Of a stretch of DNA of 53,058 nucleotides, positions 1 through 53,058 are shown in pieces. The stretch's first letter is position 1. The number at the start of each line of letters is the position of its first letter. The position numbers and the translations under genes are program-made. Origin of the DNA: Clostridiales bacterium (GTDB taxonomy: Bacteria; Bacillota; Clostridia; Peptostreptococcales; Anaerovoracaceae); the NCBI GenBank assembly GCA_009782285.1, contig WRJK01000005.1, positions 1-53,058 on the forward strand, written 5' to 3'. Below the pieces are notes generated by a model. It worked only from the letters and a program-made list of their open reading frames with translations. It was not told the DNA's origin and did no database searches.

Positions 1-150
1 GGCATCAGCGGCAACGCCACAGACGACGCCGACCGCCGCATCAGCTATGCCGAGGCGCGGAGCCAAGCGACCTACGCTGCGCTTGGATGGGATTTTACAA
101 ACACGTGGATTATGCTTCCGGGGCATGACTATCCGCAGCTGAGGAATTAA
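1..150 (+). CDS. C-terminal end of a GLUG-type surface protein (partial)
   Basis: Frame 1 is open from the window edge to a TAA at 148-150 and encodes 49 residues. The end reads ALGWDFTNTWIMLPGHDYPQL, the pattern (GWDF..tW.m...G.YP.L) that closes GLUG-repeat and similar secreted adhesin or peptidase-like proteins of Gram-positive anaerobes. The start and main domains lie outside the window, so function cannot be assigned. It reads toward the toxin-antitoxin pair, 57 bases upstream of its start. Identification rests on this short motif only. Confidence 0.45.
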   Translation, partial: GISGNATDDADRRISYAEARSQATYAALGWDFTNTWIMLPGHDYPQLRN

Positions 151-207
151 ATAGACCTTGACGTTCTGATAGAATTGTGACAGAATTAGATGCGAAAGGT
201 AAAGGAA

Positions 208-465
208 ATGATTCAGATAAGACCTGTCTCCGACCTTCGGAAAAAGTTTCCGGAAATTGAACGCTCCGTCAACAAAGGTCAGCCAATCTACTTGACCAAA
301 AACGGCTATGGCGCAATGGTTGTACTTAGCCTTGAAAAGTATGCTGAACTCACTGACGATATTGAGCTTAAGCTGGACATTGCAGATTGCACTGCGGCAG
401 CTTCTGATGTCCGTTATACTCACGAAGAAGTATTTTCACGGCTGAAAGAAGGATGCCGTGGATAA
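208..465 (+). CDS. Phd/YefM-family antitoxin
   Basis: An 85-residue protein with the Phd/YefM N-terminal fold: IRPVSDLRKKF, then a short strand with YLTKNGYGAMVVLS, then YAEL. Members bind DNA through this domain and neutralise a RelE/ParE toxin with the C-terminal tail. An upstream in-frame ATG exists at 190, but the ATG at 208 has an AAAGG element just before it and matches the usual start (MIQIRPVSDL), so I chose it. It overlaps the toxin start by eight bases (GTG at 458), the normal antitoxin-first arrangement. Because the toxin is broken, the antitoxin may now be an orphan that only represses its own promoter. Confidence 0.8.
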   Translation: MIQIRPVSDLRKKFPEIERSVNKGQPIYLTKNGYGAMVVLSLEKYAELTDDIELKLDIADCTAAASDVRYTHEEVFSRLKEGCRG

Positions 466-649
466 AAAGTATTCCCTCTGTTATCTTCCATTGTTTGAAC
501 GGGACTTGGCCGCAGTACGGGACTATATCGCCTTTACGCTTCAGAACCCCACTGCGGCACTACGTCTTGTTGAGGATACAGACGGTCAGCAAAAAAACGA
601 GGGCGTTCATGCCGTTCGCCAGCACCGCCCTCTTGCTCGGTTATTTTAA
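458..649 (+). pseudogene. truncated ParE/RelE-type toxin
   Basis: A GTG start at 458, after AAGGATGCC, opens a frame whose first 40 or so residues match ParE toxins (YSLCYLPLFERDLAAVRDYI, then NPTAALRLVEDT). ParE/RelE toxins are about 90-105 residues. Here family similarity stops near residue 42, and the remaining 20 residues run through a transcription terminator belonging to the opposite-strand antiporter gene. The C-terminal strands with the catalytic basic residues are missing, so the toxin is probably dead. A deletion joining the toxin to the 3' flank of the antiporter gene explains this best. Confidence 0.7.
591..632 (-). terminator. rho-independent terminator of the NhaD-like gene
   Basis: On the minus strand GAGGGCG and CGCCCTC form a 7-bp GC-rich stem around a 20-base loop, followed directly by G and seven T. 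It lies about 30 bases past the antiporter stop at 664. The long loop makes it a moderate rather than ideal terminator. Confidence 0.65.
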
Positions 650-663
650 TTTAATTCGTCTAC

Positions 664-2130
664 CTACATGAAGAAAACCAGCATGTCGACGACGAACAGC
701 GGGATCAGGAAGCACAGCGACCAGCCCATGTAGCCGAAGAAGCTCGGCATCTTGATCTGGTTCTCCTCTGCAATCGACCTCACCATGAAGTTCGGCGCGT
801 TCCCTATGTACGTGTTCGCGCCCATGAACACTGCCCCTGCCGATATGGCGAGCAGCATTTTCGGCGCGACTATGCCTATCGTCGTGGCCACGCCCTCTGT
901 AGCCCCTAGGGACGCTGACGTGGTCAGGAACACTAGGTAGGTCGGCGCGTTGTCTAAAAAGCTCGAAAGCATGCCCGTCGCCCAGAAGAAGTGCGTCGGG
1001 CTCGAAAGCCCAAGGCTGCCGCCGTAAGTCCTAAGCAGCGCAAGTGCGGGTATCATCGTGATGAATATCCCAATGAACAGCTTGGCGACTTCCTGAATCG
1101 GCCCCCATGTGAAGAAGTTGTCTTCCCTGATGGTCTTTTTCGTCGTCTTCATTGAAAGGAACGCCGCGACCAGGATAACCGCCATTTGTATGATGCTGTT
1201 GTAGCCAACCACTACGCCTTCGTACACATGAAGCCCGTGAACCTCGCCCGTCACTTGGTCCGCAAAAGCCGCGAGGTTGGGCAGGAGGCCGTTGAGCAGG
1301 ACTCCCGCTATGATCATGCCAATGAATATGAAGTTGTGCACGCCTTCGACCCTGAGCGGCGAACTGGCTGTTTTTTTGGAAGCATTGCCCGGCGAACGGC
1401 CAGCCGCAAGCTCCTTCTTGTAGTAACGCGTATCTATGACAAACAAGATGGCCAGCAGTATCACTGCGTTGAACGCCATCGCAGGGAAAAGCCTCATGGT
1501 CCAGAAAAACGGTATGCCCCGCAAGAACCCAAGGAACAGCGGCGGGTCGCCCACAGGAGTCAGGCTCCCCCCGATGTTTGCCACGAGGAAGATGAAGAAA
1601 ATTATGATGTGCGCTTTTTTCTCCCGCCATTTGTTTGCCCTAATCACAGGCCTTATAAGAAGCATGCTGGCGCCGGTGGTCCCAACCCAGCTGGCCAGCA
1701 GCGTACCTATCAAAAGCATCACTGCGTTTACTTTCGGGGTGCCCGCAAGGTCCCCCCGCAGGATGATGCCCCCTGCCACCGCAAACAGCCCGAACAGCAG
1801 CACGATGAACGGAAGGTAGTCAAGCAGGACTATTTCAAGGACGTTGAAGATCAGTGCGTCAGCCCCAAAAACCACTCCAAACGGGCCAAGGAACGTCAAT
1901 GACCAGAACACGACCACCCAATGCATGTTGTGTTCCCACCAGTGCGAATTGACAAGCGGGAATATAGCTATGGAAAGCAGCATCCCGACAAAGGGGATGA
2001 TGCCCCAAATTGGCAAAAGCTCGCCCAAATCCTGATGATGGCCATCCTCTGCCCCAAAAACCAATGCGCTGCTGCACAAAACCAATGCCAAGCTCGCCAG
2101 CAAGACGCCTGCGCTGTTTTTTACTTTCAT
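664..2130 (-). CDS. NhaD-like Na+/H+ antiporter
   Basis: A 488-residue polytopic membrane protein of the ion transporter superfamily, most like NhaD-type sodium/proton antiporters. It opens with a signal-like hydrophobic segment (SAGVLLASLALVLCSSALVF), then WGIIPFVGMLLSIAIFPL and about a dozen hydrophobic helices. Polar signatures within helices include GGSLTPVGDPPLFLGFL and SSFLDNAPTYLVF, typical of ion-binding regions in this superfamily. I chose the ATG at 2130 because GGAGG lies just upstream; the longer frame to 2163 adds only a basic stretch. It is a single-gene unit with its own promoter and terminator. Inferred role: Na+ or pH homeostasis; a dicarboxylate substrate cannot be excluded. 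Confidence 0.75.
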   Translation of the reverse strand: MKVKNSAGVLLASLALVLCSSALVFGAEDGHHQDLGELLPIWGIIPFVGMLLSIAIFPLVNSHWWEHNMHWVVVFWSLTFLGPFGVVFGADALIFNVLEIVLLDYLPFIVLLFGLFAVAGGIILRGDLAGTPKVNAVMLLIGTLLASWVGTTGASMLLIRPVIRANKWREKKAHIIIFFIFLVANIGGSLTPVGDPPLFLGFLRGIPFFWTMRLFPAMAFNAVILLAILFVIDTRYYKKELAAGRSPGNASKKTASSPLRVEGVHNFIFIGMIIAGVLLNGLLPNLAAFADQVTGEVHGLHVYEGVVVGYNSIIQMAVILVAAFLSMKTTKKTIREDNFFTWGPIQEVAKLFIGIFITMIPALALLRTYGGSLGLSSPTHFFWATGMLSSFLDNAPTYLVFLTTSASLGATEGVATTIGIVAPKMLLAISAGAVFMGANTYIGNAPNFMVRSIAEENQIKMPSFFGYMGWSLCFLIPLFVVDMLVFFM

Positions 2131-2184
2131 CTGCCTCCTTCTCCTTTTTCCCTTTTGCACCACATGTGCGTTTCACGTTTTTAT

Positions 2185-2213
2185 ATTATACTTCACCAGA
2201 TGGTAATTATCAA
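2185..2213 (-). promoter_or_regulatory. sigma-A-like promoter of the NhaD-like gene
   Basis: Minus-strand TTGATA (2213-2208) and TATAAT (2190-2185) are separated by exactly 17 bases, about 55 bases upstream of the chosen start. The fit to consensus is strong. Confidence 0.7.
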
Positions 2214-2224
2214 CCATTTCTGGT

Positions 2225-2668
2225 TTATTTGTGATATTTTTCATTTTTGATTATCTTGTAGCTCCTGTAAACCTGCTCCAGGAGTATAACTCTCATCATC
2301 TGGTGCGGAAACGTCATTTTCGAAAACGACAACCTGAAGTCTGCCCTGCTCAGGGCTTCCTCTGAAAGCCCGTCAGAACCGCCAATTAAGAAAACGACCT
2401 TGCTTTTTCCGGAGACAGAAAGGTCTTCGATTTTTCTTGCCAGCCCGGCAGAATCCAGTTCCGTGCCTGATATTTCCAGCGCAATAACATAGTCTTCTTT
2501 TTTTACCCTCCTTAGTATGCTTTGGCCTTCGCCTGATTTTGTCGCCTCTTCCTTCAGTTCGTCTATTTGCAATGTGCAATATTTACCCAGCCGCTTGACA
2601 TATTCGGCTGCAGCTTCCGTCCAGTGCCTCTCCTTCAGTTTTCCGATGCATACTATGGTTATGTTCAT
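2225..2668 (-). CDS. rlmH: 23S rRNA (pseudouridine1915-N3)-methyltransferase RlmH
   Basis: A 147-residue SPOUT-family methyltransferase that N3-methylates pseudouridine 1915 in helix 69 of 23S rRNA in assembled ribosomes. Visible signatures: the N-terminus MNITIVCIGKLKERHW, the knotted SAM site with VVFLIGGSDGLS, and the C-terminal LLEQVYRSYKIIKNEKYH. Length is slightly short of the usual 155-160. The ATG at 2668 follows AGGAAGG and gives the standard N-terminus; a longer frame to 2731 has no family similarity. In Firmicutes rlmH commonly sits near the wal/yyc operon close to oriC, matching walHIJ 3 kb away. Confidence 0.95.
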   Translation of the reverse strand: MNITIVCIGKLKERHWTEAAAEYVKRLGKYCTLQIDELKEEATKSGEGQSILRRVKKEDYVIALEISGTELDSAGLARKIEDLSVSGKSKVVFLIGGSDGLSEEALSRADFRLSFSKMTFPHQMMRVILLEQVYRSYKIIKNEKYHK

Positions 2669-2776
2669 TTGCCTTCCTGCTAAAATCAAAACTGCGCCAG
2701 TCAATTTAGTATAGCAAAGCATTCCAGCCATGTAAAGAAACCCGCGAAATATTTACAAGAAAAACTGATGACACCC

Positions 2777-2805
2777 TTGACATTTTGCAATATTTTGCAT
2801 AAACT
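2777..2805 (+). promoter_or_regulatory. sigma-A-like promoter of the regulator-hydrolase operon
   Basis: TTGACA (2777-2782), a 17-base spacer and TAAACT (2800-2805). It precedes the TTG start at 2851 by about 45 bases. Although the first gene resembles a sigma-54 activator, its own promoter is of sigma-70 type. Confidence 0.7.
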
Positions 2806-2829
2806 ATCTTTGAAATGCAAATATTTGCA
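2786..2829 (+). promoter_or_regulatory. paired TGCAAATATTTGCA operator-like palindromes
   Basis: A perfect 14-bp palindrome, TGCAAATATTTGCA, lies at 2816-2829, just downstream of the -10. A near-copy, TGCAATATTTTGCA, lies at 2786-2799 in the -35/-10 spacer. Centres are 30 bp apart, about three helical turns, as expected for cooperative binding on one DNA face. Their position suggests repression, probably autoregulation by the adjacent Fis-type HTH protein (inference). Confidence 0.55.
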
Positions 2830-2850
2830 AATTCGTGGGGAGGGATTGGC

Positions 2851-3771
2851 TTGATAGACATTCGGCAAAGGCTTCGGCGCATGGAGACACGGTACACGTT
2901 TGAAGATTTGGCTGGCTGTTCGCCATCCTTTTTGGCACTCGTCCAAACCGCTAAAAGCGCCGCCCTGACGCCTGCCTCCATACTGATTGAAGGCGAAAGC
3001 GGCACCGGCAAGTCTATGCTGGCCCAAGCAATCCACAACGCCAGTAGAAGGCGAACGCAAAGTTTCGTCAGTGTGGACTGCGCTGCACGTGGCGAGTTGC
3101 TCGAAAACGAACTGGCCGACTTAGTGAAAGAAGCAACCCGGGGCACCTTGTATATGGCAAACGTCGATAGCATTTCGCGGGAAATGCAACGAAAACTGCT
3201 CACTGCCATGGCCAGCAGGGAGGTGCGCCTGTTGTCCTCAACGAAAACGCCGCTGAGCAAAATGGCCGACGCAGGGTTTTCCAGCGAGCTGCTAACGCGG
3301 CTTCGGGTTTTTCATCTGCCCATCCCGCCTCTGCGCGAAAGAATCGACGACGTTGCAGAAATAGCGATGTATTTCATTAACCTGTACAATGCCATACTTG
3401 ACCGGCGCATCAGCGGAATCGACAGTGCTGCGGTTGAGCTTTTAAAAGCCCAGGCTTGGCCGGGGAACGTGCGGGAATTGGAAAACGTGCTTTCCAAAAC
3501 AATCGTCAACATGGACGGCGGCTCAGAGCAGATTCAGATAATAAATATTTTAAATTTTCTGGAAAACTCTTCGCGCAATGCCGCTGCTTCCAGCCAAGCT
3601 GCCTTTGGCAGCATAACTGTGAGGCTCGCCGACGCAGTGAACGCGACGGAGAGGGCCCACATCGCAAATGCGCTTGCTCAAGGCGGAGGGGACAAGAACA
3701 AAGCCGCTGCAGCTTTGGACATCCCTCTCAGGACGCTTTACTATAAATGCAAGAAACTGGGGATCATGTGA
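2851..3771 (+). CDS. degenerate sigma-54-activator-like AAA+ regulator with Fis HTH
   Basis: A 306-residue protein homologous to bacterial enhancer-binding proteins. Walker A (GESGTGKS, residues 48-55) is intact, as are the arginine-rich LLTRLRVFHLPIPPLRER block, the AWPGNVREL motif and a C-terminal Fis helix-turn-helix (DKNKAAAALDIPLRTLYYKC). The roughly 20 residues that carry the GAFTGA loop for sigma-54 contact are absent, and Walker B, normally FLDEIGE, reads YMANVDS. It therefore should not remodel sigma-54 polymerase and may bind but not hydrolyse ATP. I chose TTG 2851 because GGGGAGGG lies six bases upstream; an earlier ATG at 2815 sits inside the operator palindrome. It heads an operon with two hydrolases and probably controls them. 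Confidence 0.75.
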   Translation: MIDIRQRLRRMETRYTFEDLAGCSPSFLALVQTAKSAALTPASILIEGESGTGKSMLAQAIHNASRRRTQSFVSVDCAARGELLENELADLVKEATRGTLYMANVDSISREMQRKLLTAMASREVRLLSSTKTPLSKMADAGFSSELLTRLRVFHLPIPPLRERIDDVAEIAMYFINLYNAILDRRISGIDSAAVELLKAQAWPGNVRELENVLSKTIVNMDGGSEQIQIINILNFLENSSRNAAASSQAAFGSITVRLADAVNATERAHIANALAQGGGDKNKAAAALDIPLRTLYYKCKKLGIM

Positions 3772-3800
3772 ATTTGCAGAAAAAAGAAAGGAGATCTGTC

Positions 3801-4499
3801 ATGAACCTAAACGAATTTACCGCACAGTACTATGGGGGGTTGGCCTCAACTGTCTACAAAGAGCCTGTGCCGCTCGACAAAGCCGACACGGCGCTAGTCC
3901 TCATCGACGTGCAGGACCAGGTTACGCGCAGCTATTTTGAGGAGTACCTTGTAAAACTTGGGTTTGACGCGAGCAGCCTTGGCCCTGTTTTTGACGAAAT
4001 TGAGGAGATTACATGCGGCGCACTGGCCAACATAGAAAAAATACTGAACAAATGCCGTGAAAAAGGCATTCGCCCGATCCACTGCAAAATACAGGCGTAC
4101 CTCCGCGACGCCGCCGACACCGGCAGGCTGCACAAGTCGGCAGGCATGCTTCAGCCGCCTGGTTGCCGCGAGAGCAATTTCCTGCCGGAGGGCGCCCCAA
4201 TGGACGGTGAAATTGTCTTGACCAAAACCTGTTCGGGCATACACGTCGGCACCCCGATTGACCGCGTGCTTCGAAACCTCGGCATTGCAAACGTTATTGT
4301 TGTAGGTTTTTACACTGATCAGTGCGTCAGCACCTCCGTCCGCGACTTGGCCGACCTTGGGTACAGGGTTGCCCTCGTAACCGACGCTGTTGCAGCAATG
4401 AGCCGCGACCGCCACGACATGGCGCTGAACGGCATCGGCAACATCTACGCCCGCTCCGAAACGACTGCCGAGATACTGGAACGCCTTGAAAAACTGTAG
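3801..4499 (+). CDS. isochorismatase-family cysteine hydrolase
   Basis: A 232-residue cysteine hydrolase of the isochorismatase/nicotinamidase fold. The catalytic triad is visible: Asp in ALVLIDVQDQ, Lys in VLTKTCSGI and nucleophile Cys in FYTDQCVSTSVRDL. The family hydrolyses amide, carbamoyl or vinyl-ether bonds; nothing here fixes the substrate. The ATG at 3801 follows AAAGGAG. It starts 30 bases after the regulator stop and 17 bases before the M20 amidohydrolase start, so the three genes are almost certainly co-transcribed. Such pairing suggests stepwise breakdown of an N-carbamoyl or N-acyl compound, which is inference. Confidence 0.85.
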   Translation: MNLNEFTAQYYGGLASTVYKEPVPLDKADTALVLIDVQDQVTRSYFEEYLVKLGFDASSLGPVFDEIEEITCGALANIEKILNKCREKGIRPIHCKIQAYLRDAADTGRLHKSAGMLQPPGCRESNFLPEGAPMDGEIVLTKTCSGIHVGTPIDRVLRNLGIANVIVVGFYTDQCVSTSVRDLADLGYRVALVTDAVAAMSRDRHDMALNGIGNIYARSETTAEILERLEKL

Positions 4500-4515
4500 T
4501 GTTGAGGGTGAATTG

Positions 4516-5730
4516 ATGGATATCTCCGAATACATCCCGAAGATCATGTCTCTGTCAAAGGAGCATGAAGAAACGGTAATAAGCTGGCGGAGGCACCTCC
4601 ACCAGCATCCTGAACTCAGCTTCGAGGAATTCCGCACGTCGGATTTCATTGCGGAAAAACTCAGCGGCATGGGGTGCGAAGTCGCCAGAAACGTCGGAGG
4701 GACGGGCGTTGTTGGCTTGCTCGACACGAAACGGCCCGGCTCAGTTGTCGCGTTTCGCGCGGACATGGATGCGCTGCCTGTCACAGAAGCCGCCGGCTTG
4801 CCATTTGCTTCTGAAAACACCGGCGTCATGCACGCCTGCGGCCATGACGCTCACATGGCCATCCTTTTGGGCCTTGCGAAAGTGCTGTCCGAATGTGTCT
4901 CCGATTTGAAGGGCGTAATCAAGTTTGTCTTTCAGCCGGGAGAGGAGGCAAACGGAGGCGCCCGTTGCATGATTGACGCTGGGGTACTTGAAAACCCGGT
5001 AGTCGATGCAATATTCGCTCTGCACGTGATCCCGGACATGCCGTCTGGCTCCATCGCTATCCGCGAAGGGTACATGACGGCTACAGACGACGAGGTCATC
5101 ATTCGCGTTACGGGCATGGGCGCACACTCCTCCGCGCCACAGGAGGGCGTGAACGCCGTGCTTATTGCGGCATACATCATAACGGCTATTCAAACCATAT
5201 TGGCGACTCAGATAAGCCCTTTTGACATCGCGACGTTTTCCATCTGCACAGTAAAGGGAGGGGAGGCTCAGAACGTTGTCCCTGACTATGCGGAAATGAC
5301 TGGCATGCTTAGGTGCATTGAGACAAAGGACAAGCTGATATTCAGGGAAAGCATCCAAAAAATATGCGAAAACACGGCACTGGCGCTGGGCGGCAGCGCT
5401 GAGGCAGAATTCACGGAAGGCTTCCCGGCTGTCAACAACGACAAGGGGTACACCGCGCTGCTGGCTGAATGCGCCGCGAGGGTCTTGAATCCGGCGGACA
5501 TAGTTGAACTCGGGCGGCCGCACATGGGCTCGGAAGACTTTTCCTATTACCAAGGGCACGTTCCGGGGGTCATGTTTATGCTCGGTTCAAGGGCAGCGGG
5601 CGAATACAGCGGCCCCCTGCACTCGTCATCGTTTAAAGTCTGCGAAGACTCGCTGTTGCACGGCGTAAGGGTGTTTGCCAGCCTTGCGTTTGGCATGTGC
5701 GTGGAAGCACCGGATGTGTCAAGCAAGTAA
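4516..5730 (+). CDS. M20-family amidohydrolase (hippurate/IAA-amino-acid hydrolase type)
   Basis: A 404-residue zinc peptidase/amidohydrolase of the M20D type, which removes acyl groups from N-acylated amino acids. Seen: RHLHQHPELSFEE near the N-terminus, FRADMDALPV, the metal site MHACGHDAHMA, FQPGEEANGGA with the catalytic Glu, a dimerisation insert, and the C-terminal HMGSEDFSYY. The ATG at 4516 has GAGGG six bases upstream; a TTG at 4486 would overlap the previous gene but lacks a site. The stop overlaps the convergent walJ stop by 12 bases. Exact substrate is unknown. Confidence 0.88.
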   Translation: MDISEYIPKIMSLSKEHEETVISWRRHLHQHPELSFEEFRTSDFIAEKLSGMGCEVARNVGGTGVVGLLDTKRPGSVVAFRADMDALPVTEAAGLPFASENTGVMHACGHDAHMAILLGLAKVLSECVSDLKGVIKFVFQPGEEANGGARCMIDAGVLENPVVDAIFALHVIPDMPSGSIAIREGYMTATDDEVIIRVTGMGAHSSAPQEGVNAVLIAAYIITAIQTILATQISPFDIATFSICTVKGGEAQNVVPDYAEMTGMLRCIETKDKLIFRESIQKICENTALALGGSAEAEFTEGFPAVNNDKGYTALLAECAARVLNPADIVELGRPHMGSEDFSYYQGHVPGVMFMLGSRAAGEYSGPLHSSSFKVCEDSLLHGVRVFASLAFGMCVEAPDVSSK

Positions 5731-6516
5731 GTAGATCGCGCTCATCTGATCCCTTGCTATAATGTCGATGTGCACACCTTTGTTTACACAGCAGCCATGG
5801 TCTTCAAGCAGGTTTTTAATCGTCTGGTACGCCATTTCCGGGAAGTTGTTTTCCTTGCTGAGGTGCGCAAGGAGGATGTGCCTTTCTTTTGCCTTGCTTG
5901 CAACGACCCGGCAGATTGCGCCCGCTGCGTCCTCGTTCGACAAATGGCCCTCTTTCCCTAGTATCCGCAGCTTAACAAGCCAAGGGTACCTGCCCATCTT
6001 GAGCATCTCCACGTCGTGGTTCGCCTCCAGCACCAAAAGGTCGGCGCCCTTTATCGCGTCAAATATTTCTTCGGTCACGACGCCGGTATCCGTCAAAATG
6101 CTGACCTGCCTGCCGCCTGAGCAAAACGAATACCCCACCGGCTCTGCTGCGTCGTGGGACAGCCGAAAGGGCTTTGCCTCAACGTCCCCCACGGCGAACG
6201 CCTCGCCGGCCTTGACAGCTGCGCGCTGGTTTTCTGGCACCAGCGCGCCTATGCTTTCCCACGTGCCTGCGCTTGCGTACACGCGTGCTTTCGGAAATTT
6301 TCCCATAAACGCTTTTAAGCACTTCACATGGTCGTAGTGCTCGTGGGTTATCAGCACCGCCTGAACGTCGCCGGGGCTCGTCCCCGACTTCTTGAGCGAT
6401 TCCAGCACCCTGCGCCCACTGATCCCGGCATCGACTAGCAACGCTGTGTTACCAGATTTTACCAAGCTGCAGTTGCCGCTGCTGCTGCTCGCAAAAGAAC
6501 AAAATGTCAGTGCCAT
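5719..6516 (-). CDS. walJ: WalJ/YycJ-type metallo-beta-lactamase-fold hydrolase
   Basis: A 265-residue MBL-fold protein with the N-terminal FCSFASSSSGNCSLV typical of YycJ/WalJ, the metal motif THEHYDHVK, LTDTGVV and LVLEANHD, and HLSNEDAA toward the C-terminus. WalJ is an accessory of the WalRK cell-wall system, linked in some Firmicutes to coordinating cell division with replication. The ATG at 6516 has GGAG six bases before it. It is the last gene of walH-walI-walJ, 21 bases after walI, and overlaps the M20 gene tail-to-tail. Confidence 0.88.
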   Translation of the reverse strand: MALTFCSFASSSSGNCSLVKSGNTALLVDAGISGRRVLESLKKSGTSPGDVQAVLITHEHYDHVKCLKAFMGKFPKARVYASAGTWESIGALVPENQRAAVKAGEAFAVGDVEAKPFRLSHDAAEPVGYSFCSGGRQVSILTDTGVVTEEIFDAIKGADLLVLEANHDVEMLKMGRYPWLVKLRILGKEGHLSNEDAAGAICRVVASKAKERHILLAHLSKENNFPEMAYQTIKNLLEDHGCCVNKGVHIDIIARDQMSAIYLLA

Positions 6517-6537
6517 GTAATTCTCCACATTCTCCCA

Positions 6538-7317
6538 TCACTGCCCGTAGGCGTCGATATAGGCCGCTTCGTTTCCGTCGTACACTATTTTCCAAGCAGG
6601 GAAGGCCGTGTCTGCCAAAACCGCCGTTCCGACGTCGATGCTGCTTTCGTCGAGCCAGTACACCATTTCAATGCTGCTTACTTGGATGCCCCCGTCCACG
6701 GCACCAAGCTCTCCTTCCAGTGCCTGCGTCATAAAGGCCATCAGTGCCTGCGCCGCCGAAATGGTCTTTTGCTTTTTGCTGTGGAAATTCACGGCACTCA
6801 GCCATTGGCAATCTACGCCGCTCATTTCCTTGTCTTTAAATACGAACGTTACGTGGCTTTTGTCAATAGTCGTACCATTTACGGCATTTTTGTATATTAC
6901 CCGCACACAATCGCCGTCTCGCTCCAATGATTCAAACACGGCGTTTTTCTTTATGTCCCTGATAGCCGGATCCTCGTCAAGCAATTCCTTTATGAACAAC
7001 TCCGCAATCCGCCGGTATTCGCCTTCGCTGTCACTTCCCGTCGCCCAGAGCCGCTGGGAAAAGAACAGCAAACCCTCTACCGCCATTGGGTCCACCTCTT
7101 CGTGCTGAACGTCGAGGACCGGCATGTCCTTGCTTTGCCTTGGTATCAGCCCTGCGTCCACGTATATCCCCTTTTGGCTCAAAAACTCAGCCAAGGCTTT
7201 GTAGTCCTTGAATTCCCCGGGTTTGGCGAGTCCGAAATTGCCGTAGGTCAATATAAGGAACACGTCGGTGACTAAAAGGGCTATTATCAGGATTGTCTTG
7301 GCTCTTGACCAGTTCAT
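6538..7317 (-). CDS. walI: WalI/YycI-like regulatory membrane protein
   Basis: 259 residues with one N-terminal transmembrane helix (AKTILIIALLVTDVFLILTY) and a large extracytoplasmic domain, as in YycI. In Bacillus, YycH and YycI form a membrane heterodimer that tunes the WalK sensor kinase. Its ATG overlaps the walH stop by four bases (ATGA), with GGAGGCGGAG as ribosome site within the end of walH, so the two are translationally coupled. Identification rests on topology, order and size more than on sharp motifs. No walK or walR is present in the window. Confidence 0.78.
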   Translation of the reverse strand: MNWSRAKTILIIALLVTDVFLILTYGNFGLAKPGEFKDYKALAEFLSQKGIYVDAGLIPRQSKDMPVLDVQHEEVDPMAVEGLLFFSQRLWATGSDSEGEYRRIAELFIKELLDEDPAIRDIKKNAVFESLERDGDCVRVIYKNAVNGTTIDKSHVTFVFKDKEMSGVDCQWLSAVNFHSKKQKTISAAQALMAFMTQALEGELGAVDGGIQVSSIEMVYWLDESSIDVGTAVLADTAFPAWKIVYDGNEAAYIDAYGQ

Positions 7318-8765
7318 CCTCCGCCTCCCTGCTGCCCTTGGCGGTAGCCCATCGGCACCCCGTCGTCGAGCCCGAAATAAAAATCAATGCCGCCTATTGT
7401 GACGGCCCACGCCGCCTCAAGGCTGCCCGCGTCCTGGCCTGCCCTCACGTACCCGCACTCGAAACGCGAGACTTTACCCACAACCCCGTCAAAGGACGTG
7501 TCCCCTGCGCCTGCCTGGAGGTTTTCCTCCAGCACGTCTGCCACGTATTCCAAATTGGCCCAGAGCAGGTCAAAAGCAGGGAAAACTACCCGATTTTTGC
7601 CGATTGATGCTGAGAGGTCGCTTGAATTGACATTGATCAGGTCCCTTTTGAAATAAGAGACCCTCCCGCCTATAACGTCAAAAACCACCGGCTCGCCGCT
7701 CTGGTAAAACACCCTGCTGCCGCCTATCTCGACCCCAAAGACGAACCGGAACCCCCTTTTCCCGCCTGGGTCAATTGTGACGTCCTTCACGTAAGGCGTA
7801 AGCTCCATGCCATATATAGGCTCAAACGCACCATGTGCGGCAATGAACGCATCCACTCTTTCCAGTGCGTCAAGGTACCTGATCTGCGCTGCGGCCCGGT
7901 CGTCGTCTTCCCTTTTGAATTCCAATGCGCCGTCGCTGTGGGCGATTACAACCGTCCTCCCGTACCCGTACATGTAGATAGTCGTGCCGTTTTTTTCTTC
8001 GATCCGCTTCACGAAGTCAAAATTGTCGCTGAAAAAACTCTTCACGATGCCCGTCGCCTTCTCGTCTTGCTTTGAGAAACCGTCGGGCTCAAACGGGGCG
8101 CCGTTTATGCTGCTTTCATGGGACACCGGGCACAGTGCGCTGTTGTCTACCTCGCCGCCCATGTACGTGGCTAGGGGGAAATACGAAGCGCGGCCCTCCG
8201 CTGCGTCTATCTCTTCTTTCAGCGCGCGGAAGCTGTCGCTGCTGCTTCCCGTTACCCTGTAGTACTTGTTCGCCCTCTTGTCCGCAACGTACATCTGGTC
8301 GTCGAAGTCTGCAATGTAAACCAGCTCGCTCAATGCGTCAACCGAGTCGGCGCCCGCAATCCTGTCGACCCCGAACGCCTCGCATATTGCGCTAAAAGGC
8401 ACGTAATAGCTGAAGACGGCCTTCATTGACCGGTACTTTGAAATTTCGTCATACCCTTCTTTCTCTATAGATTGAATCGACAAGTTCCTGCTTTCGGAAA
8501 ACGCCCTCACGCAGTCCATCATCATGCTGAACTTTTTTTCTGCCACGGCATAGGACTCGCCCCCAAGGTGAATGCAGACGTAGTCAGGCTGCAGCATCGC
8601 AGCAAGGCCTATTGTCTCGTACTGGGGAGGGTTTTCGCGGATAAGGTCTTTGAACGGGGTGCTCCCCCAAAAAAAATACAAAAGCAGTATTGTCAATGCG
8701 AACAATACTACCAGAATCATGCTTTTCACGGTTTCAACGAGCTTCGTAGCCCTTGACGCGTTCAT
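7314..8765 (-). CDS. walH: WalH/YycH-like regulatory membrane protein
   Basis: 483 residues: a short cytoplasmic N-terminus, one transmembrane helix (SMILVVLFALTILLLYFFW, about residues 15-35) and a long extracytoplasmic region, matching YycH. YycH acts with YycI on WalK at the membrane. The order walH-walI-walJ is the conserved Firmicutes order. The gene normally lies directly after walK; here the upstream neighbour is instead a small secreted protein gene that ends 20 bases before walH begins. It may answer a WalRK encoded elsewhere or a different kinase. Confidence 0.75.
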   Translation of the reverse strand: MNASRATKLVETVKSMILVVLFALTILLLYFFWGSTPFKDLIRENPPQYETIGLAAMLQPDYVCIHLGGESYAVAEKKFSMMMDCVRAFSESRNLSIQSIEKEGYDEISKYRSMKAVFSYYVPFSAICEAFGVDRIAGADSVDALSELVYIADFDDQMYVADKRANKYYRVTGSSSDSFRALKEEIDAAEGRASYFPLATYMGGEVDNSALCPVSHESSINGAPFEPDGFSKQDEKATGIVKSFFSDNFDFVKRIEEKNGTTIYMYGYGRTVVIAHSDGALEFKREDDDRAAAQIRYLDALERVDAFIAAHGAFEPIYGMELTPYVKDVTIDPGGKRGFRFVFGVEIGGSRVFYQSGEPVVFDVIGGRVSYFKRDLINVNSSDLSASIGKNRVVFPAFDLLWANLEYVADVLEENLQAGAGDTSFDGVVGKVSRFECGYVRAGQDAGSLEAAWAVTIGGIDFYFGLDDGVPMGYRQGQQGGGG

Positions 8766-8785
8766 CAGCCTTGCCCCGGACTAAC

Positions 8786-9316
8786 TCAGTTGTTGAATAT
8801 GATCTTGAGCAGGCCCTTCAAGAACTGAGCCGGCCCTGACGCCTGCGACTCCAGCGCTGCAGGATCCGCTTGGCCTTCTTTTGCTTTTATTTCCACAGGA
8901 TTTGAATTCGTGTAAAGCACTTTGTCTTCGGCGTCGACGGTCCTCACCGTTATCTTGTATATTCCCGGTTTGACGTTTTCGACCTTTTTCGTGTAAAAAC
9001 TCAAGGAGCTGGTGCTGGTGAAGCTCTCCGTTGCGCCGAAAGCCACGCTTGCAAGCTCGCTTTTGTCCGTTTTCTGGTACTCCTCGAGGCTGATGGTCGT
9101 GTTTTCACCATTGACAACTTTGTATTCCTGCGTGACAGACACTTTTATTGCTGCGGCGGTCGTCACCTTCACGGAAACAAGGAGGCTGTCTGCATACACC
9201 GTGGATCCGGACACTGGGTTGACTATGGTGACGCTTGGGTTCGGCGCCGCGAACACAGCCTGTGCGCTGAGCAAAAGCACGGCGGCAAACGCTGCCGCTA
9301 TCATAAATTTTCTCAT
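8786..9316 (-). CDS. secreted Ig-like-fold protein, function unknown
   Basis: 176 residues with a clear Sec signal peptide (MIAAAFAAVLLLSAQAVFA, cleavage near AFA-AP). The mature part begins NPSVTIVNPVSGSTVY, a common opening of bacterial Ig-like or big domains, and contains PGIYKITVRTVDAEDKVLY, also Ig-like. I recognise no family. The ATG at 9316 follows AAGGAGGAG. It lies 20 bases upstream of walH in the same direction, so it may be an extracytoplasmic partner of WalH/WalI, which is speculation from position only. Confidence 0.7.
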   Translation of the reverse strand: MRKFMIAAAFAAVLLLSAQAVFAAPNPSVTIVNPVSGSTVYADSLLVSVKVTTAAAIKVSVTQEYKVVNGENTTISLEEYQKTDKSELASVAFGATESFTSTSSLSFYTKKVENVKPGIYKITVRTVDAEDKVLYTNSNPVEIKAKEGQADPAALESQASGPAQFLKGLLKIIFNN

Positions 9317-9432
9317 GTTCGACGCTCCTCCTTCCCAAAATGCCTGCTCTCAGACGGTTTTTATCTGCTTGTTGGTATTTAAACCATACAATAGTGCTTT
9401 TATATTATACAGCATCCGTGTTACATTTGGGT

Positions 9433-9458
9433 TACAGGAGTTTTAAATTGTTTTTACA
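9433..9458 (+). repeat. direct repeat flanking the antitoxin gene, copy 1
   Basis: A 26-bp sequence beginning TACAGGAGTTTTA and ending TTGTTTTTACA; it matches the copy at 9998-10023 at 24 of 26 positions, with weaker similarity beyond both ends. The 293 bases between the secreted-protein gene and the antitoxin hold this repeat and a small CTTCGA/TCGAAG hairpin (9515-9530); I see no gene there. Confidence 0.6.
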
Positions 9459-9609
9459 GATGGGCTCGCAGAGAATTCGCATCGTAACAATGCACTAATC
9501 AGAAGCCGATACTCCTTCGAGCTTTCGAAGAGGGCATGTCACCACAACCATTTCACATCATATTTCGATACATTCTCATCAGCAGATATGAAAATCATAT
9601 TGTCGGCTA

Positions 9610-9897
9610 TTACTCGCTGAAATCGTCAAGCGGCGCGTCGAAATCGTCAGCTATCCATATTTTGTCTTTAGCGCAACCATACTTTGGCTTGCGTCTCACT
9701 TGAGGCAACACAGTTTGCTCCTCATCTTGGCTAACGTGCATCGCTCCAACTACAAACGGCAAATTATTGACTCTAACCGTTTGCTTGAGGAATAAATTCA
9801 CCGCTGTAGACAAATTCAAACCTATTGATTCAAAAATCTGCTGGGCTTGCGCCTTTACCTCTGCATCTGTTCTCACGTTTATATTTGCAGTTGACAT
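9610..9897 (-). CDS. RelB/DinJ-family antitoxin, without adjacent toxin
   Basis: 95 residues with the ribbon-helix-helix N-terminus of RelB/DinJ antitoxins (ANINVRTDAEVKAQAQQIFE, then GLNLSTAVNLFLKQTV). The C-terminus KIWIADDFDAPLDDFSE is a toxin-binding-type acidic tail often seen in antitoxins paired with PIN or RelE toxins. The ATG at 9897 follows GGGGGAGG; the frame extends upstream to 9918 without support. No toxin frame follows on the minus strand, so this is an orphan antitoxin. The gene and its promoter sit between two near-identical 26-bp direct repeats. Confidence 0.75.
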   Translation of the reverse strand: MSTANINVRTDAEVKAQAQQIFESIGLNLSTAVNLFLKQTVRVNNLPFVVGAMHVSQDEEQTVLPQVRRKPKYGCAKDKIWIADDFDAPLDDFSE

Positions 9898-9922
9898 AGT
9901 GCCTCCCCCTTCCCTCAATTGT

Positions 9923-9951
9923 ATTGTATCACAAATAAACTACATTGCCAA
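9923..9951 (-). promoter_or_regulatory. promoter of the orphan antitoxin
   Basis: Minus-strand TTGGCA (9951-9946), 17-base spacer, TACAAT (9928-9923), about 26 bases upstream of the ATG at 9897. Confidence 0.55.
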
Positions 9952-9997
9952 CACATCTTATGATATAATTCCTTTTAATTCTTTTGGTCTTTGGTGC

Positions 9998-10023
9998 TAC
10001 AGGAGTTTTATGTTGTTTTTACA
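9998..10023 (+). repeat. direct repeat flanking the antitoxin gene, copy 2
   Basis: Second copy of the 26-bp direct repeat at 9433-9458 (two mismatches in the middle). The two copies bracket a 540-bp stretch holding only the antitoxin and its promoter. Confidence 0.6.
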
Positions 10024-10112
10024 TTTTACAGAGGGGGAGTGCGTTGTAATGTCCATTGCAGTGTGGTATTATTCAAAGAGGACACAAACGCAGCGACAGG
10101 AGGGAGAAGCCG

Positions 10113-10691
10113 TTGAAAACCCTTGAAATACACACTGACGGCGCCTGCTCAGGCAACCAGTGCGACGAGAACGTCGGCGGCTGGGGCGCAATACTGCAGT
10201 ACGGCAGCCATGAAAAAGAGCTCTTCGGCGGGGAACTGGACACGACGAACAACCGCATGGAGATGACGGCACTCCTTCGCGCCTTCGAGGCGGTCACGAA
10301 AGTGGGCCAATCGGTGGAAGTCTATTCGGACAGCTCCTACCTCGTGAACTGCTTCAGGGAAAAGTGGTATGAGAACTGGCTGAGGAACGGCTGGGTAACT
10401 GCGGGGAAAAAACCTGTTGAGAACAGGGACCTTTGGGAAGCCATCCTTCCGTACCTGGCTAGGCACAGCATACGTTTTTTCCGGGTGAAGGGCCACGTTA
10501 ACCTGAACAGCAAAAAACTCAACCTTGATTCCCTTTTTGCGGATTTCCTCAAAAATAATGGCGGGCGGTTCACGCTCGCCGATTTTAGGCACATAATAGA
10601 AATGAACAACCGCGCCGACGCCCTCGCAAACAAAGGCATCGAATCAGTCACTCCTCGACATTCTCCGCCAAAAGCTTCAGAGAATGAATGA
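10113..10691 (+). CDS. rnhA: ribonuclease HI
   Basis: A 192-residue RNase HI that cuts the RNA strand of RNA-DNA hybrids. The acidic active site is complete: Asp in HTDGACSGN, Glu in NNRMEMTAL, Asp in VYSDSSYLV and Asp in NNRADALA. It carries the basic-protrusion-like segment and a roughly 35-residue insert between KGHVN and NNRAD, as in other clostridial RNases H. I chose TTG 10113, as AGGAGGGAG lies about eight bases upstream and translation then begins at KTLEIHTDG. The 3' end overlaps the convergent SARP gene by 44 bases. Confidence 0.92.
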   Translation: MKTLEIHTDGACSGNQCDENVGGWGAILQYGSHEKELFGGELDTTNNRMEMTALLRAFEAVTKVGQSVEVYSDSSYLVNCFREKWYENWLRNGWVTAGKKPVENRDLWEAILPYLARHSIRFFRVKGHVNLNSKKLNLDSLFADFLKNNGGRFTLADFRHIIEMNNRADALANKGIESVTPRHSPPKASENE

Positions 10692-11859
10692 TGGTCAAGG
10701 GGCAGTAGGGGTACTGCCTGTGAAACGCCTTGATGATCTTCGTCATTACCATTTCGCCGTTTTCGTATGTGGTGAACGGAAGCAGCAGTATGTACTGCGA
10801 CACGCTGTACTGCGCAAAGATGTCGCCTTTTCTGAGGGTTTTTTTGATGCACTCGTGAAGCTTGTCCATGAAGCTGTTCAGCATCTTGACCGAAGGCACC
10901 TCGCCTTTGGATGTCGTCAGGGTGAGCAGCGACAGGTAAACCGACTCCCCCGTCCTCGGTTTTGTCCTTATCTCCAGCCTGTAGATGTCCTTGAAGACTT
11001 CGTACTCGCAGTAAAAAGCACCTTTGCCCGGAACGTCCTCTATGAGGTTTTCGCTAATGACGTCAAGGCTCGTCTCAACCTTCTTGCTCGTTTTGATGAT
11101 CTCTTTGTACAGTGCTGTGATCTCTTTAGACGGGTTGATCCCGAATTCCCGGTAAAACAGCGTCGACATTTTCCTGTATTCCAAGAGCGCCGCCTGCAGG
11201 TTGTTGATGTTGATCAGGCCGCGAATAAGGTTGTAGTACAAAAATTCGTCAAAAGCGTCTATATTTATGGCTTTTTGGCAAATTTCGATGATTTTGTCGT
11301 TACTGTTCCGCTGCTTCAGCATCTCCACGGCTTTGTGCACGATGTCGCAGTACAAGGAATGGTAATAAACGTTGAACTGGACAGCCCAAGGCTCAAGGGC
11401 AGACTTGTGCAGAAAATCGCCTTTGTATATCTCTATCGCGCTCAAGTAGCAGTCAAGCCTTTCGTCTTCAGATATCCAAGGAGCCTTGCCTTTGTTGCAG
11501 AACTCTTCAAATTCCTCCACGTCTATCACGCAGTCCATGCTGGTGTTCCATGCATAGGTCCCCCGTGACTGGACTATCATCTCATGCCCTTCAAAGTATT
11601 CCAACTCTGCCAATGCGTTACGAATCCGGTGCATCAACGTTTTTAAGGCGTTGCCGGGGTTCTCGCTTTTCCCTTCTGGGTATATTAGGTCGATAAGTTC
11701 TGATTGTGATATGTCCCTGTTACGGAACACGATGAGATATTCGATAAGCAACCAAAACTTTTTTGAGCGAACAGTTTGGTCGTTGATAGTTTTTCCATTA
11801 TATGTAAGCGAACACCCGCCTAGCATGTTTACAAATAATCTCGATTCTTTTTCAGCCAT
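10648..11859 (-). CDS. SARP/BTAD-type transcriptional regulator
   Basis: 403 residues. Residues 8-100 form a winged-helix OmpR-like DNA-binding domain (LGGCSLTYNGK, then KFWLLIEYLI, then LKTLMHRIRNALAE), and 105-260 form the bacterial transcriptional activator helical repeat (DVEEFEEFC, AIEIYKGDFL, INIDAFDEFLYYNLIRGL, then LEYRKMSTLFYREFG). The last 130 residues resemble a degenerate nucleotide-cyclase/GGDEF-like fold (LRKGDIFAQYSVSQYILLLP) without the GGDEF catalytic motif. It is convergent with rnhA, overlapping it by 44 bases, and divergent from the transglutaminase lipoprotein gene, which it may control. Target and ligand are unknown. Confidence 0.78.
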   Translation of the reverse strand: MAEKESRLFVNMLGGCSLTYNGKTINDQTVRSKKFWLLIEYLIVFRNRDISQSELIDLIYPEGKSENPGNALKTLMHRIRNALAELEYFEGHEMIVQSRGTYAWNTSMDCVIDVEEFEEFCNKGKAPWISEDERLDCYLSAIEIYKGDFLHKSALEPWAVQFNVYYHSLYCDIVHKAVEMLKQRNSNDKIIEICQKAINIDAFDEFLYYNLIRGLININNLQAALLEYRKMSTLFYREFGINPSKEITALYKEIIKTSKKVETSLDVISENLIEDVPGKGAFYCEYEVFKDIYRLEIRTKPRTGESVYLSLLTLTTSKGEVPSVKMLNSFMDKLHECIKKTLRKGDIFAQYSVSQYILLLPFTTYENGEMVMTKIIKAFHRQYPYCPLTIIHSLKLLAENVEE

Positions 11860-12005
11860 GACAAAAACCTTCCCGGTTAAAATTACATTAATATAACATT
11901 CATTTGAATTACGCTACTTATTATTGCATATTTCGGCAGAAAAGTCTATACTTAACTTAGAATATCAGGGGGAAATCTCAAAAAAAATAATTTCCGGGTT
12001 ACATA

Positions 12006-12034
12006 TTGACATTTTGCCCGATTTATTGTATGAT
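12006..12034 (+). promoter_or_regulatory. promoter of the transglutaminase lipoprotein gene
   Basis: TTGACA (12006-12011), 17-base spacer, TATGAT (12029-12034), about 36 bases upstream of the start codon. Confidence 0.75.
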
Positions 12035-12070
12035 ATATGTAACATCAAATTATTAAGGAGGTTTGCTACC

Positions 12071-13063
12071 ATGATGCGCATAAAAAAAGTTTTGTCCGCG
12101 CTGCTTGTTGTTGGTTTGATTACGTGCGCTTTTTCTGCCTGCGGGAACACAGGCCAGACCCAAGTTAATGCGGACGACCAACAAATCACAATTGACCTAG
12201 GAGGATTGCCTGAAGGCGAAATGGTGCCATTGGCGGATGCACCGCCCGCTGTGCCGACCATGCTTCTCCCTGTGGCTTCTGGAACAGACGTGAAACAAAA
12301 CTCGAAAGCGGTGGTTGATGCATCGAACGCGAAAGACGGTTATGTCATGATAAAGTATGTCGGAGGAGGCAGCTCCAACATCAAGGTCCTGCTGACGGGC
12401 CCAGACAAAATAACCTACACCTACAATCTAAGGAAGGACGGCTCTTACGAGGTGTTCCCCCTTTCAGGAGGCAACGGGGCGTATTCCGTCGGCGTCTACA
12501 AGAACATTTCGGGGACCCAGTATTCGACTGAATTCACAACCAATTTGTCTGTTTCCCTGAAAGACGTATTTGCGCCTTTCCTGATGCCGAACCAGTACGT
12601 CAACTACAACGCAAGCACCCTTGCCGTCAAAAAAGCCTCTGAGCTGACAGCAGGGACCACGGACGTCCTCAAAAAAGTTGAGAAGATTTACGACTACATC
12701 GTTAAAAACTTCACCTACGACAAGCAGCTCGCCGCAACCGTCCAGAGCGGCTACCTGCCCGACCTTGACTCCGTATGGAACAAAAAGTCAGGGATATGCT
12801 TCGACTACGCGGCTACGGTGACCGCAATGCTCCGCAGCCAGAAAATACCCACGCAGCTTGTTATCGGGTACACCGGCCAGGCGTACCACGCATGGATCAG
12901 CGTCTACACTGCTGAAACCGGCTGGGTCGAAGGCGTCATCTACTTTGACGGCAAGACCTGGAAGCTCATGGATCCCACCTTCGCTTCTAGCAGCAACTCC
13001 AGCGACAGCATCATGAAATACATTGGCGACGGCAAAAACTATTCTGCCAAATACCTTTACTAA
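12071..13063 (+). CDS. transglutaminase-like lipoprotein
   Basis: 330 residues. A lipoprotein signal (VLSALLVVGLITCAFSACGN) predicts lipid attachment at the Cys near residue 25. The middle is a beta-rich domain; the C-terminal half (about 200-320) is a transglutaminase-like cysteine protease fold with its triad: Cys in KSGICFDYAATVTAMLR, His in GQAYHAWISV and Asp in KLMDPTFA. Such proteins act outside the membrane as peptidases or crosslinkers; the substrate is unknown. I chose ATG 12071, since AAGGAGG lies upstream and it yields the signal peptide; the longer frame to 11924 runs through the promoter. Confidence 0.88.
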   Translation: MMRIKKVLSALLVVGLITCAFSACGNTGQTQVNADDQQITIDLGGLPEGEMVPLADAPPAVPTMLLPVASGTDVKQNSKAVVDASNAKDGYVMIKYVGGGSSNIKVLLTGPDKITYTYNLRKDGSYEVFPLSGGNGAYSVGVYKNISGTQYSTEFTTNLSVSLKDVFAPFLMPNQYVNYNASTLAVKKASELTAGTTDVLKKVEKIYDYIVKNFTYDKQLAATVQSGYLPDLDSVWNKKSGICFDYAATVTAMLRSQKIPTQLVIGYTGQAYHAWISVYTAETGWVEGVIYFDGKTWKLMDPTFASSSNSSDSIMKYIGDGKNYSAKYLY

Positions 13064-13069
13064 ACTTTC

Positions 13070-13243
13070 CTAATTTTCGAAAACCGGTTGGTACGGGAGC
13101 GTTTCGTAGCCTGGCCAGTTAGCTATGTGCCTCTGCAGTATCGCTAGGTCATGAAGCGTAACATTGCCGTCGCCGTTCACGTCGGCGGCGGCTTTGTTTA
13201 TTGTTATTGCTGTTCTTTTTGAGCTTGCTCTGATATTAATAAG
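13070..13243 (-). pseudogene. dockerin type I remnant
   Basis: A 57-codon minus-strand frame, bounded upstream by an in-frame TAA and ending in TAG at 13072-13070, encodes AAADVNGDGNVTLHDLAIL then QRHIANW. That is one calcium-binding F-hand repeat of dockerin type I (DVNGDGxVxxxDLxxLxRxI). It has no start codon or ribosome site and lacks the first repeat, so it is the decayed 3' end of a dockerin-bearing extracellular protein. The adjoining minus-strand frame (13269-13496) could be older sequence from the same gene, but I recognise nothing in it. Confidence 0.72.
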
Positions 13244-13246
13244 TTA

Positions 13247-13275
13247 TTGAAATCCAAACTTAGTAGTGTTATAAT
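13247..13275 (+). promoter_or_regulatory. strong promoter of the candidate structured RNA
   Basis: TTGAAA (13247-13252), 17-base spacer, TATAAT (13270-13275). Expected transcription start near 13281, exactly where the first hairpin of the downstream structured region begins. Confidence 0.65.
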
Positions 13276-13280
13276 AATTT

Positions 13281-13505
13281 TTGCAGGAAGACCGGGCAGT
13301 CTGGTCGGACAGTCAAAGGAGTATCCTGCAAATGAGAGTATGGCATCCGATGGAATATCCGTCGGATGTTTCTTACGGTTGGGGCCGAAACACCGTTTTG
13401 AACGAAGCTCAGCCCTGTGACCCAGCTCGGTCTGGACGTGCCAGCCAAGCTGTCGTATTGGCTGTACTGGTATCCATCCGGCAGAGTGGACAACATGCGA
13501 ATAAA
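13281..13505 (+). ncRNA. candidate structured non-coding RNA upstream of the pilus operon
   Basis: About 220 bases between two good promoters with no convincing gene. The RNA would begin with a 9-bp stem (13280-13288 with 13324-13332, TTTGCAGGA/TCCTGCAAA) enclosing a small GACC/GGTC hairpin. Next comes an 11-bp stem with one G-U pair and a 3-base loop (13344-13354 with 13358-13368, starting CATCCGATGGA). An ACGGT/ACCGT stem follows (13375-13379 with 13392-13396), then a long hairpin CCAGCCAA (13441-13448) against TTGGCTGTACTGG (13458-13470). It could be a free small RNA or a leader of the pilus operon, although that operon has its own promoter at 13511. I could not match it to the c-di-GMP, cobalamin, T-box, 6S, SRP or RNase P signatures I know. 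The 3' end is uncertain. Confidence 0.42.
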
Positions 13506-13510
13506 ATTTC

Positions 13511-13539
13511 TTGAAAATCAACTTGCTTGGTGCTATAAT
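13511..13539 (+). promoter_or_regulatory. promoter of the pilus-like operon
   Basis: TTGAAA (13511-13516), 17-base spacer, TATAAT (13534-13539), about 50 bases before the pilC start. It has the same -35 and -10 hexamers as the promoter of the preceding RNA. Confidence 0.7.
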
Positions 13540-13588
13540 TAATCTGTTAACAAAGGCTTATGTTTTCGATGTTACAGGAGAGATGTTT

Positions 13589-14635
13589 ATGAAACGAAAA
13601 TTGCTTTCCTCGTCCTATCTATCTGCGTTTTGCCTTGAGGTTTCCCTATTTTTGCATGCCGGCATCCCCATCAGCGACGGCCTTTCCATGCTCGCAAGCG
13701 ACGACAACGACATCTCCTCAAAAGAGCTGATCAACAGCCTTTTCAAGGTTACCGAAGAGGGGCGGACCTTTTCGGACGCCATTGAAGCCACCGGAGGGTT
13801 CCCCGCCTACATGCTGGAAATGATAGCATTGGCTGAAAAAACAGGGAAGCTTGAGGAGACGATGCGCAGCCTGTCTGCATACTACGAGCGCCAAACCCGG
13901 CTTTCCGCGAGCATTAGGAGCGCCATTTTCTACCCACTGATCCTGATAGTAATTATGCTGATCGTCATCGCAGTAATCGTCATTAAAGTCCTTCCAATTT
14001 TCAGCGACGTGTTCAATCAAATGGGCGCCGAAATGTCTGCTTTCGCGCAAGGCATCATGGCTTTCGGGCAGGCTTTGGCTGGGGCTTCCACTGTTATCTT
14101 TGTCATAGCGGGAATTTTGGCTGTTTTAGCCTTGCTAGCCTTTGGCGTACCGTCCTTTCGCAGCACGGTTGCAAATTCCTTCAAAAACAGCTTTGGCGGC
14201 AGGGGCTTGCTCAAAAGGATATCCTCTGCACGGTTCGCCTTTGCGATGGCTATGGCAATTGAGAGCGGTATCGATTCCGACGATTCGATAACCATGGCAG
14301 CCAAGGTCACAGACGGCGGAAGCGCTCTTGCCTCGGGTGCCGAAAAATGCAAGCAGCTTCTGATCGGCGGGTCAAAACTCGGTGACGCATTGACGGAATC
14401 AGGCATTTTCCCGCCAAAAAACAACCGGCTCTTGTCGCTGGCTCAGCAGACCGGCACGCTGCCTGAAGTCATGGGGACCATTGCCCAAAGGAGCGAGGAA
14501 TCGATACGCGACGAAATAGACTCCCTGATCTCGAAAATTGAGCCGACTTTGGTCATTTTAACCTCTGTAATAGTTGGAGTCATACTGCTGTCGGTTATGA
14601 TGCCGCTCATGAGCATAATGTCTGCTATCGGATAG
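13589..14635 (+). CDS. type IV pilus/type II secretion inner-membrane platform protein (PilC/GspF)
   Basis: A 348-residue GspF-family protein with two homologous halves, each with conserved helices around long hydrophobic segments (about residues 113-138, 170-192 and a C-terminal one ending VILLSVMMPLMSIMSAIG). The family signature GLLSLAxxTGxL appears twice: IALAEKTGKLEETM and LSLAQQTGTLPEVM. It is the membrane platform on which pilus ATPases act. Of two nearby ATGs I chose 13589, eight bases after AGGAG; 13583 is too close. First gene of a seven-gene run. Confidence 0.9.
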   Translation: MKRKLLSSSYLSAFCLEVSLFLHAGIPISDGLSMLASDDNDISSKELINSLFKVTEEGRTFSDAIEATGGFPAYMLEMIALAEKTGKLEETMRSLSAYYERQTRLSASIRSAIFYPLILIVIMLIVIAVIVIKVLPIFSDVFNQMGAEMSAFAQGIMAFGQALAGASTVIFVIAGILAVLALLAFGVPSFRSTVANSFKNSFGGRGLLKRISSARFAFAMAMAIESGIDSDDSITMAAKVTDGGSALASGAEKCKQLLIGGSKLGDALTESGIFPPKNNRLLSLAQQTGTLPEVMGTIAQRSEESIRDEIDSLISKIEPTLVILTSVIVGVILLSVMMPLMSIMSAIG

Positions 14636-14646
14636 GAGGCTTTGCC

Positions 14647-14979
14647 ATGGATAAAAAAAGCTACACGCCGCAAGTGGCGAAAAAGCTGCTGACCTACCTG
14701 GTGCTGGCTGCCGTCTTTCTGCTGGTGCTCCGCTTTGTGCTGGGAGGCCTCGCCCAAACAAGCGAAACTTCAAGCTCAGAAGGCTTGCGCATTGCAGAGG
14801 AAAGCATAAGGCGGGCCGTGGTGAACTGCTACGCTTCGGAGGGGAACTACCCCCCCAGCTACGAATACCTGAAGGACCACTACGGCATCAGCGTCGACGA
14901 AGGCAAATACATCGTCCATTACGAGATTTTTGCCTCGAACATCATGCCCGACATAACCGTGATAGAAACCATGAGGTAA
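14647..14979 (+). CDS. small membrane-anchored pseudopilin-like protein
   Basis: 110 residues: a basic N-terminus, one hydrophobic helix (LLTYLVLAAVFLLVLRFVLG) and an alpha/beta-looking periphery with AEESIRRAVVNCYASEG then YPPSYEYLKDHYGI. The post-helix region resembles type IV pilin-like proteins (alpha1-C, then YPxSxEYL), but the Gly-x4-Glu prepilin peptidase site is absent. It starts 11 bases after pilC with AGGAGG. Probably a minor subunit or assembly factor. Confidence 0.65.
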   Translation: MDKKSYTPQVAKKLLTYLVLAAVFLLVLRFVLGGLAQTSETSSSEGLRIAEESIRRAVVNCYASEGNYPPSYEYLKDHYGISVDEGKYIVHYEIFASNIMPDITVIETMR

Positions 14980-14985
14980 CTGTCT

Positions 14986-15486
14986 ATGAACACCGCAAAA
15001 AACAGCCACACAATCGACGTCGTCTTTGTCCTTGCCGTCGCCTGCGCTTTTGCGGCGTCTGTGCTGACGGTGCTCATGCTGGGCGCCAACGTTTACGGCA
15101 GCATGCAAAAGACGTCGGAGGAAGAATTCAAAAGCAGGGTGTGCCTTTCCTACATCGCAGCGAAAATCCATGCAAACGACAGCTTGGGAAAACTGCACGT
15201 CGGAACCTACGAAGGCGCGCCTGCGCTTTACCTTGACGCAGAGTTTGACGGAACAGGGTACAACACCATAATATACTCATATGACGGCTGGCTCCGCGAG
15301 CTCTTCTGCGAAAAGGGGCTGGAGCTCGAGCTGTCTTCGGATTCGGGAACCCCAGTGCTTGAAATCGGCTCCGTTTCCTTCGAGAACGCCCTGCCAAACC
15401 TTCTGTCCATTGAGTTCCAAGGCAGCAATGGGGACAGCGGCAAACTGTTCGTAAATTTAAGGTGCGGGGGGGGTGTCGGCACATGA
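14986..15486 (+). CDS. DUF4860-like pilus-cluster protein
   Basis: 166 residues beginning with SHTIDVVFVLAVACAFAASV and a hydrophobic helix ending VLMLGANVYGSM, a pattern I associate with DUF4860 proteins found in clostridial type IV pilus clusters. The rest is a soluble beta-rich domain (IYSYDGWLRELFCEKG). No biochemical role is known to me. It starts six bases after the previous gene, and its stop overlaps the next start by four bases (ATGA). Confidence 0.68.
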   Translation: MNTAKNSHTIDVVFVLAVACAFAASVLTVLMLGANVYGSMQKTSEEEFKSRVCLSYIAAKIHANDSLGKLHVGTYEGAPALYLDAEFDGTGYNTIIYSYDGWLRELFCEKGLELELSSDSGTPVLEIGSVSFENALPNLLSIEFQGSNGDSGKLFVNLRCGGGVGT

Positions 15487-15932
15487 AGGTGCGCAGCACC
15501 GGGTCTGGCTCGGGGATGTTCCTGACCGAGCTCCTTATGGCAATACTGATCTTCGCAGTGGCCTCTGCCATCTGCCTGCGGGTGTTCGTGGCTGCGAACC
15601 ATGTATCGGCAGAAAGCAGCCGGCTCAACCATGCAGTCGCCTCTGCGCAAAACTGCGCAGAATGCTTCAAAGCAACAGGCGGCAGCCTGCCCGAAACCGC
15701 AGCCCTGCTTGGCGGCGCCTTTACGGGCACCCGTGCTATAGAAGTGCGGTTTGACTCAGGGTGGCAGCTTTTGCCCCCGGGCGAGCCCAGCTTCTGCTAT
15801 GTGGCAGCAATCGTGCGGATGCCGGAAAAAGCCGGCTCCATTGACGCCCAAGTAACAGTGTGCGACATTGCGGGCACCAAGATTTTTACGATCCCCGTAT
15901 CGTCTTTCCAAGATCAGGAGGCAGAGCTATGA
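15483..15932 (+). CDS. prepilin-like protein with type IV pilin N-terminus
   Basis: 149 residues with a class III signal: a short leader ending SGSG, then MFLTELLMAILIFAVASAIC, with Glu at mature position 5. Prepilin peptidase would cut after the Gly. The remainder is a small globular domain, consistent with a minor pilin or GspI/PilV-like pseudopilin. Its ATG overlaps the upstream stop and its own stop overlaps the next start (ATGA at both ends), so it is translationally coupled. No prepilin peptidase gene is visible in the window. Confidence 0.8.
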   Translation: MKVRSTGSGSGMFLTELLMAILIFAVASAICLRVFVAANHVSAESSRLNHAVASAQNCAECFKATGGSLPETAALLGGAFTGTRAIEVRFDSGWQLLPPGEPSFCYVAAIVRMPEKAGSIDAQVTVCDIAGTKIFTIPVSSFQDQEAEL

Positions 15933-16360
15933 ATCAAAGGTCCCATGGGGCAGGCGTAGGGACTGTTTCCCTGATAACGATATTCGCAGTGCTTTGCCTG
16001 ACTGTATTTGCAATGCTCACCTTGTCTGCTTCAAACGCTGAAAAGCTTCTGGCGGACAAAACCGCGTCTTTCGTCAAGGGTTACTACGAAGCGGACTATT
16101 TGGCGGCTGTGGTACAGGCAAACATTGTTGATTCCGGCGAATTCCCTGAATCAGTATATGGCGTTGACGTATCCTACGAGAAGGAAGGCGCCGCAACGGT
16201 CGCGTCCTATTCCTGCCGGGTAAGCGACGCGCAAGACCTTCGCGTCAAACTCAAGCTGGACGCGGGGCAGGCCGCTGTCTTGGAGTGGAAGACCGTCTAC
16301 GCGCTTGGATGGGAAGCCGACGATGCGATTACGGTCTGGGACGGCGAGAGTTTTGAATAA
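15929..16360 (+). CDS. pseudopilin-like membrane protein, function unknown
   Basis: 143 residues: N-terminal GAGVGTVSLITIFAVLCLTV and FAMLTLSASNAEKLLADK form one transmembrane helix continuing into an amphipathic helix, followed by a small soluble domain. It lacks Glu5. The pattern fits minor pseudopilins or PilX/GspK-like components. The ATG at 15929 follows AGGAGGCAGAGCT and overlaps the preceding stop. It precedes pilT by 14 bases. Confidence 0.62.
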   Translation: MNQRSHGAGVGTVSLITIFAVLCLTVFAMLTLSASNAEKLLADKTASFVKGYYEADYLAAVVQANIVDSGEFPESVYGVDVSYEKEGAATVASYSCRVSDAQDLRVKLKLDAGQAAVLEWKTVYALGWEADDAITVWDGESFE

Positions 16361-16374
16361 ACAGGAGTGTGAAC

Positions 16375-17460
16375 ATGGATGATGTGTCAAGCTTTTTGAA
16401 AAATGCCGTTGAAACAGGGGCGTCAGACCTGTTCATAGTTTCCGGGCTTCGCCTTTCTGCGAAGGTTGACGGCGTAATAAACCCCGTCAGCGAGGAAATT
16501 GTAATGCCTGAAATGGCGAACCGGCTGGTCAGCGAGCTTTATTCCCTTGCCCAAAGGTCGCCCGCCCGCTACATGGAGATCGGGGACGACGATTTTTCCC
16601 TTTCTGTCAAGGGCCTGTCCCGCTTTCGGGTGAGCACGTACAAGCAGCGCGGCTCGATGGCAGCAGTCATCAGGGTCGTCAGGTTTGACCTTCCTGACTT
16701 TAAAGCACTTGGGATTCCAGACGAGGTGCTGTCAGTGTCAAGGAAAACCCGCGGCCTCGTCCTAGTCACTGGCCCTGCAGGGAACGGCAAGTCGACCACC
16801 TTGGCGTACATCACTGACGCCATCAATTCCTCGCGCAATTCCCATATCATTACGATAGAGGACCCTATCGAGTTCCTGCACAAGAACAAAAAGAGCGTGG
16901 TGAGCCAGCGCGAAATAAACGTGGACACGGAAAGCTACATAACTGCGCTGCGCGCGTGCCTGCGCCAAGCCCCTGACGTCATACTGCTTGGGGAGATGCG
17001 GGATCTTGACACGATCAGGACCGCGATGACCGCCGCCGAGACGGGCCACTTGGTCATATCGACGCTCCATACCGTGGGCGCCGTCAACACCATCGACCGG
17101 ATCATCGACGTGTTCCCTCCAAGCCAGCAGCAGCAGATCAGGATACAGCTATCTATGGTGCTTCAAACTGTAATTTCCCAGCAGCTCGTACTGGCAGAGA
17201 GCGGGAAGCTTCACCCAGTCTTTGAGATAATGCACCTGAACAGCGCTATAAGGAACATGATAAGGGATTCGAAGATACACCAGATTGACGCTGTGATACA
17301 GTCGTCTTCCTCTGAAGGCATGATGAGCATGGACACGTCGATATTCGAGCTGTACCTGAAAGGCACCATCACGCTCGACACGGCAGTGAAATACGCATAC
17401 AACGTGGATCAGATGGAGAGAAGGATTACAGCTCACAAGCAAAAGCAGAGCAGAGCATAA
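16375..17460 (+). CDS. pilT: PilT-family type IV pilus ATPase
   Basis: 361 residues of the PilT/VirB11 hexameric ATPase family. Seen: N-terminal ASDLFIVSGLRLSAKVDG, Walker A GPAGNGKSTT, the Asp box IITIEDPIEFLH, Walker B DVILLGEMRD, and the His box ETGHLVISTLHT. PilT motors power pilus retraction; PilB extends. No PilB/GspE is present in this operon, so this one ATPase may drive the whole machine or act with a distant PilB. I chose the ATG at 16375, seven bases after AGGAG, over the GTG at 16369. Confidence 0.92.
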   Translation: MDDVSSFLKNAVETGASDLFIVSGLRLSAKVDGVINPVSEEIVMPEMANRLVSELYSLAQRSPARYMEIGDDDFSLSVKGLSRFRVSTYKQRGSMAAVIRVVRFDLPDFKALGIPDEVLSVSRKTRGLVLVTGPAGNGKSTTLAYITDAINSSRNSHIITIEDPIEFLHKNKKSVVSQREINVDTESYITALRACLRQAPDVILLGEMRDLDTIRTAMTAAETGHLVISTLHTVGAVNTIDRIIDVFPPSQQQQIRIQLSMVLQTVISQQLVLAESGKLHPVFEIMHLNSAIRNMIRDSKIHQIDAVIQSSSSEGMMSMDTSIFELYLKGTITLDTAVKYAYNVDQMERRITAHKQKQSRA

Positions 17461-17480
17461 ACATATGGAGAGCAAGAAAA

Positions 17481-18239
17481 ATGTCTAAAAAAGTGAGGAC
17501 CCTGATATTTATAGTCGCTACTATCACATTTTTGGCAAGCGGCGCGAAAATTGTTTGGACGTACTACCAGATGCATGTGGGCCAGTCGGCTTACGAAAAC
17601 ATAAGCCACGAGGTAATAGCCGAACCCCCAGACGAAGACGACCCGGAGGTCCCCGAACACCACCCATGGCCTGACATAGACTTCGCAACACTTGACGCCA
17701 TCAACCCTGACATAATCGCATGGCTGTTCATACCAGACTCGCCGGTTTCGTACCCGATCCTGCGAGGCCCTGACAACAACGCCTATCTGCGCACCACTTT
17801 CGACAAGAAGCCCAACATCCTCGGCAGCATTTTCCAAGACTACAGGAACGACGCCGATTTTCAGGATCAAAACACGGTGATATACGGCCACAACACCAGA
17901 AACGACTCCATGTTCGGAAGCCTGAAAAAATACAAGCAGCTGGAGTACGCCGAGCAGCGCTTGGATGTATACATAGTAAGGAAAAACGACGTCTTGGTCT
18001 ATGAAATTTTCGCTGTTTACGAAACCCTTGCCACAAGCGACACCTACACTATACGTTTTGAAAGCGAAGCGTCGTTTGCCGGCTACCTGAAGGAAATGGC
18101 TGCCAAATCCGTGGTGGAAATCGGGAGCCCGCCAAGCGCAGGGCACATCATCACCTTGTCAACCTGCACAGGCGGCGACCAGACCATGCGCCTCGTGCTC
18201 CAAGCAAGGCTAGTCGAGACTGTCGCTGTTGCGCGTTAA
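17481..18239 (+). CDS. srtB: class B sortase
   Basis: 252 residues with an N-terminal membrane anchor (TLIFIVATITFLASGAKIVW) and a sortase fold: DIIAWLFIPDSPVSYPIL, VIYGHNTRNDSMFGSL with the catalytic His, LSTCTG with the catalytic Cys, and a downstream Arg in TMRLVLQARL. Class B sortases attach proteins with NPxTx-type signals to the wall. It follows pilT by 20 bases and is probably the last gene of the pilus operon. I found no sortase-signal protein in the window. Confidence 0.9.
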   Translation: MSKKVRTLIFIVATITFLASGAKIVWTYYQMHVGQSAYENISHEVIAEPPDEDDPEVPEHHPWPDIDFATLDAINPDIIAWLFIPDSPVSYPILRGPDNNAYLRTTFDKKPNILGSIFQDYRNDADFQDQNTVIYGHNTRNDSMFGSLKKYKQLEYAEQRLDVYIVRKNDVLVYEIFAVYETLATSDTYTIRFESEASFAGYLKEMAAKSVVEIGSPPSAGHIITLSTCTGGDQTMRLVLQARLVETVAVAR

Positions 18240-18344
18240 GGCTCTCCTGAAACCCCCTGCTTGAAATGTTTTTTCATTCATTTGAAAATACTTGCCTGTG
18301 TCAATGGTTTTATGGTATGCTGTTTACAAAGGCGGTGAATTGGG

Positions 18345-19559
18345 ATGCTGGAAAAACTTGTCGAAAGGCCATCTTATCTTGGCTGGCTGCAAAATTGGCG
18401 AGAAAAAGATGTTATCAAGGTTGTAGCCGGGGTGCGGCGCTGCGGGAAATCTACGCTCTTCAAGCTGTATGCCGACAGACTGATTGAGAGCGGGGTAAAA
18501 CCTGAACAGATTGTATCTGTCAATCTAGAAGACTTGGAACACGAGGATTTGCTGAACTACCGTTCTTTGTACAGCTACCTGATGAGCCGGCTGTACCCTA
18601 ACGGTTACACTTACATCTTCATTGACGAGGTGCAGCAGTGCAAGGATTACGAAAAAGCAGTGGACAGCTTGTTTATAAAGGACAATGTTGACGTTTACAT
18701 CACTGGCTCCAATGCGTATCTGTTGTCCGGCGAGCTTGCCACCCTTCTGTCTGGGCGGTATGTAAAAATTGAAATGCTGCCGCTGTCGTTCGCCGAATAC
18801 GTTTCAGGGGCAGGCCAGCAAAAAAGCGCATTCGGGGGCTACTTGAAGCATGGCGCATTCCCCGCTGTCATGCAGCTTGGCAACAATGACGCACTGACAA
18901 ACTCGTACCTTGACGGCGTTTACAACTCGATACTTGTAAAGGACGTGGCAAAGAGGCTCGGACTTGCTGACGTTTCTATGCTTGAAGATATAGCGAAGTT
19001 CCTGTTTAGCAACGTAGGCAGTCCTGTTTCGGTTAAAAAGATTGCCGACTCTCTGAACTCTGCCGGGCGCACCGTTTCGATAAACACTGTGGACAAGTAT
19101 CTTCGGGCCTTGTGCGACAGCTATCTTTTTTACAAGGTGGACAGATATGACATTCGCGGCCGGCAGCATCTCAAGACACAAAGCAAATACTACGCTGTTG
19201 ACAGTGGGCTAAGGTCCCGCCTGCTTTCGAGTTCGACGCCCGATATCGGCCATGTTCTTGAGAACACCGTCTATCTGGAACTGCTGCGGCGCGGCAAAAG
19301 AGTGAACATCGGAAAGCTGGCTGAGAAAGAGATAGATTTCGTCGCCCATGCCGCGGACGGCATTACCTATTACCAAGTGTCTGCCAGTGTCCTTGACGAA
19401 AACACCCGCAAGCGCGAACTTGAGCCTTTGCAACGGGTTCCCGATCACCACCCTAAGATATTGCTCACTATGGACGATATCCCCCGGAGCGCTAATTACG
19501 ACGGCATCCGCCAACTGCACATCGTCGATTGGCTGCTGGGACGTATTGGCGAACATTAG
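18345..19559 (+). CDS. AAA ATPase with DUF4143 domain
   Basis: 404 residues of the AAA_14/DUF4143 family: Walker A VRRCGKST (about residues 31-38), Walker B YIFIDEVQQC, sensor-like YITGSNAYLLSG, and LPLSFAEYVSG. The C-terminal DUF4143 part has ITYYQVSASVLDENTRKREL. Its role is poorly defined; family members occur in many copies in anaerobes and are thought to interact with DNA or surface systems. A weak promoter (TTGCCT, 18 bases, TATGCT) sits just upstream. It stands alone. Confidence 0.88.
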   Translation: MLEKLVERPSYLGWLQNWREKDVIKVVAGVRRCGKSTLFKLYADRLIESGVKPEQIVSVNLEDLEHEDLLNYRSLYSYLMSRLYPNGYTYIFIDEVQQCKDYEKAVDSLFIKDNVDVYITGSNAYLLSGELATLLSGRYVKIEMLPLSFAEYVSGAGQQKSAFGGYLKHGAFPAVMQLGNNDALTNSYLDGVYNSILVKDVAKRLGLADVSMLEDIAKFLFSNVGSPVSVKKIADSLNSAGRTVSINTVDKYLRALCDSYLFYKVDRYDIRGRQHLKTQSKYYAVDSGLRSRLLSSSTPDIGHVLENTVYLELLRRGKRVNIGKLAEKEIDFVAHAADGITYYQVSASVLDENTRKRELEPLQRVPDHHPKILLTMDDIPRSANYDGIRQLHIVDWLLGRIGEH

Positions 19560-19582
19560 CGAATAATCGACGCTTCCTTACC

Positions 19583-19990
19583 TTACCATTTGATTGTCGT
19601 TGCTATCTTGTCTTTTTGGTACAGCTCGTCGAAAATATCTATCGGGACTTCGTCCAAGTCAACAATACTGTTTCTCTGTTCTTGGTGCTTCAGAACTTTT
19701 GAGTTTAATAGCAGGTTGTAGAATTCCCTTGGTGCGTAATCGTTCCAGTATTCGTCTTCTGTCATACCAAGTGCCGCGATATACGCTTCTATTATGTAAA
19801 TGCCCTCTTTGTTCGTTGCATTATATATATTATCCCTTTGTATCTGCGTAAATGACGCCATTTCTTCCCAAGCAAAACCCAAAGGCAAACACAAGCCTTG
19901 CGGCTTGGCTCTTGAAAAAATTACAAGCAACACTTCAAACAAGCCAGCTTCAATCGCCGGTCCCCCTGATAAAACCCCTGTTTTCAATTC
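19583..19990 (-). CDS. hypothetical protein
   Basis: About 135 residues that I cannot place in a family. It is helical and acidic near the C-terminus (NSIVDLDEVPIDIFDELYQK), with no signal peptide or membrane segment, and contains IEAYIAALGMTEDEYWNDY. The open frame extends to 20023, but a good promoter (-10 at 20012-20017) overlaps that region. Transcription should begin near 20005, so I propose the TTG at 19990, preceded by AAAGGA. It could alternatively be the 3' part of a larger decayed gene. Confidence 0.45.
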   Translation of the reverse strand, partial: ELKTGVLSGGPAIEAGLFEVLLVIFSRAKPQGLCLPLGFAWEEMASFTQIQRDNIYNATNKEGIYIIEAYIAALGMTEDEYWNDYAPREFYNLLLNSKVLKHQEQRNSIVDLDEVPIDIFDELYQKDKIATTIKW

Positions 19991-20011
19991 CTTTATCCCC
20001 TTATTGAGGGT

Positions 20012-20040
20012 ATCATACAACACGGCTAGGCCTTTGTCAA
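20012..20040 (-). promoter_or_regulatory. promoter of the hypothetical gene at 19583-19990
   Basis: Minus-strand TTGACA (20040-20035), 17-base spacer, TATGAT (20017-20012). It lies within the longest possible reading frame of that gene and therefore decides its start. Confidence 0.6.
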
Positions 20041-20260
20041 GACAAACGCGCCAGTTTTTCTAGGGACAAACGCTTCGGTTTCAGAGCCTGCAACCCGTTC
20101 TGTTGACACTATTGTTGTTTTTGCCAGTTGTCGATTTTGCAGGCGTCCACAAAAAATTTAATGATATTTCATGTAAAATCTGCTATAGTTTTAATATCAC
20201 GAATTACAAGCCGATGGGATTTGTTCGATTACATCCATTTCTGAAAAATGGAGGCCCCCT

Positions 20261-20596
20261 TTGTATAGCAATAATGAAATTATGCAATTTATTAATATAG
20301 TGGTAAAAGTCGCGGATCCTGACCGCATTATATTGTATGGATCATATGCATATGGGAACCCTACAGAGAAAAGCGACCTTGATTTACTTGTCATCCGAAA
20401 CGGAAAAGACTTCACTCTTGATGATGAGGTGGCTCTTGACATAGCAATATACAAGAGAAGGAAAAAACTAAAAAACAAAACCCACTACGACATTTTTTAC
20501 GCAACTGACAGACAGGTGCAAGAAATAGCCAGAAACGACAGTTCTTTCGTAGATGCATTGCAGAAAGGAAAAGTAATTTATGCACGTGCAACTTAG
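20261..20596 (+). CDS. MNT-type minimal nucleotidyltransferase
   Basis: 111 residues with the pol-beta nucleotidyltransferase signature GSYAYGNPTEKSDLDLLVI (GSxxxG, DxD) and a third acidic strand HYDIFYA. MNT proteins usually pair with a HEPN protein as a toxin-antitoxin module in which MNT AMPylates the HEPN toxin. No HEPN gene follows; the next gene (ogt) is on the other strand. I chose TTG 20261 because GGAGG lies six bases upstream. A CCATTT/AAATGG hairpin abuts the ribosome site. The gene is AT-rich compared with its neighbours, which suggests transfer. Confidence 0.8.
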   Translation: MYSNNEIMQFINIVVKVADPDRIILYGSYAYGNPTEKSDLDLLVIRNGKDFTLDDEVALDIAIYKRRKKLKNKTHYDIFYATDRQVQEIARNDSSFVDALQKGKVIYARAT

Positions 20597-20622
20597 ATAA
20601 AGCCCCGGTTTGAAGCATCGCG

Positions 20623-21090
20623 TCATTGCTTTTCTTTTTCCAAGTTCAGCAAAAACTCTTTAATTGGCAGTCCGCCCCCGTAGCCGACCAGCTTACCGTC
20701 CGCGCCGATCACTCTGTGGCACGGCACGATTATGGAAACCGGGTTCCTGTTGTTTGCGAGCCCCACGGCCCTTGCGCCTTTCGGTATACCGAGGGCCTTT
20801 GCTATCTCGCCGTAGCTCCTCGTTTCTCCATAGGGTATTTTAAGAAGCTCCTGCCAGTCCCTCTTTTGAAATTCTGTGCCTTCTAGTTTTAGTGGCAAGT
20901 CAAAGGCCTTTCGTTTTTTGCCAAAATATTCCTCAAGCTGCCGGCCTGCCTCTTTCAACAAGTCTGTTTCCTCAAGCTGTGTGCCCTGCGGCTTAGCTTC
21001 ATCTCTGAAAAAGAGGTCCGTGACAGCCCCGTCTTCCTCTGCAATTCCAATCTTGCCAATTGGCGAGTCGTAGTAATACATGTTTTTCAT
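20623..21090 (-). CDS. ogt: methylated-DNA-protein-cysteine methyltransferase
   Basis: 155 residues of the Ogt/MGMT suicide alkyltransferase family that removes O6-alkyl groups from guanine. Seen: EFQKRDWQELLKIPYGETRS, YGEIAKALG, the recognition-helix Arg in KGARAVGLANNRNP and the acceptor Cys in IIVPCHRVIG. The start ATG overlaps the stop of the upstream Uma2 gene (ATGA), so the two are translationally coupled. The pairing of a DNA-repair enzyme with a Uma2 nuclease-fold protein is noteworthy but may be chance. Confidence 0.93.
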   Translation of the reverse strand: MKNMYYYDSPIGKIGIAEEDGAVTDLFFRDEAKPQGTQLEETDLLKEAGRQLEEYFGKKRKAFDLPLKLEGTEFQKRDWQELLKIPYGETRSYGEIAKALGIPKGARAVGLANNRNPVSIIVPCHRVIGADGKLVGYGGGLPIKEFLLNLEKEKQ

Positions 21091-21653
21091 ATGTCTGCGA
21101 ACACCTCCCGCATGTCTATTTGGCAGCCGCTGATTGTTTTTACAGGTATTGTCTCAGTTTCACCGTATGCGTTGATGACGTACCTCCCGTCTTCAAGCAA
21201 ATGCACGGATACAGTTTTGCCCTCAGTGTCTACAATCCAGTACTCTCTTACTCCTGCTTGCAAGTATTTGTTGAGCTTAAGCACCCGGTCCCTGCTGAGC
21301 GTCGACGGAGAAAGTATCTCTACAACCATGTCCGGGGCACCGTTGCAGCCCTTTCTGTCGAGTTTTGCTTTGTCGCAAACTACAACAATGTCCGGTTGCA
21401 CGACAGTGTCGTCACGATCTCCCGCTGCATTAAGCCTCACGTCAAATGGCGCATGGTAAACTGCGCACTGCCTGCCTTTCAGATAATTGTACAACTGACT
21501 GGAAATCGCCATGCTGGCAGCTTGGTGCTCCCTAGTCGGAGCCGGGGACATCATGTAAACAACGCCGTCAATCAGCTCGCACCTGTTTCCGTCGTTCCAG
21601 CTTGCATAATCCGAATATGTGTAATGTTCATCGTGCTTAGGTAATGGCAGCAT
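21087..21653 (-). CDS. Uma2-family (DUF820) PD-(D/E)XK protein
   Basis: 188 residues with the Uma2 order: YTYSDYASWNDGNRCELIDG, VVYMMSPAPTREHQ, VVQPDIVVVCD, PDMVVEILSPSTLSRD and LNKYLQAGVREYWIVD. The fold is restriction-endonuclease-like with Asp and Glu-x-Leu catalytic-type residues, but biological role is unknown; many genomes carry numerous copies. ATG 21653 follows AAAGGAAATGATGCA. A clear paralogue lies at 29981-30520. Confidence 0.88.
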   Translation of the reverse strand: MLPLPKHDEHYTYSDYASWNDGNRCELIDGVVYMMSPAPTREHQAASMAISSQLYNYLKGRQCAVYHAPFDVRLNAAGDRDDTVVQPDIVVVCDKAKLDRKGCNGAPDMVVEILSPSTLSRDRVLKLNKYLQAGVREYWIVDTEGKTVSVHLLEDGRYVINAYGETETIPVKTISGCQIDMREVFADI

Positions 21654-21674
21654 TGCATCATTTCCTTTCTGTTC

Positions 21675-22895
21675 CTATTCGTACCGCAGCGCTTCAATCG
21701 GGTCGAGCCTCGCCGCCTTCCTTGCCGGGAATATGCCAAAGAACATTCCAACCCCGGCTGAGAATATGACCGTCACCACAATGACAATTGGCTGGATGAC
21801 AACGCCTATCCCAAAGGCGGACATGCCGAGCCCTGCAAGGGACATGCCCAGCGCCATGCCGATTATCCCGCCTATGCTTGACAGGATCATCGCTTCTATG
21901 AGGAACTGGGTAAGGATGTCCTTCGTCCTGGCCCCCAGCGACTTCCTTATGCCGATTTCCCGCGTCCTTTCAGTGACAGACACTAGCATTATGTTCATTA
22001 TCCCTATGCCGCCCACCAGCAGCGATATGGCCGCGATGGCACCCAGCGCAATGGAAAGCGTCCCAAGCACCGTGTTGACCTGCGAAATCTGCTCGTCTGC
22101 CGACTGGTACATGTAAAAATCGTCCGGCTTGTTCTTAACCTTCGTTATATATGACAGGAAAGCTTCCGCTTGCACTATGGGGTCGTCTTTTTCGCTCGCA
22201 AATATTTCGATGTAGGCCGACCTGCCGTCACTGCCAAGCAGCAGCGAGATAGGCACGTAACAAGTGTAGCTGGTCTCCACCATCAGCCCCGAAAAAATCG
22301 ACGGCGGCGTTTCGTAGACGCCAACAACCGTAAGGTCCTTTTCTTCTCCGTAGAAAGCAGTCGGCAACGTCGCCCCAACTGCGTTCTCCTTATTGAAGAG
22401 CTGCCTCGCCGCTTTTACGTCGATAACTATGTTTTCCCTAGCCGCATCCACGTCGCTTTGGTTTATCATCCTGCCGTGGATGATCTGTATTGACTTGTCG
22501 AACTTGTTGTAGTCGGCGCCGGCGCCGTAGAGGGTCAGCGTCGCCTCCGTCCTGCCGACTTTGGTGGTGGAGCTGTTGTTTCCGAGGTTCATAAGCTCAA
22601 TGTACCTGATATAGCCGGGGAACCGGTTTTTCAGAGCCTCCACGTCGTCCCAGCTGAACAGGTCCGCATAGTAGTCAATGCTTTCCGTGTTCCTCCAATT
22701 CAGCATGAGAACCATGTAGCCCCCTTCCAAGGTCTCGAACTGCTTGTTTATCATGGCTTGGGCCGAGGCGCCTATCGAGGTGATGGTTATGACGGAGCTG
22801 ATCCCGATGATGATGCCCAGCATCGTGAGGAACGAACGCATTTTGTTTGCCCTGATGGCGGTAAGCGCCAATTTGATGTTTTCCAAAAACAGCAT
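21675..22895 (-). CDS. MacB-like ABC transporter permease
   Basis: 406 residues with FtsX/MacB topology: one N-terminal helix (MRSFLTMLGIIIGISSVITI), a large extracytoplasmic MacB_PCD domain (about 45-270) and three C-terminal helices, with SVTERTREIGIRKSLGA and FPARKAARLDPIEALRYE as family signatures. It works with the adjacent ATPase and adaptor to export peptides or small molecules. The ATG shares its A with the upstream TGA (TGATG) and has GGAGG before it; the longer frame to 22967 is unsupported. Confidence 0.92.
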   Translation of the reverse strand: MLFLENIKLALTAIRANKMRSFLTMLGIIIGISSVITITSIGASAQAMINKQFETLEGGYMVLMLNWRNTESIDYYADLFSWDDVEALKNRFPGYIRYIELMNLGNNSSTTKVGRTEATLTLYGAGADYNKFDKSIQIIHGRMINQSDVDAARENIVIDVKAARQLFNKENAVGATLPTAFYGEEKDLTVVGVYETPPSIFSGLMVETSYTCYVPISLLLGSDGRSAYIEIFASEKDDPIVQAEAFLSYITKVKNKPDDFYMYQSADEQISQVNTVLGTLSIALGAIAAISLLVGGIGIMNIMLVSVTERTREIGIRKSLGARTKDILTQFLIEAMILSSIGGIIGMALGMSLAGLGMSAFGIGVVIQPIVIVVTVIFSAGVGMFFGIFPARKAARLDPIEALRYE

Positions 22896-23605
22896 CAAAC
22901 CGCCTCCTTCCTGCGTAAGTCCTGAACTACAAATCCGTCCTTGAAGGTGATGGTGCGGTCCGTGCACTTCGCTATGTCGGGCTCGTGGGTCACGATGATA
23001 ACAGTGTTGCCGCTGTCCCTGTTTAGTTTGGTGAATATTTCCATTATTTCGACTGAAGATGCAGAGTCTAGGTTCCCCGTGGGTTCGTCAGCCAATATGA
23101 TTGTCGGAGCGTTGGCAAGCGCCCTCGCTATGGCAACACGCTGCTTCTGCCCCCCGGAAAGCTCGTTTGGCATATGTTCAAAGCGGTCGCCGAGGCCCAC
23201 GCTTTCAAGCAGCGCAACAGAGCGCTCTTTCCTTTCCCTCGCCGGAATTTTCCCGTAGATCATCGGAAGTTCAACATTTTTAAACGCGCTGGTTCTGGGG
23301 ATCAGGTTGAACGACTGAAACACAAACCCGATTTTCTGATTTCGGATAAAAGAAAGCTGGTCGTCTGTCTTCTCCTTGATGTCAATCCCCTCAAGGTAGT
23401 AATCGCCCCCCGTCGGCCTGTCGAGGCATCCCAGTATGTTCATAAGCGTCGACTTTCCAGAGCCGGAAGCACCCATGATGGCAACAAACTCACCATAATC
23501 AATTGTTATGTTAACCTTTTTCAAGGCGTCCACTGAAATATTCCCGTTTCGGTATGTTTTATCGAGGTTCTGCAGTTTAATAATTTCAGTCAAATCCGGT
23601 TTCAT
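22895..23605 (-). CDS. MacB/LolD-type ABC transporter ATPase
   Basis: 236 residues: Walker A GASGSGKST, Q-loop VFQSFNLIP, signature LSGGQKQRVAIARAL, Walker B IILADEPTGNLDS, H-loop VTHEPDIA. The sequence type is that of LolD/MacB mechanotransmission ATPases. ATG 23605 is preceded by GAGGTGG; an ATG at 23617 overlaps the adaptor stop but lacks a ribosome site. It is the middle gene of adaptor-ATPase-permease. Confidence 0.93.
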   Translation of the reverse strand: MKPDLTEIIKLQNLDKTYRNGNISVDALKKVNITIDYGEFVAIMGASGSGKSTLMNILGCLDRPTGGDYYLEGIDIKEKTDDQLSFIRNQKIGFVFQSFNLIPRTSAFKNVELPMIYGKIPARERKERSVALLESVGLGDRFEHMPNELSGGQKQRVAIARALANAPTIILADEPTGNLDSASSVEIMEIFTKLNRDSGNTVIIVTHEPDIAKCTDRTITFKDGFVVQDLRRKEAV

Positions 23606-23613
23606 CGCCCACC

Positions 23614-24792
23614 TCATCTTAACGGCGTGTTGACCGTAACAAGCATTCCGTCTTCCAATTCGAAGGAAGGAGCAAGGACTACCTGTTCCCCCTCTTTCAA
23701 CGCCCCTTCTAGTATTTCAGCGTAAATGTTGGTCTCCAGCCCAAGCTCCACTGCCACCTTTCGCAGCGCCTCGTCCTCGTCAACAACGAATACCAGGTTT
23801 TCGCCAGTTTCAGGGTCTTGGATGATTGCATCGATCGAGATTGCCGGGACATTTTCCCTCCTGTCGATAAGTATCGTCGCCTTTGCAGTCACTCCGGCTA
23901 TCAGGTTTTTATCGCTCTTGTCGATGTCGATTACGACCGGGATGACTTTTTCGCTGGAGGTCATGTCCTTCTCCTCGCCAGTCGGGGATATGCTGGATAC
24001 TATGCCTGTCACGCTTTCCTTGCCCAGCACGTCAGCCGTTATCGTCACTGTCTGCCCTACCTTTATTTTACTGATGTCGTATTCCCCAATCCTCACCTTC
24101 ATCTGAAGGTCCCCGAGGTTTTCAACCACGAACATTGCCTGCCCCTTTTCCGTGTCGCTGGCGTACCTGCCCACGTTCACGTTGACCCTTGTCACGGTGC
24201 CGCTTATCGGGCTTTTGACGTTTCTCTTGTCCGCTATGTTGAATGTAGACATGTTCAGCTTGTCGCCGTCGTATGCCGCCTTCAGCCTGAGGTATTCCTC
24301 CCTGGCCATGGCGCCTTCCACGTACAAAGCCTCTGCAGATTCATAGGCCCGCGTCGACTCCCGGAGGGCCAGCGCCGCCTTGTTGTACTGGTCCTGCAAA
24401 TCGCTCACGTCTAGGGTCGCCAGCACTTGGTCTTTCTTAACGATGTCGCCTTCCTTGACGTAAATTGCCGTTATCTTGTAGTTCAGCGCCGAAGAAACGT
24501 CGGCTGAGTCGGATCCCTGTATTGTCCCCCTTATCGAAACTGTCTCTTCCAAGTCCATCAGTTCGACGGAACCCACGCTGACAATCGCTCTGTGCTCTGT
24601 GTTGCGAGTCGACATAAAATAACCGAGGCCGGCTAGGATTGCGATAATAACTCCAAAAGTAATGAATATCTTCGCTTTTGAAGCTTTGCCGTGACTCCTG
24701 CCTGCGTTCGTGCGCACGAACACCTCGGTGTTTTCTGACTGGTTGACTATCTTTGCGGCTTTTGCTGTTTCTTTTGCTTTTCTCTCCCCCAT
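23614..24792 (-). CDS. HlyD/MacA-like efflux adaptor
   Basis: 392 residues: a basic cytoplasmic N-terminus, one transmembrane helix (IFITFGVIIAILAGLGYFM), then lipoyl/barrel-sandwich halves (YVKEGDIVKKDQVLATLD, then VKSPISGTVTRVNVNVGRY) separated by a short coiled hairpin, and beta-barrel domains. In Gram-positives such adaptors link to a MacB-like ABC pair. ATG 24792 follows AAAAGGAGCTGAA. First gene of the exporter operon, with an extended -10 promoter upstream. Confidence 0.9.
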   Translation of the reverse strand: MGERKAKETAKAAKIVNQSENTEVFVRTNAGRSHGKASKAKIFITFGVIIAILAGLGYFMSTRNTEHRAIVSVGSVELMDLEETVSIRGTIQGSDSADVSSALNYKITAIYVKEGDIVKKDQVLATLDVSDLQDQYNKAALALRESTRAYESAEALYVEGAMAREEYLRLKAAYDGDKLNMSTFNIADKRNVKSPISGTVTRVNVNVGRYASDTEKGQAMFVVENLGDLQMKVRIGEYDISKIKVGQTVTITADVLGKESVTGIVSSISPTGEEKDMTSSEKVIPVVIDIDKSDKNLIAGVTAKATILIDRRENVPAISIDAIIQDPETGENLVFVVDEDEALRKVAVELGLETNIYAEILEGALKEGEQVVLAPSFELEDGMLVTVNTPLR

Positions 24793-24833
24793 TTCAGCTC
24801 CTTTTCCTTTTGCAATCCCCTGTACAAGAACTG

Positions 24834-24839
24834 ATTATA
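24834..24839 (-). promoter_or_regulatory. extended -10 promoter of the exporter operon
   Basis: Minus-strand TGGTATAAT, a TGn-extended TATAAT, about 40 bases before the adaptor start. I see no good -35 hexamer. Confidence 0.45.
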
Positions 24840-24880
24840 CCACATTTTTGCACATTCGTTCTTTACGAATTTCTTACAAT

Positions 24881-25786
24881 TCACACTGCTTTAATCGCCC
24901 TGAAGATTTCGATCAGCCGTTCAAGCTCCTCCCGGCTGAAATACCCTATTTCCAGTTTTCCGCCCTTGCCTTTGTGCTTAAGCGTGACTTTTGTCCCCAG
25001 TATCTCTTTCAACTCTGCCTCGATTTCTATGATGTCGGTTTTTCTCGCGAGGTTCTTCTTTCTGGCCGCCTCGCTTTTTTGGCTGGCTTCCCGCGCCAGT
25101 TTTTCCGTCTCCCTTACTGACAGCCCGTCAGCGATGATTTTTTCCGCTATTCGGAACTGTTTTTCTATGCTTTCCGCACTTAAAAGTGCCCTTGCATGCC
25201 CGTTTGTCAATTTTCCCTCAAGCACCATCTTCTGTATTTCTTCAGGAAGCCGGAGAAGCCTTAGGGAATTGGTAATGTACGGCCTGCTCTTCCCTACGTT
25301 GAACGACACATCCTCCTGAGTAAACCCAAATTCGCTGCACATTTTCTGAAACGCTTCAGCCTCTTCCATTGGGTTGAGGTCTTCCCTTTGTATGTTCTCG
25401 ATAAGGGCAACGATCATTAGCTGCTCTTGGGTAAGCTCTTTGACCATTCCCGGCACTTGCTTGAGCCCCGCTTTCCTTGCCGCCCGCCAGCGCCGCTCGC
25501 CCGCGACAATTTCAAAGCCGCCCCCGGACTTTCTGAGGAGTATCGGCTGAATGACGCCATGAGCGGCTATGGACGCAGCCAGTTCGTCAATTTTTTCTTC
25601 ATTGAATACCTGTCTGGGCTGGGTAGAATTCGGTTTAATGTCGTTGATGTCTACATATTGTATAAGCGCACCGTCTTGCCTTGGTTCGCCATCATATTCC
25701 TCGCCTGTTTCCGACGGCCTTATTTCCACGTCGCCGAACAGGGCTTCAAGGCCTTTTCCCAAACCTTTCACTTTCCTGTCGGCCAT
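24881..25786 (-). CDS. parB: chromosome-partitioning protein ParB (Spo0J)
   Basis: 301 residues with N-terminal KGLGKGLEALFGD (the ParA-contact peptide), the CTP-binding ParB/Srx motif VAGERRWRAARKAGL, the box LIENIQREDLNPMEEAEAF, the DNA-binding HTH (FTQEDVSFNVGKSRPYITNS) and a C-terminal dimer domain. It loads as a CTP-dependent clamp at parS. ATG 25786 shares its A with the parA stop (TGATG). parS lies about 100 bp upstream of parA. Confidence 0.95.
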   Translation of the reverse strand: MADRKVKGLGKGLEALFGDVEIRPSETGEEYDGEPRQDGALIQYVDINDIKPNSTQPRQVFNEEKIDELAASIAAHGVIQPILLRKSGGGFEIVAGERRWRAARKAGLKQVPGMVKELTQEQLMIVALIENIQREDLNPMEEAEAFQKMCSEFGFTQEDVSFNVGKSRPYITNSLRLLRLPEEIQKMVLEGKLTNGHARALLSAESIEKQFRIAEKIIADGLSVRETEKLAREASQKSEAARKKNLARKTDIIEIEAELKEILGTKVTLKHKGKGGKLEIGYFSREELERLIEIFRAIKAV

Positions 25787-26562
25787 CAGTTGTTCTCGCT
25801 TTCCAAATCCAAAAACTCTTCTGCAAATTCGAGGTACGCCTCCGCGCCTTTCGATCTCGGATCGTATTCCGTAATCGGCAAGCCGTGGCTTGGCGCCTCG
25901 GCCAGCCTTATGTTCCTTGGGATCACTGTCGAGTAGACTTTTTCCCTGAAGTACTTCTTCACTTCCTCAACAACCTGTATGGACAAATTTGTGCGCCCGT
26001 CGAACATGCTCAGTATAACCCCTTGGATTTCAAGTTTCGGGTTAAGGTTCTTCTTCACAAGGTCGATAGTGCTCATGAGCTGGCTCACTCCCTCAAGTGC
26101 GTAAAACTCGCACTGTATCGGTATCAGCACGCTGTCCACCGCCGTCAGGGAATTGATCGTCAAAAGCCCAAGCGACGGCGGGCAATCGATGAGAATATAG
26201 TCGTATTTGGTTTTTATTTTTTCGATAGCCCTTTTCAGGCGTTTTTCCCTTCCTTCAAGGTGCACCAGCTCAATCTCCGCTCCTGCCAGATTTACGCTCG
26301 CAGGGATGATGTCCAAGTTGTCGATGAAAGTCTTCCTTATGGCCGTGACCGGCTCCAGCTTGTCGTCAACCAATATGTCGTAAGAAGTTTTTTCCAAGCC
26401 CTTCTTGACAATTCCCATGCCGCTCGTGGTGTTGCCTTGCGGGTCGATGTCAAGCACCAGTACTCTTTTCTGTTTTATGGCAAGGCAGGCGGCCAAGTTC
26501 ACGTTTGTGGTAGTCTTCCCCACTCCGCCCTTCTGATTAAATATCGCAATCGCTTTTCCCAA
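25786..26562 (-). CDS. parA: chromosome-partitioning ATPase ParA (Soj)
   Basis: 258 residues, deviant Walker A KGGVGKTTT, Walker A' LVLDIDPQGN, Walker B YDYILIDCPPSLG. This P-loop ATPase binds nucleoid DNA and drives ParB-parS segregation and, in Firmicutes, affects DnaA. The start is TTG 26562, with GGGAGGG seven bases upstream. Together with ParB, parS and rsmG it marks an origin-proximal location. Confidence 0.95.
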   Translation of the reverse strand: MGKAIAIFNQKGGVGKTTTNVNLAACLAIKQKRVLVLDIDPQGNTTSGMGIVKKGLEKTSYDILVDDKLEPVTAIRKTFIDNLDIIPASVNLAGAEIELVHLEGREKRLKRAIEKIKTKYDYILIDCPPSLGLLTINSLTAVDSVLIPIQCEFYALEGVSQLMSTIDLVKKNLNPKLEIQGVILSMFDGRTNLSIQVVEEVKKYFREKVYSTVIPRNIRLAEAPSHGLPITEYDPRSKGAEAYLEFAEEFLDLESENN

Positions 26563-26657
26563 GTTATTCCCTCCCTTGTCTTTTCTCTCATTTTCTCACA
26601 TATTATATTATACTACAAAGCACAGAATTTCTCTACGGGTTTGTGAAAATAATCCAG

Positions 26658-26673
26658 TGTTTCACGTGAAACA
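26658..26673. promoter_or_regulatory. parS: parS centromere site
   Basis: TGTTTCACGTGAAACA, a perfect 16-bp palindrome identical to the Bacillus-type parS consensus. It lies about 95 bp upstream of parA in a 400-bp gene-free stretch (26563-26962) that otherwise holds a terminator and the sipW promoter. It is the binding site of ParB. Confidence 0.95.
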
Positions 26674-26787
26674 TGGTCGGCTAAGCTCGGCGAAACCTTC
26701 CAGCAGCTTGAGGGTTTTTGCCCTCTTCGTTGGCCGTTTTCGGCTCTGTTTTGCCTCCCCTTTGAACTGTTTGTAGAATGCATGGTC

Positions 26788-26826
26788 AAAACAGCCAATC
26801 GTCTTTTAATGTCTATTGGCTGTTTT
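26788..26826. terminator. bidirectional terminator-like hairpin
   Basis: An ACAGCCAAT / ATTGGCTGT stem with a 15-base loop, followed by TTTTT on the plus strand and preceded by AAAA (T-run on the minus strand). It would insulate parA and sipW from each other. Confidence 0.65.
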
Positions 26827-26900
26827 TCAACGATTCCCCCCTCTCCCGTTCGTTCGGTTACATTTTAATAAATTTATTTAATCTTTTTTTGAAAATCGTA

Positions 26901-26929
26901 TTGACATTGAAGCAGCTTTATCATATATC
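26901..26929 (+). promoter_or_regulatory. promoter of sipW
   Basis: TTGACA (26901-26906), 17-base spacer, TATATC (26924-26929), about 34 bases upstream of the start codon. Confidence 0.6.
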
Positions 26930-26962
26930 ATTAAACTATACAAAAGAGAGGAGCACCACGCA

Positions 26963-27817
26963 ATGTCAATTAAATCAGTAGCAGAGCTAAACAGGGACTT
27001 CATAATTGCGAAATTTGAATACCATGAACGCAATCTGTTAAAATCGGTTGAAGCATTCGAGGCAGCCCCATCTCTTAATGAAAAAACGACTGCGGCAGCA
27101 ACTGTGGGAATTTCCACACCAGTTGAAATTCCCACACCTGTCGAAATCCCGATGCCAACCGAAACCACGGTTGAGATCGCCAAACAAGTGAAAACAGAAA
27201 AACCGCACACCGCTTTTCGCAGCAAATTGCAGAGCCCTGCGAAGAAAAAAAAGAGTGGGGTCGCAATAGCGTCAGACATTCTGTTTTATGCGGCGATACT
27301 TGTTATTCTGGTAACTGCCGTGTTCTCTGGAGGGGGAAACGGAGCGCCGAAAATGATAATGGGCTATTCCTACTTCACCGTCCTGACTTCCAGCATGCAA
27401 GACGAAATCCCAAAAGGATCTTTTATATTAGTGCGCAAAACAAGCCCTGATCTGCTCCAAATTGGCGACAACATAACTTATATGCGAGATCAAAGCACTT
27501 CTGTCACACATAAAATCATCGGTGTTCAGGAAAACTATCAGAACAGTGGCGAAAGAGGCTTCATAACAAAAGGCGTAAACAACGAAAACCCTGACAACGA
27601 CATCGTATTTGCAGCAAACGTGGTGGGAAAAGTGATAATATCCCTTCCTGCCGTCGGGGCAGCGATATCATATTTAAGAACAAACATCTACTTGGTGTTC
27701 ATAATGTTTGGCATGTGCGTACTCCTGTCGTTTTGCATCAGAGGCATATTGGCAGAATCAATGCAACGAAAGAAAAAACCAGCAGAGGCGCCTTTGCTGG
27801 CAACCCAGCCTTCCTAG
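26963..27817 (+). CDS. SipW-type signal peptidase I
   Basis: 284 residues. A 100-residue cytoplasmic N-terminal extension carries a short Pro-rich repeat (PVEIPTPVEIPMPTE) and a Lys-rich stretch; then come a transmembrane helix (ILFYAAILVILVTAVF), the catalytic Ser in VLTSSMQDEIPKGSFILV, the His in STSVTHKIIGV (ER-type Ser/His instead of Ser/Lys), and a C-terminal helix pair. SipW enzymes process biofilm or camelysin-type proteins. No TasA-like substrate is next to it. The last 80 bases run antisense into the 3' end of rsmG. Confidence 0.85.
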   Translation: MSIKSVAELNRDFIIAKFEYHERNLLKSVEAFEAAPSLNEKTTAAATVGISTPVEIPTPVEIPMPTETTVEIAKQVKTEKPHTAFRSKLQSPAKKKKSGVAIASDILFYAAILVILVTAVFSGGGNGAPKMIMGYSYFTVLTSSMQDEIPKGSFILVRKTSPDLLQIGDNITYMRDQSTSVTHKIIGVQENYQNSGERGFITKGVNNENPDNDIVFAANVVGKVIISLPAVGAAISYLRTNIYLVFIMFGMCVLLSFCIRGILAESMQRKKKPAEAPLLATQPS

Positions 27818-28487
27818 GGAATTTCGCTGGTGTTCGCCTGGCCTTTTTCACAACGACCAAGCTGTGGTCAATGCCCAAGCCGCAAATGGGGGCTTTCCTG
27901 ATTTCAGCAGGCTCTCCTCCCAGCAAACTGACCGCTTTCGCCGCCTCTTCCGCTTCGCCGCTCGCATCCGGGCCCTTGTATGCAATGAACGCGCCCCCCA
28001 CTGCAACGAAGGGGAGGCAGTATTCGGACAAAACCGCAAGGCGCGCCACAGCCCGTGAAACGCACAGGTCAAACCCCTCCCTGAAGCCATCTTTGCGAGC
28101 AAGGTCTTCAGCCCTCGCGTGTAGCAGCGATACGTTCGCCAGCCCAAGCTCTTTTGCCATTTCGCCTACGATTCTTGTTTTCTTTCCGACAGAGTCAATT
28201 AGCAGGAATTGTTTTTCTGGGAAAATCAAAGCCAGCGGAATGCCCGGCAGCCCCGCGCCGGTACCCACGTCGATCACTCTGCTTGCGTTTTTAACCTCGT
28301 CAAAGCAAGCGCATAGGACTGAGTCTGCCAAATGCTTTCTGACGAATTCGCCTTCATCTGTTATACCAGTCAGATTTACCTTGTCGTTCCAAGAAAGCAC
28401 CATGTCCATATATTTTTTGAATTTTGCGATTATTTCTTCGCCAACTGGTATTTTCAGTTGTTCAAATGCATTGCGCAGCTGCTCCAT
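27738..28487 (-). CDS. rsmG: 16S rRNA (guanine527-N7)-methyltransferase RsmG
   Basis: 249 residues. Class I methyltransferase: VNLTGITDEGEFVRKHLADS, SAM motif VIDVGTGAGLPGIPLAL, LLIDSVGKKTRIV and FDLCVSRAVARL. The protein normally ends at PRKAGxPxKxPL; here it reads through by 14 hydrophobic residues (VFSFVALILPICL) into the convergent sipW gene, giving an 80-base overlap. I chose ATG 28487, the standard N-terminus (MEQLRNAF); its ribosome site is weak (GGGATAGG), but it starts two bases after the upstream gene stops, so coupling is likely. Confidence 0.92.
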   Translation of the reverse strand: MEQLRNAFEQLKIPVGEEIIAKFKKYMDMVLSWNDKVNLTGITDEGEFVRKHLADSVLCACFDEVKNASRVIDVGTGAGLPGIPLALIFPEKQFLLIDSVGKKTRIVGEMAKELGLANVSLLHARAEDLARKDGFREGFDLCVSRAVARLAVLSEYCLPFVAVGGAFIAYKGPDASGEAEEAAKAVSLLGGEPAEIRKAPICGLGIDHSLVVVKKARRTPAKFPRKAGLPAKAPLLVFSFVALILPICL

Positions 28488-28489
28488 GC

Positions 28490-28879
28490 CTATCCCGCCG
28501 CGCCGGTTTTTGTGCCGTCTGAGCCGATGCAAATCATATAGGTCGTTTCCCCTGTTGTCTCCCTTGCACATGCAATGCCGTTCTCTACAAAGCTGTCAAG
28601 CACAGTCCTTGCAGTTGCCTCCGAAACGCCCGCCCTGTGCGACAAGTTCATGATGCCGCTGCCTTGCGAGTCCTTTAAAGCGTTTAAAACCAAAAGGGTG
28701 TTTAGCGTAAGCGGCCGCCCCAGCCGGCTCGACAGCCTCGTTGACAACTCAGTGGGATACATAGGCACGTTTTCCGGCGTCCCGTCTAGTTTGATTCGTC
28801 TGCGCAGGATCACCGAATCCTGTATCTTTTGGATGTCGCTTTTAAACTCTACTGTTAGCGTCTCGCTGCTTGGTATCAT
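28490..28879 (-). CDS. small winged-helix protein with AlbA_2-like N-terminal motif
   Basis: 129 residues. The first 15 (ETLTVEFKSD) match the start of AlbA_2/Schlafen-like ATP-binding regulators, but the roughly 300-residue remainder of that domain is absent. The chain passes to a wHTH-like C-terminal half (LSTRLSSRLGRPLTLNTLLV, SHRAGVSEATARTVLDSFVE). It may be an internally deleted regulator still in frame, or a distinct small DNA-binding protein. ATG 28879 follows AAGGAAG. It is the first gene of the rsmG operon. Confidence 0.55.
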   Translation of the reverse strand: MIPSSETLTVEFKSDIQKIQDSVILRRRIKLDGTPENVPMYPTELSTRLSSRLGRPLTLNTLLVLNALKDSQGSGIMNLSHRAGVSEATARTVLDSFVENGIACARETTGETTYMICIGSDGTKTGAAG

Positions 28880-28914
28880 TCCGTAAACTTCCTTTTCTTG
28901 TTGTTGCTGCTAAC

Positions 28915-28943
28915 AGGATACCACAAACTCTGCTGGCTGTCAA
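28915..28943 (-). promoter_or_regulatory. promoter of the wHTH-rsmG operon
   Basis: Minus-strand TTGACA (28943-28938), 17-base spacer ending TGTGG, then TATCCT (28920-28915). Confidence 0.6.
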
Positions 28944-28987
28944 AATTCTCGTTTTCTACATTTGTCCATATTGTAATAAAATATATG

Positions 28988-29016
28988 TTGACTTTCTTCA
29001 TCGTTTATAATATAGT
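28988..29016 (+). promoter_or_regulatory. promoter of the secreted protein gene at 29100
   Basis: TTGACT (28988-28993), 17-base spacer, TATAGT (29011-29016), leaving a leader of about 80 bases. Confidence 0.6.
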
Positions 29017-29027
29017 GTTAGTCGCGA

Positions 29028-29063
29028 GCGGTTAAACGGGCTTGGAAAAGTTCTATTAACCGC
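29028..29063 (+). promoter_or_regulatory. 5' leader hairpin
   Basis: A perfect 8-bp stem GCGGTTAA (29028-29035) / TTAACCGC (29056-29063) near the expected 5' end of the mRNA. It has no T-run, so it is not a terminator; an mRNA-stabilising or regulatory role is possible. Confidence 0.5.
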
Positions 29064-29099
29064 CGTAATAATCAACATTAAATTTGAAAGGATGAGACA

Positions 29100-29918
29100 A
29101 TGATGAAAAGAAGGATTATTCTAACTGGAACGCTGCTGCTAATTTTAGCCATGGTATTTTGTTCCTCCGCAACAGTTTTTGCCTTTAACGCAGACAACCC
29201 AGAAAACGAAGGCAGGTATTACGCATTCAACCAGTTCTACGTCGACCATTTTACCGGATGCGCGAACGGGGACGTGGATTACCTGAGCCATTACAACGCT
29301 ATTACGGTACCCCTTGCCTCGGGCCTTGCAATGGACAGGATGCTCTACATTGCGGACAACGAATGGATACCCATCGCCGGCTACTCACCCATGGCAAACG
29401 TGATGAACATGTATTTCTGCGGCGAGCAAAACCTCGACTACACCGGACAAGCGATACAGATTGATCCAAAATTCGCCAACACGTCTCTCGCCGACGCCAT
29501 AGCGGGCCTCAGCAAGTCAGACATCAAATCCTTGAGCAACATGACAAAAGCTGCAAATTCCTTTGAATTTTACTTGGCTTTCCTGCCGGAAAAAGCCTCA
29601 AACCAAGGTTTCCCCGTCTCCAACGTCTATGAGGATTTTGGCGATTTCATCAGGCTCTTTGAGTCCAAGCAGATCAATGTGACAGTTGGGGACGGCGCCG
29701 TTCTCAAACTCAGCGCACCGGTGAAAATCGGCAAATTAGCCATGAACGCAGGCTCAATTCTGGATTTGTCTCTGGTTAAAACAAACGACCTGGCCAACTT
29801 CAACAGCCTTGACAAAATTACCAGCGACGGCGGACACTTCGTATTCCCGGCGGCCGCTACAGACAAGCAGAAGGAGAATTTCTTCAAAAAGGTGATTGGC
29901 ACATATACTTTTGATTAA
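29100..29918 (+). CDS. secreted protein, function unknown
   Basis: 272 residues with a strong Sec signal (RIILTGTLLLILAMVFCSSA then TVFA, cleavage near VFA-FN). The mature chain has an aromatic-rich N-terminal half (YYAFNQFYVDHFTGC) and a C-terminal half with strands such as NVTVGDGAVLKLSAPVKIGK and LAMNAGSILDLSLV, reminiscent of a beta-helix surface layer. I recognise no family. GAAAGGA precedes the ATG pair at 29100/29103. It is a single-gene unit with a structured leader and a strong hairpin downstream. Confidence 0.7.
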   Translation: MMKRRIILTGTLLLILAMVFCSSATVFAFNADNPENEGRYYAFNQFYVDHFTGCANGDVDYLSHYNAITVPLASGLAMDRMLYIADNEWIPIAGYSPMANVMNMYFCGEQNLDYTGQAIQIDPKFANTSLADAIAGLSKSDIKSLSNMTKAANSFEFYLAFLPEKASNQGFPVSNVYEDFGDFIRLFESKQINVTVGDGAVLKLSAPVKIGKLAMNAGSILDLSLVKTNDLANFNSLDKITSDGGHFVFPAAATDKQKENFFKKVIGTYTFD

Positions 29919-29941
29919 CATGTGTTCGTCCATATAATCGT

Positions 29942-29969
29942 GCGGCACTGGAGCGATTCCAGTGCCGCT
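29942..29969 (+). terminator. terminator after the secreted protein gene
   Basis: A perfect 11-bp GC-rich stem (GCGGCACTGGA / TCCAGTGCCGC) with a 5-base loop, followed by TTTGCATTTGAT. The T-tract is imperfect, but stem strength and position 24 bases past the stop fit. Confidence 0.75.
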
Positions 29970-29980
29970 TTGCATTTGAT

Positions 29981-30520
29981 CTAAAACACTTCTCGAAGGT
30001 CTATCCTGCAGCCTTCGAGAACATTGACCGGCACGGTTTCTTCTTCGCCATAGGCTTTGTTTACGTATTCGCCGTTTTTCAATATGTTGACGGCAACCTT
30101 CTTGCCATCAGGGTCTACTATCCAGTATTCGCGAACCCCTGCTTGCAGGTATTTGTTGAATTTCAACACCCTGTCCCTGCTCAATGTTGACGGCGAAAGA
30201 ACCTCCACCACCATGTCCGGCACACCCTTGCAGCTCTTGCCCTCAATTTTAGCTTTGTCGCACACTATAAGAATATCAGGCTGAACCACAGTATCGTCGC
30301 CGCTGGCTGCATTGAGCCTCACGTCCAGTGGCGCGATGAACGCTTCGCATGGTTTGCCTCGCAGGAAAAGGTGCAGTTGAAAAAACAAGCTGCCGACGAC
30401 TCTTTGATGTTCCGGTGTCGGTTCCGGCGACATCAGAAATATTACGCCGTCAATCAATTCACACCTTTTTTCGTCATCCCAGCTAGCGTAATCCGAATAT
30501 GTGTAACGATCGTTCTCCAT
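29981..30520 (-). CDS. Uma2-family (DUF820) PD-(D/E)XK protein
   Basis: 179 residues, paralogous to the protein at 21087-21653: YTYSDYASWDDEKRCELIDG, FLMSPEPTPEHQ, VVQPDILIVCD, PDMVVEVLSPSTLSRD and FNKYLQAGVREYWIVD. The start ATG shares its A with the folD stop (TAATG), making it the last gene of the folate/Hdr operon by position. No metabolic role in that operon is evident; it may simply have landed there. Confidence 0.87.
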   Translation of the reverse strand: MENDRYTYSDYASWDDEKRCELIDGVIFLMSPEPTPEHQRVVGSLFFQLHLFLRGKPCEAFIAPLDVRLNAASGDDTVVQPDILIVCDKAKIEGKSCKGVPDMVVEVLSPSTLSRDRVLKFNKYLQAGVREYWIVDPDGKKVAVNILKNGEYVNKAYGEEETVPVNVLEGCRIDLREVF

Positions 30521-31386
30521 TAGCTGGGGCGGCCTAGTGCTTCTCCCTTTTCGCAGGCCTCGATCACGTGCATCGCCAGTACCGAGGTGGTGACTGTTCC
30601 GACCCCGCCGGGGACCGGAGTTATGCTTCCTGCGACCGGCTCAACGCTCTCAAAGTCCACGTCGCCGCACAGATTGCCGTTTTCATCCACGTTGATGCCC
30701 ACGTCGATCACCGTAGCGCCCTCGTTTACGAAGGAATCCTTCACCATTTTCGGAACGCCGGCCGCAGCAATCAGTATTTCAGCCTTCCGGCACTCCCCCG
30801 CAAGGTCCGCAGTCCTTGTGTGGCATATCGTAATCGTGGCGTGCTCCTTCAGCAGTAACATAGAAAGCGGCTTTCCGACCACCATGCTGCGCCCGACTAG
30901 GGTAACCCTTTTCCCCTTTAGCGGAATCCCAAAATGCTTCAAAAGCTCCATGACCGCCTGGGGCGTACAGGGCGCGTACCCTGTTTCGTCAGCCGCAAAC
31001 ACTTTGGCTATGTTGGCAGGGCTCATGCAGTCCATGTCTTTCTCCGGGCTGATAATGCCTTTTACCGCCTCCTCGTCGATGTGTTTTGGCATGGGGCGGA
31101 ACACAAGCAGCCCGTGTACAGACTCGTCAGCGTTGATTTTCTTGAATTCTTGGATGAATTCCTCGTTGGAAACATCAGCCGGGAAGTTAAACACTTTGCA
31201 CAAAAGGCCTATGCCGCTGCACCTTTTAACCGCGCCCTTTTCATAGGACAGGTCATCAGGCCGTTCCCCAATCCTAACGATCCCCAAGCACGGTGTTTTC
31301 CCTTTTCGTTTTAGTTCCAAGACCCGGGACGAAAGGCTTTCCTTCATCCCGTTAACTACTTCTATGCCTTTAAGCAGTGTTGCCAT
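30520..31386 (-). CDS. folD: methylene-THF dehydrogenase/methenyl-THF cyclohydrolase FolD, variant active site
   Basis: 288 residues. It interconverts 5,10-methylene- and 10-formyl-THF in two steps with NAD(P). Seen: PEKDMDCMSPANI, LVGRSMVVGKPLSMLLL and the C-terminal PVPGGVGTVTTSVL. The usual catalytic motif is Tyr-x3-Lys; here SYEKGAVKRC has Tyr, but position +4 is Ala, with Lys at +2 and +6. This resembles a FolD subclass I recall from Clostridia, so it is probably functional with a shifted Lys. It follows fhs by 13 bases and feeds MetF. Confidence 0.9.
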   Translation of the reverse strand: MATLLKGIEVVNGMKESLSSRVLELKRKGKTPCLGIVRIGERPDDLSYEKGAVKRCSGIGLLCKVFNFPADVSNEEFIQEFKKINADESVHGLLVFRPMPKHIDEEAVKGIISPEKDMDCMSPANIAKVFAADETGYAPCTPQAVMELLKHFGIPLKGKRVTLVGRSMVVGKPLSMLLLKEHATITICHTRTADLAGECRKAEILIAAAGVPKMVKDSFVNEGATVIDVGINVDENGNLCGDVDFESVEPVAGSITPVPGGVGTVTTSVLAMHVIEACEKGEALGRPS

Positions 31387-31399
31387 AACAATCCTCCAA

Positions 31400-33079
31400 T
31401 CAAAACAGCCCCGATATCTTCCCTGTGTTGTCCACGTCGATCTTTTCAGCCGCCGGCAGCTTCGGGAGCCCCGGCATGGTCATAATTTCGCCGGTCAGCG
31501 CCACCACGAACCCCGCGCCAGCCGAAACCTTTGCGTTCCTCACCGCAATGTTGAACCCTTTCGGCGCACCGAGCTTCTTCTGGTCGTCAGACAGTGAATA
31601 CTGCGTCTTAGCCATGCAGACTGGGAACTTCCCAAACCCCAGGCTTTCAAGCTTGTCGAGCTCCTTTACTGCCGTTGGCGCAAAATCCACGCCGTCCGCG
31701 CCGTAAACGTTTTTCGCTATCGCGGTGATTTTTTCCCTGAGCGTCAGGTCTTCGTCGTAGGCAAACTTAAAGCTTGACATGTTGCCGTCGATTATCCGCA
31801 GCACTTCGTTTGCCAAGTCTATGCCGCCTTCGCCGCCTTTGCCCCAGACTTCCGACAAGGCGACGTTTGCGCCGTATTCCTTGCATTTTTCCCGTATGAG
31901 TTCAAGTTCTGCTTCCGAGTCGTCCGGGAACCTGTTAATTGCCACAACAGACGCAAGGCCAAAGTTCTTGCTCATGTTCTCAATGTGCTTGAGCAGGTTC
32001 GGAAGGCCGGTTTCAAGCGCCGCAAGGTTTTCTGTAGCGAGGTCCGCTTTTGCCACTCCCCCGTGGTGCTTGAGCGCCCGGACAGTAGCGACGATAACGC
32101 AAGCCGAAGGTTTTATCCCTGCAATCCTGCACTTGATGTCGCAGAATTTCTCTGCGCCAAGATCTGCGCCGAAGCCCGCTTCCGTGACTACGTAATCAGC
32201 CAGCTTCAGGCCCATCCTAGTTGCCATGATGCTGTTGCACCCATGTGCTATGTTCGCAAAAGGCCCGCCGTGCACGAAGGACGGGGTATGTTCAAGTGTC
32301 TGTACAAGGTTCGGCTTTAGCGCGTCTTTGAGGAGGGCAGCCATTGCGCCGTGGGCGTTCAGCTCCCCTGCCGTGACTGGCTTTTCGTCCCTGGTGTACC
32401 CGACTATAATTTTCTTCAAATTTTCCTTCAGATGGTCGATGTTCTTTGAGAGGCACAGGATCGCCATTATTTCCGAAGCCACCGTAATGTCGTACCCGTC
32501 TTCACGAGGCACGCCGTTGGTGCGGCCGCCCAGCCCGTCCACTACAAACCGAAGCTGCCTGTCGTTCATATCGACGCAGCGCTTCCACGTGATTTTGCGC
32601 GTATCCACGTTCAGGGCGTTCCCTTGGTAGATATGGTTGTCCAGCATCGCTGCAAGCAGGTTGTTGGCTGCCCCGATTGCGTGGAAATCGCCAGTGAAGT
32701 GCAAGTTTATGTCTTCCATTGGCACGACTTGGGCATACCCGCCCCCGGCAGCGCCGCCCTTTATGCCAAACACTGGCCCCAGCGATGGCTCGCGTAGCGC
32801 CAAGATGACTTTTTTGCCAAGTTTGTGCAGGGCGTCAGCCAGCCCGACGCTGGTCGTCGTCTTCCCTTCCCCCGCCGGAGTCGGCGTTATGGCCGTCACG
32901 AGAATCAGCTTGCCGTCCGGCTTGTCCTTCATCTCGTCCAAAAGGCCGTAGTCCACTTTTGCCTTGTACTTTCCGTAGTGCTCCAGCTCGTCCGCCGTAA
33001 GGCCTATCTGTTCAGCTATCCTCTCGATAGGTTCCATCTGTGTGCCTTGCGCAATTTCGATGTCGCTTTTGTAACCCAT
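31400..33079 (-). CDS. fhs: formate-tetrahydrofolate ligase
   Basis: 559 residues, the usual length. It ligates formate to THF using ATP, the entry step of the methyl branch of the Wood-Ljungdahl pathway. Seen: the N-terminus [19 protein letters not shown]-loop [47 protein letters not shown] and [16 protein letters not shown] 33079 follows AAGGAGG; the frame to 33178 is unsupported. A 58-base gap separates it from flxA, the largest within the operon, so an internal promoter or processing site is possible. Confidence 0.97.
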
Positions 33080-33137
33080 TAACGAATCCTCCTTAAAAAT
33101 TAGATGTATTGTTAACAACAAACGTTTATAACCAAAA

Positions 33138-33974
33138 TCAATACTCGGTGGGCATTTTCGCCAGTTCAGCCATGCCAAACACTGGGCCGTCGACGCATAC
33201 GTACTGCTTTCCGATGTTGCATTTGCCGCATTTGCCCACGCCGCAAGTCATTCGCATTTCCAAAGTGGTGTACAGCCTCTCAATCGGCAGCCCCAATTCG
33301 GTCAAGCTAGCCTGCACCGCCTTGATCATTACAGGCGGTCCGCAGAGTATGGCGTACATGTTGCTGAAATCAAGCTTCATTTCCTTGACTAGGTTGTGGG
33401 GGAACCCGACTTTTTCATTCCAGCCCGGCTCGGGGTTGTCGATGGTCAGGTCGACGGCGGTATCAGCAGTGGCTTTCCATTCTCCGTACTCGTAGGCGAA
33501 TATATGGTCCTTGCTGGTCCTTGCTGCCAGAAGCATGTTGATTTTCCCGTACTTTGACCTGTTTTGACCGTCTAGGGCATACAGGATGAACGGCCTGAGC
33601 GGCGCGAGGCCGAGGCCGCCTGCCACGAAGAACAGGTCGCTCCCTTCCATCCCCTCAAGGGGGAACGTGTTTCCGAAAGGCCCCCTGATCCAAACAAAGT
33701 CGCCGATGCGCAGCGAATGAATCATGTCAGTGACTTTCCCGGTCCGTTTTACCGTAATTTCGTAATACCCCTTTTCCAAGGGCGAGGAAGCGAACCCAAA
33801 GGGGCACTCCCCGATGCCAGGAACGGAGAATTCCACAAACTGGCCCGGCAGAAAAACCATCGGCGTCCCGTCTGCAGCCCTCAATTTGAACGTTTTGACG
33901 TCAAGTTCGTCAGAAAACGTTTCCTGCACTATGTCAATTATCTCGGTTTTTACCGGCAGGTACGGATTGTTCAC
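33138..33974 (-). CDS. flxA: FlxA-type NAD(P)H/FAD oxidoreductase subunit
   Basis: 278 residues of the ferredoxin-NADP reductase superfamily, AsrB/HydG type: FAD-binding barrel with [23 protein letters not shown](P) domain with [15 protein letters not shown] and [13 protein letters not shown], and a C-terminal 2Fe-2S cysteine set ([19 protein letters not shown]). In Flx-Hdr complexes the FlxA subunit oxidises NADH and passes electrons through FlxBC to an MvhD-like domain and HdrA. The GTG at 33974 overlaps the flxB stop (GTGA) and has GGAGGTG before it. Confidence 0.88.
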
Positions 33975-34975
33975 GGCAGCACCTCCATAATGCTTTCAAC
34001 TACTTTTTTGATGTTCATGCCTGCAGGGCAGCTCCTGATGCACCTGCCGCAGCCTGTGCATGCGGTGTACCCGAAAATCTTGTTTATGTACAGGTACTTG
34101 TGCAGGACCCGCTGGCGGAACCTTTCTTTGACAGAAGCCCTCGGGTTGTGGCCTGATGCGTGCAGGGTGAACTGAGGGTACATGCAGCTGTCCCAGCACC
34201 TGTACCGCTTCGTCTCGTTGAATCCGGAGACGTCCTTGAAGTCAAAGCAGTGGCACGAGGGGCATATGAACGTGCACATGCCGCAGCCTTGGCAAATTTC
34301 AGTCGCCTTTTCCCAATCGATGATGTCGAAAAGCTCCCTGTCCTCGATGTTTTTGTCCAGCTCCAGCTTCTTTATGCCAGCAGCGGGCGTTTCTGCAGTT
34401 CTCTCAGCCGCTTCGATGCCTTTTGTTTCGTCAAACCCGGAAAGCAGCCCCCTCCCTTTGTCTGATAGGCACGTAACTGTGTAGCCGCTGCCGCCTTCGT
34501 CTTCGTGCAGCATGATGTCGCTGAAATCGGAGAACGTTCTGTCAAAGCCTCTTTCTGCGCAGAAGCAGCCGGGTTTTTCATTTGCGCAGCCCACTGCTAT
34601 CAAAACGCTGCTTTCAAAGCGCCTCATAAAGAAGGGGTCTTGGAACTTTCCATCCGTTAGCACGGCGTGAAGCACTCGCAGGGCCTCGGCGTCGCAGGGT
34701 TTCGCGCCGAATACGACTGTTTTTTTGTCGTATTCGCTTTCCAAAACGTCCCCCTCCAAAAATGTCATCAGGTTTTCTGTCTGCGGCATGAACGCTTCTT
34801 TTGGGGATTTGTACGGAATGTCGTCGCTTATGACTATCTTTTCGGCATCGGTGACTGTCACGAAGTCCAGCACTTTGCCGTTCCATACCGGCGCAAGCAG
34901 CAAGACGTCTTCTGCCGCCGCAAGCCTCTTCAGTATTTTATTCAGGGTTTCTTTTGAAATGAAGCTGCTACTCAT
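33971..34975 (-). CDS. flxB: FlxB-type 4Fe-4S subunit
   Basis: 334 residues, AsrA-like. The C-terminal third has two tetra-cysteine clusters: CQGCGMCTFICPSCHCFD and, near the end, CTGCGRCIRSCPAGMNIKK. The N-terminal part (KPCDAEALRVLHAVL, CFCAERGFD) matches this family. It should relay electrons between FlxA and FlxC. ATG 34975 overlaps the flxC stop by eight bases and is nine bases after a G-run; a GTG at 34984 is an alternative. Confidence 0.83.
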   Translation of the reverse strand: MSSSFISKETLNKILKRLAAAEDVLLLAPVWNGKVLDFVTVTDAEKIVISDDIPYKSPKEAFMPQTENLMTFLEGDVLESEYDKKTVVFGAKPCDAEALRVLHAVLTDGKFQDPFFMRRFESSVLIAVGCANEKPGCFCAERGFDRTFSDFSDIMLHEDEGGSGYTVTCLSDKGRGLLSGFDETKGIEAAERTAETPAAGIKKLELDKNIEDRELFDIIDWEKATEICQGCGMCTFICPSCHCFDFKDVSGFNETKRYRCWDSCMYPQFTLHASGHNPRASVKERFRQRVLHKYLYINKIFGYTACTGCGRCIRSCPAGMNIKKVVESIMEVLP

Positions 34976-35825
34976 GGTCGTCACCCCCCAAAAAGCCTAT
35001 CTCCCGGTCGTTTGCGTCGTATGAAGCCATGACAGGATCCGCTTCAGTATCAAACCCCGCCCGGAATCCGTACATGTCTTCAACGAACCCAGTCGCTTCC
35101 CTTATAAGGTAACGCACGTCCACGCCGGAAGCGCACACCCTTTCGCATGCGCCGCATTCCACGCACCTGCCCGCCAGATGCGCCGCCCGCCCAAGGTGGT
35201 ACATCATCTTCGCGCTTTGCCCCGGCTCTGCCGGCTGCCAGTTCGGAACGCCCCTGTCCATGAAGCACACCGGGCAGTAGCAGCCGCAGCAGGCCTGCCT
35301 GCATGAATAGCACAGGATGCATTTGCCGATCTCTTTCTGGAATTTGCCGAAATCCCCGGTCATGCCGCCTGGTTCTTCTATTTTGGTGCTGCTTTTGTCT
35401 GGTAAATCAGGGTTTTCTACCCTGACGTCGTACACCGGCGGCGTTTTAACGCTGCATTCTGCGCACCACGGAAGCTTTTCACCATCGCTGCCGGCCATGC
35501 CCTCGCAATCCACGCCTATTATGTATACATTCTCCCGGTTGAGCTGGTTTTCAGCAATGTAGTTGACGATTCCGCGCACGTCGCAGGGTTTTGCCACAAC
35601 CCCGGTTTTCTTGTCCCTCTTATCGTAGGCGTACGTGCAGAGGTTTGCCACGCAACGCTGATCCCAGCAAAGGGCGTCCGCCTCCTCAGGCTTTCCGCAC
35701 ATGCAGGGGATTCGCGCACCGTCAATGCCGCCTTCTGCATAGCCGATAACTGTGTCAACCGTGCCTTTTTCCAGCAAGTCTTTGCATATTTCCTTTATCT
35801 TACCCCTCTGGGCATCAAAACTCAT
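34968..35825 (-). CDS. flxC: FlxC-type Fe-S subunit
   Basis: 285 residues rich in cysteine: an N-terminal CMCGKPEEADALCWDQRC, then KCILCYSCRQACCGCYCPVC and CVECGACERVCASGVD, i.e. at least two 4Fe-4S clusters. It matches the third Flx subunit found beside hdrABC in anaerobes. It starts five bases after the HdrA-MvhD stop with GAGAGG as ribosome site. The separate flxD (MvhD) gene is missing because an MvhD domain is fused to the preceding protein. Confidence 0.8.
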   Translation of the reverse strand: MSFDAQRGKIKEICKDLLEKGTVDTVIGYAEGGIDGARIPCMCGKPEEADALCWDQRCVANLCTYAYDKRDKKTGVVAKPCDVRGIVNYIAENQLNRENVYIIGVDCEGMAGSDGEKLPWCAECSVKTPPVYDVRVENPDLPDKSSTKIEEPGGMTGDFGKFQKEIGKCILCYSCRQACCGCYCPVCFMDRGVPNWQPAEPGQSAKMMYHLGRAAHLAGRCVECGACERVCASGVDVRYLIREATGFVEDMYGFRAGFDTEADPVMASYDANDREIGFLGGDDHE

Positions 35826-35829
35826 ACCG

Positions 35830-38800
35830 TTACCTCTCTTCTCGGCAGCTGCCTGCAGGCAGAACTGGCTGCCCGCTCGTGGGAACCTGGCCCAGCTTTT
35901 CCACTTTTTCAGTAACTTCCTTTACTACTTCGGCGAACCTGCCGCCTTCCGACGCGGACACCCACGTGAAATGCACCCGATCCGGGTTTACCCCCGCTGT
36001 TTCAAGCAGCTTCTTGAGCACAGTGAACCTGCGCCTGGCGTACATGTTGCCTGTTAAGTAATGGCAGTCGCCGGGGTGGCAGCCTGACACCATGACGCCG
36101 TCAGCGCCTTCTGTCAGTGCTTTGATGATGTACGCAGGGTTGATCCTGCCGGAGCAGGGGACCCTTATCACCCTTATGTTGGGCGGGTACTGCATACGCC
36201 CCGTCCCTGCCAAATCCGCGCCGGCGTAGCTGCACCAGTTGCACAGGAAGGCGATAATTTTTGGTTCCCAGCCCTTTTTCGCTTCCACGTCGCCGCGAAG
36301 CAGGTATTCTATCTCGTTTATGACCTGCATGTCCGAGAAGCCGCCAACGTCAATAGCCCCGCAGCGACAGTTCGCTGCACATGTCCCGCAGCCTTTGCAG
36401 AGCACGTCGTTGAGCACGGCTTTCTTTGCCGCCTTTCCTCTTATCAGAAGCTCCTCCACCGTTATGGCCTTGTATGCGCAAACCTTTTCGCAAGCGCCGC
36501 AGCCAACGCAGAGGTCCTTGTCGACTGCTGCAATAGCCCCCTCTGATTCAAGGAATTCCTTTGATATGACTGTTCCCGCCCTTGCAGCGGCAGCCTTGCC
36601 CTGCACAATCGACTCTCTCAAGTTCTTGGGGTTGTGAGCAAGTCCGCATAGGTAGACCCCCTCGGTGGCGAAATCCACAGGGCGCAGCTTCACATGGGCT
36701 TCAAGGAAGAACCCTTCCTGCGTCATAGGCACCTTGAGCATCTGGGCGATGGCCTTGTTTTCCTCTGTGTCCGGCTCTATCGCGCTGGCAAGCAGCAGCA
36801 AGTCTGCCCTGTACGCCACATCCCTTGAAAGCAGCGGGTCTTTTGCGCTGACCTCAACGAAACCCTCCATTTGGGCAACAGCAGGCTTTGCATCGTCTTC
36901 ATACCGCACGAACTGTACGCCCATCTGCCTCGCCCGCCTGTAGAAGGTTTCCGAAAGGCCGTATGACCTAATCTCCCTGTATAGCACCGTGACGTTGATG
37001 TCACTGTTGTATTCCTTTATAATAATCGCATTTTTGATAGACTGGCTGCAGCAAACCCTGCTGCAATACGGGTTGCTTTCGTCGCGGGAACCTGCGCAGA
37101 GCACCATCACCACATCTTTGATCCCCGAAAGGCAGCCTTCGCCGTTTTTAAGCCTCTTCTCGAATTCGAGCTGCGTCGCCACGTTTGGGCTCTTTCCATA
37201 TAGGTAGGCATCTGGTTTCTTTTCCGACGCCCCAACGGCAACGACTACAACGCCGTGCTCTATCTTTGTTGCGCTCTCTGCCTCCCGGCAGTCTTCTGCG
37301 CTGCCTGCCGGCGCATCGCCTTCGGCTTCCGCTCCGGGCTGTCCCAACGCCTCTATCAGAGTTGTAAAATTGCCAACAAAGCCGCTGATGTCCTTTATCT
37401 TCGAATTAAGGTGCACCGTGATGTTCGGATCCTCCTCCGCGTCCCTAATGAAGCCCGCAAGATAACCCCCGGCTGGGCGCCCGAAAAGGGTGGTGCTTAG
37501 GCTTCTGGCATTGCCGCCCAGTCCCCCCGTCTTTTCAACGATGTGAACGCTGTAGCCCATGCCGGATAGTTCAAGGGCCGAAGACAGGCCGGCTGCTCCG
37601 CCGCCTATCACCAAGGCCGCCTTGTTGACGTCAAGCCTTTTCCTTGTGAGCTGTTTTGCGTAAACGGCTTTCCCCACTGCCATCCTGACCAGCTCCTTGG
37701 CTTTGAACGTGGCCGCTTTTGCGTCTTCCATATGAACCCATGAACACTGGTCCCTGATATTTGCCATTGTGAGCAGGTAAGGGTTTAGCCCCGCCTTTTG
37801 CAGGACGCTTTGAAACAGCGGTTCGTGAGTCCTAGGCGTACAGGAAGCCACTACTATCCGGTTCAGGCTGTGTTCCTTGATCCTGTCCAGCATGACTGTC
37901 TGGAAATCCACCGAACAGGTGTAGAGCCCTTCCCCTGCAAATGTCACAAAAGGCAGCGTCTTCGCGTATTCGACGACTTCGCCCACCGAAAGGAACCCTC
38001 CGATGTTCACGCCGCAGTTGCAGACGAACACCCCTGTCCTGATAGGTTCCTTTGACACATCGCGCACCAGCGTTTCCACCTCTTCCCTGAAAAACGCAGG
38101 GTAGTCTTTGTACAAGTCGACGTCTGTATTGCTTGCAGCTTTTGCAGCAGCACCAGCCGCAGCACTGGCTTCTATTACGGTCTCTGGGATGTCCTTTGGC
38201 CCCGTCGCCGCACCGCAAGCCATTATGCCTGCCCGGGACGACTGCGGTGCTGACATTTCGCCTGTCCATATGAAACCGTGCCTGTCTGTTTTGACCTTCA
38301 GCTTGCTGCACAGCTCGATGTTTTCTTCCTTTGGCGCTATGCCCACTGACAGCACCACCATGTCGTATTCCGACTTGTGCACACTGCCGCCAGTGTCCGC
38401 ATGCCTTAGCAGGATGTTTCCCGTCGCTTTGTCCCTTTCTGTCTCGGCCACTCTGCTTCTTATGAAATTGATCCCGTATTTGGCTTTGGCCGAATCAACG
38501 TACTTGTCGAAATCCTTGCCGTAAGCCCTCATGTCCATGTAGTAGATGTCTATTTTTTCTGCTTCCGGCAAATGCTCTTTTGTTATTTCGGCCTCTTTCA
38601 CTGCGTACATGCAGCAGACAGCTGAACAGTAGTCGGCGCTGCACTGGTGGTCCCTTGAGCCTACGCACTGGATGAACGCAAGCCTCTTCGGGGGTTTTCC
38701 GTCTGAAGGCCTCTGAACGTGCCCGGCAAATGGGCCCGACGCCGACAGTATCCTCTCGTATTCAAGGCTTGTCACGACGTCTGCGTATTTCGAGTAGCCA

Positions 38801-39396
38801 AATTCGGCAGGTATTTCCGAAGACAAGTCATAGCCGGGCGCTAGCACGACTGCGCTGACAGGTATTTCGAAAACCTCTTCTGCCTGATCGTAGCAAACGG
38901 CTTTTGAGCGGCAGGCTTTTTCGCAAAGCCTGCAGTGGCGGCAGGCCGAATCGTCTATCACCGCCTTGTTCGGGACAGCTTGGGCGTATGGCTTGTACAC
39001 CGCTTTACGTTTTCCTATCTCCATGTCGAACTCGCTCTTCACCGAGACAGGGCAGACGCTTGTGCAGTCGCCGCAGCCTGTGCATTTTTCCTCGTCGATG
39101 TACCGCGGCCTTTTTCTCACTACCGCTGTAAAATCTGGTGCTTCCCCTCTTACCTCCACAAGTTCGCTCAATGTAAAAGTTTTCACCAGCGGATGGTTAT
39201 AGCAAGCTGTAACCTTGGGTGCTAGTATGCACGCTGAGCAGTCGTTGGTCGGAAAGGTCTTGTCAAGCTGAGCCATCCTGCCCCCGATGCTTGGGGAGCT
39301 TTCTACCAAGAATACCGGTATCCCCATATCCGCAAGGTCGGCTGCCGCCTGTATGCCTGCAATCCCCCCGCCTACTACCATTACCGGCTTTTTCAT
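35830..39396 (-). CDS. hdrA: HdrA-HdrA-MvhD fusion, flavin-based electron-bifurcation core
   Basis: 1188 residues. First HdrA-like module (about 1-425): GGGIAGIQAAADLADMG, two 4Fe-4S sets (CTGCGDCTSVCP, CRHCRLCEKAC) and FIQCVGSRDHQC. A second, full HdrA (about 450-970) follows: FVCNCGVNIGGFLSV, then IVVASCTPRTHEPLF, FAD motif VIGGGAAGLSSALELSGMG, and CAGSRDESNPYCSRVCC. Then come a dicluster ferredoxin (about 975-1030: CVGCGACEKVC, CKGCGTCAANC) and an MvhD domain (about 1045-1165: FLCNWCSYAGAD, VPCSGRI, GCHPGDCHYLTGN). HdrA flavin splits electron pairs between high- and low-potential acceptors. The start overlaps hdrC by ATGA. No gap or frameshift is seen. Confidence 0.92.
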   Translation of the reverse strand: MKKPVMVVGGGIAGIQAAADLADMGIPVFLVESSPSIGGRMAQLDKTFPTNDCSACILAPKVTACYNHPLVKTFTLSELVEVRGEAPDFTAVVRKRPRYIDEEKCTGCGDCTSVCPVSVKSEFDMEIGKRKAVYKPYAQAVPNKAVIDDSACRHCRLCEKACRSKAVCYDQAEEVFEIPVSAVVLAPGYDLSSEIPAEFGYSKYADVVTSLEYERILSASGPFAGHVQRPSDGKPPKRLAFIQCVGSRDHQCSADYCSAVCCMYAVKEAEITKEHLPEAEKIDIYYMDMRAYGKDFDKYVDSAKAKYGINFIRSRVAETERDKATGNILLRHADTGGSVHKSEYDMVVLSVGIAPKEENIELCSKLKVKTDRHGFIWTGEMSAPQSSRAGIMACGAATGPKDIPETVIEASAAAGAAAKAASNTDVDLYKDYPAFFREEVETLVRDVSKEPIRTGVFVCNCGVNIGGFLSVGEVVEYAKTLPFVTFAGEGLYTCSVDFQTVMLDRIKEHSLNRIVVASCTPRTHEPLFQSVLQKAGLNPYLLTMANIRDQCSWVHMEDAKAATFKAKELVRMAVGKAVYAKQLTRKRLDVNKAALVIGGGAAGLSSALELSGMGYSVHIVEKTGGLGGNARSLSTTLFGRPAGGYLAGFIRDAEEDPNITVHLNSKIKDISGFVGNFTTLIEALGQPGAEAEGDAPAGSAEDCREAESATKIEHGVVVVAVGASEKKPDAYLYGKSPNVATQLEFEKRLKNGEGCLSGIKDVVMVLCAGSRDESNPYCSRVCCSQSIKNAIIIKEYNSDINVTVLYREIRSYGLSETFYRRARQMGVQFVRYEDDAKPAVAQMEGFVEVSAKDPLLSRDVAYRADLLLLASAIEPDTEENKAIAQMLKVPMTQEGFFLEAHVKLRPVDFATEGVYLCGLAHNPKNLRESIVQGKAAAARAGTVISKEFLESEGAIAAVDKDLCVGCGACEKVCAYKAITVEELLIRGKAAKKAVLNDVLCKGCGTCAANCRCGAIDVGGFSDMQVINEIEYLLRGDVEAKKGWEPKIIAFLCNWCSYAGADLAGTGRMQYPPNIRVIRVPCSGRINPAYIIKALTEGADGVMVSGCHPGDCHYLTGNMYARRRFTVLKKLLETAGVNPDRVHFTWVSASEGGRFAEVVKEVTEKVEKLGQVPTSGQPVLPAGSCREER

Positions 39397-39806
39397 TTGC
39401 TTCTCTCCTCGATTAATTCGTTTACTTTTTCAAGCCTTTGCACTCTGGCGTCGTAGTCGGCTTTTTCGACCGCAGCTGCAAAGCTTTCGTCAAACATTCC
39501 CTCTTTCACCGCAATCAAGCGCAGCGCCCTTACCACATCGGCAAAACGGACGTCCTGGGGGCAGTGGGACACGCAAGTGTGGCACTGGTAGCATTTCCAA
39601 ATTTCGCTGGAGTTTAACAGTTCGTCCCTCATTCCAAGCAGTATCTTGCGCATGATGTTCCTTGGGTTGTAGCCCGGCTCGATCTCGCTTATCGGGCACC
39701 CTGCGGTGCATGTCCCGCACAGGAAGCAGTTCAGCACACGCTCGCCGCCCGGCTGCGAAGCCACCTCTTTTTTAAAACTCTGTTCAAAATTCTTGATCTG
39801 GCTCAT
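39393..39806 (-). CDS. hdrC: HdrC-like 4Fe-4S subunit
   Basis: 137 residues with the HdrC two-cluster pattern CFLCGTCTAGCPISEIEPGY and CYQCHTCVSHCPQDVRF. In heterodisulfide reductases HdrC wires HdrA to the catalytic HdrB; here no hdrB follows, and the next genes are hdrA and, upstream, metF. ATG 39806 has GGAGAGG. Inferred role: electron wire between the HdrA core and MetF/MetV. Confidence 0.9.
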   Translation of the reverse strand: MSQIKNFEQSFKKEVASQPGGERVLNCFLCGTCTAGCPISEIEPGYNPRNIMRKILLGMRDELLNSSEIWKCYQCHTCVSHCPQDVRFADVVRALRLIAVKEGMFDESFAAAVEKADYDARVQRLEKVNELIEERSK

Positions 39807-39819
39807 TTTTCGCCTCTCC

Positions 39820-40746
39820 TTATTCTATGACTGGCCTTGGCAGGAATCCGGATTTTTCAACGAGAGTCTGCACTATGCTCTCCCACCCGATGGCCATTAT
39901 GTGTATACCGCTTACACCTTCGACTTTGCGAAGCTGCGCGATCAGGTCCAGTGCGATGCTCACGCCCTCGCTGTCGTAGTTCCCCTGCCCTGCGGCCCTC
40001 ATCCTCTCGACAAGTGCGTCCGGCACGAGCATGCCAGGCACGAGCTGGGTCATTTCAATTGATTTTAGCGACTTGTTGACCACGATGCCGGCTATTATGT
40101 ATGCTTTTTTGTGAAGGTCCAGGCTCCTTACTTTTTCCATCCATTCCTCAAATTTCGCTACGTCGTAAATTGCCTGGGTTTGGACGAACTGGGCGCCGGC
40201 TCTTATCTTTTTCCTGAGCCTTATGAGCTGGAGCTCCTCTGGGTCGGCAAAGGGGTTGACCGTGGCGCCGAGGAAGAACTCCGCCGGGAACTTGCACTTG
40301 CTGCCACCCATGAATATGCCTTCCTCCTTCATCCTCCTCAAAGAGTCCAAAAGCTGGATCGAATCCACGTCGTACACGTTTTTCGATTGAGGATGGTTCC
40401 CGAAGCTCTGATGGTCCCCGGAAAGAATGAGCAGGTTTCTGAGACCCAGCGCGTACGCCCCCAAAAGGTCGCTCTGTATGGCTATCCTGTTCCTGTCCCT
40501 GCACGTCATCTGCACGACAGGCTCGACTCCGTTTATGCTTGCCAGGTACGACGCCGCAATGCTGGACATCCTCACCACAGCCGTCTGGTTGTCGGTAACG
40601 TTTGCCGAGTCGATTATTCCTTTGAGCTCGCTTGCCTTCTTGACCACGAAGTTCGCGTCGGCGCTCATCGGCGGCCCTATTTCGGCTGACACCGAGAATG
40701 CGCCTGATTCAAGTATTTTCTGCAAATTGCCTTTTTCGCCAGGCAT
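39820..40746 (-). CDS. metF: methylenetetrahydrofolate reductase MetF
   Basis: 308 residues, FAD TIM barrel. It reduces 5,10-methylene-THF to 5-methyl-THF. Seen: FSVSAEIGPPMSADANFVVK, SANVTDNQTAVVRMSS, MTCRDRNRIAIQSDLLGAYA, LLILSGDHQSFGNHP and FVQTQAIYDVAKFEEWM. As in acetogens with MetFV, it lacks a C-terminal extension and is partnered by MetV four bases upstream. Position among Hdr/Flx genes indicates that its electrons come through the complex instead of free NAD(P)H (inference). Confidence 0.95.
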   Translation of the reverse strand: MPGEKGNLQKILESGAFSVSAEIGPPMSADANFVVKKASELKGIIDSANVTDNQTAVVRMSSIAASYLASINGVEPVVQMTCRDRNRIAIQSDLLGAYALGLRNLLILSGDHQSFGNHPQSKNVYDVDSIQLLDSLRRMKEEGIFMGGSKCKFPAEFFLGATVNPFADPEELQLIRLRKKIRAGAQFVQTQAIYDVAKFEEWMEKVRSLDLHKKAYIIAGIVVNKSLKSIEMTQLVPGMLVPDALVERMRAAGQGNYDSEGVSIALDLIAQLRKVEGVSGIHIMAIGWESIVQTLVEKSGFLPRPVIE

Positions 40747-40750
40747 AACC

Positions 40751-41416
40751 TCACCTCACATCTTCACGTACTACGGACCTCGGCCCGCCGTCCCTGCTGG
40801 TCCGCCAATCCCTGATCTCGTTTATTTCGAGCAGCTCGTCCAGCCTGCCGAGCCGTTTCATCCTGTCGTAAATCAACTGCCACGCGCAGTCTGTATCCGG
40901 GTCTATCTCGCATGTTCCAGAAGACGAACCGCCGCAGGGGCCGTTGAAATTGCTCTTTGAGCACCTTGCCACAGGGCACACGCCGCCTGTTTTCGCAAGC
41001 ATGCAGTTGCCGCAGCCCTGGCACATTTCGGTCCAGTAGCCTATGTCCCTGTTCACTCCTATAAATTCTGTGTTCAGCCCGGGCAGCACCACCTTGTCGG
41101 GGAATTTCTCTGCCAAAAACTGCACCCCGGCTCCGCACCCCAAGGACAGTATGCACTCCGCACTGTCAAGCGCCTCCTCGTTTTCGTCGAGGAACTCCAT
41201 GTCGCACTGCCTTGTGGGCGTGGTGACAGACGTTTTAATGCATCTGCCGCGCGCCTTGGCCTCGATTTCGAGGGCGTCCGCCAGCCTTATCGCCTCTTTC
41301 TCGCCTCCCGACATGCAAACGGTGACGCATGTGCCGCATGCCGCTATGACTGCGGATTTGAAGCCCTCAAGGGACCCTATTATCTCGTCTATGCTTTTCT
41401 GTTCAGCAATTATCAT
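40751..41416 (-). CDS. metV: MetV, Fe-S partner of methylene-THF reductase
   Basis: 221 residues with the MetV (methylene-THF reductase C-terminal-like) cysteines: AACGTCVTVCMSGGEKEA, LSLGCGAGVQFLAEKFP, MCQGCGNCMLAKTGGVCP and FNGPCGGSSSGTCE. MetV binds Fe-S and supports MetF in acetogens such as Moorella. Its ATG lies 14 bases inside the end of the upstream gene with GGAGGTG as ribosome site; metF follows four bases later. Confidence 0.92.
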   Translation of the reverse strand: MIIAEQKSIDEIIGSLEGFKSAVIAACGTCVTVCMSGGEKEAIRLADALEIEAKARGRCIKTSVTTPTRQCDMEFLDENEEALDSAECILSLGCGAGVQFLAEKFPDKVVLPGLNTEFIGVNRDIGYWTEMCQGCGNCMLAKTGGVCPVARCSKSNFNGPCGGSSSGTCEIDPDTDCAWQLIYDRMKRLGRLDELLEINEIRDWRTSRDGGPRSVVREDVR

Positions 41417-42803
41417 TCAGCACCTCCAAAATTTCGTCCCTTGCGGCGTTTGGCATGGCATGGGACGTCTTTATGCAGTAAGCCCTCTTGTTGCTTACCC
41501 CGGCTTTTTCAAGCACCGCCGAAAGCCGCGTGGCTTGTTTGCATGCGCTCTGGTTGCCTGTAAAATGCCTGCACGCGTCGTCCATGCAGACGAGGGCTAT
41601 CACTTTCCCGTAAGACCGCAATGCGCCTGACATCTGCTCAAACCCTATCCTGCCGCCGCAGGACACAGTTTCGCAATCTATCTTTGCCGCAAGTTCGCCA
41701 AGCCCCGGCAGTATCTCCCGAAGGGCGATTTCCCCGGAGTTCTCGCAGCAGAATATCTTGGTTTTTCCCGATTTGCCGGGTGCGCTTGCAGCTGAAAATT
41801 CATCTCCCGACATCGCAATCGCGTTGCCCGGGCATACAGCCGCGCAGGCACCGCACCCCTCGCACGCGCTTTCCATGTTTTGCATCACCCTGTTCTCCTC
41901 ATCTGGAGCCATGGCTCCGTGAGGGCAGGCGCGGTAGCAGGTGTAGCAGAAAGCGCATTTGTCCCCGTCTACTGTTGCGTGGTTTTTGTCGCTTGTATCG
42001 CCATTTACGTCGGCGCAAGCCATGGAACCGATGAATTCCAAGGTTTCCTGCAGCCAGCTTTCGCAATTGTCCGGATTTAGGTAGTAAACACCTTTCCTCC
42101 CGGTAAGGGCAGAGGCCAGGAAATACCTGTCCTCATTGACAAAGCCCGCTTCGTCTGCTTTCAGCCGCAGCTTTTTTGCGAGCCTCGCAAACTTGTCAGG
42201 CACCCCGTGCCCACTGTCCGTGGCTATGAATTGGGTGTTCAGGTCGACGTCATGCACCCCGTCGGAAATTTCTACGTCGAAGCTTCCTGTGCCCTTGTCG
42301 TAGGATACCGCCAGCTTTTCGTATTTAATAAACGTAACGCCGGCCCTCCTGGCTTTTAGGTACATCTCCTCGCAGCCGCTTGCCGCCGTGCGCATGAATC
42401 TGAAAACAAAAGCGACATTGACCTTGTTCGACGCCAGTGCAAGCGCTTCCTCAAGCGCCCTCGCCGTTGAAGCCGGCGGCGACTCGTTGAAATAATCCAG
42501 CAGGACGACCACCGGGCTTTTTGTCTTTGAAGCCCGTATCCTTTCCATGGCTGCTGCGTCAAAGAGTGGCGACGGCATGCCGCCGCCCATGTCCGGCACA
42601 GGTTTTCTGTGCGGTTCCGTTACGATTGCAAGCGCGACCTCAACCTCGCCTGAGCCGGTTTTGACCTTGAAATTCCCGGCCTCTCCCGAAAAGGACTTTA
42701 TCGCGTCTGCGTCAGCAATTATTACAGAGGAATACCCTTGCTTTGCCAAGTAGTTCGCCAGTTCTTCGTTTATTTCGTTTTGGCCTATAATCAATACGTT
42801 CAT
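41403..42803 (-). CDS. HdrA-like C-module with dicluster ferredoxin and MvhD-like tail
   Basis: 466 residues. The N-terminal half is a Rossmann-type module whose opening (NVLIIGQNEINEELANYL) lacks the FAD GxGxxG, so flavin binding is doubtful. The middle is a ferredoxin (CAFCYTCYRACP, CEGCGACAAVCPGNA), and the last 110 residues are MvhD-like (IFCCENSGE, VSCGGRIG, CMDDACRHFTGN), with some but not all usual cysteine spacing. Together with the upstream gene it mirrors the domain order of the 1188-residue fusion, as if that protein had been split and diverged. It overlaps both neighbours. Confidence 0.72.
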   Translation of the reverse strand: MNVLIIGQNEINEELANYLAKQGYSSVIIADADAIKSFSGEAGNFKVKTGSGEVEVALAIVTEPHRKPVPDMGGGMPSPLFDAAAMERIRASKTKSPVVVLLDYFNESPPASTARALEEALALASNKVNVAFVFRFMRTAASGCEEMYLKARRAGVTFIKYEKLAVSYDKGTGSFDVEISDGVHDVDLNTQFIATDSGHGVPDKFARLAKKLRLKADEAGFVNEDRYFLASALTGRKGVYYLNPDNCESWLQETLEFIGSMACADVNGDTSDKNHATVDGDKCAFCYTCYRACPHGAMAPDEENRVMQNMESACEGCGACAAVCPGNAIAMSGDEFSAASAPGKSGKTKIFCCENSGEIALREILPGLGELAAKIDCETVSCGGRIGFEQMSGALRSYGKVIALVCMDDACRHFTGNQSACKQATRLSAVLEKAGVSNKRAYCIKTSHAMPNAARDEILEVLNDNC

Positions 42804-43804
42804 ATCTTCCTCCATCGGGAAAGGACTTCCTTCGCAACTGCGGCAGAGTCAGCCCAAGTTTCCTCTATTTTCATCGGCCGTTTTGCACAGCCGGAAACGA
42901 AAACCCCTGAATCCCAACTGTTTTCTGCGCTTTTCAAAAAACCGTCCTTATCCTGGCTGAGCCTGCATAGCTCGGCTGTAATGTCCGCGTCATCCGGCGG
43001 GTGTATCCCTTCCGAAAGCACGACTATGTCGAATTCACGTTTGCAGACTCTGCCGCGCACCATGTCTTCGTATTCGACGACAGCCGGCGCGCCGGCTGTT
43101 ATTTTGAGCGGCCTGCTTTTTATGAACTCCATACCCAGCCCCTGCAAACCAGCGAAATAGTCGCCGTTTGCTACCGCCTGAAGCTCCATGTAGAAAAACG
43201 TTATCCCGCATTCCGGGTAAATCTGCCTTATCACCTTAGCCGCCCGCGTAGAATAGGAGCAGCACACCCGCGAGCAGTACATCGATCCTTCTTTCTTGTC
43301 GCGGGAACCCACGCACTGTATGAAGCACACGCTCTGGGGCACCTTGTCAAAGAGGGTCTCTTTGCCCCTTCCCTTCATGAGCGCCTCAAGCTCAAGCCCC
43401 CTTATTATGCCTTGCCTTCCGTCGATCTGCAAATGGCCGCTGGCTGCTGGGGATTCCTCAAACCCCGTTGCAACGACGATGGACGCAAGGCTGTTGAAGT
43501 ACCGCACCCCTTCCGGGGTTTTGAGCACGGCCGAATAATCCCCCGGCCCACCTGTTACGTCCACAAGCTTTGCGTTGCAAATTATGTCTATGTTTGAATT
43601 TTTTTCGGCCTTTTCCCAAAGCCCGCCTGCAAGGCACACCCCGCAGTTGTTGCACTTGTCTGTTGCCTTGCACCCGTAGCTCCTGACCTTGCCGCCAGCC
43701 CGCCCGGTTTTCTCCGCAACCGTGACTTTTGCGCCCACGGCAGCCAGTTCGCACGCAACGGCGCATCCAGACAAGCCTCCGCCAATCACAAGCACTTGAA
43801 ACAT
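42800..43804 (-). CDS. HdrA-like FAD protein (first gene of the operon)
   Basis: 334 residues matching the first HdrA module: FAD motif VIGGGLSGCAVACELAAVG, CNNCGVC, VATGFEESPA, FIQCVGSRDKKEGSMYCSRV, and a C-terminal GVFVSGCAKRPMKIEE. Compared with HdrA it lacks the ferredoxin inserts, which are present in the next gene. ATG 43804 is six bases after GAGGAG; the GTG at 43822 is less likely. It may donate to MetV/MetF or be a second flavin site. Confidence 0.8.
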   Translation of the reverse strand: MFQVLVIGGGLSGCAVACELAAVGAKVTVAEKTGRAGGKVRSYGCKATDKCNNCGVCLAGGLWEKAEKNSNIDIICNAKLVDVTGGPGDYSAVLKTPEGVRYFNSLASIVVATGFEESPAASGHLQIDGRQGIIRGLELEALMKGRGKETLFDKVPQSVCFIQCVGSRDKKEGSMYCSRVCCSYSTRAAKVIRQIYPECGITFFYMELQAVANGDYFAGLQGLGMEFIKSRPLKITAGAPAVVEYEDMVRGRVCKREFDIVVLSEGIHPPDDADITAELCRLSQDKDGFLKSAENSWDSGVFVSGCAKRPMKIEETWADSAAVAKEVLSRWRKI

Positions 43805-43878
43805 GTTTTTCTCCTCGAACACATAAATTAGGCTACGCCAAAGCTTTTACCTGTACCTCTCCTGCGCTGCCTCTTTCT

Positions 43879-43908
43879 TCATAATAAATAATATCTGAAC
43901 TTGGCAAT
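43879..43908 (-). promoter_or_regulatory. possible promoter of the metFV-hdr-flx-fhs-folD operon
   Basis: Minus-strand TTGCCA (43908-43903), 18-base spacer, TATGAA (43884-43879), about 75 bases upstream of the first gene. The match is moderate; the area is AT-rich and other choices exist. Confidence 0.35.
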
Positions 43909-44026
43909 ATTTTTTATCATTTCTTACAGTTGTTTTGGTATTATTTTAAGTTTATTCAGAGAATATTTTCATTCTCGGCATAATTGCCATTAGTTTTTAT
44001 GATTATTTTATCATTTTTGTGAATGC

Positions 44027-45318
44027 TCACTTTGGCGGCCTAAAAGCGGCAAGAATGTCTTTTGCTTCATCGTTTGCCAAATCGTAGTGGCTTTCCAAAA
44101 TGAATGCCGCTCTTTCGCGAGTGTTGATGAATTCGGATTCTATGTGCTCTGCATAGGCAATTGCTTCAAGCATTTCCTGCTCTTTGCTGTATTCCGGGTA
44201 GACAATAGATATCTTTTTCAGGTGGCTCCAATTCGCACGTGTTCTGTTTGCTCCTGTTGACGAAAGCAGTATTTCACATATTGGTTCAGTATTTTGTTTT
44301 CGCTTTCCAAACTGCGCTCATACACCTTTGAAAAAGGCGGGTTTGTGATTGCCACGTCAAAATAATTCACAGAATCCGCGACTATTTCGCCAAGTTCCTT
44401 TTTCTCTATAATTGCCTCTGCATCGTCAGCAGCCTCGTCAATCTGAGGATTTTTGTCCAATGCGTCCGTATTGAAAATCTTAGTGCCGCCATCACCGTGC
44501 AAATACATGTTCAGCCTTGCAACCCTTGAAAGGTTGGGGCCTTTTCCAACGTCAATGCCAACGATGCAGCTCTTTCGTATTTTTTCTTTCAGCTCGTCTT
44601 TTTCCGTGCGTGACAAATTAGTTAACGCCTCGACTCTGCTCCATGCGTCGGCAAAAACATCTATCAAAAATCCACCCGTGCCGCAACAAGCATCAACGAC
44701 CGTATCCGTGTGATAGCTTCCATCGTCCATCCTTGAATGAACTTTCAATTGGGCAAGGCCGACTCCCATCTTGATAAGCGATCGTGGAGTAAAAAACTGC
44801 CCCAGATCTTTGCCGCGCATTGTTGCGCTCAGAAATGTTTCGAAAAGCCTTCCGTTCAAATCCGCGTCTATCCCAAACAGAAACATCTTTTCTAATTTTT
44901 GCACCACTCCAAAGATTGTTTCAGGACGCAGGTTTATCCGTTCGGCCGCATTGAAAAAGCGTTTTCTTTCCCCCAGCGCAATTTCAGTTTCCATCCTAGC
45001 AACGAATGCGCGAAACTGTATGTCTGACATCGGATTTGCCGCGTTCTTCTGCTCTCGCTCAATCCATGCTGTTGAAAACCTAACATCCTCAGCGGGCACA
45101 AGGATTTTTTGTTCGGTAAGAGCCTCGGGGTACTTGTCTTTTATTTCTTTGTCGGACATCAGCTTTAGGGCAACAAGTTTTACAAATTCAGAGAACGCCT
45201 CGCTTTGGCTGATGTTGTCTTTCCTGTAGATGCGCTGGTGGCACCACGAAAATGCAGCGTTGACTTCAGGCAAGCTTTCTTTTACAATGCAAAAATTCAA
45301 ATTGTCCCGTGCTGTCAT
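44027..45318 (-). pseudogene. broken N6-adenine DNA methylase (HsdM-type)
   Basis: The main frame (45318-44218, 366 residues) is an HsdM-like methylase: FLSATMRGKDLGQFFTPRSL, SAM motif VVDACCGTGGFLIDVF, catalytic NPPFSKVYE. After ENKILNQYV it breaks: seven-odd family blocks are missing and translation stops at 44218. A different frame continues at once with SHLKKISIVYPEYSKEQEML to LAAFRPPK and a stop at 44027, so a deletion plus frameshift separated the two parts. No hsdS or hsdR gene is near. The start is preceded by AAGGAG and by a promoter with two LexA-type boxes. Confidence 0.75.
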
Positions 45319-45376
45319 TTGTCAGTAACTCCTTCTCCTTAACAATCATATCATACCACGCTTGAAAAGCAAGCGT

Positions 45377-45417
45377 GAACGGCTGTTCTTCTCTTATTAT
45401 ACGCGAACGGCTGTTCG
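45377..45417. promoter_or_regulatory. two LexA (SOS) box-like operators
   Basis: CGAACGGCTGTTCG (45404-45417) and GAACGGCTGTTC (45377-45388) both fit the Firmicutes SOS box CGAACnnnnGTTCG; the core is identical and the centres are 28 bp apart. The first sits between -35 and -10, the second at the transcription start, the classic place for LexA repression. Confidence 0.72.
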
Positions 45418-45424
45418 TTGTCAA
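45396..45424 (-). promoter_or_regulatory. strong promoter of the HsdM-like gene
   Basis: Minus-strand TTGACA (45424-45419), exactly 17 bases, TATAAT (45401-45396): full consensus. One LexA-type box fills the spacer, and another lies at the expected transcription start. Confidence 0.8.
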
Positions 45425-45467
45425 GCAGAAAAATCACACTGCCGCGCTATCGCGACATCATGCTAAG

Positions 45468-46421
45468 TCAACCAAGCAACTGCGCGAGCACCGGCAATAG
45501 GACCGGCACCGCAAAAGTCAGCACCGTCCCTGTGATCAACGCCACAAACCCGAGCTCCACGCCCACAAACTTGCTCACCGGCACCAGCATGGTGTCCATG
45601 TTCCCCGCAGCGCCCCCTGCGATTGGTGCCCCCTTGCCTACCTTTATGAGCAGTGGCAGCAGCAGCACAGTGAAAAACTCCCTGAACACGTTCACAAGGA
45701 ACCCGTAGGTGCCGGTTTTTATTCCGTATGCCTGTGTCATGAACGCCCCCGTTATGCTGTAATAGCTCATGCCGCTAGCCGACAGCACGGAAACATGCGG
45801 CGCAAGGCCCATGAAAAGCCCCGCAGCTGCGCCCCCCGTCAAGCTTCCGATTAATATGGCGACAGGCAGCAAAGCAACTCTCCACCCGAGCGTCTTCATG
45901 TAGCCAAACACACCCCTGTGTTGCGAAAGCCCTATCCCTACCGTAACGTACAAGACAGCCAGCGATACAAGGAAGCACCTGTTTACGGCATCAAGGCATT
46001 CAGCCGGGACAGCAAAATACCCTGCTGCGGCGCCAACTACAATGCAGGCCGGTATGACCCATACAAGCGGTGAACGTTTCTGCTCTGAATCAGCCCCCGC
46101 ATCCGCGCCGGTACCCATCTGCTCGTCAACCAGCCTGTTTTTCAGCCTGTCTAGGGGAAGCAGCGTTTTTTCCAGCAAAAATACAAGAAGCACGCTGAAG
46201 AATACCGCACACAAAGCGATTACTGCGCATTGGAAACCAATCACCCCAATGCTTTCGATCACCGTGTCGTCCGCGCCGACGCTAATGCCGATGGCAAACA
46301 TGAGGACAACAAGCGCAGCATTTCCAACATATTCGATTGCCACAAGAGCTTTGCCCGGCAATTTGACCAAGCCAAGCAATGCGCCCAAGCCCAAAAAAAC
46401 AAAAGGAAAATACCATGTCAT
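45468..46421 (-). CDS. LysO-like (DUF340) membrane exporter
   Basis: 317 residues with about eight to nine hydrophobic helices: WYFPFVFLGLGALLGLVKLP, LVVLMFAIGISVGADDTVI, VWVIPACIVVGAAAGYFAVP, and the family hallmark LSASGMSYYSITGAFMTQAY. LysO exports lysine or toxic analogues in E. coli; the substrate here is unproven. ATG 46421 is eight bases after GGAGGG; the frame to 46487 is unsupported. It is flanked upstream by a hairpin-rich non-coding region. Confidence 0.85.
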   Translation of the reverse strand: MTWYFPFVFLGLGALLGLVKLPGKALVAIEYVGNAALVVLMFAIGISVGADDTVIESIGVIGFQCAVIALCAVFFSVLLVFLLEKTLLPLDRLKNRLVDEQMGTGADAGADSEQKRSPLVWVIPACIVVGAAAGYFAVPAECLDAVNRCFLVSLAVLYVTVGIGLSQHRGVFGYMKTLGWRVALLPVAILIGSLTGGAAAGLFMGLAPHVSVLSASGMSYYSITGAFMTQAYGIKTGTYGFLVNVFREFFTVLLLPLLIKVGKGAPIAGGAAGNMDTMLVPVSKFVGVELGFVALITGTVLTFAVPVLLPVLAQLLG

Positions 46422-46480
46422 GTTCTTGCCCTCCGGTGAACGTCTTTTCTTCTTGTTCTTTGTTAGCGATTTTAGTCCGC

Positions 46481-46618
46481 AAGTCACTAACGCGGGCTAT
46501 CGCCCACAACCCAGATGGGGCTCTGCCCCATACCCCGGCGAAACTCGGAAATGAATTCCTCGTTCCTCACGCGGGCGATGCCCGCGCACCGCGCATATGC
46601 GCGGTGTTTAGTGACTTA
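46481..46618. repeat. hairpin-rich inverted-repeat element
   Basis: Bounded by AAGTCACTAA (46481-46490) and its inverse TTAGTGACTT (46608-46617). Inside are consecutive perfect hairpins: GGGCtatcGCCC, ATGGGGCtctGCCCCAT, GCGGGCgatGCCCGC and ACCGCGCATATGCGCGGT. The layout resembles a REP/MITE-type element. I see no gene in 46422-46808 apart from this, the adjoining repeat and the GntR promoter. Confidence 0.6.
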
Positions 46619-46670
46619 GGGACATTGTTTTCTTGTTTTTTATTTGCGCTACGAGCCCCTAAGTCACTAA
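46608..46670. repeat. 14-bp inverted repeat pair
   Basis: TTAGTGACTTAGGG (46608-46621) and CCCTAAGTCACTAA (46657-46670) are exact inverses with 35 bases between. The AAGTCACTAA core thus occurs three times within 190 bp. It may be the end of a transposon-like element or a terminator-type stem. Confidence 0.65.
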
Positions 46671-46721
46671 CTGCACACAATTATACTACACGGGCATGGG
46701 TTGTTCAATCATTGTTTTCTA

Positions 46722-46750
46722 TTGACAGCCCCTCCATGTTATGCTATTAT
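46722..46750 (+). promoter_or_regulatory. promoter of the GntR-ABC operon
   Basis: TTGACA (46722-46727), 17-base spacer, TATTAT (46745-46750). Confidence 0.7.
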
Positions 46751-46751
46751 G

Positions 46752-46777
46752 TAGTTAATGACATATGCCACTAACTA
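46752..46777. promoter_or_regulatory. palindromic operator at the GntR operon start site
   Basis: A 26-bp imperfect palindrome with arms TAGTTA and TAACTA centred on CATATG (46762-46767), directly after the -10 and over the expected start of transcription. A GntR/YtrA dimer is the obvious binder. Confidence 0.62.
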
Positions 46778-46808
46778 TATAACGATTCTATGAGACGAGG
46801 TGATAGGC

Positions 46809-47177
46809 TTGAACGACAGCCAGCCAATCTTTCAACAAATAATTGACAGGATTGAAAGCGACATTATTACAGGCGTTTATCAAACCGACGGATTGATTAT
46901 TTCTACAACGCAAATTTCAAAGGTTTATTCTGTCAACCCGACAACAGCAGTCAGGGCAATTGGCAAGATGACCGACTCGGGCACCCTGTATAAAAAAAGG
47001 GGAATTGGCATGTGCGTCGCGGAAGGGGCGAGAGAAAAAATCACAGCCCGGCGCAAAGACGCTTTTCTAAATCAAACGATTGACGCGCTGCTCACGGAAG
47101 CCAAAACTCTCGGTATTTCTGTGAAGGAGTTGATCCGCGCAATAAAAATCAAAGAAGGGGCAAACAATCATGATTAA
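46809..47177 (+). CDS. YtrA-like GntR-family repressor
   Basis: 122 residues: N-terminal winged helix with DSQPIFQQIIDRIESDIITG, ISTTQISKVYSVNPTTAVRA and GTLYKKRGIGMCV, and a short helical C-terminus without a large ligand domain, as in the YtrA subfamily. These repress adjacent ABC transporter operons and often respond to cell-wall stress. I chose TTG 46809, eight bases after ACGAGG; a GTG at 46800 lies on that site. It overlaps the ATPase start by eight bases. Confidence 0.82.
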   Translation: MNDSQPIFQQIIDRIESDIITGVYQTDGLIISTTQISKVYSVNPTTAVRAIGKMTDSGTLYKKRGIGMCVAEGAREKITARRKDAFLNQTIDALLTEAKTLGISVKELIRAIKIKEGANNHD

Positions 47178-48018
47178 ATTCGCAAATGTAACAAAAAAAT
47201 ATGGCGGCACGGCTGCAGTTAACCGCGTATCGCTTGAAATCCCAGAGCAAGGTTTTTTCTGTCTGCTCGGCAGAAACGGGGCGGGTAAAACCACGCTTAT
47301 GAAACTAATCGCCGGACATGTCGGCTCTACAGATGGCGAAATCACTGTTGACGGTAAACGGGTGTCTACAGGCCGAATGCCGGAGTGCGTTAATTTTATT
47401 GAAAGCGGTTCCGTGCAATTCAACATGAAAGTTTCCGATTTAATAGCCACCGCAGCTGCGCTTCAAGATGATTTTGACCGCGATTTTGCACAAGAAATGA
47501 CCGAACGCTTTGAATTGAACACGGGCAAAAAATTCAGGCAGCTGTCTTTCGGAATGAAAACAATGCTGACGACGATTATTGCTCTGTCAAACAACTCGAA
47601 AATTATTTTGCTCGACGAACCGACACTGGGATTCGACGCAATAATGCGCGACCAGTTCAATACACTGTTGCTTGAAAGTTATCAAGCTCACCCGCGCGTA
47701 ATTATAGTGTCAACGCATCTGATTGATGAAATTGCCAAAATAGCCGAACGGCTTATCATCATCGACAGCGGGAAAATTCTTTTAGAAACGGCCATTGACG
47801 ATTTGGACGAAAAAGCCTATACATTATCGGGTTCGTCAAGTTTGGTCATGCCGCTGCTAGGCGGATTGAATTGCATCGGCAAAACGGCCATGGGGAGCGT
47901 CATGGCGGCGCATATCTACGACAACAGAATCAATCCACCCGCCGGTGTAGCCATTGACCGCTTAACCTTGCAAGATTTCTTTATTAACATCGTAGGAGGG
48001 AAGAGAAATGAAAAATAA
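47170..48018 (+). CDS. ABC transporter ATPase (YtrB-like)
   Basis: 282 residues: Walker A GRNGAGKTT, a divergent signature KFRQLSFGMKTML (LSFGMK instead of LSGGQ), Walker B IILLDEPTLGFD and H-loop VSTHLIDE. The divergent signature is common in YtrB/EcsA-like exporters. Its ATG lies within the end of the GntR gene. Lower GC than the left flank suggests a transferred module. Confidence 0.88.
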   Translation: MIKFANVTKKYGGTAAVNRVSLEIPEQGFFCLLGRNGAGKTTLMKLIAGHVGSTDGEITVDGKRVSTGRMPECVNFIESGSVQFNMKVSDLIATAAALQDDFDRDFAQEMTERFELNTGKKFRQLSFGMKTMLTTIIALSNNSKIILLDEPTLGFDAIMRDQFNTLLLESYQAHPRVIIVSTHLIDEIAKIAERLIIIDSGKILLETAIDDLDEKAYTLSGSSSLVMPLLGGLNCIGKTAMGSVMAAHIYDNRINPPAGVAIDRLTLQDFFINIVGGKRNEK

Positions 48019-48727
48019 ATCGCTTGCAGTTGCAAAAACAAATTTCCGCAACATTAAAATAGCATATGCGCTTACAGTTGTCATTATGGTCTGTATGCTG
48101 GTACAGGACATTGGCATGCTCGTTATTGGCAGGGCGAACGGCAGCGGTTATTACGGCATTGAAGGAAATATGAACGTGAGCTTTGGCAATTATCTTTTTT
48201 TGCTCATTATTCTGAGCACGTTTTTTATTCCCCTTGTGAATTTTCGCAAAGTGATGAATCTCGGTGGGAAGCGTGCTGATTTTTTTAATGGCTGCGCGTT
48301 GACTTATGCCATTATGGCCGCCTCCGTGTCACTTGCTTGCGTAGTTTTATATTTAACCTATGACCGGATTATGGTGTCGCTATTGTACAATGGTGGAACG
48401 CTCGACGTTTTGTATTGGTTCGGTTGGATAAACAACGGAGCGGTAATTGCTTTTTTTCAAATGTTCGCCTTTTTGTTCTTGCTTGCAACTTTCTTGCATA
48501 CGCTCATCGCCGCTCAGGACAAATGGTATGGATGGGTTGCCGACGTGCTAATTCTAGCAATTATCAGCGTATTTACGCCTATCGCAGCATTAAGAACGTC
48601 TTTGGTATGGTTTTTCAACATCATCATTTTCAATTCAAACGCCTTTGTGCAAATAGCCGCTTGCTTGATACTCGCGGTTGCAATTTATTCATTGAACAAA
48701 TTGACATTTGCTCGTAAAGCGATTTGA
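48008..48727 (+). CDS. ABC transporter permease
   Basis: 239 residues with six hydrophobic segments (for example IAYALTVVIMVCMLVQDIGM and YLFLLIILSTFFIPLVNF), typical of ABC-2-like permeases beside GntR/YtrA regulators. No sequence motif fixes a substrate. It overlaps the ATPase gene by 11 bases and ends the operon. Confidence 0.8.
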   Translation: MKNKSLAVAKTNFRNIKIAYALTVVIMVCMLVQDIGMLVIGRANGSGYYGIEGNMNVSFGNYLFLLIILSTFFIPLVNFRKVMNLGGKRADFFNGCALTYAIMAASVSLACVVLYLTYDRIMVSLLYNGGTLDVLYWFGWINNGAVIAFFQMFAFLFLLATFLHTLIAAQDKWYGWVADVLILAIISVFTPIAALRTSLVWFFNIIIFNSNAFVQIAACLILAVAIYSLNKLTFARKAI

Positions 48728-48769
48728 ACTGCACACTAAAGTGTACACAAATGCAGCATAGAATTCTAA

Positions 48770-48798
48770 TTGACAATTGGAAATACTTGTAATATTAT
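48770..48798 (+). promoter_or_regulatory. promoter of the tandem-module/esterase operon
   Basis: TTGACA (48770-48775), 17-base spacer, TATTAT (48793-48798). An ACACTaaAGTGT inverted repeat lies at 48733-48744, 26 bases upstream, and may be a regulator site. Confidence 0.65.
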
Positions 48799-48846
48799 AG
48801 TCATTGAATAGAAGCTCTGGATACTTTGTTGAAATGGAGAGAAATT

Positions 48847-49872
48847 ATGACTACGTTTGATCTGTTTTTTTTGGGGATTCCATTAGCTGCCGTGCTGTAC
48901 ATCCTCAGCCTTTTCAGGGACATCAAAGAGAAAGACAAAGGTAAAGAAAAAAGAAAACAGAAAATACTCATATGCGTCGCCATTTACGGGGTAGTTGCGG
49001 GTTTTTCTGTTTTGGGCGCGGTGTCTTACCAGTGGCCAAGCGATATTTTCGGAATACACCCGCCTGTTACCATAGATGCTGCACAACTGCCTTTCGACAT
49101 GCATGCAGGTGAACCGGGAGATGAAGCGGGAGATGAAGCGGAAGATGAAAATAGCGACGAAGCTCCCGGCGACAAAGCCGAGGATTTGGAAGGCACGGCC
49201 GAGGATTCAGGAGTTGCGGCCGGAAATTCAAACGGCGCGGCCGGAAATTCAAATGGCGCAGCTGGGAGTTCAAAAGTCGCGAGTGGAAATTCAGAAGGCA
49301 CGGACAAAAATTCAGAGGGCACTGGCGGAAATTTGAAAAACGATGACGCCGTTATTATTCCTCAACCAAACACCTTCATCATGTGCGAAGATGACGGCGC
49401 TCCCGAGAACGCCTTCCAAGACATGGCGCTCATGGGCATGTCGTCAAACGGCAACGACGGCTCAATAAGCATGAACAATGCAGACAAAGGCGTCAAAGCG
49501 AAGGTTGGCAGCGCTTCACTTAAATTCACTTATATGCCAGTCAATCCAGCAGAGCATTGGTCTGGGGTTGCGTTGCTTTGGGAACCGGGAATTTGGAATG
49601 CAAGAGGCCCTGACCTTAAGGAATACTCGCAGCTGACGTTTTGGGTGTACGGCAGCGGCGGGCAGGTGAAGTTTTTCCTCGAAGGCAACGGCGACAATAA
49701 AAAGCAAACAGCAAAAGTGGTTACGCTCAAAGAGGAATGGCAAAAAGTTGCGCTATCGACAGGCAATTGGGATTATATTAACATCCCATTCGGGTGGACC
49801 TGCAACCAGAGCGACCTCCTAGCGGCAGGCAACCCGGTCACGTTCTGGGTCGACGGCTTGCAGTTTGAATGA
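48847..49872 (+). CDS. membrane-anchored protein with C-terminal carbohydrate-binding-like module
   Basis: 341 residues. Two hydrophobic segments (FFLGIPLAAVLYILSLF; KILICVAIYGVVAGFSVLGAV) flank a very basic stretch. A 90-residue acidic, Gly/Ser/Asn-rich linker with repeats of the type AAGNSNG follows. The last 160 residues form a beta-sandwich-like module (AFQDMALMGMSSNGNDGSIS, then AEHWSGVALLWEPG, LTFWVYGSGGQVKFFLEG and PFGWTCN). The module is repeated in the next gene. It resembles a galactose/cellulose-binding fold, but I cannot assign a family. ATG 48847 is preceded by GGAGAG. Confidence 0.72.
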   Translation: MTTFDLFFLGIPLAAVLYILSLFRDIKEKDKGKEKRKQKILICVAIYGVVAGFSVLGAVSYQWPSDIFGIHPPVTIDAAQLPFDMHAGEPGDEAGDEAEDENSDEAPGDKAEDLEGTAEDSGVAAGNSNGAAGNSNGAAGSSKVASGNSEGTDKNSEGTGGNLKNDDAVIIPQPNTFIMCEDDGAPENAFQDMALMGMSSNGNDGSISMNNADKGVKAKVGSASLKFTYMPVNPAEHWSGVALLWEPGIWNARGPDLKEYSQLTFWVYGSGGQVKFFLEGNGDNKKQTAKVVTLKEEWQKVALSTGNWDYINIPFGWTCNQSDLLAAGNPVTFWVDGLQFE

Positions 49873-49886
49873 AAAGGAGAAGCACT

Positions 49887-50678
49887 ATGAAAAACACCTG
49901 CAAATACATATACGCTATTATAGGATTCGCTTTAGGCACTGCCCTGTTTGGCTGCGTTATCGCGGCAGCGTCCAGCGTTACAGCCATGCCGTCAAATGAC
50001 CGGGTCTACGTCAATGGCCAAGAAATCAATGCACAGGTATATAAAATCGACGGAGCGAATTACTTCAAGCTCAGGGACATAGCCGACGCCGTAGATTTCT
50101 CTGTCGCTTATGACGGGCGCCAGCAGCGCGTACTTATTGACCCTTCAAAGCCATATGATCCAAACGAGCAGCCTTACATCGCTCCTTATGTCCTGCAAAA
50201 AGACGACGGTGCGCCCGCAAACGCCTTTAAAGACATGGCTCTTATGGGCATGTACAACAACGGCGTCGACGGATCCGTCACCATGAACCTTGCGGACACG
50301 GGCGTTCCGGCGAAAACCGGGGACTCCTCCATGAAGTTCACTTATACGCCGAGTAAAGACGCCCGCCATTGGTCCGGGATCGCGATGCTTTGGGGATCTC
50401 AGGACTGGAAAGGAAAAGGCCCTAGCCTTAAGGGGTATGGCAAACTGACGTTTTGGGTCTGCGGCCACGGCGGCACAGTGAAATTCTTCATCGAGGGCGA
50501 CGGAAGCGCACAAAAATCCACCATCGTCACGGTCGGAGAAGAATGGCAAAAAGTCACAATTGAGGTGGGCAATTGGGAGTACATCAATATTCCCTTTGGC
50601 TGGGCCTGCAACGAGCAAAATCCAAGCGCAGACGGCGCAACCATCACATTTTGGGTGGATGGGCTGCAATTCGAGTGA
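49887..50678 (+). CDS. secreted protein: copper-amine-oxidase-N-like domain plus the same C-terminal module
   Basis: 263 residues: signal anchor (YIYAIIGFALGTALFGCVIA), a Cu_amine_oxidN1-like domain (RVYVNGQEINAQVYKIDGAN then YFKLRDIADAVDF), then the 160-residue module found in the preceding protein (AFKDMALMGMYNNGVDGSVT, ARHWSGIAMLW, LTFWVCGHGGTVKFFIEG, PFGWACN). The ATG at 49887 follows AAAAGGAG, 14 bases after the previous stop. Partial gene duplication with a new N-terminus is the simplest origin. Confidence 0.78.
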   Translation: MKNTCKYIYAIIGFALGTALFGCVIAAASSVTAMPSNDRVYVNGQEINAQVYKIDGANYFKLRDIADAVDFSVAYDGRQQRVLIDPSKPYDPNEQPYIAPYVLQKDDGAPANAFKDMALMGMYNNGVDGSVTMNLADTGVPAKTGDSSMKFTYTPSKDARHWSGIAMLWGSQDWKGKGPSLKGYGKLTFWVCGHGGTVKFFIEGDGSAQKSTIVTVGEEWQKVTIEVGNWEYINIPFGWACNEQNPSADGATITFWVDGLQFE

Positions 50679-50700
50679 GCGGCAAAAGGAGGTAGTAAAC

Positions 50701-51651
50701 ATGAACCTTAATTTCGACATCAACCGTTTCAAAGTGCACGAGGACCTTCTTCCAACCGTCCAAATGGACGACAACTTTTTGGAATCCGTAAAGAACGGCA
50801 CTTACACAAAAGACTGGGACAACTTGGAGGAAGACGAGTCGCTGCTAGTCGATAGGCGCAAAACCCAAGGTTGTGGCAACCGGGAAGTGCCCGTTGTATT
50901 GTTCCGAAGGAAAGATCTCGCCGGCAAAGAGCTGCCCTGCTACATGTACCTCCACGGCGGGGGCTACTGGTGCCCTTGGGGGACAACCTGCCTAAACATT
51001 GTCAAGAGGATTGCGATGGACGTGGATTGCGCAATTGCAGCGGTTGATTTCGCCCTTGCGAAGGAATTCCCATTCCCGGCAGGGCTTCTGGACAGCTACG
51101 CGGCAGCAGAATGGCTGTGGGAAAACAGCAGCAGCCTGAACATCGACAGGGACAGGCTCGCCATTGCAGGGGACAGCTCAGGCGCGAATATGGCGGCAGC
51201 GGTGTGCCAGATGGCGCGGGACCGCAAGAGCAAAGTCCGTTTCTGCCTGCAAGCCTTGATGATACCGGGCCTTGACAACAGCTTTTCCCAAGAAAGCTAC
51301 CTGCTCTACGACCAGCCAACGCACCCCGGCATCAACGCGAAAACTGTTGAATACGTCTTTCAGGTCTATTTGAAAAACGGCATACCGGAAGGCATGCCTC
51401 CTTGGTACGCCGCGCCCCTTCAAGCGGAATCCTTTGCCGGTCTTCCTCCCGCATACATCGAAACCGCAGACTACGACCCGCTCAGGGACGAAGGGGTTGA
51501 TTATGCAACAAACCTGACGCTGGCTGGAGTGCCTGTCACCCTTGTCCAAACTAGGCGCACACCTCATACCTGGATGGCGGTCGAATCCGGTTACACCGAA
51601 AAATACAAAAGGTTTCGCAGCGAGTTCTTGAGGAACGCATGGTGGGGCTGA
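50701..51651 (+). CDS. alpha/beta-hydrolase esterase (HSL family)
   Basis: 316 residues with the hormone-sensitive-lipase type oxyanion motif YLHGGGYWCPW, the nucleophile elbow AIAGDSSGANMAAA, an Asp in TADYDPLRDEG and the His in RRTPHTWMAV. The family hydrolyses short acyl esters. There is no signal peptide, so it acts in the cytoplasm. ATG 50701 follows AAAGGAGG. It is 22 bases after the second module gene; binding protein plus esterase hints at processing of an acylated carbohydrate (inference). Confidence 0.88.
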   Translation: MNLNFDINRFKVHEDLLPTVQMDDNFLESVKNGTYTKDWDNLEEDESLLVDRRKTQGCGNREVPVVLFRRKDLAGKELPCYMYLHGGGYWCPWGTTCLNIVKRIAMDVDCAIAAVDFALAKEFPFPAGLLDSYAAAEWLWENSSSLNIDRDRLAIAGDSSGANMAAAVCQMARDRKSKVRFCLQALMIPGLDNSFSQESYLLYDQPTHPGINAKTVEYVFQVYLKNGIPEGMPPWYAAPLQAESFAGLPPAYIETADYDPLRDEGVDYATNLTLAGVPVTLVQTRRTPHTWMAVESGYTEKYKRFRSEFLRNAWWG

Positions 51652-51672
51652 CGGCTGTATTCGAGAGCCAAG

Positions 51673-52014
51673 TCATACATCGGCTGTTATATACTCAGCA
51701 CAAGCGGCTTCGAGTTTCTTAAAATTGCAACAGTTTTTCACCATTATTGGATCCATATTATTTACGACAGTATTGTAAACGAATTTTGCTAAGCGATAAA
51801 TGGCTTTTGAATTTTTTTGGCAGTACTGCAATTCCCAGTTTAGCAGTCGCCTGTACTCCAGAGAGGGCTCATCTTTGATTCTTTTTGCGACAACTACATT
51901 CGGCGGTATAGGAATCATAAATGAAAACCGAATGCTGGATAAAATTTTACCTTCTTCGTTTTTAATAATCATGTAATTCGCGCTCACTTCGTAAAAATCC
52001 AACTGCTTATCCAT
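51673..52014 (-). CDS. hypothetical protein
   Basis: 113 residues that I do not recognise. It lacks a signal peptide and looks alpha/beta with a basic Cys-containing C-terminus (MVKNCCNFKKLEAACAEYI). ATG 52014 has GAGGG seven bases upstream; an in-frame start at 52026 overlaps that site. GC is lower than in the esterase gene, with which it is convergent. Confidence 0.5.
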   Translation of the reverse strand: MDKQLDFYEVSANYMIIKNEEGKILSSIRFSFMIPIPPNVVVAKRIKDEPSLEYRRLLNWELQYCQKNSKAIYRLAKFVYNTVVNNMDPIMVKNCCNFKKLEAACAEYITADV

Positions 52015-52068
52015 GTTATCCCTCAAAACTCACAAAGAGGGACGGTTTTGCAACCGCCCCCTTGCATT

Positions 52069-52179
52069 ACAAGTCGCGCTCACAGCGGCGAAGCACTGAG
52101 AATATACAAGTCGCGCTCACAGCGGCGAAGCACTGAGAATATACAAGTCGCGCTTACGGTGGCGAAGCACCAGAATTAT
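52069..52179. repeat. 37-bp tandem repeat, three copies
   Basis: Units start at 52069, 52106 and 52143, each beginning ACAAGTCGCGCT; the first two are identical, and the third differs at several positions. Each holds a small stem (TCGCGCT with AGCGGCGA). Copies are head-to-tail without spacers. The 52015-52329 interval holds these repeats and a CGGTT/AACCG hairpin (about 52043-52056); I see no gene. Confidence 0.85.
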
Positions 52180-52329
52180 CTTCGTAGCACTTGCTACACC
52201 TATATTATACTCCAAAAATGCGAAAAGTCAACAAGTGCTTTAGGGTATGCGGCGTAACCGTCGCACGAATACTGGGGCAAGCCCTGTGGTTTGGCCTATT
52301 ATCGACATCGGCTACAAGCGACTTGTCAG

Positions 52330-52692
52330 TCAGGCAGCCCTAACGGTTGCCGCTTCATGTTGCCCCTCTTCATCCGATTCTTCATCGTCGACGCTGTCTG
52401 CTGTATTTGTTGTTCCAACTTCAGCTGCAGCTGAATCGTCTATGTTGTCAGCTGCTATTCCGAATGGTTCTATCCATATACGAAACGCCAAAAACAACAT
52501 CACCTTTGTCATCATACAAAAGCAAAAACCAGACGGGGCGAGGTTGAAGACTTCCCACTGCTCCTGCCCGTTTGAATCGTATTTAGTCAATTGTATGCCC
52601 TTTTGCATGCCCTCTCCCTCTGTTTTATAACCAACATCAGCGACAATGATGTCTCCTTTGCTGGTAACCACATAACCGAACGCCAAGTGCAA
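52330..52692 (-). pseudogene. 5'-truncated fragment of an unknown gene
   Basis: An open minus-strand frame with beta-propeller-like text (FGYVVTSKGDIIVADVGYKT, LTKYDSNGQEQWEVFNL), then a hydrophobic patch and an acidic tail (VDDEESDEEGQHE). It has no ribosome site or credible start: the N-terminal end runs straight into the coding sequence of the plus-strand HTH gene. Probably one side of a rearrangement junction. Family unknown. Confidence 0.4.
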
Positions 52693-52818
52693 TCGCTGTG
52701 CAAAAGCGGAAAAATTAAAGGGGTTGTTAAGTGGGGGCGTTCATGGCTTGTCCCAAAAGACGTACTAAGACTGCTTGATGGCAGGACGAAAATCGCAAAA
52801 CAACAAAAGAAACCTTAA
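52681..52818 (+). pseudogene. 5'-truncated helix-turn-helix gene
   Basis: From about 52681 the plus strand encodes ITERQVQSLCKSGKIKGVVK followed by WGRSWLVPKDVLRLLDGRTK, the second half of the small MerR/excisionase-like HTH proteins usually starting xxxWGITERQVQ. The first ten or so residues are replaced by unrelated sequence shared with the minus-strand fragment, and no start with a ribosome site exists. It lies 24 bases upstream of the KilA-N gene. Confidence 0.6.
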
Positions 52819-52842
52819 TACTCAATTCCGGAGGGAAGCACG

Positions 52843-53058
52843 ATGGCAGACAAAACTTTCAAAGGCAAAATAACGGCAAAAGGCACAGAGATAGCTGTTC
52901 TGTCACAAGGTACTCCAGATGACTTTATCAGCTTAACAGATATAGCCAAATATAAAAATCCCGAAGAACCCAATGTAGTTGTCGCTAACTGGTTGCGTAA
53001 TCGCAACACGATAGAATACCTCGGCATTTGGGAGCAGTTAAACAACGCCAAATTTAAC
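52843..53058 (+). CDS. KilA-N domain protein (partial, runs off the window)
   Basis: ATG 52843, eight bases after GGAGGG, opens a frame that is uninterrupted to the window end (72 codons). FISLTDIAKYKNPEEPNVVV then ANWLRNRNTIEYLGIWEQLN is the start of a KilA-N domain, a DNA-binding fold from phages that is also common in bacterial accessory loci next to small HTH proteins. The C-terminal part is outside the window. Confidence 0.82.
   Translation, partial: MADKTFKGKITAKGTEIAVLSQGTPDDFISLTDIAKYKNPEEPNVVVANWLRNRNTIEYLGIWEQLNNAKFN

Follow-up and report, generated by a model that had tools for sequence, protein, structure and literature searches.

The promoter and the gene behind it

The window, a stretch of 53,058 nucleotides from a Clostridiales bacterium (contig WRJK01000005.1), carries on its minus strand (45424-45377) the arrangement TTGACA-AC-GAACAGCCGTTC-GCG-TATAAT-AAGAGAA-GAACAGCCGTTC. 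The -35 hexamer TTGACA (45419..45424, minus strand) and the -10 hexamer TATAAT (45396..45401, minus strand), held apart by a spacer of 17 nt, make up a sigma-70 promoter that agrees with the consensus at 12 of 12 positions, and no other promoter of this quality was present in the 2.4 kb scanned. A first candidate LexA box (45404..45417, minus strand; forward CGAACGGCTGTTCG, minus-strand CGAACAGCCGTTCG) fills the spacer, and a second candidate (45377..45388, minus strand; forward GAACGGCTGTTC, minus-strand GAACAGCCGTTC) begins 7 nt past the -10 hexamer, at about +1 to +12, and covers the predicted start site. Both boxes contain the identical 12-mer GAACAGCCGTTC, 28 bp apart. An earlier note on this DNA had described two boxes in a full-consensus promoter, one in the spacer and the other at the expected start, and we found both where it had placed them. 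Start codons and promoters are predictions throughout.

When compared to dinucleotide shuffles, the extended 14-mer CGAACN4GTTCG occurs once in the window (0.10 expected) and GAACN4GTTC occurs three times (0.78 expected), with two of these three forming the promoter pair. Two GAACN4GTTC sites 28 bp apart in one perfect promoter are well past the chance expectation of a single 14-mer. The centre of the window box, AGCC/GGCT, is atypical, and its affinity may therefore be modest: with a matrix built from SOS boxes the window box scored 9.7, at the low end, when most SOS boxes score 13-20. The offset of box 1 within the spacer also differs by 3 bp from that in the other spacer-type promoters described below.

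The predicted 5' leader contains a perfect 8-bp hairpin (CACGCTTG-CTTTT-CAAGCGTG; 45357..45377, minus strand) that touches box 2 and has no T run behind it. Since the whole leader folds no better than shuffles and gave no Rfam match, we rejected a terminator or structured leader at this promoter. A ribosome-binding site, AAGGAGAAGGAG (45329..45340, minus strand), precedes the ATG at 45318.

This ATG opens a truncated N6 DNA methylase gene of 366 aa (44218..45318, minus strand; Pfam N6_Mtase, 1.2e-17), whose product comprises a helical region and the catalytic domain and ends just beyond NPPF. The NPPF and SAM-region residues of the window protein could be aligned with those of two plasmid homologues and of a homologue from G385, a genome of the same genus (WRJV01, MAG Nt197P4bin16; alignment A1). 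Relatives of this enzyme are single chains of about 880-920 aa with an HSDR_N nuclease-like N-terminus, an N6_Mtase domain and a specificity region. The N-terminal nuclease domain, present as HSDR_N in the intact relatives, is absent from the window copy, which starts at the point where the nuclease domain of the relatives ends. About 330 aa have been lost to an internal deletion, among them the specificity (target-recognition) region, and only the last ~70 residues survive, out of frame, as a C-terminal remnant (GANRTRANWSHLKK...FRPPK; approximately 44027..44254, minus strand) that was read against the C-termini of the homologues. The downstream gene had been called broken in the earlier note, and this out-of-frame end of the same protein bears that out. 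Judged from its sequence, the window gene is a dead copy, doubly truncated, with an intact switch before it; an assembly error might, in principle, account for the break.

We rejected a plain HsdM identity for the enzyme, as the relatives are HSDR_N - N6_Mtase - specificity fusions and the window protein reached only 17.9 bits against the HsdM family TIGR00497 (cut-off 242.75). On inspection of the window neighbours we met a membrane-transporter-like gene and redox-type ORFs, and no hsdS or hsdR partners. In NCBIfam, both the window protein and the intact relatives match the MAD2 methyltransferase NF047738 best, scoring 111-186 bits, far below the cut-off of 720, and the HSDR_N and N6_Mtase domains of the intact relatives resemble those of single-chain type IIG enzymes.

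The box at SOS genes and at methyltransferase genes

A box of the type GAAC-N4-GTTC/T is common to recA, dinB and lexA of the window genome. At recA (C8), AGAACAATTGTTCG stands immediately after the -10 hexamer; at dinB (C19, a Y-family polymerase gene named from its N-terminal sequence), AGAACACATGTTCT stands in the spacer (TTGACA-N5-GAACACATGTTC-TATCAT); and at lexA (C147), GAACACCTGTTT lies upstream of the promoter region. The identity of C147 as lexA is indicated by TIGR00498 (228 bits, cut-off 111), and the genome has a single LexA/UmuD-type S24 match. The earlier note had allowed that lexA and recA of this genome might use a different box; both use the type seen in the window.

Promoter-anchored searches of 248 genomes revealed box promoters before yneA-like LysM genes in ~25 family genomes, and reversed-pattern controls gave 0 matches in these searches. 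The products are ~100 aa long with a membrane segment and a LysM domain, an architecture shared with YneA, the SOS division inhibitor. The yneA-like naming rests on this architecture, since lexA was not found beside these genes within the loci examined. Their promoters often carry box pairs 28-31 bp apart, a range that includes the 28 bp of the window, and identical box pairs also occur at two of these loci (L203 and L214). In one genome of the family (G456), the spacer layout precedes a lexA-like gene. Because the same box stands at SOS genes of the genome and of the family, the window boxes are very probably LexA operators.

An intact same-genus homologue of the window gene, G385:C283, has the promoter TTGACA-N5-AAACATATGTTC-TATAAT, in which a box with one mismatch occupies the spacer as in the window, so a box at a place noted earlier is also seen at an intact gene. 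A second, better copy in the window genome (C68) is 81% identical to the G385 protein; its promoter is unreadable because the contig start cuts the gene. A single-protein scan of genome contigs gave 0 relatives of the window enzyme and an alignment-based scan gave 80, whose upstream regions contained no conserved LexA box of the Gram-positive, gamma, alpha or cyanobacterial type. Among distant homologues with checkable upstream DNA, we observed scattered one-mismatch matches and no box in a comparable place. The lack of the pattern in distant homologues suggests that LexA-box control is a genus trait rather than a property of the enzyme family, and the coupling of methylases to LexA boxes looks genus-specific.

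We surveyed the methyltransferase genes of three families (PF02384, PF01555 and PF02086) in the window genome (G000) and G385, both of them incomplete MAGs (completeness 87.5% and about 80%, respectively). The survey yielded 16 genes, 14 of them testable by virtue of a readable upstream region, and 10 of these 14 have a promoter-linked box. Seven boxes are exact: those of the window gene, of C7 and C22 (both N6-MTase genes with HsdS behind), C145 (N6-MTase), C167 (D12/Dam-type MTase), C46 and G385:C269. Three have one mismatch (C2, G385:C283 and G385:C302). No box was found at the remaining four: G000:C60, which has little upstream sequence, G000:C160, which lies behind an HsdR-type gene, G385:C168 and G385:C240. 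By type, the boxed genes are those of single-chain fusion enzymes, of M-S operons of type I, of Dam-type and N4/N6-type enzymes and of a C5/N6 fusion. With 44 exact GAACN4GTTC sites in 3.1 Mb, the probability of an exact site is 0.0035 per 250-bp upstream region, and exact sites at 7 of 14 genes would arise by chance with P ~2e-14. The methylase boxes are beyond chance even when a loose definition of upstream is allowed for. We read each exact box of the genome in the stretch around its match; most lie inside genes and were counted as chance.

The promoter-linked boxes follow one of two layouts. The first places the box in the spacer, where it abuts the -10 hexamer, as at C7, C10, C14 and dinB of the window genome and at the HD, dinB and methylase genes of G385. 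In the second, a usually T-rich stretch of 9-11 nt separates the box from the downstream TTGAC (TTGTAT once), which is followed after 17 nt (16 once) by TATAAT or TATCAT; its members are C145, C46, C167, C2, C4, the Uma2 genes of both species, G385:C269 and G385:C302. The box in the second layout takes the position of the distal box in the yneA-like promoters of the family. A box of the first layout would block polymerase outright and give tight control. A box of the second would overlap the contact region of the RNA polymerase alpha subunit and probably give milder control; it may do no more than damp expression, as would befit methylases that the cell can never afford to switch off entirely.

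Proposed regulation and its alternatives

We propose, with a probability of roughly 85%, that the two boxes are LexA operators on the promoter of a now-truncated single-chain enzyme, and that they represent one case of a genus-wide LexA control of most restriction-modification (R-M) methylases. LexA repression and its RecA-triggered release are established SOS biology. In the undamaged cell, LexA bound to the spacer box and to the box at the start site would block RNA polymerase, and since both boxes lie on the core promoter, the window promoter would be tightly off. Upon DNA damage, RecA filaments would trigger self-cleavage of LexA and the promoter would fire; formerly it would have driven a single-chain nuclease-methylase-specificity enzyme. 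From the sequences we infer LexA binding, the strength of repression, induction by damage and the purpose of the coupling. SOS control of an HsdM-type methylase had been suggested earlier: the SOS part is supported by the boxes at recA, dinB, lexA and the G385 homologue, and the HsdM part gives way to a fused nuclease-methylase-specificity type.

The alternative that survives best, though we hold it unlikely, is that a dedicated regulator other than LexA, for example an R-M controller protein acting as repressor or activator, has a site that happens to read GAAC-N4-GTTC. Such a protein would fit the identical 12-mers of the window pair, as well as the methylase box centres, which are often GC-richer (GCAC, GTAC, AGCC) than those of SOS genes (AATT, ATAT, ACAT), and a fixed position 9-11 nt upstream of the -35 hexamer would also suit an activator. 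However, the spacer layout is common to dinB of both species, the upstream position recurs as the distal box of the yneA-like promoters, where identical pairs are also found, and a casual look beside the loci that were read brought no controller-type gene to notice.

An origin of the promoter at a repair gene had also been put forward. A boxed promoter borrowed through rearrangement, and meaningless for the methylase, would agree with a window gene that is itself rearranged, its 5' and internal parts deleted; yet the G385 homologue, like eight further methylase genes in the genus, has its own boxed promoter, and the flanking sequences differ. With boxes this widespread among the methylase genes of the genus, there is no need for this alternative, and we consider it very improbable. 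Chance palindromes can practically be dismissed, for although the 44 exact sites in the genome come close to what the shuffle rate of the window predicts and most intragenic sites are chance, the promoter-linked subset is uniform in its geometry and takes in recA, dinB and the majority of methylases, and the combined patterns gave 0 matches when reversed.

Beyond LexA control of the window promoter itself, it is likely that LexA serves in this genus as a general transcriptional controller of R-M, with most methyltransferase genes SOS-inducible via the two standard layouts, one of which uses a single box just upstream of the -35 hexamer, in a damage- or invasion-triggered programme of immunity and modification. 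As the type I operons carry M and S and the single-chain enzymes carry a nuclease too, induction would raise nuclease as well as methylase activity. Regarding the purpose of the coupling, we lean slightly to an induced defence against single-stranded incoming DNA that triggers SOS; a modification rescue, in which repaired DNA is re-methylated against self-cutting, is the less probable of the two, if still a plausible one. If LexA control of this kind holds, the SOS repressor would make defence and methylation inducible, unlike the known proteolytic lowering of restriction after damage, and the methylation patterns of such bacteria would shift after damage. It would also allow one to test directly how a cell keeps from cutting its own DNA when this has just been repaired and is still unmethylated, and would supply a promoter rule (a box 9-11 nt before the -35 hexamer, or within the spacer) for searches of other genomes.

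In B. subtilis, ydiO-ydiP, which code for the BsuM methylases, are reportedly listed among the LexA-regulated operons; this would be the nearest precedent, but it would concern one locus as opposed to most methylases here. Near the hsd locus of E. coli lies symE. This stress gene is SOS-controlled with a LexA site over its promoter (PMC3874152), an arrangement like that of the window, but its product is a toxin and not a methylase. The same 2013 review of R-M regulation (PMC3874152) names LexA for toxin-antitoxin genes only, and a 2025 review of R-M biology (PMC12707154) does not mention LexA. Restriction alleviation (EcoKI, ClpXP) ties DNA damage to R-M activity (PMC12707154; see also PMC4231737); that process is proteolytic and lowers restriction, whereas control here would be transcriptional and would raise expression. 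GAAC-N4-GTTC is the motif given for B. subtilis LexA and searched in C. difficile (PMC4234289). The regulon proposed here resembles the Bacillus/Clostridium-type LexA (DinR) regulon in its box sequence and in the presence of the box at recA, lexA, dinB and a yneA-like gene, and differs from it in also including several types of R-M methylase, a Uma2 nuclease, AlbA_2/ATPase and HD-domain genes. A term search of the main text found no "restriction" in the C. difficile LexA paper (PMC4234289) and neither "restriction" nor "methyltransferase" in the S. venezuelae LexA paper. The operator itself would be the known Gram-positive LexA box.

Other boxed loci

Two exact 14-mer sites were rejected as operators and treated as chance: the one at C7:2042 lies inside a 765-aa frame and the one in C12 inside a 421-aa coding frame. 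Upstream of lexA, a low-complexity ORF with many VSDQVSDH repeats was observed (G000:C147; L005:3447-3989). The boxed N4/N6-MTase gene of C46 (L059:3829-4494) is interrupted by a TGA, making it a second broken gene with an intact LexA-box promoter. The LexA-box promoter at G000:C4:2194 (L009:1353-1512) is followed by a frame of ~20 codons and then a thioesterase gene, and it may be a further promoter whose original gene is gone. In G385:C302 (L229:2203-5935), a gene for a C5-methylase/N6-methylase fusion, whose one-mismatch box stands 9 nt upstream of TTGACG, precedes a T4 RNA ligase-like gene (PF09511).

Among genes of other kinds, a Uma2 nuclease gene (C1) has a promoter-linked box, and a gene for an SLFN_AlbA_2 and RecG-C-terminal-like ATPase protein (C10; L019:6-1370) has a perfect spacer-type LexA-box promoter (G000:C10:4530-4558). 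A perfect promoter of the same type precedes, in both species, the gene for an HD and HD_assoc_2 protein (G000:C14, L022:173-1417; G385:C314, L100), which is possibly a damage-induced phosphohydrolase. At the HD, dinB and Uma2 genes, the half-sites of the box are kept between the two species and the centres differ.
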